DNA of 64,000 nucleotides. Source: Pempheris klunzingeri (taxonomy: Eukaryota > Chordata > Actinopteri > Acropomatiformes > Pempheridae). The notes beneath the pieces were generated by a model, which saw only the letters and a list, made by a program, of their open reading frames with translations, did not search any database and was not told the origin of the DNA. The position numbers and the translations under genes were made by a program. Positions 1 to 64,000 of this stretch are shown here, one piece after another; position 1 is the stretch's first letter; the number at the start of each line of letters is the position of its first letter. The stretch covers positions 5,553,874 through 5,617,873 of the forward strand of contig NC_092014.1 of assembly GCF_042242105.1 (NCBI RefSeq), given 5' to 3'.

Positions 1-927
1 TGGGACTGTGAGCGTCACAGAGAAAGTTTGGATTTCAGGTTTATTTTACATGAGTCTTCTGAGTTTGGGCCGAAAACGTGTTTTGAAACTGAGAAAAGTT
101 ATACAGTGATACATGTTGGCACAAAAAAAATTTGTGTAGCACTTCTTATTTTTATTGTCTATGTAAGTGCACAGCATTATTGTTCTTTTCTATTTAAGTG
201 CCTGGAATTAGATTTCAGATACCAATCCTACCTTTGTGCACGTGTGTTTTTTTCCCCAAAAAATCTTTTGCATATCTTAAACAAAATCTCTTTGTGATAA
301 AAATCTGGCCATACATTGAATCTACACCGTATGTGTTAAGAATAGTTTGAGAGTCAGGAATTTTTCAGATTAGATTCACATTCAGCGATTCCATGGAAGC
401 AGAAAAAAAAAAACAACAAGCAGAGACAGGCCAACGAGCACAGGGGGCACAACTTTAATCAGTAATCAGGTGATCAAGGGAGCCATAAAAACACTATTTA
501 CTTTGCTGCGCCCAGTGGCTCTTAAATCTCTTACAGCTTATTGTTGTTTTAACCTCTCATTACAGTTAAGATTCTGAATAGTGTCACACAGTCTCTGCTG
601 ACTGAAGTTTGATTTTGTTTCACTCTGAAGAGCAAGAGGTTGCGATGTTGATCTTTTTGTCTGTCCCAGAGCTCAGAGTCCAATAATGAAGCTCCAGGGA
701 GAAAATGAAAGTAAAGAATGCAACAAACTCGCCAACGTCAAAGTGCCCAGATTGAAACACTCTGTATTTGGCAATGACTTCTCCTCTCAGCAATGTTGAT
801 GAACACTGACTGGTTTCGACTTTGAAAATTCCCTCTTACCCAACATCAATTGGCTCTGATGCAACTTCCAGAGCCAACTCACATGTAGCAGCGATTTACG
901 GCCACGGGTAACAAGTATTCCTATTAC

Positions 928-1042
928 GGATTATTCAGTCATTTGTTTTTGGATCGATTTAATAATCATTTAGTCTGTAAAATGTCAGAGAATAATTTGA
1001 AATGTCCGTCACAATTTCCCAAGAGCCCAGTGATGACGTCTG
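928..1042 (-). repeat. Teleost interspersed repeat, ATTAATCGATTAAT-type family, copy 1
   Basis: The text around TTTAGTCTGTAAAATGTCAG followed by CACAATTTCCCAAGAGCCCA is the diagnostic core of a very common fish repeat. I recognise it from memory of many teleost introns. It is truncated and diverged. Other copies in this window lie at 2851-2913, 19504-19640 and 58677-58925. Confidence 0.6.
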
Positions 1043-1344
1043 AGAAAACACCACCCACTGTGTAAGACTGTGAGATGTGGTTAAGACAGCTAGTAAGTGG
1101 GCCTTAATTAACAATTAATCTATCAAAACACTACTTTCAAAGTCAAGAATGAACTTTTGTATTTGAGGATATTTAATTTGCAATTATATAAATGTTATTG
1201 TGTCAACAGTTGGTATCAAATGCTGGGTCAGATTCTTAGGTCTGTTTATTTATTTACTAATCAGACATTTCCTGATCCTCTAAACCTGTAAACTCATCTA
1301 ACTTTACATTTTATGGTGCGCTGAGTTAAAAGCTAACGTCAGCC

Positions 1345-1560
1345 TCCTAAAAGTGACAATGCTAACATTTTGATGCTTAGCACGCACAACGTTTACCCTG
1401 CTCACAATCTTAGGTCGGCACGCTAACATTTGCTAATTAATGAACTGACATGTTAACCTTGATGGTGGTGCTGCATGAAAAGTCAGAGGATCATCAGAAT
1501 CATCACAGTTCTTCCTGAGGGGAGCATGAATGTCTGCACCAAATTCAACCTGCTGGAGGC
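1345..1560 (+). repeat. Teleost interspersed repeat (GCTAACATTTGCTAAT / GAAAAGTCAGAGGATCA type)
   Basis: The order of GCTAACATTTGCTAATTAATG, then ATGAAAAGTCAGAGGATCA, then CCTGAGGGGAGCATGAATGT, CTGCACCAAATT matches an abundant perciform interspersed repeat known to me from other fish sequence. It sits in micall2 intron 1. The family name cannot be given without a repeat library. Confidence 0.55.
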
Positions 1561-2850
1561 GTCACAGTACATGATTTAAATACAGTAGTCTTTAGATTCT
1601 TGTTTACTAGCTTGTAGTCTTCTTATGTCAGGCCTTTGCCGGCATGTTACCGCCACCTGCTCATCAGTGGAATAGTATGAAACTATTGACAGGATTGTGT
1701 ACTTCGTCAATTACAAAAAACAAAACAGGGACCCACTCACAGAAAAGCAGACTAGAGGTCTCAAACTCCACAGGGAACCTTTAAGTCAGTAGGATTTATC
1801 CTCTGGGGACCATGACTGCCTGCAGACCTACTACACTAAAACCCTGAGCGTATAAACACGAGTGCAAAAAAAAAATCAAAACCCTCTGAGGTCAAAATGC
1901 AGAATGTAAACATGTTCTTACCAGTTTGTTATTCTCATAGACATCTTCCTTCTTCAGTGAATCAAAGTTGCTGCAACAGAGTAGGAAAAAAAATTAGTAA
2001 CAAAACACATGTGATCCAACTTCCTGTCCTCATGTCATGTGTTTACTGGCGGTCTGGACCAAACATGTGTTATTTAGTCACACACAGCCCATCGCTTCAA
2101 CACATAACATGACACTGATACTATGACTGATCAGTTCATTACACACCACTGCTGTGACTGATCTCATGTCCACAGTCAGAGCGTCATGAAACGCACAGAA
2201 AGCACAAAGTGCACTCATCACGGGCACGAAAGCGCCTATATTCAGCTTTTAACCAGTATTTAGTGCTTCAGCCCATATAAACATGCAACATGCCACCACG
2301 CTGGTCTGGCTGCAGGTGAAAACTGGACTGGATGGGACTGGAACAGCTGAGCCTCTTCTTAAAATGAAACTACTGTCTGTGTGCGGTCATGGCCTCTCTG
2401 GAACAAAACCAGGCGTCTCTGCGTCAAAGTGGCCAAAGTCCAACTAGAGACAGTGAGCCAAGTCTTTGGAATATCTGAAAAATTAAGCTGAACAGGGGCC
2501 GATCTTACTCAAACCATCTTGTGCCAAAATATTAACCTTTATACCCTGGTGGAAACTCCCTGGTAGTCAGGGAAAAGTCCTGGAAAAAAACCAACAAGAT
2601 GTTCTTTTTAGTTTCCTGTAAAAACTGAAGTCCAAACACCTGGAGGCACCAGACTGACGAGCATGAGGAGACAAACTGGATGACGTCCCTCTGAAACTTT
2701 CATTTTCAGCTCCAAGTGCACACACTTCAATCCAAGCTATAAGTAACCGAGGCCACAGAGATGTGAAGAGCTAAATACAGTTGAGTGACTCATTTTTCAA
2801 TGGACAGAAAATTAAACACAACAGGTTTAAGAAATTTACCAAACAAAACA

Positions 2851-2913
2851 CAAATGTGAGGATTTGCTGCTGTTCTCCGTTTCATATAATTGTTAATTGA
2901 ACATCTTTGGGGC
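2851..2913 (+). repeat. Teleost repeat fragment, same family as 928-1042
   Basis: AATGTGAGGATTTGCTGCTG followed by CATATAATTGTTAATTGAAC and ATCTTTGGGG matches the middle of the same fish repeat family. The piece is short and old. Confidence 0.45.
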
Positions 2914-3505
2914 TATTATGGAGGCTTATTGATTCTGTTCACACTTGACAGCTATTGTATCCTGGAAGTCCAACTTGTAATTTAATTAATTGAATGTCTA
3001 ACTTAATTAATTATTAAGTCTGACTCAAGTCCGAGTGTGGAGCCTTAAGCCTGCAGCTCTGCAGATACCGAGTAACAGGACTGACAGAGTGATGAAAATG
3101 TCCAGTCTCACCAGTCAGGTGAGCTGTCACAATAAAACAAGTGTTAATTAAAGCCATGCAGCCTTCACCACCACTGCACTGCCTGGTGTGGTGGTTAGTG
3201 GCCTCTCTGCAGGGCTGCACTGTGGCTCCTCTGGTCCCTGAACTCCACAGCTCCTGCTCCTGTTTTTCCTGCAGACCCACGAAGCTGAAGTTTGCTCCCT
3301 TTCACAAAAGAACCTTTAGCAGAAACCTTCCTCGCAGCAGCAATGTAAAACAGACTCCTTTTACCCTGCACAGGAAAAGGTTGTAAATCAGCCAGGACAC
3401 AGACTGCACCAACTGATCCGTTCAGGCGTGGGTTTAAAAAATCGGACACTACAAAATCCTCTCAGTTCTCGAAGCATTGTCCAGTCTTGTGGTGTCGGTA
3501 CTCAC

Positions 3506-3648
3506 ATGAGATCGGGTCTGTGTTTGTGGATGAGGGCGCAGAAAGCCAGGCCGTCCCTGAAGGACGTGGTCATGTTGGTGATGCTCACATCCCGGTAGCC
3601 CTCACACTGGACCCGGCACCACTGCTGCAGCGCCTTCACGGCCGACAT
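3506..3648 (-). CDS. micall2: MICAL-like protein 2, first coding exon (partial gene)
   Basis: This exon encodes the first 47 residues plus two bases of codon 48, beginning [20 protein letters not shown]. It is the N-terminal half of a calponin-homology domain, with the family-typical stretches [19 protein letters not shown] and HRPDL. MICAL-like 2 proteins act as Rab8/Rab13 effectors that link membrane traffic to actin and cell junctions (family knowledge). The start codon is the first ATG that opens directly into the CH domain. The exon ends at a GT donor (CTCAT then GTGAGT on the minus strand), and codon 48 would complete as Ile, as in relatives. The rest of the gene lies beyond the left edge. 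MICALL1 is less likely because its N-terminus differs (recalled), but a teleost a/b paralogue assignment is not possible here. Confidence 0.88.
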
Positions 3649-3790
3649 CCCGGAGCTCCGAGCCGCACTGATCCGTGTGTGAGTGCTGCAGCGCCGCTGT
3701 GGGCTCCCAGGGCTCCTCTCCCTCCTCCAACAAACTTCAGAAAGTTTCCACAGAAGCCTGGACGAGCTGGATCCAGGAAATGACAGCCCG

Positions 3791-3797
3791 AGAGAGA

Positions 3798-3862
<65 letters not shown>

Positions 3863-3873
3863 TGTGTGTGTGA
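3791..3873 (+). repeat. Compound microsatellite (GT)n(GA)n(GT)n
   Basis: A run of GT dinucleotides broken by TATATG is followed by about ten GA units and a second short GT run. It begins roughly 140 bp upstream of the micall2 start codon (minus strand), so it is probably in the 5' UTR or core promoter. Confidence 0.95.
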
Positions 3874-3951
3874 GGGAACCACCTTTTCCCGACTGAGAAA
3901 GTAGCTGTGACACCTGTGAAAGGTCGATACTGACGCGGCATGGGTGGAGCT

Positions 3952-3952
<1 letters not shown>

Positions 3953-4030
<78 letters not shown>
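3953..4030 (+). repeat. Microsatellite (GT)n, about 39 units
   Basis: An almost uninterrupted GT dinucleotide run lies about 300 bp upstream of the micall2 start codon. It is probably length-polymorphic. Confidence 0.97.
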
Positions 4031-4031
<1 letters not shown>

Positions 4032-7000
4032 CCTACATGCAGAGTCAAACATAAGATCACAAAGAAATCCAAATGACTCCACCAAAGAGTCTAAATAATA
4101 CTTTCTGTTATCTCCCTAAATGATAGCTGAGTTACCAGGAACAGACTATAATTCTTTAGGAAACACTCTGATTTTATTTCAGTTGTTAATTTCTTTTGGC
4201 ATATTTCATAAGAATAGAATAATTACTGACTCTGCGTCTTTTGTATGCAGTTATCTCCTGTAAACTCCCCCTCCTGGCATGTCCTCCACAACGCAGCTGG
4301 ATAAAAACAATTACCATGATATATTTAGGTTTTTCCTCTCTATTTGTTGTGTGATTACAGGAAACTGTAATATATATATATATACATATGTAAGGCTTAT
4401 GATTTGGAGCTATTTGAAACAGTGAAACCAGTTAACCAGGTGTGGTTGCTGCCTGTGTGAGTCAGCCTGTCCTGTCCTGTCTGTTGGGTGTGTTAAAGGA
4501 GGCGGGTGGTGTGTGTCCACTGAGTTACCTGACACCTGCACACATGCTCTGTTCATAATGCAGCAGGCCGACAGCAGACACAGGCGTTATTCTGCTCATT
4601 CAGACTTGTGAATACCTGTGTACTCCACTGCAGTGTGTTTCTGATCCTCTTTATTTACCTGTTTGTTGGCAGAATGTGCAGATTTCAATGAAACTGGGAG
4701 GAAAGTTTGGCCATGGAGGAAAAAACAGGTTATACTGACTGGTGCTGTTAGCGCCACCATGTGACCATTCATAAAACCCCACAAACATCCATCACCTCCG
4801 ACACTCATGTTGATTCTTTTTTAAACCTATTTCTCCGTCATGCATCCTTCAAGTTTTATCAAATTTTCACCAAATTCTGAACATATTTTGACATTTTCTT
4901 TAAAAAAAAGGTCTTTCATTTATTATCTGGATATTTGTATCACTTTTCCTATAATTTGCTGTTGGACTGTTGGACACAAATTGGCATCGCTCATGGAAAC
5001 ATTGTGCAATAGTTTGTAGCATTTGCCCGTAGGTGGCGCTATAGCAAAGTGACTCATTTAAACTGCCATAACTCAGTTCATATTAACAGGAGGTCAAAGG
5101 ACCAGATGTATGTGGAGGGGGGACTCGTGGTGGAGACGCCATGGAGGACTATCACCCAGATTTGCAGCTTTCCGCGTAACAACATTATGGAGATCATTTA
5201 CAGCGTTGTTTGGTGACCCAACATGACCAAAAAAAGTCAATCAGTGAGAGTCTGGTTCACTTTAAAATGTACCTCAGAGGTGGAAATCCACACCATGGAT
5301 GTATAAAGACAACTGGATGCAGCGTTGGCTGCGTTCATTCCTGTGAAAGTCGCTCAGTGAAGCTAAAAAAGTTTGACTTCCCAAGTGTAAAAGTATTCTG
5401 ATCTTCCGCAGCGTTGGGCAACGTCTCGGGCCTGCAGAGCCAGTTAGCCCTCCGCTAACTTGAATGGGGATAAAATGATTTAATTAAGCAGCTCCTCTAG
5501 ACTTTCCAAATGTTATCGGACTGAATGGATCAAATTCTTATTCATTTTCACAGGGGTTGTGACTCCAAAACATTTCTCTGCTGATTCACATGTGTATGTC
5601 TAAGGAAAAAACTCTTTATGGGCGCCATGGCATCACATGACGGACGCCATTGTTGTAATTACACAGTTTGGCCACTATATCAAGCTGCCTTTAAAGCCTG
5701 CCGCTCTTCCTGGGAATCTGATGCTCCCGGTGCTGCAGTGATGTAGAAGTGTAACCAGTACACTGTGACATCACCGCTGGGTTTCACTCCAAAATTTAAA
5801 TGTAATTTATAAACTTATAAAAACCTCTAAAATATCTGTACTGGATTCCATTATTTATCAAAAGGTATCTGCCGTCAGATAACCATAACTTTCCATCACT
5901 GTGTGTCTTCATGCAGTTTTGAATTTAGATGCATACTGAAAGTTTTGCTTTGTGCAATTAAACTGGTAAAAATGTAGTTTTTTCTAGCTTAACATGATTA
6001 AGCATGATCCTTTGCATGAACCTCATCTTCTTGCTACTGCAGTGTTTTTAATCTCACATACATTTTGAACCATAACTTTCCTCTCTGTCAGAGGTCAAAC
6101 TAGTTTTTTTTCTGTACTTATACGGACAAACGACTGTCACTTCCTTCACCGTCAGATGTTGTTCATCAGCTAGATCCTAAAGTTTTGGCCTGAGCAGTTA
6201 AATGGACACCACCAATGATGAACTAAAGCTTCAGAGCTTCAAGCTTCTGTCAGCTGTGGGAATTTTACTGGACTTTCTGTAATGAGATCACGATTAAGAC
6301 TTAATGTTTACAAAGAAAACACACAGACATACCCTGTGTGAGCATGATGTCACCAGCAGAGAACAAAAAGAAGAAGCAAAAAGAAAGGAAAAGTAGAGGT
6401 CATTCGATAACTGGGTCACTACTTGGCTGGTTGTTATGTCTCCATCACTTTGATGAAAACCAGATTCATATGACTGAATGTGTGGAGGCCAATGTATGGA
6501 GTAGTTAAGTAGAAACATTAATCCCATATTCACATTTTATACATTTCAGTCACTACAATTTTTAAATTATAGTGAAACTGAAACTGAAATCAATTTCAGT
6601 GTTTCAGAACTGGTCCCTTTGTTTCAATATCAGTTGCATAGATTGTAATGAGATTTGGTTCATTCATGATAAATTTAGTGATCATTTATCCCGTAGCAAC
6701 ACAATCAGATCAAATGGCTTTTTAATTTGTCCAGTAGGGGTGTAGTTTCTGTTCTGTTTGTGTCTCAGGCCACAACTTTGTTTAAAAAAAGACACCCAGA
6801 CAGAAACAATAGAACAATGAAGCTGCTGTTAGATTTTTTTTATGGGCCCCAAGACACTCTACACAAAAGCCATCTGTCAAAAATGATTCAAATCAAATTG
6901 AAGATATTTCATTTTGCAACATGTAACAGATTTTTTTTGTTTGTTTGTTGTGTGAAGTATATAGTAAAGATTTCAGTGTAAAATATTCTATATAAATAGA

Positions 7001-9893
7001 ACAAAATGGGACACAGAAAGCGACCTCAGACTGAAACACTATGTGGTAACAGAGGGTTTATTTCTCTGACACTGAGTCACTTTTTGCTTTTATATATCTG
7101 TTTCCATCCCTCCCAGACATGCATTGGAGCGTGGTAGCTCTAATCAAACATGTACAGAATCCCCCAAAAGTCCTGTGAAGTCCCGTACTTTGTCCCTCTC
7201 TCCACATGCCGACCATACAAACACCCCCCCACGCACAAATACTTAATCCTCCCAAATCCAGACAGGAAATGCCCTCGTCAGTAGAGCAGAATGCTTTTGA
7301 CAGACCCCCGCTGCTCTTTCTCTGCTTCTCTTTCTCGCTGCTCTCTCCTCCCCCTCTGCTGAATGATGTATGTGCCCTCCACAAAGACTGCCATCTGGAA
7401 ACAGTTAGCCTGTGAACGTTTGCACAGAGCCAATAACAACACGTCTATCGCAAGTCTATCACTAGTGGATTCAACCTCGCTATCAGAGGGGAATATGGGA
7501 CAAGTTGTTTGCTTTCACTTTCTGGGGCTGATGCGGGTGTGTGTGTGTGTGTGTGTGTTTTGGGGATAATCAAATACTTGTTTGGTGTCATGACTCATGA
7601 GATCCAGTCAAAGTTCTGGCTCAGCTTCAGTGCTTCTTTCAGCTCACGGCTCATTTTCTGGTCAGTTTCTTAGGAGAGCAGCACATAGTACAAATTATTC
7701 ATTTAATTCAATGAATCTAATCATGGACTAATTGAGAGTCCTCAGATGACCTCCTGAGAATCCTCTGTCTTACACAAACACTGGGTTTGAAATGATTGGA
7801 GACTAAAAAACAGAGAGAGAGAGAGAGAGAGAAGCTGCAGGACTGATTAGAAGAAGCACTGAGAGAGAAGAAGAGAGAGGAAGAACAGCCCAGATAAGGT
7901 GAACATTAACCACACATTTCTTAATCTGCAAAGGTTGTAATTCACTCTAGATCAACAGATGCTAAAAGATAAGGCGGCCATATTTAAGTATTACTATAAA
8001 ACTGTCTGATGTTTAGCCTCATTACTTGGTGACTTGTGGTACTTTAGACCTGTTATGAATGATATATTTTGTTCAAGGATGCTTTGAGCAGAGGTGTAGA
8101 GACAGGGAAGAGAATTTGTTATTCATATTTCTCTCAAATGTTTCTACTTAAAGAGTTCAAACCTGGGAAAAAAATCTGCTTTTCAGCAATTAAAAACAGA
8201 CAATATCACATTTTTGAAGTTCTGGGAGAAACAAACAGCATCTGTTATGTTACCAGCATCACTTCAGTGCTGGGAAATTGTGTCCTCTAGTGGAACAGGA
8301 GCTCCAGCACCTCAGATCAAAGTAAAATGTGTTCAAATAGAAACTCTGACAAAGTTTAATGGAAAAACAAACAAAGCATTTATTTTCTCTGACTTGAATA
8401 ATATGATCAGTTTGGGAAACCAAATTTCCTTTTTCTTTATCTGTTGCTGCTCCCCAAAAATATCATAACAATACAATACAATTTTTAATTATCATCAAAA
8501 AAAGATCCAGCTCAACTTTTAATATTCATGTTGTTCATATAATTAAATTCAAACAATTACACAAAAATCTAAACACAAGAATCATCATAAAATAGTTAGC
8601 CACGATTGCAGTTTCACACGAATGAAAAAAATATACTCTGCGTCGTCTTTACAGTGCATGCTTGAAAATATTTGGGCTTTAGCGTAATTTTCTTTACAGC
8701 ACACATGCACCGACTTTTTCTTGAACAAATTATTCTAGTATTCCAACACTGTTTTAAGAAAAGGTGCAAGCTCTTCACAGTTGTTGTTCTGTGAGGAAAC
8801 TACAAATTTCAACTCAGATATACACACAGCGTCAAAGTCCAGTTTAAGCAGAAACAATGTTGTGAATCTCTGAAATGTCACTAAACCAGCTCAAGAAATG
8901 TATCCGTCTTTAGGCTTTAGTTGCGTCAGGAAACCTGCTGAGAAAATTCACAGTGACTTGATTGGAAAACACTTTGGGCTGGTCTAGTATGTTGTAGTGA
9001 TGCAGTTTAATTCCTCGCCGTGCAGTACTATGGTCTTTAACGTTTAAAAACAGGCTGAAAAAATGAAGCTGAACATCGGGAACAAACCCAGAGATGCTCA
9101 AACACACACAAACAGGAATCATAAGGCACGTGCATCAACCTTTACAATGCTGCTGTACTAATTAGTGCAAACGTAGGCTGTGGACGGCACTCAACCACAT
9201 ACAATACTTAATATCATGAATTATATTCAGACTCTAGTCACATTTTTTGGAAGGTAGATCACCCTCTCTATCTCTTATTGCACATCATCTGTCAGGTGGC
9301 TAAAGGAAGAAGCTAAACCAAGATTTCTGTTTAAATCAATCATTACATTTTCCTCACAGACATTTATAGCAGTGTGCAGACTACTGTAGGTCAGTGGTTG
9401 TGTATTGTTGCTTCAGAGGCCTGTGTGTGTTTTTTGTATATATAGAAACACTTTTGTCCATTTTTTTCTTTTTTAAGACGTCACACTGTGAATATGATCA
9501 ACACAATCTTGTCCTCGCTCACCAAGGAGAAGCTGAACTTTGTGTTATGTGATTATCAGGCAGTCTGTTTTATCTCTGTACTCCAGCACGTTGGATATGA
9601 GATTAAATAATGAAAAGTGACTCAGCTTTAATTTGAGGGTGTTTGCAACCACACACTGTTAGAAGCTGTAGTTCTTCTTTAAGTATACTCCTCTAGGGCA
9701 AAAAGGTCTATGCAGGTTACACTGTTCACGGTTAACCTCAGTTATCGTTCCCTTTAACCTCCAATGTTCTGGAGCACAGAGCCAAAACACTACATAAACA
9801 TCACTGTCCTAATTCTAACAGACTGCACTGTGTGCCTACTTGTCACTCTAACAGTCAGCAACAAATAAAAACAATTAAAAACAACTTGATTCA

Positions 9894-20127
<10,234 letters not shown>

Positions 20128-21204
20128 GCTGCTAGTTGGTGTTTGTCAAAGTGAGCAACTGAACACATGAGAGAAAGAGACACAAAGTTCAGTAGGTGTT
20201 GGGGGAAGTTGTGGAGGACAAAGTAATAGAGGCGGAGTCTCCAAAACCTTCTCATGGGAGTAGGTCTTTCTGGTGCTGCCAGCCACAAAGATACATCTCA
20301 TCATACAGGCCACACATGCTGCCTACCTCCAAGCTACCTGTTCAAACACTCCTGACACACCTACTCGTTTGAAAATGTGCCTCCAAGATAGGGTTTCTTG
20401 TGCTGTGTAATTCAGGGAATTCAGACACAAAAGACATGAACAGTCTAAGTTTCAGAGCACAGTGCTGCCATAGTCCCCTTGAGTCTGACAGACAGGAGAC
20501 AGAACTGTGCATGAGAACTGGTGAAGAGAAAATCTCAGTATCTTTGATTTAAATGGTTTCATGTTAACTCTGTAAGACAGGAAACGGAAAGCAGAAGTTG
20601 TGCATAAGACACAAATTATAAGGACTTGGAAGGGAATTCCAAAAAATGACATAACAATTAACTGGATCTTCATGTCATGCTGCATCTTTAACGTTTAGCC
20701 TTCATCTCGACGTCACACGTGCAGCTCCATGTTTTATTTATTACAGCAACACTTAACACATAAAGTCATACTGACTTGGTTTGTCTCAAACACACCACTG
20801 TACTGACACATCATGTTATTGTCCTCTGAGGTTTAAATATTACGAACGCCTGCTCTGAAATGAAGTGTTGCTCATGTCGTCAACACATCATGTTGTATCG
20901 CTAGCTTAACTTTAACTGGCCCTGCACGGGAAATCACGTGAACGTCGACGTTCACCAAGGAGACATTTGACCTTTAATTGCAGTTGCAGTTTTGGGGAGT
21001 TCTGGACAACACTCGGGGAATATTAGTTACAAGAAAGCAGCAACTAGTCCGCCGAAACTGACAGAGTTGTACGTTATTGTAAGTTAGCAATACAACGGTT
21101 GTTCGCGTTAGCTAACTTTGACAGCAGTGTAACTTGAGCCAACGCTAGCTCACTAGCGTTAGCTGACAAAGACGTTAGCATCAGTATCTAGACTTTAGAC
21201 TTAC

Positions 21205-21300
21205 CTAGATGTGCTGTGAGCTTCACACACACAGAGACACAGCACAAAGAGCAACTTTTCCCTTTAAGTAAATGTTATGTTAGCTCCGTCCGCATGGTGT
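21205..21300 (-). promoter_or_regulatory. Alpha-glucosidase noncoding first exon and promoter region (approximate)
   Basis: On the minus strand a good donor (ATCTAG then GTAAGT) ends a probable 5' UTR exon at 21205. It would splice to an acceptor at about 20158 (TTTCTCTCATGTGTTCAG), 31 bp upstream of the ATG. The transcription start is inferred to lie in roughly 21250-21350; no TATA box was identified. Confidence 0.5.
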
Positions 21301-22917
21301 GCGTCTGTTTATCTTCATGTCACGTTCACTGCACCTCGTACATTCGATAACTTCCGCCTAACAACAACCTCTTATGAATGTTGGATTTACGATTTGTAAA
21401 CTGAATTCCAAATATAATGTTATATGCTTATGGCAGCACGACTGTATGCTTCATTAAGATTAATAATCTATTATTGGTCAAGTTGTCTTTTTTTTAAAAC
21501 TGAAGGGGTCAGAAGTTCATTGCCACGGTGCTGCATTCAGGGGCAGCTTTCAGTTTTGTACTTTAAAAAACTTTAAAAAACGATGTCCTATATCTTTTGG
21601 GGTAGAAAAAACAAAAAAATCACTCTTGCCTGTATCCACAATATGTTTTGATGTTTTGGTATTCCTTTTCCACACACTGTCTCGAAGATTTGGGAAATCA
21701 TAGTCTAAGTGCAATGGGGGGTCAACAGTATGTAGAGTTCCATACCAGACTTCACAATAAAACTCACTTATTACCAAAACATTTGCCATGTATGACTGTG
21801 TAACTCTCAGGCTGGGTTATTTTACTGATTTACTGGAGTATTTGCAATGTTTTCCACTTAATATTTTAGTTACAAATCTTCTTAAATTCTACTTAAAGTG
21901 TTTGGCTCACTATTTACAGTAGCACCTCCTTGATTTTTAATATAGAACTTTTATGTACTTACACGCGTTACCTCTCATACATTAACTCCTGCAGTCAGAA
22001 ATCCCCAAGAAAAATAGTCTTTAGTACTTTTAATTTTATTGTTCAGTATAACATGTCCCATACAACTAGACAGAGGCAGCACTGGGTGACATTTACCATC
22101 TACATGGCTTCAAATTATTGCCTTTTGTATCATAGAGCATGATTCCTTTATTCACAATGGTTACTTGGCCCTTACCAGTTGTCTAAACCAGGTGAACCTG
22201 ATTCATGATTTGGTTGATAAATAACTGCTGTACAAAACAGAGATAGAAAAAAACGAATCACCACTAAGGCAAAATGGTTTTGGCAACAAAAAAAACCCTG
22301 ATGAATATGATGATCCCACTGCTTCTTCATAGGCTACATTTCTCTGACATTTCAGTAGCTTACGGCCAAAGAATGAATCCCAGTTTCACCTGATTCCTAA
22401 ACTGCTCATTGGCCATCAAGATGTCATAATTATTCTTCAATCAAATTTCCACATACACAATTAGTTTGACTGACAAATACTGCATGGAAAAAGTGAAATC
22501 ACAGATCTCAAATAAGTTATTTGTACTATCATAAATACTAATATGAACGTGACATTTTGATGCAACTAACAGTAAGTGTGATAAAACGAGAGTAAATATG
22601 ACCTTTAAAATGTATCATCTAAACTCTTTCCAAGATTTTATGAAAGTTTGCGGTAAATATTTGTTTGGTCATTTTGTCTGAAACAGTGTTGTTAGTTGAT
22701 CAACATCTAAACATTTAAAGTTTTCCTGCTCTGTTCTGGGAGTTAAATATTTTAGCTTTAATACTTTTTGTGAACCACCACATAAAGATTCAATGACGGT
22801 CTATTCACAGAGGTAGTCCCTTACTTTCCCTTCTTACAGTTCCCGTTTTACTGCCTAAAATCATGTGATATAATACTACTACTGGTACATATATCTGTGG
22901 TTTATATAAATACATTA
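21301..22917. other. Intergenic between glucosidase promoter and zinc-finger gene E
   Basis: AT-rich sequence with no recognised gene. The right part should contain the 3' UTR of gene E, whose stop codon is at 22918-22920 on the minus strand. No strong repeat was identified. Confidence 0.4.
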
Positions 22918-25900
22918 TCAGTCATTTTTGTCTGTTATACACATATTAATTGGAGAGTTATCGTCACTCTGTGATGAATCATTGTTCTTCACACTGAACG
23001 GCGACTCCTCCTCAGTCTGACTCTGCTCATGTTTCCGTTTGTGGAGCCTCAGGCTTTGTGAGCGGCTGAAGCCTCTCCCGCAGACGTCGCAGCCGTACGG
23101 CCTCTCTCCCGTGTGAAGCCTGAAATGGTTCTTGAGGCTTGAAGCTCGTGTAAAACTCTTGTCGCACTCGGGACAGTCAAACTTCTCCCCAAAGTGGATT
23201 TTCTCATGTTCCCTCAAGCGGCCGGACTGGTTGAAGCTCCTGTCGCACACGGAGCAGTGGTAGGGCCTCTCTCCAGTGTGTGTGAGCCGGTGTCTGTTCA
23301 TGGCCCCCGAATGGGCGAAGCTCTTCCCGCAGTCTGGACAGGAGAACGGTTTCTCTCCCGTGTGGACCTTCTGGTGACCTTTGAGTTGACCCTTCTGGGT
23401 GAACTGCTTCCCACACAGGTTGCATTGGTAAGGTTTCTCTCCCGAGTGAATTCGCATGTGAATCTGAAGAGCAGACATCTTGTGACAGTCCCTTCCACAG
23501 AGCCCGCAGCAGTAAGAGCTCTTTGTCAGATTGTCGCTCAGCTGCTCCTGCACCGGTGAGGCTGGGGGGCTGTCTTTTTCAGTGTCAGCAACACCATCAG
23601 GATCCTCTTCGGGCACTACGGAGACATAAATGATGAGTTGAAACCTGCCATTTGAGACACTGCTCACTGTGGAATCCAACATGACGTATGATTGAAAGAA
23701 GATAAAATGAGATAAACACATGATCCAATGATCAACCTTCAAGTCATTTGTCTGCTGTGTAACCATTACCTCCAGTCAGTGAGAGAAGCACTAAAGCACT
23801 CTATGCCTTTATAAATGCCAAAGAGTCAAAGGAAATCGTGTAAAACCTAAATCATATGAATATGATATGTGTATATGTGTGAAATCATTCAATTCTAAGG
23901 TGCTTTAAGATGAAAAATGCTAAATTAACACGACAAGCACAGAGCTTTTCAAACCAGTCACCACAAAACACCAAAGAGTCGGTCAGAGTGAACTGAAAAC
24001 AGACACAGTCCACATTCTCTTATTTCAAATATCAATACAATCAATATCAAAACAATAGAGTGACCGTTATCTCTCTAAGCCCTTTGTACACAGAGTTCGC
24101 CCAGTTTCGCCTTGAAGAAGACTCGCAGTTTACGTAGCTTGTTGTTTACACTGAACCAGACAACAGCAGCAAATTGCCGCCCCACAGTGCGATTCTAGTG
24201 ACTCCCCCATTCTGTCAAAGTAACTTTAACAGAGACAGCGTGGCAGAATAACAGCACAGCAACACTCCCACATTGAGAAGGCAGTGTAAAGTGGGCTGAA
24301 TGCAGTAACAAAAAACTTTCACGGAGCACGAAACCAAGACAAAAGCCAGGACTCTAACTTTGCTGTTTAGGCTTCTCAAAAAACTAAGCAACCGTTAGGA
24401 TAGTTGGGTAGTGACAAGTAAGAAGCACTCACACTCAGACCACGTCCACACTACGATAGCTGAATCTGAAAATGCATCTTTTTCTCTTCTTCTCACTTAG
24501 TCTGCATTTTTTCTAGAACAGTAACCAAAGCAGGTAAATCTGAAAAGGATGGCATCAGATTTAATCTTGGCAGGAACCAGAAAGCTTTCTGAGAATGACA
24601 AAAGCAAGATAACTTTCTGAGAACATGGGAAACTGTTATGGACCTGTGACCGCTCACCCAGCAAAGTCAGACGTGCTTTGACTCTATGCAGAAACTAGAT
24701 ATACTCTACATATACTCTATGTACTGTGACTATAGTTGAATTTTAATTTTTCTTCTTTTTAATGTTTTTTATTTATTGTGCTTTATGTTTCACTGTAGTC
24801 TCTATTACTATATTTTTGTGATGGAAAAGAGATGTAGCCATTTTCCTGTTGAGGAGTTTCAGCACGCAGAGAAACTACCTGACAACACTCCTGTGGAAAC
24901 ACTGCATTTTTACACACAAAGACAAATGTTTTCAGAATAACCCAGCATAGTGTGGAAGTAGACACAGCACACCAGGAAACAAACAGAGGGCTGAAACAAG
25001 TGAAATGAAAGAGTGAATAAAAAGAATGCTGAAATGTGTTTTAAATACACAGCGTCGGAAAATAGAGAGGTGAGCTGGAATCAGTGAGAAAAAAAGACTA
25101 ATAGTGGTGAATATGATATTTAATGTGTTTTAACATGTAACATTTTGCACTCCTGTACACTAATTCCCTTACTGTTAGTATGTTCCTCCTCTTCCTCCTT
25201 TACTGTAATCCTAATTTCTGTGTTGCTTTCCTCTCGCTGCTCTTCAGTTTCCTCCTGCATGGTGCAATCCTCACTACCAGACACCTGGTCAGGAGGTTCT
25301 TCTACTGGGGAAAACACAGTGAAACAACACATGAACATTAAAATCAGCATCAAAGGCATTCACGCTCTTATTATACAAGACGGAAATCTGGAAGCTTGTG
25401 TTAATGTACCACACAAAGGCTCCTCTTCTTCCTCTTCTTTCACTATTACATTCATATGTGGACTGGAGGCGACGTCCTCCGGTCGGTCTTCTGGTTCTCT
25501 CTGGTTATTTTCACACTGAGCAGGTTTGTCACAGTTAAGACCCTCGGAGGAAGGAGGCTCAACTGCACTGGACGATCTCTGACTTTCAGACTCCTACAAA
25601 AGTAGTTTAATTAGAAGAAATCCAGGCAACAATGTAGTTAAGTAAACTAAATGTATAAATGCATTAGAAATAAAAGAACGTCTCAATCAAATTACAGTAG
25701 TGTTGCCACTACCTCAGAGTGGATGTCTTGCTGGGATGGTTCACCAACTGCAGCTTGAACTGTGTCTGAGACGACACCTGTAACTGATCCGTTCCTGTTC
25801 TGTGTGCACGATCTTTTGTGGTTTCTCAGAGTTCCTGCAAGCGAGAAGTGCCTCCCACAGTCCGTGCAGGTGTATGGCTTTTCTCCAGTGTGAATCCTGG

Positions 25901-27784
25901 TGTGCCTCCGAAGCTCTCCGGGAGCTACAAAAGACTTGTCGCACTGTGTGCAGCTGTACGGTTTTTCTCCCGTGTGAGTCCGCATGTGTGTCGTCAGAGT
26001 CCACTGCTGCGCAAATGTCTTGCCGCAGTCGGAGCAGTGGTAAGGCGTGATGCCAGTATGGAGACGCTCGTGTCTCACGAGTGTACCCGACAAGGCGAAC
26101 CTTTTGTCACAAAAAGAGCACTGGTAGGGCCTCTCACCAGTGTGAGTCCTCTGGTGATCTCTCAGCTCAGCTGCCGAGTTACAGCTCTTCTCACAGTCCG
26201 AGCACGGAAACTTCTTCCTCGTAAAGCCCGCAACAACCTCAGAGTGCATCGCCTCTAAGTGAGTTTTCAGGTGCCAGTGTCGGGAGAAGCTCTTCAGGCA
26301 GATGGAGCAGTGGTACGGCCTCTCGCCAGTGTGTGTCCTCCGGTGCAGCCTGAGCTCCCCCTGACTAGCGAATCTTTTCTCACAGAAAGTGCATGGGAAT
26401 GGCTTTTCCCCCGTGTGGACCCTTTCATGGATCATGAGCAGCCCCTTTTCTGGAAATCTCTTCTCACACATGGAGCAGGGGAAAGGCCTCTCTCCTGAGT
26501 GAGTGCGTAGGTGGCGCTGAAGTTTAGAGGCATAAGGGAAGTCTTTCCCACACACCGAGCAGCTGTGAAGAGACGGGGGTTTTTCATTCTCGCTCTGATC
26601 GAATGTCTTGGGGGGAGCTTCTGCTGGTACAATGCCAGGGATAGCGCTCTCTCCTGTGTGAACAGAAAGACGAGTAAGTGTTTTATTTATACAAACAAAA
26701 AGGCTGAGGAAACATTTGTAGAGCCAATGTGCTGTGGGTCAGTATGAAGATGCTTTTCTTCATGAAAACATTCATCCTGAAGTTCAGAGCACTCAGACTG
26801 AGACTTATCAGTCAATACTGTGATTATGGTACCAGAATTGGTGCTGGAGAGAAAATGTGTAATCATTACATTTCTAATCTGTGTGCAAGCTGTCAGACAC
26901 GATGCGTTCAGGTACCTTCATGCATTCACATCCTAATCTAAGACAGACCTGTCAGCCTTTGCTGGAAATACAAAAAGGTGGCACTGGATGTTTATACTGA
27001 CCTTGTATAACTTTATATAATAAACACTGCACGGCAGAAGTAGCGCAGAGTAAATGTCTTGCACGTCTTTACACTTAAAACACACTGATTTACCATTTAG
27101 ATCATTTATCCCCTGAGAAAATCTGACCACACCTGTCAAACTTTTGGAAAGTAGTCTGTAACTAGAGGTAATAAGTATTCTTTCATCCATGACATTAAAT
27201 CTCCACAGTAGATATTCATCTGCAAAAAGTCAAATTAGCATGCTATATTTGTTTGTCAGTCACCTGATGTTGGCCAGGTTTAGATGCTCTAAACACAAAC
27301 GTTTTTAACCATCTTAGGTCTAACATCACCATGTTGGTTTGCATGTGTTGTTGCCACGGTTACAGGCTGCTGTATTAAGGTCTTTGAAGACAGGTTGATG
27401 TTAAAGGGGTTGAAAAGAAAAACACCTGATGTACTAATGCAATAAAATAGATCCACAACAAACATTATTCTATGGAAGGTTTTAAGCCTGGACTTTGTTA
27501 TGTCACAGCATTACACTGGCACCACCACAAACTACAAAAACTCAGTGTCAACAACTCAAAGTTTCACGTTGGTATTTATTACATGACTGTTGGATTGCAT
27601 TACAGCGTACACGGGGCTCTATATATCACTCAGTGTATATTTTGCTGTTGCAGTTTATTTGCTCACTGAGATCTGAGAAATCCACTTCTTCTCCATCAGA
27701 GTTGATCAGGCCTCCGATTTCTTGCGGATCTTCCTCAGCGAGGATCACGGCGGGTCCAAAGTCCTCTGGGTTTTCAGAGCCCAT
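22918..27784 (-). CDS. C2H2 zinc-finger gene E with two finger arrays (690 aa)
   Basis: Five coding exons (minus strand): 27667-27784, 25713-26653, 25410-25593, 25173-25304 and 22918-23615. Their phases are compatible and give 690 codons plus stop. The first exon encodes [13 protein letters not shown] and the motif [13 protein letters not shown], shared with gene D. The second carries nine fingers; the ninth ends HKRSC, a C2HC variant. Two acidic spacer exons follow, each with a VKEEEEE run. The last exon carries six fingers, from CGLCGRDC to the HKRKH that ends finger 6. Linkers are mostly TGEKP/TGERP. The protein is inferred to be a sequence-specific DNA-binding nuclear protein; no KRAB, BTB or SCAN domain is visible. 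If the donor at 25712 is not used, translation stops after VVATLL at 25692. That leaves two readings: one gene with an intron-retention isoform, or two genes. The uniform phases favour one gene. Confidence 0.8.
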
Positions 27785-30577
27785 CGCTCAAATATACAAC
27801 CTTGTGGAGGTAAACAATCAAAAGGTCAGACAAGAGACATTCAAATAACAATTTATAGCAAATGACTGAATAAACTGTGTGTACAGTATTTTGCCAAACA
27901 TGGTGAAAAGCTTCATAGCTGCGGCAGAATAGCTTCTGAATCTAATATTGGAACCCTGAAATAATGAGAATTATTTCAAAGAGTACACACAGGCTTGCAT
28001 TTCTGAGGAATGGAAGAAAGTATAATGCTCTCGATTTAGTTTTGCAGCTCCTTAAGGAAATTTGAGAACAGCTAATTACTAAATGACTTCAAAATAAAGC
28101 TGCCAATCACACTGTATGTAAACTAAATGTAAACCTGGGGTGATGTGTCACTATACACAGGTATACAACTGTGTATTTTAATAAACATTATTTCAAGTAT
28201 TACGAGCATAAACCAAGCCTGCTTTGATTGACAAACCTGACTGCCAAAATGATAGAACTTTCCTTTATTTGATAATATAGATATGATAGTCAGGGATGGC
28301 GACATGGATGAATAGCAATATTGTTCCTACTGTTTTAAGAATTCACAATGAGCCACGCAAAATATTGGATTACTATCATTTAGCCCAGGTATGCTTTGTC
28401 TCACCTGTGTTATCACATTGAGTGACTGCCTTTGTTTATTGCATTCAGCATCAGATAGTCAGTTTCCTGCAGCAGGTCACAGAGGAGGAAGCATTGTTCC
28501 CCTCTACAGGGTAGTACGGTTACACAACAGTGCTTCCTCTCTGGAAGACATCCATTGTCCTGCTCAAGGACACTTCAGCAGGGCGAATGCTTTGTTGTGC
28601 TGGGGGGCTTGGACCTGGCTGGGCCTGATGGACAGTCTCACCTTAAAGATGAGGTGTCCAATTTGTGTTTAACGAATAATCTATTCAGGTGCAACAGCAT
28701 TGCATGTGGAACTGATTTGATGTAAAGTGTGATAAAAATGTAAGTGGTGTTAACATCTAGGGACGCTCTCTCATCGTGCATCTGCACAGAGCAGCCCTGT
28801 TAGCTCAGTAGCGTTAGCTTGGTGGGACTCACTTGAGCTCCATCCATTGAAGTCTCTCAATAAATGAAATTTAAGTTAAGCAGCAGCCTCACTGACTAAC
28901 CTGTTGGCATGTGCGGTGTCATAAAATGAATTACATCAGGAGCAAAAGCACCGTGCGGTGCGGACACCAGTGTTTGACCTCTGGATAAGATGTCTCAGTC
29001 GTGATGCGGTGATCACCGCTTTGGTCAACGACCACCTCTGAGAAAACTATTAGCCAGCTAGCCACTGACATGGCGTTCACTAGCCTGTGTGATATTAGCA
29101 ATTAGCTAACGATTAGCCCCCCAAAGCTATAACCAGTAAACAGCGATAACAAATGACACCCCACTATCGAGTCCAGCGTGAAAATTATACCTTAACTCTG
29201 CTGCAAATGTCACCTCCGCTCACACCCGCTAACTTAGCTAGCTAACGTTTAAAAACAGACAATAGACATTTTGACCAACCTCAGCATAGATTTTTCCCTC
29301 AGGTAAAAAGTAGTCGCTCGACAGAAGTTTATTGAAACGACTTGGCAATATCTCTACTTCTCTCTCATTTTCATGCTCAATATGTTCAAACAATGTGTCA
29401 AATTAATTTCGGCTCACTGATGAGTTAAGTTGAATAAGCGTGTGGATCTGATGATAACCTTTTCTAGCTTTAGCTGCTAGCCATTTACAGCAGTGTCGGA
29501 ACTTCCGGTTGGCTTTTGAAATCAAAATAAAAGCCCCGCTAATATGACTGTATTCTTGTTTCCTGCAGAGTTTTGTAAACACAACACACGACATCAAATA
29601 ATTCTCACATAAATGAAAACTACCCTTAACATATATTTAAAAAATATCAATAATACAAGAATAAGTAGCGTGCATTATTATTACTAATATTATCATTGTT
29701 ATTAGTAGTAGTAGTAGTAGTGTGCCTACTAGAACATATTCTGTTGTGGTTGAAGTAAAAGCAACTGACAACTGCATACCCTTTTCTACATGAACTTTAT
29801 TTTTTTAATGATCCTACAAGTAGATGTGTCCCTCTGGGGGGTTTCTGGGCATGTTGGACTGGAGAGACATATGGCGGTAGAAAACACTGGGGGACGCTTT
29901 AGGATTCCCCTGTGGGACATTTGGGCCACTCTGTTTAGCAGGGCTGTATTTACGATAAATAGGATAAAATACATGTTGATTCTTTCATACAATCTATGCT
30001 TGGAACAAGATATGGATAGTTTTAACATTGTTAAATACAAAATCTTAGCACGCTGTATATACACAATATATACTGTATACATTCATATCCTGTCATATCC
30101 ACCTATCTCAAGTATATAAAATGACCTGTACATAATAATCCCATATTTGTTCCAGAATCTTTGCATAAGAGCTAAAACCAAATTCCTTGTATGTGTTCAT
30201 ATACTTGGCAAATAAAGCTGACTCTGCTGAGACCAAATCATTGGTTCCCAAACTGAGGGGCAGGAGACAGCGGACACTTTTCAGTCGTCAAATACAGATG
30301 TAACTAATAGCATTATCCTCTTCTGGGGCAGAGTAATACTTAATGTAATTGCACCCATACCTCTGCTTTTACTGCTGACAACGCAAAGTGCATTGATGTC
30401 AACAAGGTTTTCACAATATCATAATTTATTTTCTTCAGAAAATGTCACAATGGAGCTGACTGTACACCATTACATCACCACTGATTACTATCACGCTGCT
30501 TTCCCTTCACTCATTTCAAAGCAAACTTTTCTCCCTTTTTATCTTCTCAGGCGACTGTGTAAAACTTCCAGGTAACA
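27785..30577. other. Gene E 5' flank and gene A 3' flank
   Basis: No coding exon was seen. The gene E promoter probably lies near 29200-29530, since a plausible minus-strand donor (GTTAAG then GTATAA) ends at about 29190 and a CpG-richer stretch precedes it. Around 28440-28680 the phrase TGCTCAAGGACACTTCAGCA suggests a common fish repeat. A short TAG-trinucleotide run is at 29704-29721. From about 30233 the sequence is the start of the block duplicated at 35951. Confidence 0.4.
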
Positions 30578-32682
30578 TTATTGATCATTTACCACTAACA
30601 CCCGCTGTTTCGGTCTCCCCAGCGGTTTCGTTTGAGGTTTTGGCTTCTTGTCGTGAATCTTCATATGTTTTCGATAACCTTGGGAGTAAGGGAAGCTCTT
30701 GCCACATTTCTCACACGTATACGGTTTCTCTCCGGTGTGAACTCGCAGATGAACTCTCAGAACTCCTGCTCTGGAGTAACTTTTACCACAGATTGAGCAG
30801 AGGTGAGGGCGCTCTCCGGTGTGAGTCTTCATGTGCAACTTGAGGTGGGAGGATTGTGAAAACGCCCTCCCGCACTGATCGCAGTGGAAATTCTTTTCGG
30901 TGCTGTGTGTCAACTCGTGTTTTTTGAGAAAATGTGCAGTGATAAAACTCTTTCCACACTCTGAACAGGGAAAACGTGAATCTCCTGAGTGAACGCGCTT
31001 ATGTAATTTCATATAATATTCATGTTTGAAGGTCTTGCCACAGTCAGGACATGCGTACGGCTTTTTGTGACTATGGCGGTGTTCCTCCAGCTGTTGTTTC
31101 TGAGGGAAGTCCATGCCACACTCTTCACACACATGAAATGTTACAGCAGACTCTTTAGGGGGACGCTCCTCTTGCACTAATGTCCAATTTTGTAACTCTC
31201 CTGTGAGAAAAACAAAAGACATTTATAGTCATTTTCAGACAGTTCTGCATTGTTAAAACAATGACATTTTGCTGAAAAATCTATTCATATTTAAGGAGGA
31301 AATCTTCTGATGTAGGTAGCTCAGACTCGGAGGAAAAGCCCGCTGGAGACCATGATATTTTACACAATAATATTTATTTATATTCAGCCAAGGAGAATAG
31401 AGAGAGCTGCAAAAAATATGAGCACTGCCTGTTTCCATCTCACTCAGATCAGGTTATATGAACATCCAGGTTACCGTTAGCATGTTTCTCCAACATGAGA
31501 CAGTCTATCCTGCAATATCTGGAGCAAAGCACAGCTATCACCTGCGGCCTTAGTAACCCTGACAGTAGAGAGTCACTCCCTATCTGGAGGGCGTCAGCCA
31601 GACCGCTAGACTAGGCCCCAAAGACAGAAACAGGCCTTTCCAACTTCAGATCACAGTCTGGTCTGAGGGTGACCCCCCTGATCCAGGGAAACTCACGTGA
31701 CCAGATTCCAAAAATTCCTTCACAATATCAATGGGATCACTGCAATCAGTGGATTTCACTTGCATGGGCGAAGTAAGCCTTCACTGCTGTGAAGAGTTTG
31801 GACTGAGACATGGTTGTCTGAACATCATGAGAAAGGAGCTGACAGTAGAAATGCCAATCCACATGGATGAATTTCATTGTGCCACATTTTGAGCGGGCCT
31901 TTAGAGCATAGCCTACACAAGTTCCACCATATCAATCAACCATCATTTCTACAAGATCACATCTGCTTAACATAACTAATCAGAGAAAAAGAAAAAAGAG
32001 ACAAAAACAATCAAGCTACATGTTATTGAGGTCATACAGCCAGTTGAGAAGTGACAAAAACATGACCATCGAATTAAAGACAAAGCTTCTTGTTGCCTCT
32101 GACCTTTGTGAACTTTCATGTGTGTTTTCAGGTTTCCACCCTGGGTGAATCCTCTGCCACATATGAAGCACTTGAAGGGTCTTTTCCCCGAGTGAATCAC
32201 AAGGTGTCGTCTCAAGCCGGCGTTGTGAGGGAACGCTCTTCCGCAGGTCGGACAGTCGTGGCTCTTCTTGTACCTGCGAGGCCCCTCAGACAGCTTTTCC
32301 TCATGCTGTTCAGGTGAGCTGCTGCTTTCAGGTTCAGGTTCTCTTAAAGTTTCTTCTACAAAGAAAAAAAAAAAAAAGCACAAGGTGTGTTAGACATTTT
32401 TCTGAAATGTTGCAGGTATCTTTCCTGATGGCATGTAGATCCATAAGAAACTAATTAGAGATGTTGGTATAAAGCTCAGAGAGCCTTTTCTACATCAGAA
32501 AACTGAAAATGGTACAATGTGAACAACATAAAGGACCAAATCTGCAATAGTTGTATGTGTTCATAAAAAACATGAAAACAGTCGGACTCACCTGTAGGTG
32601 CTGCTCTGTGATCCTGGTCCTGTGCTTCAGGTCTGCGGTCGTCATGGTGATTTACCTCTGCACTCTTCTCGCTCTGGTGCAT
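30578..32682 (-). CDS. C2H2 zinc-finger gene A (321 aa, eight fingers)
   Basis: Three coding exons (minus strand): 32592-32682, 32104-32355 and 30578-31200, in frame throughout. Exon 1 starts [15 protein letters not shown] and is a Gln/Asp/His-rich segment without a known domain. Exon 2 has an acidic Ser-rich spacer and two fingers (CPTCGRAF and CFICGRGF). Exon 3 has six more, beginning CEECGMDF and ending CEKCGKSF. The tail is Lys/Pro-rich with LGRPKQ, which resembles an AT-hook core. Every finger has intact C2H2 ligands. The protein is inferred to be a nuclear DNA-binding protein; its target is unknown. Gene B is a tandem duplicate with the same exon phases and the same 91- and 623-nt outer coding exons. 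Upstream noncoding exons are likely, with a candidate acceptor GATCACAG near 32800. Confidence 0.85.
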
Positions 32683-33287
32683 CTTCTTTGCTGTGGTGTT
32701 ATATGGGAGGGTTGAGGTGAGCCTGAGCTCAGAGGGTGGAGATACAGAGGAAGTCCCAGAGAGCCAGAGCAGCTCTCTTTACAGCGCTCCTGATCCTGTG
32801 ATCATGACAGGGTATGAACCATCATCATGAGTGTACTGACAGGGTTTAACCGTAGCTAAACACTATAATTTCACGACTCAGGTGAAGCTATGGAATCAGA
32901 AAAGACAACAGCTCTTCCAAAAAGTATCAACATGACCCTGTTAGGTTGTCAAATAATAATAACATTATCGAAAATAACTGATCTGGCAAGAACGACAAAA
33001 CGTGAGCAGCTACATTATACCGACGTTAGTAAACCAGCATTAGAAAGACGTGACTCAGGTTGTCTATGCTGGACTTTATGTTAACGTTACTACCTCCACC
33101 ACCAATACGGAGCTCCACGTCCACATCCAGAGCCCCGACACCCCTCCGGAGACAAACCGCGATCAATAGTAATCACATTCCTCCAATACGAAACGAAAGA
33201 GAGACTCTCTGCGTGGCTCGGAGTAAAAACGAGTGTTTTAGTGTTGATGTTCGTTGACCAGCAGCGGTCCTGTGGTGCAGACGGACT

Positions 33288-33552
33288 GAGACGAAACGGG
33301 CGTTAAACCAGGACCAGATCCGCTTCCGGGCTCCGTCCCCCGCCGAGCTCTGGATATTTAAGGAATAAGGGAGAAACTAGGCGTTTCTAGAAGATGGTCC
33401 CCACCGTTATAAGGGCTTAGAAATGGTCGGCGAGCTGAACAGGTCCTTGGAGTTTACGTCCAGCTGAAGCTGTTTTTTTAAAAATGGCGGTCACAAAGTT
33501 GTAGTTGGTCTTGGTTGGTCACGTTGGTCCCGCCCCCAGCATCTGACGTAGG
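33288..33552 (-). promoter_or_regulatory. Putative gene A promoter, copy 1 of a duplicated block
   Basis: This CpG-rich block contains CCGCTTCCGGGCTCCGTCCC (an ETS-type CTTCCGG site) and AAAAATGGCGGTCACAAAG (a YY1-like ATGGCGG site). Near-identical sequence stands upstream of gene B at 39776-40037, and a diverged third copy is at 40433-40720. Its place upstream of gene A and its motif content suggest a TATA-less promoter; this is inference. Confidence 0.5.
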
Positions 33553-33867
33553 CACTCTAAATGGGTGTTAGACCCGATCCTTGTTTTGACAGCCCAAGAA
33601 GTCAGTCGGCCTCAGAAGCAGTTTATTCAAGGTCACAGGTAAAGTACGAGCGAACTAATTTAGACGCCAGCTTTTACAGTATTTTTGGGCAGAGTACCGC
33701 CCCGTATGGTGGTCACGTGATCGCATAACTGGCTGTTGGGGTTCGTGCGTCACAGGTAGCGCGCCCTTAAAGTGAAACTATGATATTCTATCAGTTGTGA
33801 GTGTTGTCTGAGTATCTAACAGGAATGTGTTTTTGACACAAGACAAGCACTTTTGGTTCCGTCTCAT

Positions 33868-34081
33868 CAGGTCAGAGTGACTGGTGCATCTTGTCTTTGT
33901 CTGGCCACTCTCACAACAAAGGAGGGTCACTGTTCTGTGCAGGTCAGAGTCAGAGTGACCTGCACATCCTGTCTTTATCTTGCCACTCTGTCACAATGAG
34001 GGAGAGTCTCTGTGCTGTGCAGGTCAGAGTGACCTGCACATCCACTCTCACAAGTAAGGGAGATTTTACTCTTCTGTGCAG
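33868..34081 (+). repeat. Minisatellite, three diverged units of about 62-80 bp
   Basis: Three head-to-tail units start CAGGTCAGAGT, at 33868, 33940 and 34020. Each continues through TGCATC/TGCACATC, CCACTCT and a GGGAG or GGAGG stretch to a TCTGTGCAG or TGTGCTGTGCAG end. Confidence 0.85.
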
Positions 34082-34272
34082 TCTAAGACCTTTTATGGTA
34101 ATACTAAAGTTCTAATCTAACATGGGAGCACACAATTTATAAAATGGACAACATGGTGTGTTGAAGACTTGAAGCTAGTGACCAAGATCATAAAATCATT
34201 AGATAAATGTACAGCGATATGATAAAACAGCAACCGTTAGAAGGAACGCAGGTTTAAGGCCCTTAAGCATTG

Positions 34273-34370
34273 GCTTCACTTGTCAGACCCAGAAGCTACA
34301 TCCACTTCTTTTATTCAGCCTATGGTGGAAAACCATTGGACCTCATTTTGGAAAAAATATGTACAGTTGT
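34273..34370 (+). repeat. Fragment of a common teleost repeat
   Basis: CAGACCCAGAAGCTACATCC, ACTTCTTTTATTCAGCCTAT and CCTCATTTTGGAAAAAATAT match part of a frequent fish interspersed repeat that I recognise from memory. Confidence 0.5.
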
Positions 34371-34389
34371 TAACAGCTGGAGACCCCTG

Positions 34390-34840
34390 AAAATCAGCCG
34401 TGCCAGACTCTGTCTCTGTGCATCTGAAGCACTGTGCTGTCTCACAAACACCTCACTGGAAGCTTGCCACAGACCTCAACCATTATCCCCATCCCCAAAA
34501 AACTAAGGACCACAGGACTGACTACAGAGACGTCACCCTGACCTTTGTGGCGATGAAATCATTTGAGCATCTTGTCCATGGCCTTGTGCGTCACTGTCCA
34601 CACCTGGACTCGGCAGGAACTTACGCAAGGACCCTATTTATGGACTTCAGCTCTGCCGTCAATACGATCATCCCGGCCCCTCTGCAGGACAAGCTCTCCG
34701 AGCTGAGTGTGCCAGATTCCACCTGCAGGTGTATCACAGACTTCCTGTCTGACAGGAGGCAGCACGTGATGCTGCGGAAGCACATCTCTGACTGCCGGAC
34801 TCTTGGCTCTGTTTCACCAATTACAGGTCTTTCAGGTAAA
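34390..34840 (+). mobile_element. Degraded L2-like LINE reverse-transcriptase fragment
   Basis: The conceptual translation shows non-LTR reverse-transcriptase blocks in order: DYRDVTLTFVAMKSFEHLV, then TLFMDFSSAVNTIIP, then LQDKLSELSVPDSTCRCITD and FLSDRRQHV. The block that normally lies between the first two is missing, and homology ends abruptly at about 34830. It is an inactive fragment. L2/Maui-like is my assignment from the motif wording; another fish non-LTR clade is possible. Confidence 0.8.
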
Positions 34841-35950
34841 GAGCGTTGCCACTGGCTGTTCTGCAAACACAAATACACGTGCACATCCTTTCAGATGCTG
34901 GTGAAATCCATAATCAATACCGGAAAGTTGTACAGAAAAAGTTTCTATTCCAACATTGGCAATTGCAAAGCCACCCAAACAAAGGACAGACTTATCAAAC
35001 AGGGAGTCCAAAAGAGACCATAACTATTAAAGGCAGATTCTGCAACATTGGAGCAACGAGCAAGAGTAGCTGGATTTTTAAGGCACCCAAAGGAAAATGT
35101 CCCACCTCCTCCCTTCAGGCCTTCCACAAAAGTCACTTCCCCATGAAACAGCACAAGAGAGTCAGTGCAGTAACTCAGAGGGTACGGTGGCCCTGAGGGC
35201 TCAACGCACTGCAACAACTGAAAACAACAATGGTGTCTCTTAGTTTTCCAGTCTAATAAAGAAACAACTCTGTTAAATGCCACAATTAAACAAACAAGCA
35301 AAACAGCCATCACAAGCATAATGTTTACCCAGTTCATAACAACTGCTGTGTTTTTTTTATTCCCATTTGAATTATTTATTATTTAAAAGACAACTGTGCA
35401 ACTGGAGGTGTCCTGTCAACAGTTTTTAGGAGGTCTCTGTTACGGTGGTTGCCTTTGGAGAAAATGTTTTTCAAGCAGCAGCTGAACTTTTGTTGCAAAA
35501 CTGTTAGTGGCCATTAGGAATAATTTGAAGCAAGGCTGAGCAGCAGCCGGCTTTATTCCCCCATTGTTGTTCTTATAATACATATGGAAAGCAGGTCATG
35601 AGTGGTTATGTTGAATATTGGTAATAGTTTAGGCTTCTGCTAATCATAGCCAAAGGCTTTTCAGTTCACAAATACTGATAAGAGCAACTGATTTAAATAA
35701 GAAAGTATATAATAATCAAAAGACATTTTTTAAAAAAGGATAGGTCTTGTAAAAGTATGAGAGAAGGAATTATTTCTAGGGGGTTAAGCAGTTTTACGTG
35801 GACATACCTACAGGTGTATCATGCCCTCAACTGGCTCAAGCAAATGGCTCAGGAATAAACCTCATCTGGGCGACTGCTAACTGAGACACTGTACCAGATA
35901 AGATACTGAGCAGTTATGAATGAACAAATGGATGATGTATGTTTAAAGAC

Positions 35951-36169
35951 TAAATCATTGGTTCCCAAACTGAGAGGCAAGAGACAGCAGACACTTTTCA
36001 TTTGTCAAATACAGGTGTAACATTATCCTCTGCTGCACTGCATTACAGTCATTCCTGGGGCTTAAACACGATTAATGTAATTACATCCATACCTGTGCTT
36101 TTCCTGTCGACAATGCAAAGTAGACCAATGATAACAAAGCTATCAACATGTTATTGTTTTTGGTAAAGT

Positions 36170-36200
<31 letters not shown>

Positions 36201-37553
36201 GCATCCTTCAGCAAAATAAGTAAAATTCATGTTTCCAAATGTGAAATATAATATTTCACATTTCAACACACGAACTTATACTGTGATCTGTTGATTTGAA
36301 TTATTGGATCAAATCAACTCTGGTAAATGGTCAAGTTTAGGTGAATCACAAGTACAAACACACAAATATACTTAATAATGTTCCATATTATCATAATTTA
36401 TTTTCTTCAGGACTACAATCCAATACAAGTTAGAGATGTGACGTTCGCGAACGAGTCGAGTCTTTGAACGGCTCTTTTAAGTGAACGATGAGAACCGATT
36501 CGCAGTTGCGAGCCGTTCCTTTGCGAGCCATTCTTATATGCAGATTGCCCGCGCTGCCTTCATGTGTCACCTGTGTGCCCCACCAGTCTGAGCTGTCCAC
36601 GCTGCCTTCACCTGAACGACTAATGACATCGAGTTTGAGTCGTCCACAGCACGCTCCATTCACGTGAACGCAGCTACAGATGCGCAGCATTAGGGGAGGA
36701 GACATTAGTGAGCGCCGCCCGACTGGACTGAAGAGATTTACATTCAGGGAGCAGGAGATATTAACGACTGAAGAAAAGTCATTTGTTATTGTTTCCATTG
36801 TTCTGATGGGGATTCAAGTCAAGGAGCTGAGTTCCTGTTTGTAAAGTAGTTCAGGTGAACACACACCAGGTAGTTTAGTACAATTATGCATTCACATTTG
36901 TATCATGTCCTAATTTCTATTCTAGTTTTATTTATATTATATATATATATATATATATATACTTATTTATTATTTTCATATTTTTTCTGTATTGTTAAAA
37001 TGTTCATGTGTGGAAAATTTCACACTAAAGTTATTTTGTCATGGAAGTTATCTGCAGCCTGCATAGCTTTATTGTGCCACAAAGTTTTTTAGGTGAGGGG
37101 AAAATTCTAAATAGTGATCTCACTGTCAAAGCATGTTGGTATGGCACCATCTTATGGAATGATTACACTGAAAACACAAGCCAAATGAAATTCTAATCAA
37201 TATTTCGGAATAGATATGTATAAGTTTGAATTATTCTGAATCAAATCTTATTTTACAACTGCTACCAGTGATTGTTTCCTTGATGAAAACAAGTTACCCA
37301 TGGTTGACTTCTAATAAATAAATAAGTAAATATAACAACGAGTCAGTCGTTTGAACGGCTCTTTTGAACGGCTCTTTGAAAGGAACGGCTCCTCAAGATC
37401 CGGCTCCCTTCAAAGAGCCATAAATCCCATCTCTAATACAAGTACGTAACAATGAAGCTGACTGTACATGAGACTACTATCACACTGCTACCACTTCACT
37501 CCTTTTCCCCCTTTATATCTTCTCAGACTACTGTGTATGATTCCCAGGTAACA
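35951..37553. other. Gene B 3' flank, duplicated block interrupted by a hAT element
   Basis: Starting at AAATCATTGGTTCCCAAACT this matches the gene A 3' flank that begins at about 30233. A poly(A) run of about 27 nt lies at 36174-36200. A 1005-bp transposon interrupts the match shortly before the gene B stop codon. Confidence 0.65.
36431..37435 (+). mobile_element. Non-autonomous hAT-type transposon, 1005 bp
   Basis: The ends are TAGAGATGTGA and, inverted, TAGAGATGGGA. They are flanked by a perfect 8-bp direct repeat ATACAAGT at 36423-36430 and 37436-37443. An 8-bp target duplication with such termini is the hAT signature. The subterminal regions are rich in GAACGGCTCTT-like repeats in both orientations, as expected for transposase-binding sites. 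The interior has a (TA)n run near 36936-36961 and no transposase reading frame, so it needs a source elsewhere. It lies 118 bp downstream of the gene B stop codon. Confidence 0.88.
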
Positions 37554-39372
37554 TTATTGATTATTTACCACCAACACCTGCTGTTTTGGTCTCCCCAGCG
37601 GTTTTGTTTGAGGTTTTGGCTTCTTGTTGTGAATCTTCAGGTGTGCGTGATAATTTTGAGAGTAAGAGAAGCTCTTGCCACACTTCTCGCACGTATACGG
37701 TTTCTCTCCGGTATGAACTCGTAGGTGAATTTTCAGAACTCCTGCTCTGGAGTAACTTTTACCACAGATTGAGCAGAGGTGAGGGCGCTCTCCGGTGTGA
37801 GTCCTGACGTGCAACTTGAGGTAGGAAGATCGTGAAAAAGCCCTTCCGCACTGATCACAGTGGAAATTCTTCTCTCCGCTGTGTGTCAGCTCGTGTTTTT
37901 TAAGAAAGTCTGCCGTAAGAAAACTCTTTCCGCACTCTGAACAGACGAAAGGTGAATCTCCTGAGTGGGCGCGCTTATGTAACTTAAAAAAATATTCTTG
38001 TTTGAATGTCATACCACAGTGAGGACACACGTACGGCTTTTTGTGCCTCTGGCGGTGTTCCTCCAGCTGTTGTTTCTCAGGGAAGTCCATGCCACACTCT
38101 TCACACACATGAACTGTTACACGAGACTCTTTAGGGGGACGCTTCTCTTGAACTAATGTCCAATTTCGTAACTCTCCTGTGAGAAAAGAAAGATATTTAT
38201 AGTCATTTATTTTCAGAAAGTTCTGCATTGCAGCGCAGCATTTTAAAAAATGACATTTGCTTAAACACCAAATTCTTATCAAAGGAGTTTAGGGTGCTAA
38301 ATAATGTCACACTGTAAACAGAAAGCTTCAAATAGACCCCATGAGAAGGCCCCAAAAATCCTGATTGGACCACCCATAATCAGTGCAATCAGTGGATTTC
38401 ACTTGTGAGGGAAAAGTAAACCTGCACTGCTGTCAGAGAATAGACTGAAAAATGGCTGTTATGAGAAAGGAGCTGATGGTAAAAAACATTTTGACCAGGC
38501 CTTTAGAGCATAGCCTACACAAGTTCCACCATATTAAATCTATATAGACACACACACAAACACAAAAACAACACTTCATAGCACAACAAGACAAAGCTTC
38601 TTGTTGCCTCTGACCTTTGTGAACTTTCATGTGTGTTTTCAGGTTTCCACCCTGGGTGAATCCTCTTCCACATATAAAGCACTTGAAGGGTCTTTTCCCC
38701 GAGTGAATCACAAGGTGTCGTTTCAGAGCATGGCTGCGAGAGAACGCTCTTCCACAGGTCGGACAGTCGTGGTTCTTCTTGTACCTGCGAGACCCCTCGT
38801 GTTGTTTTGGCTCCTCAGACGGCTTTCCCGCGTGCTGTTCAGGTGAGCTGCTGCTTTCACGTTCGGGTTCGCTTAAAGTTTCTTCTACAAAAGAAAGAAA
38901 AAAATCACAAGATTGTGTACATACAGTAACATCCTCCTCTCCCTTCTAATAAAACTGCAATAAAAATGCATGTACTTTGAATTTATTCCACAATATTGTC
39001 TCTTCATTTGCTCTCTCTTAAACATATATAAGATTTAAGAGTAAAAAAACAATGCTGATGCTTTTGCATGTATATTTCCTGGTGGACAGTAAATCCCTTA
39101 GAAACTAAATAGAGATGTTGGTTTTAAGCTTAAAGAGCCTTAAAGAGCCTTCCATCATGCAAACCTCACTGTGCTGCAGTTTGAACAACATAAAAAAAGT
39201 CTTTAATATTTTGCTTAAAAATCTGTAAGAGTTGTTTGCATCCAGGAAAAAAAAACATGACATCAGTCCAGTCGGACTCACCTGCAGGTGCTGCTCTGTG
39301 ATCCTGGTCCTGTTCTTCAGGTCTGTGGTCGTCATGGTGATTTACCTCTGCACTCTTCTCGCTCTGGTGCAT
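37554..39372 (-). CDS. C2H2 zinc-finger gene B (327 aa, eight fingers), tandem duplicate of A
   Basis: Three coding exons (minus strand): 39282-39372, 38615-38884 and 37554-38176, in frame for 327 codons plus stop. Exon 1 starts [15 protein letters not shown] as in gene A. Exon 2 is 18 nt longer than in A, with extra spacer residues ([11 protein letters not shown]) before the two fingers. Exon 3 is the same length as in A, with six fingers and the LGRPKQ tail. All zinc ligands are intact and both introns have the same phases as in A. The finger frameworks are almost the same as in A, but the DNA-contact positions differ in seven of eight fingers. It is inferred to be a nuclear DNA-binding protein with a target different from that of A. 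A hAT element sits just beyond the stop codon. Confidence 0.85.
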
Positions 39373-39775
39373 CTTCTTTGCTGTGGTGTTATGTGGGAGG
39401 GTTGAGGTACAGAGGAAGACCCAGAGGGCCAGGAGGGCTGCTGCTCCGCCGGACAGCTCTCCTGTAAACGAGGAAGACACGACGGAGAACGGCTCACCTA
39501 CACAGCTACAAGATGGTTGTCCAAAGTTTTCCACCTAACAACAACAGGTGAGCTTGTTATTGGAAAAAACAGCGGAGGCGGAGACAAGACTTTACAGGGG
39601 GAGGGGGGGGAACCCATCTGGAGACCCGGGAGACAAACTGCGGCCAATAATAATCACATTCCTCCGCCACAAAACGAGAGATGAAACTCTCTGTAAGGCC
39701 TGGAGAAAAAAACAAGTGTTTTTAAACGGGACATCAATATACGTTGACCCACAGCGGCAGGACAGGAGAGTAGTC

Positions 39776-40037
39776 TGAGATGAAACGGGCGTTAAACCAG
39801 GACCAGATCCGCTTCCGGGCTCCGTCCCCCGCCGAGCTCTGGATATTTAATGAATAAGGGAGAAACTAGGCGTTTTTAGAAGGTGGTCAACACCTTTAAA
39901 AGAGCTTAGAAATGGCCGGCAGGCTGAACAGATCCTTGGAGTTTACGTCCAGCTGAAGCTGTTCTTTTTAAAAATGGCGGTCACAAAGTTGTAGTTGGTC
40001 TTGGTTGGTCACGATGGTCCCGCCCCCAGTATATGAC
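39776..40037 (-). promoter_or_regulatory. Putative gene B promoter, copy 2 of the duplicated block
   Basis: Nearly the same as 33288-33552, including CCGCTTCCGGGCTCCGTCCC, GGATATTTAATGAATAAGGG and AAAAATGGCGGTCACAAAG. The match ends at CCCGCCCCCAG..ATGACGTAA, which carries a CRE-like TGACGTA. Confidence 0.5.
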
Positions 40038-40298
40038 GTAAGCGGAAGTCCTTCGACTTTTTATTTCTGAAGACATTATATCCGTCCTATATTCTAAAAC
40101 TAAGCTATTACAACAATTAACTTATGTAACCTGCACAACTTGTTTGTGAAGTGTTTTATGATCCTCTTTCATTATCTGTTTATGTATTTTCTACACGTTT
40201 ACCAAACTGTTTGTTAATAAAAATTTTACTTAATAAGGAAAGTCCCTCCTCTTTAAGTCGACCAGGTATACTGTATAAAAGAAGAGAACTTAGCCACC

Positions 40299-40395
40299 AA
40301 AATGTCACCCATTGGTTTGTGGCCTGTTTTGGAGCCTTCGGTTTGGCTTTATGGGCATCGCCATCTTGGTTTTTTGGAGCCAGAAGTGACATTTA
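40299..40395 (+). repeat. Teleost repeat fragment (GTCACCCATTGGTTTGTGG type)
   Basis: GTCACCCATTGGTTTGTGG, GGAGCCTTCGGTTTGGCTTT, CGCCATCTTGGTTTTTTGG and GCCAGAAGTGACATTT are the ordered landmarks of a very common fish repeat known to me. It separates promoter copies 2 and 3. Confidence 0.7.
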
Positions 40396-40432
40396 TTTGT
40401 CAAAGACTGCCTTTGATTGGTTAGTCACAAGG

Positions 40433-40720
40433 TAGACTCTGCAAACCCTGCAGAAATAAATGTTTTTAAATGGGACATTAACATATGGCAACCAGCTGTA
40501 GTGTAGAAGTGAAAGGAATAATCTGAAACCAGGAACAGATCCGCTTCCGAACTCCCCTGCCGAGTTCAGAATAACTTGGAGATAAGGGAGAAACTATGTA
40601 TTTTCAGAAGAGCTGCGATACTGTCAGTGAGCTGAACAGATTTTTGAAGTTTACATCCATGCTGAAGCAACCTTTTTAAAAATGGTGGCCACAAAGTTCT
40701 TCTTCTTCTTGTTTTTGTTT
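40433..40720 (-). pseudogene. Diverged third copy of the A/B promoter block
   Basis: The order TGTTTTTAAATGGGACATTA, then AACCAGGAACAGATCCGCTT, AAGGGAGAAACTA, GAGCTGAACAGATTTTTGAA, GTTTACATCC and AAAAATGGTGGCCACAAAG follows 39693-40010 closely, with many substitutions and small gaps. The ETS and ATGGCGG cores are mutated (CTTCCGAAC, ATGGTGG). It appears to be the remnant of an older duplicate of the zinc-finger unit. Confidence 0.7.
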
Positions 40721-41454
40721 TTTTGGCGGATGGCAACCAATGGTTAAGTTGCATTGCCACCACATGCTACATTGGAGTGAGGACCAGAGTTAATGATCCC
40801 CTTCTCTAAATACATAAACACATAAATAACATATGAGGAAAAATACAGAACAATGTCTATACACTAAATTATTGTCATTAGTCTAGTTTCTTTCAAATAA
40901 TGTAATATTTTCCCTGACCAACGTCAAAAATATTTTAAGGACAGAGTTCTTCCACTCCATGTTTCCTGAACTCCATCTTTAATATCTTAGTTCTTGAACA
41001 GAAACTTGTAAGGATGATCTGGTAAAAGCGTGGGACGTGTGCCTGATATAATGTTTTTAACCCATCTTCAACCAAGGCTGCAATATTTCCAAAATCTTTA
41101 AGCACCTGCATTTTCTCCATAACATTAAAATCATTCAACACTGAGGGAAACAGCCACAAAGTTCCTCATTTTCTTCTTTTGAGTTTTATGGCGATTAGCA
41201 TCCATAAACATTGCATTACCGCCAACTACTGGATTGTAACGGTTTCACAGTACAAGCTATTTACAGTGTCCACTCAAAGTGACTCCATTCATGACATTGT
41301 CCACTAAATAACCCAGACCCAACTGTCTGAGTTTGTGCTAATCCCAAAAGAAACTACAAAAGAAGGAAAAGTCATGGCATGGTCATAATACTGACATTTT
41401 AATGCTCTGCTTGTTGCTACTTCTATTAATGTCTATTGGAGATATTAAAACCCA

Positions 41455-42165
41455 ACATATCTATGTATGTATCAAGCTCCTGAAGTCTGCAGACTACACC
41501 ACCCTCAATGGGCTCATTTCTGGTGGGAATCCAGTGATGTGAAGACAATGGAGATGTAAATTGTAGATGTCAGGAATTAGCCTAGCCCCACTCATCCCCA
41601 TCACCTTGAGAGACTCCCCAGCTGACACTGTGGGGTCATATAATGGTCATATAATCACCCAGGACCTGAAGGAGAACATAAGTTCCCTCACCAAAAAAGA
41701 ACAGCAGAGGAAATTCAACCAGCCAAGGACAATGATTGTGCACTTCTACATCTCCATCATCGCATCCATCTTCACCTCCTCCATCACCATCTGGTACACT
41801 GCAGCCACTGCCAAGGACAGAAGCAGACTGCAGCAAATAATTTGCTCCCCTGAGAAGCTGATTGGTTGCCATCTGTCATCTCTCCAGGACCTGTGCTCCT
41901 CCAGGACCCTGAGGTGTGCTGGTAAGATAGTGGCTGACACTTCCCACCCCAGACACAGACTTTCTTTGGTAACAGTTTCTGTCCTCCTCTACATGGAGGA
42001 GGACAGCACTGATAATGGACCGGACTCAATGCGTTACACTTACACACATCTTTAAAACTCTCAACAGTAAACACATCTTCTATTCCTCATACTATTATAA
42101 TAAACCAGAGCTATCTCAATAGGATACCTGAATTTCCCCATGGGGCTGAATAAAGTATGTATTTA
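41455..42165 (+). mobile_element. L2-like LINE 3' fragment with 3' terminus
   Basis: A degraded frame shows the C-terminal part of a non-LTR reverse transcriptase. The active-site region reads SADYTT in place of ADDTT. Then come QDLKENISSLTKKEQQR, SSITIWYTAATAKDRSRLQQ, LIGCHLSSLQDLCSSRTLR and ADTSHPRHRL. The element ends with GAATTTCCCCATGGGGCTGA and ATAAAGTATGTAT, a typical fish LINE tail. Stop codons and frame changes show it is dead. Confidence 0.82.
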
Positions 42166-42579
42166 GTTAGTTATTAGTTATTTTTGTTCTCTTAGCCTTT
42201 TCAGCAGACGCTGAAAACAAAAACATTAAAGCAGGTATAAAATCAGTTCATAAGTACAGACACTGCTAATTATATTTACAGTGACCAACATTTTTTCTAA
42301 TTTATTGTTAGCATGATTACAGTGATGATCTGTCTCTGATTGTTGTTAGCTAACTTAGCTAGCTAATGCTAGCTTGCTAACTGCTACACTGATTCCGAAG
42401 TGGGTTAATTTATCCAGTTTTGAAGTGAGAAACAACGACAAGCACTATTACAGAAATTGTGGCTGATACTTTAATTGCTATCTCAAGTTGTTAACTAGTT
42501 AGTGACAGTTATCTTTATTTTCAGCAGACATTTAACGCAATACCAGGTGAACGGGCTAAAAAGAAGAGCGCTGTGTGAC

Positions 42580-42766
42580 GTGCTTAGCTGTCGCACAGCT
42601 GACCAATGAAATCGATCGTAGCATTACGTCACAGCCTGGGGGCGTGGTTACGGCAGAAGTGCGCACCGTAACGTAAAGACCTTTAACTGCCAAATGACTA
42701 CCGTAAATATCTTCTCCGAAATAAAGACACATGGTGGCCCAGCGGAAAGAGACGGGATCTCTGCAG
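42580..42766 (+). promoter_or_regulatory. CpG-rich promoter-like patch with a possible short first exon
   Basis: It contains GACCAATGA (CCAAT box), TTACGTCA (CRE-like) and GGGGGCGTGG (GC box) within about 60 bp. Further on, ATGGTGGCCCAGCGGAAAG at 42731 opens a 12-codon frame that ends at CTGCAG followed by GTTAGC, a possible donor. No partner exon was recognised on the plus strand, so this may instead serve minus-strand transcripts, for example an upstream start for gene B. Confidence 0.3.
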
Positions 42767-43583
42767 GTTAGCAAAGTTAGTGCCGCTCTGCATTCAGTTT
42801 TCCAGAGCGGCAGAGCCGGTTATTTAGCTGCCGAAACGTGAAGGACTGGGTCGGGGTTAGGCACGGGCTCTGAGCCGACTCCCGAGCTGCCTGGGTGGAA
42901 AACTGGAGCGGCTTTATTCTGTCAAAGGTCTCACTTTCCTGCGGAGAGGTGCTGCAGCACCAGTCTTACCTGGAGAGAAGATTTTAAGTCTTTATTCCTG
43001 CCGAGCACCGCACAGACAACACAATTTAATACCGTCAGGCTTGATGAAGGTAGCGCAAGCATACACATGTGACTACATCCGGTTTTCAAAATAAAGCGTT
43101 AACATGGTTTAAATATAAAATATACAGATGTAAAAAATAGTCTTTCCATTCATACATTAAAACTCCCTTTAAATTATAAGGGATGCTCTATTATTCTCTG
43201 TTTTTGAGTGGAAGGGGAAAAAAATCCAGACACATGCTGATGTATTCAAGTTAATTAATGACAACTGTGACTACAAACTAATCCTAAATGAAGCATTTTA
43301 TTGAATAATTTCAGGAAATTTCAAAGTTAAAGACCCACATATGTACCTTGAGGTGAGCCTGAAACGTAAGGTGCTGTAAAAACACATTCCTCCATCATTT
43401 CTAACAGTGGCTGATGTATTTGAGTTCAGGATAACTGTGACTACATGCTAACTGAAATCAACCGTTTTTATTGTATCAATGTAGAGAATTTAAAAGTTAG
43501 TGTCACAATTACATTATACAGCATTATAAGGACCAGCCTTTTTGTGCCCATAAAAAACATGACATCAGTCCAGTCAGACTCAC

Positions 43584-43677
43584 CTGTAGGTGTTGCTCTG
43601 TGATCCTGGTCCTGTGTTTCAGGTCTGTGGTCTTCATGGTGATTTACCTCTGCGCTCGTCTCACTTGGGTGCATCAT
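43584..43677 (-). pseudogene. Orphan first coding exon, paralogue of gene A/B exon 1
   Basis: The translation MMHPSETSAEVNHHEDHRPE is clearly homologous to exon 1 of A and B, and the donor (ACAG then GTGAGT) is intact in the same phase. No matching second or third exon is visible before the gene B promoter. It is either a truncated duplicate or an alternative first exon that could splice to the acceptor at 38884. The similarity to gene B continues for some 30 bp into the intron. Confidence 0.7.
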
Positions 43678-44244
43678 TAGCTAATTTCAAAAGGCATAAA
43701 GATGAAAACACATTATGCAACTGATACACAACGTGAGGCATAATCGGACCTGAGAGTGCTCATGTTTGGTACTGAGGGTTTACAGCACCACCTTCTGACA
43801 GCGTTGCAGTACCTTACACACAATTCAGTCACTTTGTCACAGTTTGGAGGAAGAGGCAGGACTCCCAGCACAGACACTCAGCAATGTGCTCATGTGGAAG
43901 GGGTCAGCATATATCTCTAAATACATCATGTAGCCCAACTTCAAATAATCTGATCTATCCCTTTAACATTGGATCAAATTACTAGGTGCCATCATATCAC
44001 TGCAATGTTGTTTTACTGTCCCCAAGTGGCAAAAGAATCAATTAATGCAGCAATAGATGCTTTGCTGCTATTTTTTATCTTAGCTTTGTTGCAAAGGCAA
44101 AACAGTTTAGAGATAGTGTAAAATTTAGAAACCTCAAAGAACTGGAAAACAAATTGCCTGTTAAAAAGACAGACATTCACAAAAAGAAACTGAAACTGTC
44201 ATAATATTAAAAAGGGCAAAGAAAAACACTGTAGACCTCGGTGC

Positions 44245-44465
44245 TCTCCCCTTTATGTACTTTCTGGTGTGTTTTGAGGTTTCCACTCGGTTCAAAACCT
44301 CTTCCACACCAAGTGCACTTCCTGTGGGGTTTCTTCTCTGAGTGAATAGCAACGTGCCTTTTCAGAGGCACAAGTAGGAAACTTGCTTTTTTAAACGCAG
44401 GTCTTTGGAGCCACAATCAAGCTTCGGTTAATCCTAAATGTCTGTCCGCAGTCACAGCACTGCAT
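44245..44465 (-). pseudogene. Decayed zinc-finger exon of the A/B/D family
   Basis: Two overlapping frames carry finger debris: CCDCGQTFRINRSLI, and then VPLKRHVAIHSEKKP, CTWCGRGFEPSGNLKTHQKV and HKGE. The second frame matches the end of A/B exon 2. The first finger has lost its Cys pair, a frame change separates the two pieces, and the donor that follows AAAG in A and B (GTCAGA) is here GGGAGA. No functional product is expected. Confidence 0.75.
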
Positions 44466-45758
44466 GAAACCACAAACTGATTCACCCTGTTTTTGGCAGT
44501 GCTGCACGGGTAGATTTGACAGCCACAGTTGGTGTAGTAGCACCACTTTGCTAAGCTGTCTGTGTTTGGTATTCTTACGGTCACTGAAGTGAAACAAAAT
44601 CTTTCTCACTCTCCCCCTGATGGCTTGAAGAAAGGTTACGGTTAAAAGCTGTCAGTTTCCTGACAGCAGCAGGCGTACTTAGCTTGAATCTGTGTCATCT
44701 TAAGTTGGTATTCACATGTTGGTTTTCATGGTGGAATAAAACAGATCAGCAGAGGCCTCTCAACATTCAAACATCTCCTGCAGAATAATCCACTTCTCCA
44801 CTGTCCATCTGTGTGCTCAGTACGTTCCAAACACTCGTAATTTAACTAAAGAACGACTACTGTGGGTAATAAACAAGCTTTTGCTTTACAACACTGAATC
44901 AGTTAGTGAAATGCCATTTTTGTACATTAAACAACAGAAACAGAAAAAAAGACTCAAAACTACAAACAAACCACTAAAAATTCAAATTGTTATAAATACG
45001 TACAGAACACCTGATTAGTTGAATGGAGATCACCTGTGGGTAGTTCACGTCTTCATTCTCCTTTTTGCACGTGAAACACCCACTAAAGTTGATTATGCAG
45101 CAGGAGTACTTCAAGTTGCCCACAGTTGCGGCTCTGAGAAGCAGTGATCTACCAACTTTTAACAACCATCATGATTAAAGGGGACATAGATTTGATGCCA
45201 ACATGATTTTGGACGGATTGATACTTTGGGGTGTAACTAAGTAACTTAGGCATCCACCTATGACTGGTGGAGCAGTATTCTGTGCTACTGCAACACCAGG
45301 TATCAGAGGAGGGTCACTAACCTGATTGGGGAGAACTGGTCTTTCATAATGTATTATTACTTCAAACGCAGAAAAAAAACCCCAAACATGTTTCTGAAAA
45401 ATTTCTGTATTCCATCATCATGGATTTTAAAATAACAAGGATATTGTGCATATTTTTTAACATTAAATATTGGTATTTGGCATGCAGGATACAAAGGCAC
45501 TCAAATTGTACAGATGGGCTACTAGAGTTAACATAAAAACATGAGTACAAAACATGAGTACAAGAAAGACAACACGGTAAGCTCCCCAGTTATTCTTGGC
45601 AACCCGCACCGACTCCGTGGCGCATATTTTCAGACACAGTAACCGTCTCTGCTGCAGGTGAGAGGAATGGAAGGAAGAAGGTCAGGAAAGAAGCACAATT
45701 TACTGTAATATCTTCAAACACAGCTAACAACAAAAAAATTGCACCAATAGATCAGCGG

Positions 45759-48700
45759 TTAGATGTCCAGCCTGGCCTCTTGCTTCGGTCTACCGAGCTG
45801 CCTGGTCGGCCCGATGCGTCTTCCAGCATGTGTGCGCTGATGCTGCCGCAGACCCTGGCGGTAAATGAAGCTCTTCCCACATTCCCCACACTCGTAGGGT
45901 CTCTCTCCGGTGTGAAGCCTGTGGTGCACCTTCAGTTCCTCAGCTCTGGAGTAGCCTTTCCCACAAACACTACAAATGAAAGGCCTGTCTTTGATGTGGG
46001 TCTGGTAATGTGCTGTTAGGTACGAGTTTATCCGAAACGTCTTCCCACAGATGGCGCATGCGAACGGCCTCTCCCCAGAGTGCTGCATCTCGTGCAGCTT
46101 GAGAGAGGAAGCCGTGTGGAAACCTCTGCCGCACTGGGAGCAGAGGAATGGTTTCTCCCCGGTATGGATGCGCTGGTGAACTTGTATGTAGCTTTCATTG
46201 ATGAACTTCTTCCCACAGTCGGGGCAGGAGTAGGGCTTCGCTTTGATGTGGCTTTTCATATGTTCTTCCAGCTTTTCTTTTTCATTGAACTGAATGCCAC
46301 AGCGGCGGCAGAAGAACAGCTGTGATGCGCTGTGCTCGGCTGTGTCTGATTCACCAGCTGTCTGCGTGTGTGTAGTAACGTGGTGTGCTTGTAAAGCTGA
46401 CTGACTCTCACATTCTTTTCCACATTCAAGGCAACGGAGGGACGATCTGATCCTGGACTCCCCCGGCAGAGACTTCAAGTATTCAGACAGTTCTGTCGCA
46501 ATGGGATTCACCTCATCGTCAAAATCCACAGCACCTTTACGACCTTCGCAGAGACAAAGGAAAGACGGATCATATTTTACTCTTACAGCAATCTCTACAC
46601 GGTTTAGAAGTTCAGAAGAAGAGGGTGCAACAAGAGGACAACGTTAAAAGAACGAAAGGTGAAAAACAAAAACAATGTAGAAAACTATGTAGAAAAATTA
46701 AATATTTTTTTAGTTTCATGTATTAGTTTGCAGAAGGTTACTGCCTCCTCCTGAACCTGAACTGTCAGTCAAAATGAATAAGATTCCACAGCCAGTGGTG
46801 TTACTGTTACCTAGCCTTCGTGAGAGACTTTAAAAATGTTTAGCTCTACCCAATCATACACTAACCTTACTAAATGTGTCTTTCAGTTGTGTGTTTTCCT
46901 TGCCCGCCAAAGTGGCGGATGGCCTGATGATTTACCGACACTTGGTGGGTGATGGATGAGAATTCCAGAACTGGTATAGAAATATACACAGACAACAACA
47001 GAACAGTGTAATTATAAATGATTTAGTGTAATCCAGTCTCACCTAAGTGGACTTTGTAGTGCGTTTTGAGATTTCCTTTTTGGTTGAAACCCCGACCACA
47101 GATGGAGCAGCAGTAAGGTTTCTCTCCTGTGTGAATCAGCTCGTGCCGCTCCAGCTTGTAGGCATGAGGGAATTCTTTGCCACACACTGAGCAGTGGTAC
47201 TCTATCTTCTCTTTGGGCTTTTTCAGGAGCTCGGGAGGTATTTCGATCGGAATACGAACCATCTTTCTGCCAGGGCGTTTCTTCCCTGTGTGGAGGGGAA
47301 AGAAGATGAAATGACAAGGTTAGGCTGTTCATTTAATGCTTACAAAGTGTTCTTGTAGAATCTTAATCCACACAAATACCAACCAGATTCTGTGTTGATG
47401 GGCTTAATTTGTTTGTTGCAATAACTCTTGTCAACTTGCTCAATCCTTAATTAAAAGCAGATAAGAAGTATTGTTTGTGTTTTGATGAGCTTAACTGCCA
47501 TGTTGAGCAAGAATCTGTTTGTCTGTTCACAGTCAGTCATACTAGTTCTACACATACCAGCCTTTGTGACGTACAGCAAATTAGAATAATAGCAGCAGCA
47601 GCAGTTTACACCTGCAGGTGTTGATGTCGCTACCTGCAGGCAAAAGCAGTAATAGCTGCTGCTCTTCCACACAGCACCACCTATAGGCAGAGTGTGTTAC
47701 AGCTGCTGTTTATTCTCTTTCATAGCAGTTGTCTTTGTGTGTACATGCAAGCTTTGAGGTTTGACATTAAAAAAGAAGGGTACATTTTTGAAATGTATTA
47801 AATGCGATAGATAGCATATAATTCTTCTTTTTGGAAACATCTAAAAGCTCTTTCAAGCTCTTTTCTGTCCCGTAGATGGTACACATCGGCATGACTACAT
47901 CTTAAATGCTGCTGATGATATTTTTGCTGATAGGTGAAATAACTTTTTCTTCCCAAGGAAGAAAAGTTTGTGATGGTAATAAGCAAATGAAGCCTTTTGC
48001 AGTGTTTTGAGATTAGAATACAATGAGAACACAACATCTTGTTTTGATAAACAAATAAGTTTCAATTTATTTACATATATTTCATACATTGAATTACATA
48101 ATACTGGGTAGCTTATGGATTTCCTGCTGGGGACCAATAAAGCCATCTGTGCAGAGTGGCAGAAATGCGAAGTAGCATAAAATAGAAATACTCAAGTAAA
48201 GCACAAGTACCTCAGATTTGTACTGAAGTACAGTAGGTGCATAAATGTACTTTGTTAGTACTTGTTTGTAGCACCATGAGGATAGCTAATGCAAGCTAGT
48301 TTAACTAGTATTACATGTCAGGAAGGTGGCTTTACACAGCCGCTGTTCTGTGAGGGAGTGGTGGCACTTTATTTAGTCAAGCTGCAGGTAGCCAAACACA
48401 GGGCAACCCCGTGCATGTCATGGTCAATCATTACTGTGTAATTCACTTCAGACGGAGCAAATAAAAACTCTTCAGATCAACATGATACACACCAATGGCC
48501 TGGTTGACACTAAAAATGGTGAAAGGGGAGGAGTTTGCAGGTATCCACCATTCTAAACGACTGGTTAACTTGGTGTTGTGAAACTGAAGTAACTCTGGGA
48601 TACTTTTAGTTGCTCTTACCAGCAGAAACACTTGTGTTTTCTCCTTCTCCTTCAGCAGATGGTTTGGTATCTTTTCTTCTTCGGTTAGATCGCTTTGCTG

Positions 48701-50904
48701 GTAAAAGAAAAAAAAAAAAGTAGTTTTACTGACTGTGCCAACAAAGAAAACTGAAACCCTAAAAATATCCACATCTGTATGTATGTATTTTTCTTTTCTT
48801 GTTCAAATAATGTGAAATAAATCAGAATCAATGAGCAGAATCAGACTAAATTTAAACAATTCCCAAACCTTCTTTGTGAACCTGATTTTTTTCTCCTCTT
48901 ACCAGCAGCACGGCGGGCAGGTTTTGAGTTTACTTCCTCTGCTTCCACTATGGTAGGGAAATTTCTCTTTCTTCGGGTACGTCTGGATACTATATAAGAG
49001 AAAACATTTGAGTTATAATAAGAAAACAATAACAAGCAAACTCAGCATTTCAGATGCTTAAACAAGAGGAACACTCACTTCCTGGCTCTGCTTCCAAGTC
49101 TTCACTAGACCTCACTGGAGTTTCTGAAATCTTTCTTCTGCCCCTTCTTTTTGCTTTGTGACAGAGAAAACAGCAGAACATATTACCATATGGTTATATG
49201 ATGCTAAATACTGAGGTATCAGGTTTAAATAAAACATGTCACACAACTCTTATTATGACATATTATAACTGAATCCTCCACATCTACAGAAACAAACACT
49301 GTGAATGTGCATCATGATGAAAATGTTCTCCATCACTTCACTCACCAGAATTTGCAGGAACTTCTTTCTCTGCGTCCGACACCACTGTTATTGGAATCTT
49401 CTTCTTTCTTCTCGGCCTCTTTCCTGGTAACAATGTGAGCAAAAAGCCAACCTCAGAGCCGAGTCAACACTATTATCGACAACCTGTACAGCTTTCATGT
49501 TTCCTTTGGCTTGTGTTTACCACGATATAAGGGCGGGACAGCTGCCATCTTTACTACTCTGTCTTTCTCCTCCGCCTCTTCCCTTTCTTCATCTTCCCCC
49601 ACAGACACAACTTCCATGATGAGTGTTGGACTACTGCTGTCTCTCTGGTTTTGGCTTTGCAGCTGAGACTCAGACAGGACGACACCCTGTGATCATTCAA
49701 ATCATTAAAACCATCAGAGACATACCCCCCAAAGCCTCGCTGGGTAACAAGACTTAAACCAACTAACAGAGCAGAGATAAATGCACTTATATAGCCATAG
49801 CTATATGATGTAATCCAAACTGTTGAACTGTTCTGTGGCAGTAAAGTCTTTTACTTTTCTGTGTGGAGTAGGAGGCAGCAAAGGATAGTGTGGTGCTGCA
49901 CTTCCAACTGCAGGAAGCTAGTAACTGATAATTAGAAATGCTGCCTATTTGCTGTATCTTCCCTGCACTGAGGCTGAAACTCCCTCCTCAAAAGTTTTGG
50001 TTCACTATGGTATTTTGATGTTGGACTTTCAGTATGTCAAGACTTAGACAGCTGTTAGGTGTAAAGATGTCAACCCAGCTTCATCTCTAAACAAAGCGCC
50101 AATTTTAGCTGGCACTGGCTTCAGCCACATCAGACGAAAAGAAGATTTTGGGGGGCTTTAGAGACCCTCTGACAATTCATTTGACAGATGGATCATAATT
50201 CTAGTGTACAATTAAGAAAAAAAAAAACCAGGACAACTAGTTATTTTATGTGACATTTTCATGTAGTCGTTTCCACATTTCCACTTTGTCAAACTGGAAA
50301 AGCTGCTTTGCAAAATTCCTGTTGTTTTGTGGGGAACACACTGACTAAACTAAATATGTGGTGCTGTTAAACTGTACTATATGCAACATAATTATATTCT
50401 GTTTATGCGATCGGAAGTTTCAAGCGGACAACCTTTGTCTGTGCCTTTGTTTAGCAAAAATCCTAAATTATGTTTTAAAACAAATTACCTTGCTAGGCTG
50501 AGGACTTTCTGTGCAATCAGAGCCTCGGTCAGGACTCTCTCCTGCAAACAGAAGACAGGTGGCTCAGGCTCACAGACACCTGACATGACAACAGTGCTTT
50601 GTAGTTTAGGCATTCAGGCCTAACATTCAGGCTGCGTTGTAGAATTAAAAATAAACTCTAAGCGGCGAAAGGGAGACAGAAACGAGAGACAGTAAACAAA
50701 TGTGTACTGCTTACATCAGTCCTGGCTTTGCTGTAAACATGCAGCTATGGATCACTTACTGTCATCCCATTCAACCACTTCTCCATCAGAGTTGATTAAA
50801 CCACCGATTTCTTCATCTTGTTCCTCCTGTTGTTCCTCTTCCTCCCCCGCCTGCAGTCTAACAGTCAAATGGAGCGTTTGGTCCTCTAGGTTTGCAGATG
50901 CCAT
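45759..50904 (-). CDS. C2H2 zinc-finger gene D with repeated basic AT-hook-like module exons (569 aa)
   Basis: Nine coding exons (minus strand): 50760-50904, 50489-50541, 49521-49686, 49346-49423, 49079-49153, 48903-48989, 48620-48697, 47043-47285 and 45759-46543. All phases agree and give 569 codons plus stop. Exon 1 carries [11 protein letters not shown], as in gene E. Exon 3 is acidic ([13 protein letters not shown]). Exons 4-7 are 78, 75, 87 and 78 nt, all phase 1-1, and each starts with a basic cluster: [23 protein letters not shown] and KRSNRRRK. Exon 8 starts KKRPGRK and adds two fingers. Exon 9 has seven fingers and ends with LGRPKQ. The basic clusters resemble AT-hooks or nuclear localisation signals. 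It is inferred to be a nuclear DNA-binding protein with extra minor-groove or nonspecific contacts. I do not recognise a named orthologue. Confidence 0.82.
48105..48150 (+). mobile_element. Short LINE-tail-like remnant
   Basis: GATTTCCTGCTGGGGACCAA followed by TAAAG resembles the 3' terminus of fish L2-like LINEs. Only the tail is visible, in an intron of gene D. Confidence 0.4.
48184..48262 (-). repeat. Teleost repeat fragment, same family as 10163-10535
   Basis: AATACTCAAGTAAAGCACAA, GTACCTCAGATTTGTACTGA and AAATGTACTTTGTTAGTAC are the reverse of the start of the AAGTAACTAAGTAC family. It lies in the gene D intron between exons 7 and 8. Confidence 0.65.
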
Positions 50905-52305
50905 CTTTAGTCCATGTGACATCAGGGGCTTACATTCAGGAGAAACCTAAAAACAGATTACGGCGTGAAAAAAGGCATTTGTTTTCTTTATCTTTCGAGG
51001 GACTTTACTCACAAAGTGGATCTGATGAGAAGTAGACACCAGATTTGGACTTTACTCTCATTTTGCTGGAATGCATTGTGACAAAAAAACACCCATGTAA
51101 TCCCATTTTGTTGGATATTTAAACTAAAGTCACTGGGCCGCATGCAAGAACATTATTTATCATATTCTCATCCTAAACCTCTCCTTTTTTTTTTTTTAAA
51201 CCGAGGCTCATTCCAGCACCGATCCACCAAACACTTGTCAATCTCGTTGTAAATCGCTCTTTTTCATCGTGATAAATGTCAACTGTTCATGAGGAGGCGC
51301 ACGTTTGTGAGATGTGATCATTATCATAATCTACGCCCATAACACTACGCCATGTGAGGCACCTGTTCCGCTCCATTTGTGACACGTTTCTGACGGAGCT
51401 GTCAAAATCACCATAAACAAAACCATAACACATTCAGTCAGTCAGTCAGTCAGTCGTGGTATTAGAGGATCACTTTGTTGTTTAGAATATTTTTTTAAAA
51501 CAATCAGAAAACGCCAACAACATGTCATCAGTGCAGCGCCGTACTGTGGCGGATATGAGGAGGGTGCTAAAAAGTGTTACCGGGCACAGTAAAATGCACA
51601 AAGAAGAAAAACAGAAAACGTCCGACACACTGATCGTCCTTGTGCTTTGTCTGTGTGCCATATTAGGACATCTATGTCTATCAGACGTCACCAGGTCAAA
51701 AAAAACAAAAAAAAAAGTTGGAAACTTATTTGCTCACAGCTTTACATACATTTATGTGATTATTAGAAACTTTGGCCAGTTTAATATGAACAACATTGTA
51801 AGATTATGTATGGAAAAGCACAATAGACGCCCTTTAAGTGGCAGTAAAGGGGACGTGACAGTGGGAGAATATTTCAGCCTACAGTAGATGATGTTACACT
51901 GTCGCTGCACCAGAGGAGGGTACAAGACAAAGACCTGCATAAAGAGCCCGAGGCAGCTGACAGAATTTTCCCAGCAACTACTTTCTGAACGTGACTGGTA
52001 CGACAGGACGGGAACGCGCGAGATTTTCATGGAAATTGGTTGAAGCCATAAATTCTCATTGAGCCAAATCATTAAACGTTGAACATTGGCACTAAAGAAT
52101 CTGTTCAAACAAATGGTTCTTGTATGAGGCCCACAGCGACATTATTTGAATCCATTCATAATCAATAAATAAATAAAATCATCGAAAACACTTGAGTATT
52201 TAAATACCAGTCCTTGAGCTGATAGTGACCATATGAAACCACTGCTAGATGACAAAACAAGCAATTAAAAGAAAGATTTTTCTTTGCTTATTATTGACGA
52301 TTCCA
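50905..52305. other. Gene D 5' flank and gene F 3' flank
   Basis: No coding exon was recognised. A minus-strand acceptor (CTGTTTTTAG) at about 50947 suggests that gene D coding exon 1 is preceded by a noncoding exon upstream. A five-unit CAGT run lies at 51436-51455. Other open frames here have no recognisable similarity. Confidence 0.4.
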
Positions 52306-55300
52306 TCATGTTATATAATGAATTTCTACAAAAGTCTTTTTACGTACTGTTTGGCAAGGTGCTGATCTTTTGGTCTCACGCAGTTCTGCTTCTGCTGGCA
52401 AAGATGTGCTTTGTTTTACGTCAAGGCTCTGGTCTTGAGCGTAACACTCATCCCCTGCATGTGTTCTCTGATGGGATTTCATGTTCCTTTTGTGACCGGG
52501 GGTCGTCTCACAAACTGCGTTATTGCACTGATGCACAGTCACATTTTCCGGTGCTCTTCCACGTATACAGGAAATCTTAGGTTTCTCATCAGAATCCGCG
52601 AGCGCAGGCTTCTGCCGCCCCTCTCTGGCAGAGGAGCTCTGCTCATAGAGAGCGGGGCCATCAGACTCCTCGCAGCACTTCTCCACCGAATACACTGTCT
52701 GGTGTCTTTTTACTCCACATGATATGGAGCTCTCCTTCCCGCATGTTCTGAGGTGGGGATGATAAGTGCATGTATCCTCTTTTTCTCCCTCAGTGCTGAA
52801 GCTCTCATCTGTGTCTAACATAACAAGGCAAAATAAAGACGTGCAAAATCACGATCGAGCAACTGTGTGTAAGCCATTCATTAAAGTGATGCTGATATTT
52901 AAGAGTTCGCACTCACGATTTTCACTCACAGTCCAGCCGTCCTCTTCCTCTTTGATGATAACTTGAATCTCTGGTGTCTCACAGTTGTACTCAGGGCTCG
53001 CTGGTGCTTTTTTTGAATCATGTGGCGAACTTTGGTCATCATAGTTTTCATTTAGACTCAGTGACAACGGATCTTGGAGTTCAGGATCCTATTAAGAAAT
53101 AAAGACAAAGACGACAAACCTCAGAAACCAAATTTAGAGCGGCCACCATTAATGGAAACATGTTTTATCTGGCTGAAATAATTCTAAAAACATGCTTTCT
53201 ACATTCTGTACATACAAAAAAAATAAACCCAGTGGTTCCTTATAGCTGAATACATTGACATCTTCAGGCTGGACGGGTAATGCCACATTCATGACAGCAG
53301 AGCAATAATCAGCAGATAATAATACCACTGTTACAGCCTGGGTGCGTTCATATGCTGTTCCCAAATTGTGACCTCCAGTGAACTCCTGCACGCCATCAGC
53401 AATGTGTTGCATTAAATTCAAAATACAAAGCAAAAACAGCTGTGCAGCAACAGGATGTGATAGACAATCTAACAAACAGTGGACGTTTGCTTCGATATTT
53501 TCTATTTCCAGGCCTCTAGGATGTGAACAGGCCTTGCTTGTCTCATTTTATTGATATATTTTATGAGGTGTTGTGTAATTGTCTGAGCTGTGTGTGATTT
53601 GACTGTTTTTGTATGGTGGCCTGCCAAAGCTCTTGTTAGTTTTTTCCATAAACTTAATGCAATGTGTACAGCGTGCAGGAGTCCACTAGTTTGTTTTACA
53701 CCATTTCAATGTTAAAACACACATTTTTTGTTGTTGTATCACATATTTCAAACTGTTTGAAGCAGATATAAACAAACTGTATTGGCTTTAAATATTACAT
53801 TTGTTAAGATCTGATCTCATTCATATTGATCAACAGATCAGACGACGATGGTTTGCAGCTATTTTGGCAACAATTTCTTGACAAGGTGAGAGTTGTTGTT
53901 GCCATCAGAAAGTCCCTCTCCTCTCTTGCTTCTAACTTTTAGTTTCCTACTTTGTAATTAAATCTAGGTCTCCCATGTAAACAGTATTTCCAACATGGCT
54001 GCTCATGTTTGCTCAGTTTGTCTGGTAAAACATGGCAGCCAAAACAAATAAAACAAACAAAACAGTATTTTACCCCATTTATTCTCCTCATTAGCAGCCA
54101 CTGATATCTGTTCATTTATTCGCAGTCATTTGCAACTTGCTTGAGATAGAAAATTCATCACATTGAATATCAATGCAATATGAACGTGTGATAATGACGC
54201 TGTAAGAGCAGGACGATCTGAAAAGTCTGCGCTTCAGTGCAACACAGCAGACAAATGTGACTTGATAAAAAAATAGGAGCTGACATGACTCGACCTTGAC
54301 GGATTACTTAATGAATGCAAATTTCAAAATCGCTCCGAGTTGTTTTTCGGTTCATCTGCTGAAGGTTGATCCAGAAAAATCAAAGCACTGTGTAAAGAAA
54401 TAAGGGTATTAGGGGTTATTTATACACTTTGAGGCACATCCAGTTTATTAAGTTAACCTACTTAAAATTGATTCAACATTTTTGCCACTGCTGTAGTGAG
54501 AGGTGTCATTACAAAAACAAATGTGCTCACTTGTTCATTGTGATATTGATGTATATATAATTTCCATGTGATTAATTTCTCATTATTACAAGATCTCAGT
54601 TTTTACCAAAAAAAACCCTGCCTTTCTTGTAATAACAATATATCTCTAATTTCATTCTTACTCATTATTGGTCCGTTGGTATATTGTTGCAACAAGAAAC
54701 TTAAGTGTTTTTCGCTATTTTCTAACATTTTACCGACAATATGCAACAATGATTCATTCAAGTGAGAAATAAATGGCAGAAAAATCAATAATGATCCATT
54801 AGATACAGCCCTTTTGAGGGAAACTTTCACATAACCAGCAATCAGAAAGTTTGACTTCCTTGAAAATCATCAGTCATCAGTTTTTGTTCTTAAAAACAAT
54901 TTATAATACTGTTTTATATCTCAGTATTTATGGTTGTAGTCACCTCATATTGCAACGTACCTGTGTAGCACATCTACCTGAGTGATGTATAAAGATATAC
55001 AGTGTATTCCATATATAGTTGAATCTATTTCAATGTATGCAAACTCAATTTTGGTGCACATTACACAATATTACCTGCTTGCACCAACTCACAGAACATT
55101 ACTGTGGAACTATCTTTATAAAGTGCATATCCAATACAAGTTTTTCTATTTAATGTGTATAATCTAAGTCTTAGAGTGCTGTTTTCTTACCAACCTCATG
55201 GGTGTCCTCTATCAATCAGTCTATCTAAAGTCAATATTTGCTATGCTTACATTTAGAAAATGTGTGATAAAGCCAAAACACGACAGTTTTCTGCAGTCCT

Positions 55301-55823
55301 TTAATGGATAGCACACGTAGCAGAGATTTGGCAGTGCATGAAAGCAACAATGTCACATTAAGCTGCTGGTTAAAATAAACTTATCTGTTTTGATTCGCTA
55401 GCTTGGCATTATGCTTGGCACCTTGAGCGATGTGTCTGACATTTTCCTCACTAAATCATGAAGACAAAAGAGGCCCCAGTGCCTCCCCTTGAGCCAGGAG
55501 CAGTGAATCATAATTCATTGCCCCGGATAACTTCTATATGTTACTGAATGCATTAATAACAAACGTCGCTAGCTAACTAGCGAGCTATGAGGCTCTCCTG
55601 ATAAAATTAGTTAGAGCTGTTGATAAATGTTGGAGCGAAATGGGGTTAATAATTAAACCAATGTCGACACATCTGACAAGGTACTTCTTATTTATGTGCA
55701 CACCAGGTTAACGAACTGTGTCTGCCCAGCTCGTTAACTACAACAGTTAAGCTAAATCGCAGCAAACGACAGCCTGATGTACAATAAAAGCCCGAGCAGC
55801 AGCCGAGTTGTTACCTCAAACAT
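52306..55823 (-). CDS. Small degenerate zinc-finger-like gene F (229 aa)
   Basis: Three coding exons (minus strand): 55815-55823 (only Met-Phe-Glu), 52917-53088 and 52306-52814, in frame for 229 codons plus stop. Exon 2 encodes an acidic segment with VIIKEEEDGW, a pattern common before finger arrays in fish zinc-finger proteins. The last exon has one C2H2 unit with correct spacing, CNNAVCETTPGHKRNMKSHQ then RTH, but without the usual aromatic core residue. An earlier unit around RTCGKESS and KRHQTVY has lost a Cys and a His. The remainder is Ser/Lys-rich without a known domain. It may be a finger gene that lost its array, a non-DNA-binding derivative or a decaying gene. The reading frame is open. 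The tiny first exon rests on a good donor but is the weakest part of the model. Confidence 0.55.
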
Positions 55824-56082
55824 AGTGCGATGTGGTCTCCGGGTTTGAGGGATGTCATAAGAAACGCAGGGTGAGCAGTAAATGAAGCTAAGTTACAGCG
55901 TTATGCTGCTGAGGGCTGCTGTCATGGACTAACCCCACTGTCTCTGCTAGCTTAACTATGTTGCGCCACCACTTCTTCTTCGTGTGTTTTTTTTCTTTTC
56001 AGCAGTTAATAACAGTGGTGTCAGGTCACAGGCTGGAGGCCGCATACCGCCACCTAGTGGACAGTAGAGATCATTACACTAC

Positions 56083-56160
<78 letters not shown>
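56083..56160 (+). repeat. Microsatellite (GATA)n, about 19 units
   Basis: A perfect tetranucleotide run, followed directly by four copies of ACTTAG (56161-56185). Confidence 0.97.
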
Positions 56161-56161
<1 letters not shown>

Positions 56162-56185
56162 CTTAGACTTAGACTTAGACTTAGA

Positions 56186-56330
56186 CTTTTCTTTATTTGA
56201 TCTCCCATAGGGGGAAATTCTCATGTTACAGCAGCAACAATAGTACAGGGAGAGTGAAAAGAAGCAATAGTAAAAGAAAAAATAGCAATAGCAAAATAAA
56301 TATAAATATAAATATATGGCTGTGATGAAA
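56186..56330 (-). mobile_element. LINE 3'-end remnant between two GATA microsatellites
   Basis: TTTATTTGATCTCCCATAGG, GGGAAATTCTCATGTTACAG and CAGCAACAATAG read as the reverse complement of a fish LINE terminus. Only about 145 bp remain. Confidence 0.5.
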
Positions 56331-56344
56331 TAAAAAAAATAGAT

Positions 56345-56345
56345 C

Positions 56346-56404
<59 letters not shown>
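56345..56404 (+). repeat. Microsatellite (GATA)n, second array
   Basis: A perfect GATA run of about 15 units, in the same orientation as the array at 56083-56160. Confidence 0.97.
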
Positions 56405-57589
56405 TATAATTACCACAGAAGTACCACAGAGTAGAAATACTAGTTCTGAATTCAAAACATGACTTAATTAATAATATGTAACTATTATCAGCAAAATCAA
56501 GCTAAAGTATCCCATAAAAAGTGGTCATTATGCTGAGTGGCTCTTTTCAGTGTTATATTATTGTTATACCATCCTGTCTTTACTACTAACAAATACATGT
56601 ATGGGCATTTTATTCCTGTAGTTCACTGATTTTTGATTATTTTCACCTGGAACTCCTACTGAGATAAAAAGATGCTTTGCAGTTTCAGCCCTTTAGAGGG
56701 AGATGCATACAGAAGCCAATGGTGGCCTTAAATATTTGAATGTAATGTATATTAATTTTGAAATTTAAACACTACTGAATCCTCCGTGTTGAAATTTAAA
56801 CACCACTTATACTTTGACAGCCATCAATCTGAGTTCATGTGGACTGATTTTTCCTCTTTGAAAGTTTCAATCGTTTCAAAACCATTATTTAAGGTATTCT
56901 GTAGGGTCAGACAGAAAACAAGTACCAAGTATCAAGTACCAGTATTCAAAATTGACCTCCAAATTGTTGAAATAAAAAAGTTACATAAATACAGCTGCAC
57001 AATTTGGCAAAATTTAAGATGTAAAACAAAATCTGAACATCAGGACATGCAGCTGAGCCTGGAAATGTTAAAGGTGGGAACTCAGACCACATGAATTCAG
57101 ATGGATAATATTCAAAGTGAAATGTTTCTGCACTGTAAGTAAGTAAGTCTTAAGTTTGCTTAAACAATATTTGCATGTTTTTCTACTTCATTAAACAGGA
57201 GTTTAAGGGAGTGTGGCAGCTCTGGACCAAAGCCTTCCTTTACATCAAAGTTAATGTATTCATGTGATGACTGAGTGTGTTTTCCTACAGGACGTGTGCT
57301 CTGGGGTGATCCAGGCTATTATACCATAACTCACTCTATAACTGCACAGTGGTCTCCTCTGTTAATAGTTTACTGTGTCACTGTCAGACTGCAGGATCTG
57401 AGCTTCAGGGATCTGATCTGAACTTTGACCGGAAGCAGCTTTTAAAGGCCACATGGCTGAAATCAGCTGAGCCTCGAGCTTCACAGAGGAGGACCAGACC
57501 TTCCCCCTCCTCCTCCTCCTCCTCATCATCATCCTCATCTGCAGCCACATGCACACATAAGTCAGGATAGGTGTGCGTGTGCGTGTGAC

Positions 57590-57830
57590 CAATGACGAGT
57601 GTTATCAGGTACCCGCGTGACACGCTGACGTGCCCGTGTGTGTGAGCGCGCGTGGGAGGGGGGTTCCACAGAAAGGAGACCATGGCGGTAGCAGCTCCGA
57701 CACTTACCTGCCCCGTGGACGGTTTAATTCAGGGCTAAGTTCCGATTAGCAGGCGTAAGTTACTCACCCAGGTAGTGATGTTGTCCCCCAGCTGGTCGCC
57801 TGCCACGGGCCGCTCCTGAGGAGAGGTAAA
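57590..57830 (+). promoter_or_regulatory. bfar promoter, noncoding exon 1 and small upstream frame
   Basis: GACCAATGACGAG (CCAAT box) and a CG-rich stretch precede ATGGCGGTAGCAGC at 57682. That ATG opens an 18-codon frame ending at TAA 57736-57738. Candidate donors are GC/GTAAGT after 57754, CCCAG/GTAGTG after 57771 and GAGAG/GTAAAA after 57825. Splicing would be to the acceptor at 59278. Confidence 0.5.
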
Positions 57831-58676
57831 ACTACGAGTTTATTGGATGACGTTGACTAGTTAGCAGTTACTAACTTAGCAAAGTTAGCTGTCATTAGCT
57901 GGCTAACTAGCATAACAATCTTAAAGCTAACGGTGCTAAGCTACATTTTGGCATCTGTGTCATCAATAAACTGTTCAATAAACTGCGTGTTGTTGTTGCT
58001 TACTTGGCTAATCTAGTAGCTATCGACTAGCTAGCCACATTTAAAGACTAGAGCTAACGTCCGGATCAGGATGTGAGTTAACGTTACCTGCTAGCAAAGT
58101 AGCTAATTAGCTTTATTTAAAATATGAGTGTCTAAATGTAAGTCGTCGCCTTGTTTTGGTTTCATGGTTTGGTCGCTGATTGTTAAGTGTCTGTGCAGTG
58201 GCTACTTATTTGATCTAATGCCATCATGGCACCGCTTCCGTGGATGCAAAACGCATTAATGTAATTTAAAATGAATATCAATAGGTGCTAAATTATTCTT
58301 ACACCCACTGCAGAGTCGTATAATCCTGCTTACTCATACTTGAATTTACTTATGTGCTTCCTACGCCAGTCAGTGTGCCACCGTGTTAAAGGACTATACC
58401 TGTGTTTATGCATGTTTTGGCTGGTGTGTACTTTACATTTATGTTCAGCTCTTAGTTTGTCTGTTCTTCTCACCGCTCCAGGAAGTCACAAGTTTCCGTT
58501 AATGTCATTGTTGCATAAAGATTACATGGCACGCTCTAGAAATGTGCTTGAGTTGTTAAATCCATAACAGGAAACATCATATCTGCATTCATTTTTGTTA
58601 AGGTTACATTATCTTTGTAGAGCAAAGCAGTGCAGCAGGCCTTTAAAATCAGCCTTTAATTAAACTGCATTCAATG

Positions 58677-58925
58677 CTGAAATGATTAGTCGATTAATTA
58701 GTCAGTAGATGGACAGAAGGTTAATCACCAACTGTGTTGATAATCATTTCATTTCATAAATGGCAGCCACTTTCTGGTTCTAGTCGCCTCTGTTTTGCAT
58801 GATTGTAAACTAGTTTTGGACATTTGAAGACGTCACCTTAAGGCTCTAAGACACTGATGGATATTTTAGACGTTTTATAGATTATTTTGCATTTTTTGAT
58901 TGCATTTAGTCAGTTAATTGAAAAC
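58677..58925 (+). repeat. Teleost repeat, ATTAATCGATTAAT-type family, copy 4
   Basis: GATTAGTCGATTAATTAGTC, GTTGATAATCATTTCATTTC, ACATTTGAAGACGTCACCTT and the closing TTTATAGATTATTTTGC give the ordered landmarks of the family. This is the most complete copy in the window and lies in bfar intron 1. Confidence 0.75.
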
Positions 58926-59286
58926 ATACATGTTAGTTTAATAGGTAGAAAACACAATTGTTAATTACATTCCTAAACTGCATTACCTAGCAGATTTAGA
59001 CCATAATGAAAACTCAGTGTTCATTGTGATGGATTAACGTATTATCATATTGCATAGAAATGAATAAAACCCAATGCATTCCTCCAAAAATACATAAAAA
59101 ATAATTAAATAGAAAAGCATAGTTTATAAAATGTAGTTGTGGTGTAAATATACAATATGTGAATTATACTAAATAGGACAAAAATAGTGGTATGGTTCTT
59201 TAAATTGCAAGTCAGTAAACTTGTGTCTTGGTCCCCACTTAGTTCTTCTTTTCAAATCTTGTTTCTCCTCCTCTTCAGATTTGCAT

Positions 59287-62200
59287 ATGTTGCACCAGAT
59301 GGAGTGGGATTCATCAGATGAAGGTCTGGGAGGATCAATGGAAGACCCTCCTCACTTATCTGAATATCCTCAGTCGAAGTCCACCACCACCACCAACATA
59401 TTGGAGCACGAATTCTCGTGTCACTGTTGCTATGACATCTTTGTGAACCCCACCACCTTGACCTGCGGCCATAACTTTTGTCGTCACTGTCTGGCTCTGT
59501 GGTGGGAATCCTCTCACAAGAATGAGTGCCCAGAGTGCCGGGAGAAGTGGGAAGGTTTTCCTAAAATCAACATCCTGCTGAGGTATGCTTTTCACAGCCA
59601 GATCATATCAGGGAATGTATGTTTGATTTTCTGACCACAGAATTCACCTTTCTCTGACATACAGTAGAGAACAGAGACCTACTGACGACCTCCAAATAGG
59701 TTTCTGTGAGTGAGACAGCAGGTTCAAACACACCTCCATGATGCTGGGACTGGGTATCATTTGAAACTCTGCAATACTAATAGATTTTTTAATAATAATA
59801 ATTTAATTTTATAATAACTTTAATTTTAACTTTCATACATTAAATGCAGCACAACATGCTTTACAACAAAGTTAAAAACATGCGCTAAGTGTGAACCAAA
59901 TAAACATAAAAATAAAATAACATAATTTGAAAAATGAAATTCAGATGTTAGAGGAACCTGTGCAGGGCACACTAACGTGCTGTCTCTCCATTTGGCTCTG
60001 GTTTGTAGCTGAGCTGCTGAGTGTTGAGTTTTTTTTTTCACCAGGAGGCCAGTAAAATGTGCACTAATGTAATCAAGTCAGCTTGAAGTGAAGGTATGAA
60101 TTATGTTGCACCTTTTTCATTTATAAATGGTTGCACTTTAGCTATGTTTCTCAGGTGAAAAAAATGATACCTGGGTGCTCGTACCAATTCAAAAACAGTG
60201 CCTTACTTTGGGGAATATAAACCTGCTTTTCTGTAAAACTCTTTTTAATGTAATAAAAGAAATCCTAAATGTTGCCTAAACACAAGCAACCATAACAGAG
60301 CTCTGCCTAAATAAACACACAGTTTTATAATTCGCAAAACATGATTCTTGTATAATCCAGATTTATGACTAGTATTGCAGTCTTTGACTCCTCCATATCC
60401 AGACAAGCTCTCATTACTATGCTGACTGAGTTGCCCCAGCAGTTGAGGATTAATGGTTTGATTCCTGGCTGGTAGGACGCTGCTCGATTTACTTCTCTGC
60501 TGGTGTTAACTTCTCAGTCTAATGAATGATGAGCGTGACAGTACAGGGTACGCTGCACATTACCAGTGCCAGGCTTTCTCTTTCAGCATTTGGACTGTGA
60601 TTATATTGTTTTTGCTTTATATACTTGTCTTTTTGTCTAGTATTCCAAAACAATAGTTTTGTGAACAAATGGCACATATTAACAAATGTCTTTTGTTCAT
60701 TAGACAAGAGTTTAGTGAGTATAAGGAAGAAAAGAAACCTATGGATGTGTATACTCAGAATTATGGAGTTGAAACGCCACCCACCCTACTTCAATCAGTG
60801 AAACAGGAACATTTGTGTGAATGTCTTCATGTTGATTTCCTTGTGAGAGGAAGCAAGCTGATGATCAGACACTTGTACAGTATCACCAGAGAAATCATAA
60901 TCTGTCCTAGTTGACAAGAAATAGATCTGAATAAGGCTAAAAAGGTGTATAGCAGTGTGATATACAAGGAGTTAGGATTAGCTTTGTACACTTTTACCCC
61001 ATACAGCCAGTGCACGCAGTGTTTTAGACTGGGAGGGGAAAGACTTTATTAGGGTGTTTTCAGTAAGTTGCACCAAGGGGGGGGACATTTTCCAGATGGT
61101 TACAAGTTTCATGAAGCCGTTTTAAATCATAGATTGTATATAAAGATGGAGGACGTGTCTCCACGTCCTCTCACCGTACAAAAATTAAGCCAAAACATCT
61201 CAGATATGGTTGCCATCATATTGCACTGGTGATGTAATTTGGAGCCAGTGTCTGTCTGTGATGGTGATCAGCGTGATAGAAACCACCTAAAATAACAGAA
61301 AAACAAATTGGGGAAAAAATGTATTTGATGTGCACTTTGATTTTTTTTTTTTAGTTTGACCCTTGACCTGTACTGCAGCCAGCCACCAGGGATCAGTCCA
61401 GATGTTTTGGCTTCACTTTGGGGAACCGTCATGTCGTCTATCTTCATATACAGTCTATGTTTCAAACACAGCACAAAGCAGAAGGTTGACTGACACAATC
61501 TGATCAGCTTCGACATTACAGTGAGACCTGACATTGTGTCTGTGGTGACCAGAATAATAGAATAGAGGAGACAAGACAAAGGGCCAGAAAGAAGCTTCAT
61601 CAGAATTACCAGTTTCCTCAACATGACCACTTTCTCTCCTCAGACACAAGCTAGCACTAATCACCTTGAGCTATGTTGGTGGACGCTAAAGTAAAACTCA
61701 AGGAACATAGCAATACTTTCCCTCCTTTGTTTCTCTTGGTTTTATTTTTTATCTACTTTTTGCACTTGTTAACCAAATGCGCCTCTTTCTAGGGATGCAA
61801 CTGACAAGCTGTTCAGTGAGGTTGTTGAGAGGAGGAGAGACGAGATCCAGGCTAACCCCAAAGTCTCCCGCAGCTTGCTGGCCTTCCAGAGGTAGGACAG
61901 CAGTACAGTCCTCATGAGCTTGCCCTCTGTGTCTGATCTGTTCACTAGTCTTTGGTACTTTTTTGTGGTCTTAACCAACAGAGCTGGCATCCCTTAAATG
62001 TCTACATGTTTTTAGGTATGGTGACAACTTGGGTAGATCCAGGACAAACCAGCACAAAGGAGCAGGCTTCTTCTTTTCTGGAGTCCTAACTGCGCTCACG
62101 TTTGTGGCTGTAAGTACACAACTTTCTGATTCTCTTTATCCGCATCTAATTAGTACATTCTTACTTTGCAGTGGTACATTACTGTGTCACGTTGTAAAAA

Positions 62201-63705
62201 TTATTGTCTAACTAAAGAGTTTTATTCCCTTGTGACACTTACTGCATTATTTCTTTTTTTTCAAATGTGTCATAAGAGGACATTATTTTAAACCTAAATT
62301 ATCATTGGATGGTCTGTTAATGTCACACTTGCACTGATTTATTCTGATTATATCATTTGCGTACATCGCTGTATTTTTTGGTTGGATTTTAATTACAGCA
62401 GTATGAAATATTTGCTGCAGTAGTGGATGAAGTGGTCGGCTGTTCATGTAGACAGACTGTGTTTATTTTGTCTATGTGGCACTTGGGAGCAACATCACTG
62501 TGTGTCCTGCCACGTGGCAGTAAATTTGCGTGCGTGCATGTGCGTGCGTGTGTGTGTCTGTTTGCTAGTAAATAGATTACAGCATGGTTCTATTTTCGTC
62601 CCCAGCCTGCGTCTGTGTGCAACGTATCCCTTTGGATGCTTTTGACTTTGTTTCCAGCGGCTCTTTGTGCAGTCATACAGCACTCCCAGCAAACTGAGAT
62701 GTGTGTAGTTTTGTCATTAAGTAACTGATGGTGGGTGAAAAAAAGGAAAATAAGAGTTAGACCACAACTTTACACTTATTACGCACAGCACTGAGTAATT
62801 ACTACTGGCTCTTACTTACCGTGGTGGAGTTAAAGTTACTGCTTTGTAACTGCCAAACTATCATGCTGCTAAATGGAGTTTGATTTAACAATTAACTGTG
62901 TTTAATTTTTAGGTAGTGGTTTTTGGTATTTTTTTTCCCTTTGTTTTGAAGGGACTGTGGTCTTCTTACGTTGTTTGTTAATATCTGTGTGTTTCCAGGT
63001 GATGGTGCTGGTGTATCACTGGAGCAGTGGCGTAGTGGAGCAGCATGACCCGCTGATCAGTAAACCTGTGTCTCATTGGACGCCAGAGGAGGTCGTGTCC
63101 TGGCTGGAGCACTTAGGGCCTTGGGCCCAGCTTTACAGAGAAATCTTCCAGCAGGAGAACGTCAACGGCAGGTGGATACGTTAGATAGGATCCTCTATTT
63201 TGAAATGCAGACACATTATGCCCTACGAAATAGAACTGAGCTGAGCCAGATTTATTATTTACCACGTCGATGACAGTTTTTCCACCCAGACTCATCTAGC
63301 CTTCTGCTTTTGTTTTTTCTAACTGCAAAGCATTTGCAAGTTGCACCATGTCTGTTTCCATGTTGTTAGTGCTTTCCTATGTGATCATGTCACATAATAA
63401 TAATCATAATCATAATCTAAATCATATCCTGTAGTCAATGTGTGATGTGCCATTATTTTCAGATCTTGTCGTGTGTGCATGTTTGAAATTTGAGAAGAAT
63501 CTGTTAAGATTTTAAAACTCGATCATAATGCTCATGCAATTTTGGATTTCTTTGCATTAGGCTACTGTTGCTGCTGGGGGACGAAGAGCTGTTAAAACCT
63601 CCTTACAGCATCGAAAATCAGGTTCACCGACGGGCTGTCCTGGCTGAACTAGAAAGAGTGAAAGCCCTGGGGGTCAAACCTCCACAGAACCTCTGGGAAT
63701 ATAAG
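59287..63705 (+). CDS. bfar: Bifunctional apoptosis regulator, first five coding exons (partial)
   Basis: BFAR is an ER-membrane RING E3 ligase with anti-apoptotic roles (family knowledge). Coding exons in the window are 59287-59582, 61793-61891, 62016-62109, 62999-63171 and 63561-63705, giving exactly 269 codons. The RING is at residues 45-84 with C45, C48, C60, H62, C65, C68, C81 and C84 (CYDIFVNPTTLTCGHNFCRH and CPECREKWEG). A membrane segment follows at about 150-169 (FFSGVLTALTFVAVMVLVYH). A SAM domain starts near residue 186 (HWTPEEVVSWLEHLGPW) and runs to LLLLLGDEELLKPPYSIE, with the family signature VKALGVKPPQNLWEYK at the end of the window. The C-terminal multi-pass region lies beyond the right edge. 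Two in-frame starts, 59287 and 59299, are possible; the first is taken here. The acceptor for the first coding exon ends at 59278. Confidence 0.95.
61128..61459 (+). mobile_element. 332-bp MITE-like element with 23-bp terminal inverted repeats
   Basis: The left end CATAGATTGTATATAAAGAT(GGA) pairs with the right end, whose reverse complement is CATAGACTGTATATGAAGAT(AGA), with three mismatches in 23. The interior has no coding potential. Similar 'CATAGACTGTATATAAAGATGG' ends are common in fish genomes (recognised from memory). No clear target duplication was seen. It lies in bfar intron 2. Confidence 0.7.
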
Positions 63706-64000
63706 GTAATGAGTTTTGTCTGCTCCAGAGCTGTGATTAAACCTCAAAGAAAACTGTACTGAATTTTGCATCTTTGGTTTGCAAATATCTTCCCATGTTG
63801 ATAGTACTTTCAGTACTCCTTTGCATCTTTAGATGAGTTAATATGAAGTAAATTTGTTGGAAGTGATGGTTCTTCTGAGCAGTAACGTATATTAAAAGGA
63901 TGTGACCTTTGCTGTTAGTGTTGTACCACAGACCCCTCATTTATGAAAAAACTCCATAGTGTAACAAGCAAAGTGATTGTATGGCATTAATTGGGTACTG

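Follow-up and report, generated by a model that had tools for sequence, protein, structure and literature searches.

A C2H2 zinc-finger gene of the fish Pempheris klunzingeri, here called gene D, carries four very short exons ahead of its finger exons, each opening with a cluster of basic residues, and this mini-exon array is a real, non-random feature of that one gene. It is encoded on the minus strand, from 50922 to 45759 of the window, that is, of the whole 64,000-nt stretch of DNA that was analyzed (G000:C3:5553874-5617873, part of a genome whose 439 contigs total 645,938,514 bases). The reading that we favor, and that we hold to be about evenly poised between right and wrong, is that the array would form a polybasic segment for DNA contact and nuclear import, derived from an old exon duplication, with the basic heads doubling as splicing enhancers.

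Anatomy of gene D and its mini-exon array

Nine exons are predicted for gene D by a model built from the sequence alone (Table 1). Each of the eight predicted introns has GT-AG ends, and m1 to m4, the four mini-exons, all have an AG acceptor and a GT donor. The introns flanking the mini-exons measure 97, 192, 89, 205, and 1334 nt, and the junction phase is 1 throughout, starting at the intron before m1. When we re-read the sequence, the coordinates, lengths, and phase of the mini-exons were found to be those given in an earlier, sequence-only reading of this DNA, which had also described a fifth basic cluster, KKRPGRK, correctly placed at the opening of z1 (47285). The predicted product comprises 575 aa with all exons and 469 aa without the four mini-exons. 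That symmetric exons of this kind could be skipped without breaking the frame, as the same reading had proposed, is borne out by all 16 include/skip combinations of m1-m4, each of which is in frame and open to the same stop.

Table 1. Predicted exons of gene D, in transcript order (positions in the window).
Exon	Position	Strand	Features
e1	50760..50922	-	acidic, candidate start codon
e2	50489..50541	-	phase 1-0
e3	49521..49686	-	acidic, phase 0-1; weak splice scores
m1	49346..49423	-	mini-exon, 78 nt, phase 1-1, head KRPRRKKK
m2	49079..49153	-	mini-exon, 75 nt, phase 1-1, head KRRGRRK
m3	48903..48989	-	mini-exon, 87 nt, phase 1-1, head RRTRRKRN, tail net charge 0
m4	48620..48697	-	mini-exon, 78 nt, phase 1-1, head KRSNRRRK
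z1	47043..47285	-	243 nt, phase 1-1; fifth head KKRPGRK and two C2H2 fingers
z2	45759..46543	-	seven C2H2-pattern fingers and C-terminal LGRPKQ tail, up to stop codon

As a C2H2 zinc-finger gene, gene D encodes nine C2H2-pattern fingers. The two in z1 match PF00096 at 39.5 bits (cut-off 25.2), and the seven in z2 are matches to the C2H2 pattern, called by that pattern alone without a Pfam run. Ahead of them, each of the five heads has 5-7 K/R within its first ten residues, at a spacing of 26, 25, 29, and 26 residues as given by the exon lengths, and the head motif common to the mini-exons is K-R-x-x-R-R-K. Each module had been described as a basic cluster followed by an acidic tail; the basic heads are present in all four mini-exons, but the acidic tail is weak and confined to three of them, with net charges after residue 10 of -2, -4, 0, and -2 in m1 to m4 and a second basic patch, KPARR, at the end of m3. 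The part encoded before m1 (e1-e3) is strongly acidic, with a net charge of -21.

Both strands of the window were scanned strictly for candidate exons in phase 1-1, 45-129 nt long, that had scored splice sites and carried at least five K/R in the first nine residues, using hand-entered splice matrices and an acceptor cut of 2. Three places were returned, namely m1, m3, and m4, with m2 missing because its acceptor scores 1.6. The same scan returned no place in any of 20 second-order Markov sequences. A looser scan, in which no donor was required, found 10 minus-strand places; six of these had at least 11 pyrimidines in 17, and they comprised the four mini-exons, z1, and a place out of frame within e1. 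On the plus strand it gave eight places, one of them with such a tract. Taken together, the Markov sequences and the looser scan rule out a chance origin of the array.

A real array of candidate exons could nonetheless differ from what is expressed: the mini-exons may not all enter the mature mRNA, or gene D may be decaying, and the array would then be an artefact of calling exons on sequence only. The splice scores of e3 (acceptor -0.2, donor 0.5) and the weak m2 acceptor fit such an account, as does a neighboring finger-like frame (52306-53100) that looks decayed by eye. However, the four frames are open in a common phase with scored splice sites, the finger exons contain no stop, and the Markov sequences yielded nothing comparable, and we consider an artefact quite improbable, more so than any other alternative weighed here.

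Possible DNA contact and splicing signals in the basic heads

The modules had been called AT-hook-like, a description that fails in the strict sense. None of the five heads matches the Pfam AT_hook model (PF02178) singly, nor does the joined array, whereas a doubled AT-hook consensus included as a control does so at 19.3 bits (cut-off 17.4). Canonical AT-hooks are thus ruled out. The core of an AT-hook is described as GRP with flanking basic residues, and an RGR core as entering the minor groove (PMC11354804). GRP occurs in none of the five heads and RGR only in that of m2, and the z1 head has GRK. LGRPK does occur at the C-terminus of gene D, in a tail that gave no Pfam match. With no canonical hook, and with zinc fingers making up its C-terminal part, gene D falls outside the HMGA family, whose marks are three canonical hooks and a C-terminal tail that is acidic.

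A parallel is AT-hook 2 of MeCP2 (PKKRGRKP), reported to be a non-canonical hook that binds DNA with weaker AT-hook character, about 25-fold more protein being needed than for the HMG-I consensus (PMC5028900). Since the heads of gene D are likewise non-canonical and this hook is weak, weak or nonspecific DNA contact is the more likely role of the heads. Under the favored reading, the five polybasic clusters spaced evenly before the fingers, of which four lie in short symmetric exons, would most likely make nonspecific contacts with the phosphate backbone, and possibly weak minor-groove contacts, which would supplement the affinity that the fingers provide; the clusters would also serve nuclear import, and the segment that carries them is probably disordered.

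The coding of the heads might serve splicing as well. We counted five enhancer-like words (GAAGA, AGAAG, AAGAA, GAAAG, and AAAGA), picked after the exons had been seen, against a synonymous null of 1000 redraws in which codons were redrawn from the other exons, a small codon reference. The mini-exons together hold 37 such words vs. 13.3 ± 4.4 in the null, a count that 0 of the 1000 redraws reached; with a smaller codon reference the null was 11.1 ± 4.1. Enrichment was seen in m1 (17 vs. 5.8, 0 of 1000 redraws), m2 (9 vs. 2.4, p = 0.011), and m4 (7 vs. 2.2, p = 0.026), and none in m3 (4 vs. 2.6, p = 0.31). Among the controls, 11 exons or open finger frames, one was nominally enriched (Cz1, p = 0.017). 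The enrichment of three of the four mini-exons in purine-rich words suggests that part of the basic coding may be owed to splicing, and the purine-rich codons of the heads probably also act as splicing enhancers, which would help to define such short exons.

Taken further, this could suggest that the basic clusters arose chiefly as a side effect of purine-rich splicing enhancers and that the residues themselves have little function. Besides the word counts, overall and in m1, m2, and m4 individually, such a view could draw on the report that in mammals amino acid preferences close to exon ends go with purine-rich enhancer motifs (PMC2374712). However, m3 retains its head by way of CGT and CGA codons and is not enriched, the order of residues in the heads is conserved beyond composition (see next section), and the correlation is reported to be reversed for predicted zebrafish enhancers (PMC2374712). 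We consider it unlikely that such a side effect is the main explanation. The array in any case provides a clean test of what maintains basic repeats of this kind, their role in the protein or their role as splicing enhancers.

The word counts also bear on a proposal of the sequence-only reading, namely that alternative splicing could vary the number of AT-hook-like modules and so shift minor-groove or nonspecific affinity stepwise beside fixed fingers. This sits well with the 16 in-frame combinations, with the RGR core of the m2 head and the GRK of z1, and with the hooks of HMGA2, which are encoded in separate exons (PMC7353061). It is doubtful all the same, given that no head reaches PF02178 or contains GRP while the consensus control is recognized, that the described PATZ1 isoforms all retain their hook (PMC11354804), and that strong enhancer-like words would rather favor steady inclusion. 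Variable inclusion of m1-m4 is possible. Taken as a whole, the earlier interpretation stood in its exon layout, in-frame skipping, and head similarity, and fell on the strict AT-hook.

It is similarly improbable, in our judgment, that skippable duplicated exons in one or more teleost finger genes work as a dial that sets one to five polybasic modules beside fixed fingers. If they did, splicing would set chromatin affinity without altering sequence specificity, and alternative inclusion would provide a compact natural case in which auxiliary DNA affinity is shifted by equal increments beside an unchanged set of fingers. Even without alternative inclusion, gene D presents an HMGA2-like layout of one module per exon in a zinc-finger gene.

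Origin of the mini-exons

Aligned in register, the heads of m1-m4 score 121 against 70.3 ± 12.1 for composition-matched shuffles, and 181 against 96.7 ± 16.6 when the z1 head is added, neither score being reached by any of 2000 shuffles. The whole modules m1-m4 score 179 against 134.8 ± 12.3 for a null that preserves heads and tails (p = 0.001), and their tails taken alone show no similarity (91 vs. 89.2 ± 8.7, p = 0.40). Among the ten pairs formed by m1-m4 and z1, uncorrected p-values were at most 0.05 in six at the protein level and below 0.05 in four at the nucleotide level. At the nucleotide level z1 matched none of the mini-exons (p 0.34-0.85), so it is through the protein heads that its kinship with them is drawn; at the protein level it matched neither m3 nor m4. 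Intron similarity was absent in all ten pairs (p at least 0.25), and the lowest value in 16 pairs of flanking sequence was 0.05 (m3-m4, downstream).

Serial exon duplication, which had been put forward together with an alignment of the four exons and their flanking introns as its check, is upheld in part: the exons are similar in their heads beyond composition, and no similarity extends to the tails or introns. The lack of intron similarity leaves duplication plausible but old and unproven, and a recent duplication is unsupported. Phase is not an independent sign of duplication, because any exon kept within a phase-1 intron must be 1-1, and the symmetry carries little weight given that phase-1 introns also precede the finger exons of two other genes in the window, B and C. 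Most likely, as far as the alignments go, m1-m4 derive from a single exon that was tandemly duplicated long ago and of which the head, K-R-x-x-R-R-K, alone was kept. Alternatively, similar purine-rich coding may have been recruited repeatedly.

Distribution and comparison with known systems

A tblastn search with the module array (E ≤ 10) found it once in the 646 Mb genome, at its own five exons; one further place, with an E-value of 3.29 and 26% identity, was taken as chance. Of 1943 candidates for the z1 query in the same genome, the best 150 were scored and gave 215 matches. No close copy of z1 was among these scored candidates: the best non-self match reached 62% identity over query residues 27-79, and among the matches listed no other one aligned query residues 1-10. 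This search defined 30 loci, 29 of them other than gene D itself (four within the window). Within 1500 nt upstream, none of the 29 had a basic-start candidate in the phase of gene D, a span that cannot exclude mini-exons farther away, since m4 of gene D itself already lies 1334 nt before z1; four had a candidate in a different frame, and a single overlapping stretch of C16 accounts for three of them. One scan each of viral contigs and genome contigs gave no relative, as expected for a fish gene. A sequence search of the PDB returned 236 sequences, and among the 60 matches listed the best stretches fell at query residues 124-187, which correspond to the fingers plus the linker that immediately precedes them.

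The sister genes B and C resemble gene D in their minus-strand orientation, in the phase-1 introns before their finger exons, and in having a two-finger exon followed by a multi-finger exon that ends in LGRPKQ. The last exon of C is identical to that of D at 100 of 205 aligned residues and that of B at 99 of 205 (~49%), and B and C share 174 of 207 residues there. They differ from D in their N-terminus, and neither by eye nor in the looser scan of the window do they have mini-exons. Thus, the mini-exons were either acquired by D after it separated from B and C or lost from those two genes.

We met no description of a repeated series of basic exons combined with C2H2 fingers in the open-licence literature, which is weak evidence of absence. 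The earlier statement that no described protein has this design was too strong, because HMGA2, PATZ1, and ZFAT share parts of it. HMGA2 (HMGI-C), which is not known to have zinc fingers, resembles gene D in that basic DNA-binding modules lie in separate exons and an acidic element in another exon; it has three canonical hooks, whereas gene D has four or five non-canonical heads before nine C2H2-pattern fingers. The AT-hooks of HMGA2 are assigned to its first three exons and its acidic domain to exon 5 (PMC11291832); the HMGA family is described as disordered (PMC11354804), and a general description of its hooks is available (PMC6981681).

Other systems share single elements with gene D. AT-hook 2 of MeCP2 resembles the m2 head, both being non-canonical, but MeCP2 is a methyl-CpG-binding protein, not a zinc-finger protein, and the account drawn on here describes no exon series (PMC5028900). 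In the FiNZ family, which is reported to be restricted to cyprinids, a 28-residue domain is encoded in one exon before the finger exon, and gene D, with its many exons, is set apart by description from this two-exon layout (PMC10547256). PATZ1 and ZFAT are single proteins that each carry both an AT-hook and C2H2 fingers, and PATZ1 is described as having four spliced isoforms that all keep its single hook (PMC11354804). Both bring together a basic motif and C2H2 fingers, as gene D does, but with one AT-hook in place of a repeated array and, in PATZ1, with an additional BTB domain.

Finger genes and their LGRPKQ tails

Genes B and C, sister finger genes of the predicted C2H2 zinc-finger gene D, look like recent tandem duplicates, to judge from their last exons, in which 174 of 207 residues are identical, and from the similarity, judged by eye, of their first exons and flanks. 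All three genes share a C-terminal LGRPKQ, placed 3' of the final finger and containing a GRP core; the tails of D and C, the two that were run, had no Pfam match.

Features in and around the finger cluster
Feature	Position	Strand	Source
Genes B and C	30578-32700 and 37554-39400	minus	window sequence
LGRPKQ tails of D, B and C	45759-45830 (D), 37554-37620 and 30578-30650	minus	window sequence
Small basic start G-RK-G, phase 1	46543-46519	minus	opening of gene D last exon
Additional zinc-finger-like frame	52306-53100	minus	upstream of gene D
Open frame	34391-35023	plus	translation of window
Open frame	18705-19340	minus	
Open frame	3502-4032	minus	
Open frame	59188-59634	plus	

Possible remnants at and near gene D

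The very short G-RK-G opening reads as if it were a sixth, worn head, that is, one of the polybasic clusters that open the gene D mini-exons and its first finger exon. The additional frame combines an acidic IIKEEEDGW stretch with degenerate fingers (CNNAVCETTPGHKRNMKSHQRTH) and may be a decayed gene.

Other open frames

The plus-strand frame at 34391 looks like a piece of retrotransposon reverse transcriptase. Three others flank the finger cluster, and we take their translations to resemble a trefoil/alpha-glucosidase (18705-19340), a MICAL-like CH domain (3502-4032) and a RING protein (59188-59634).
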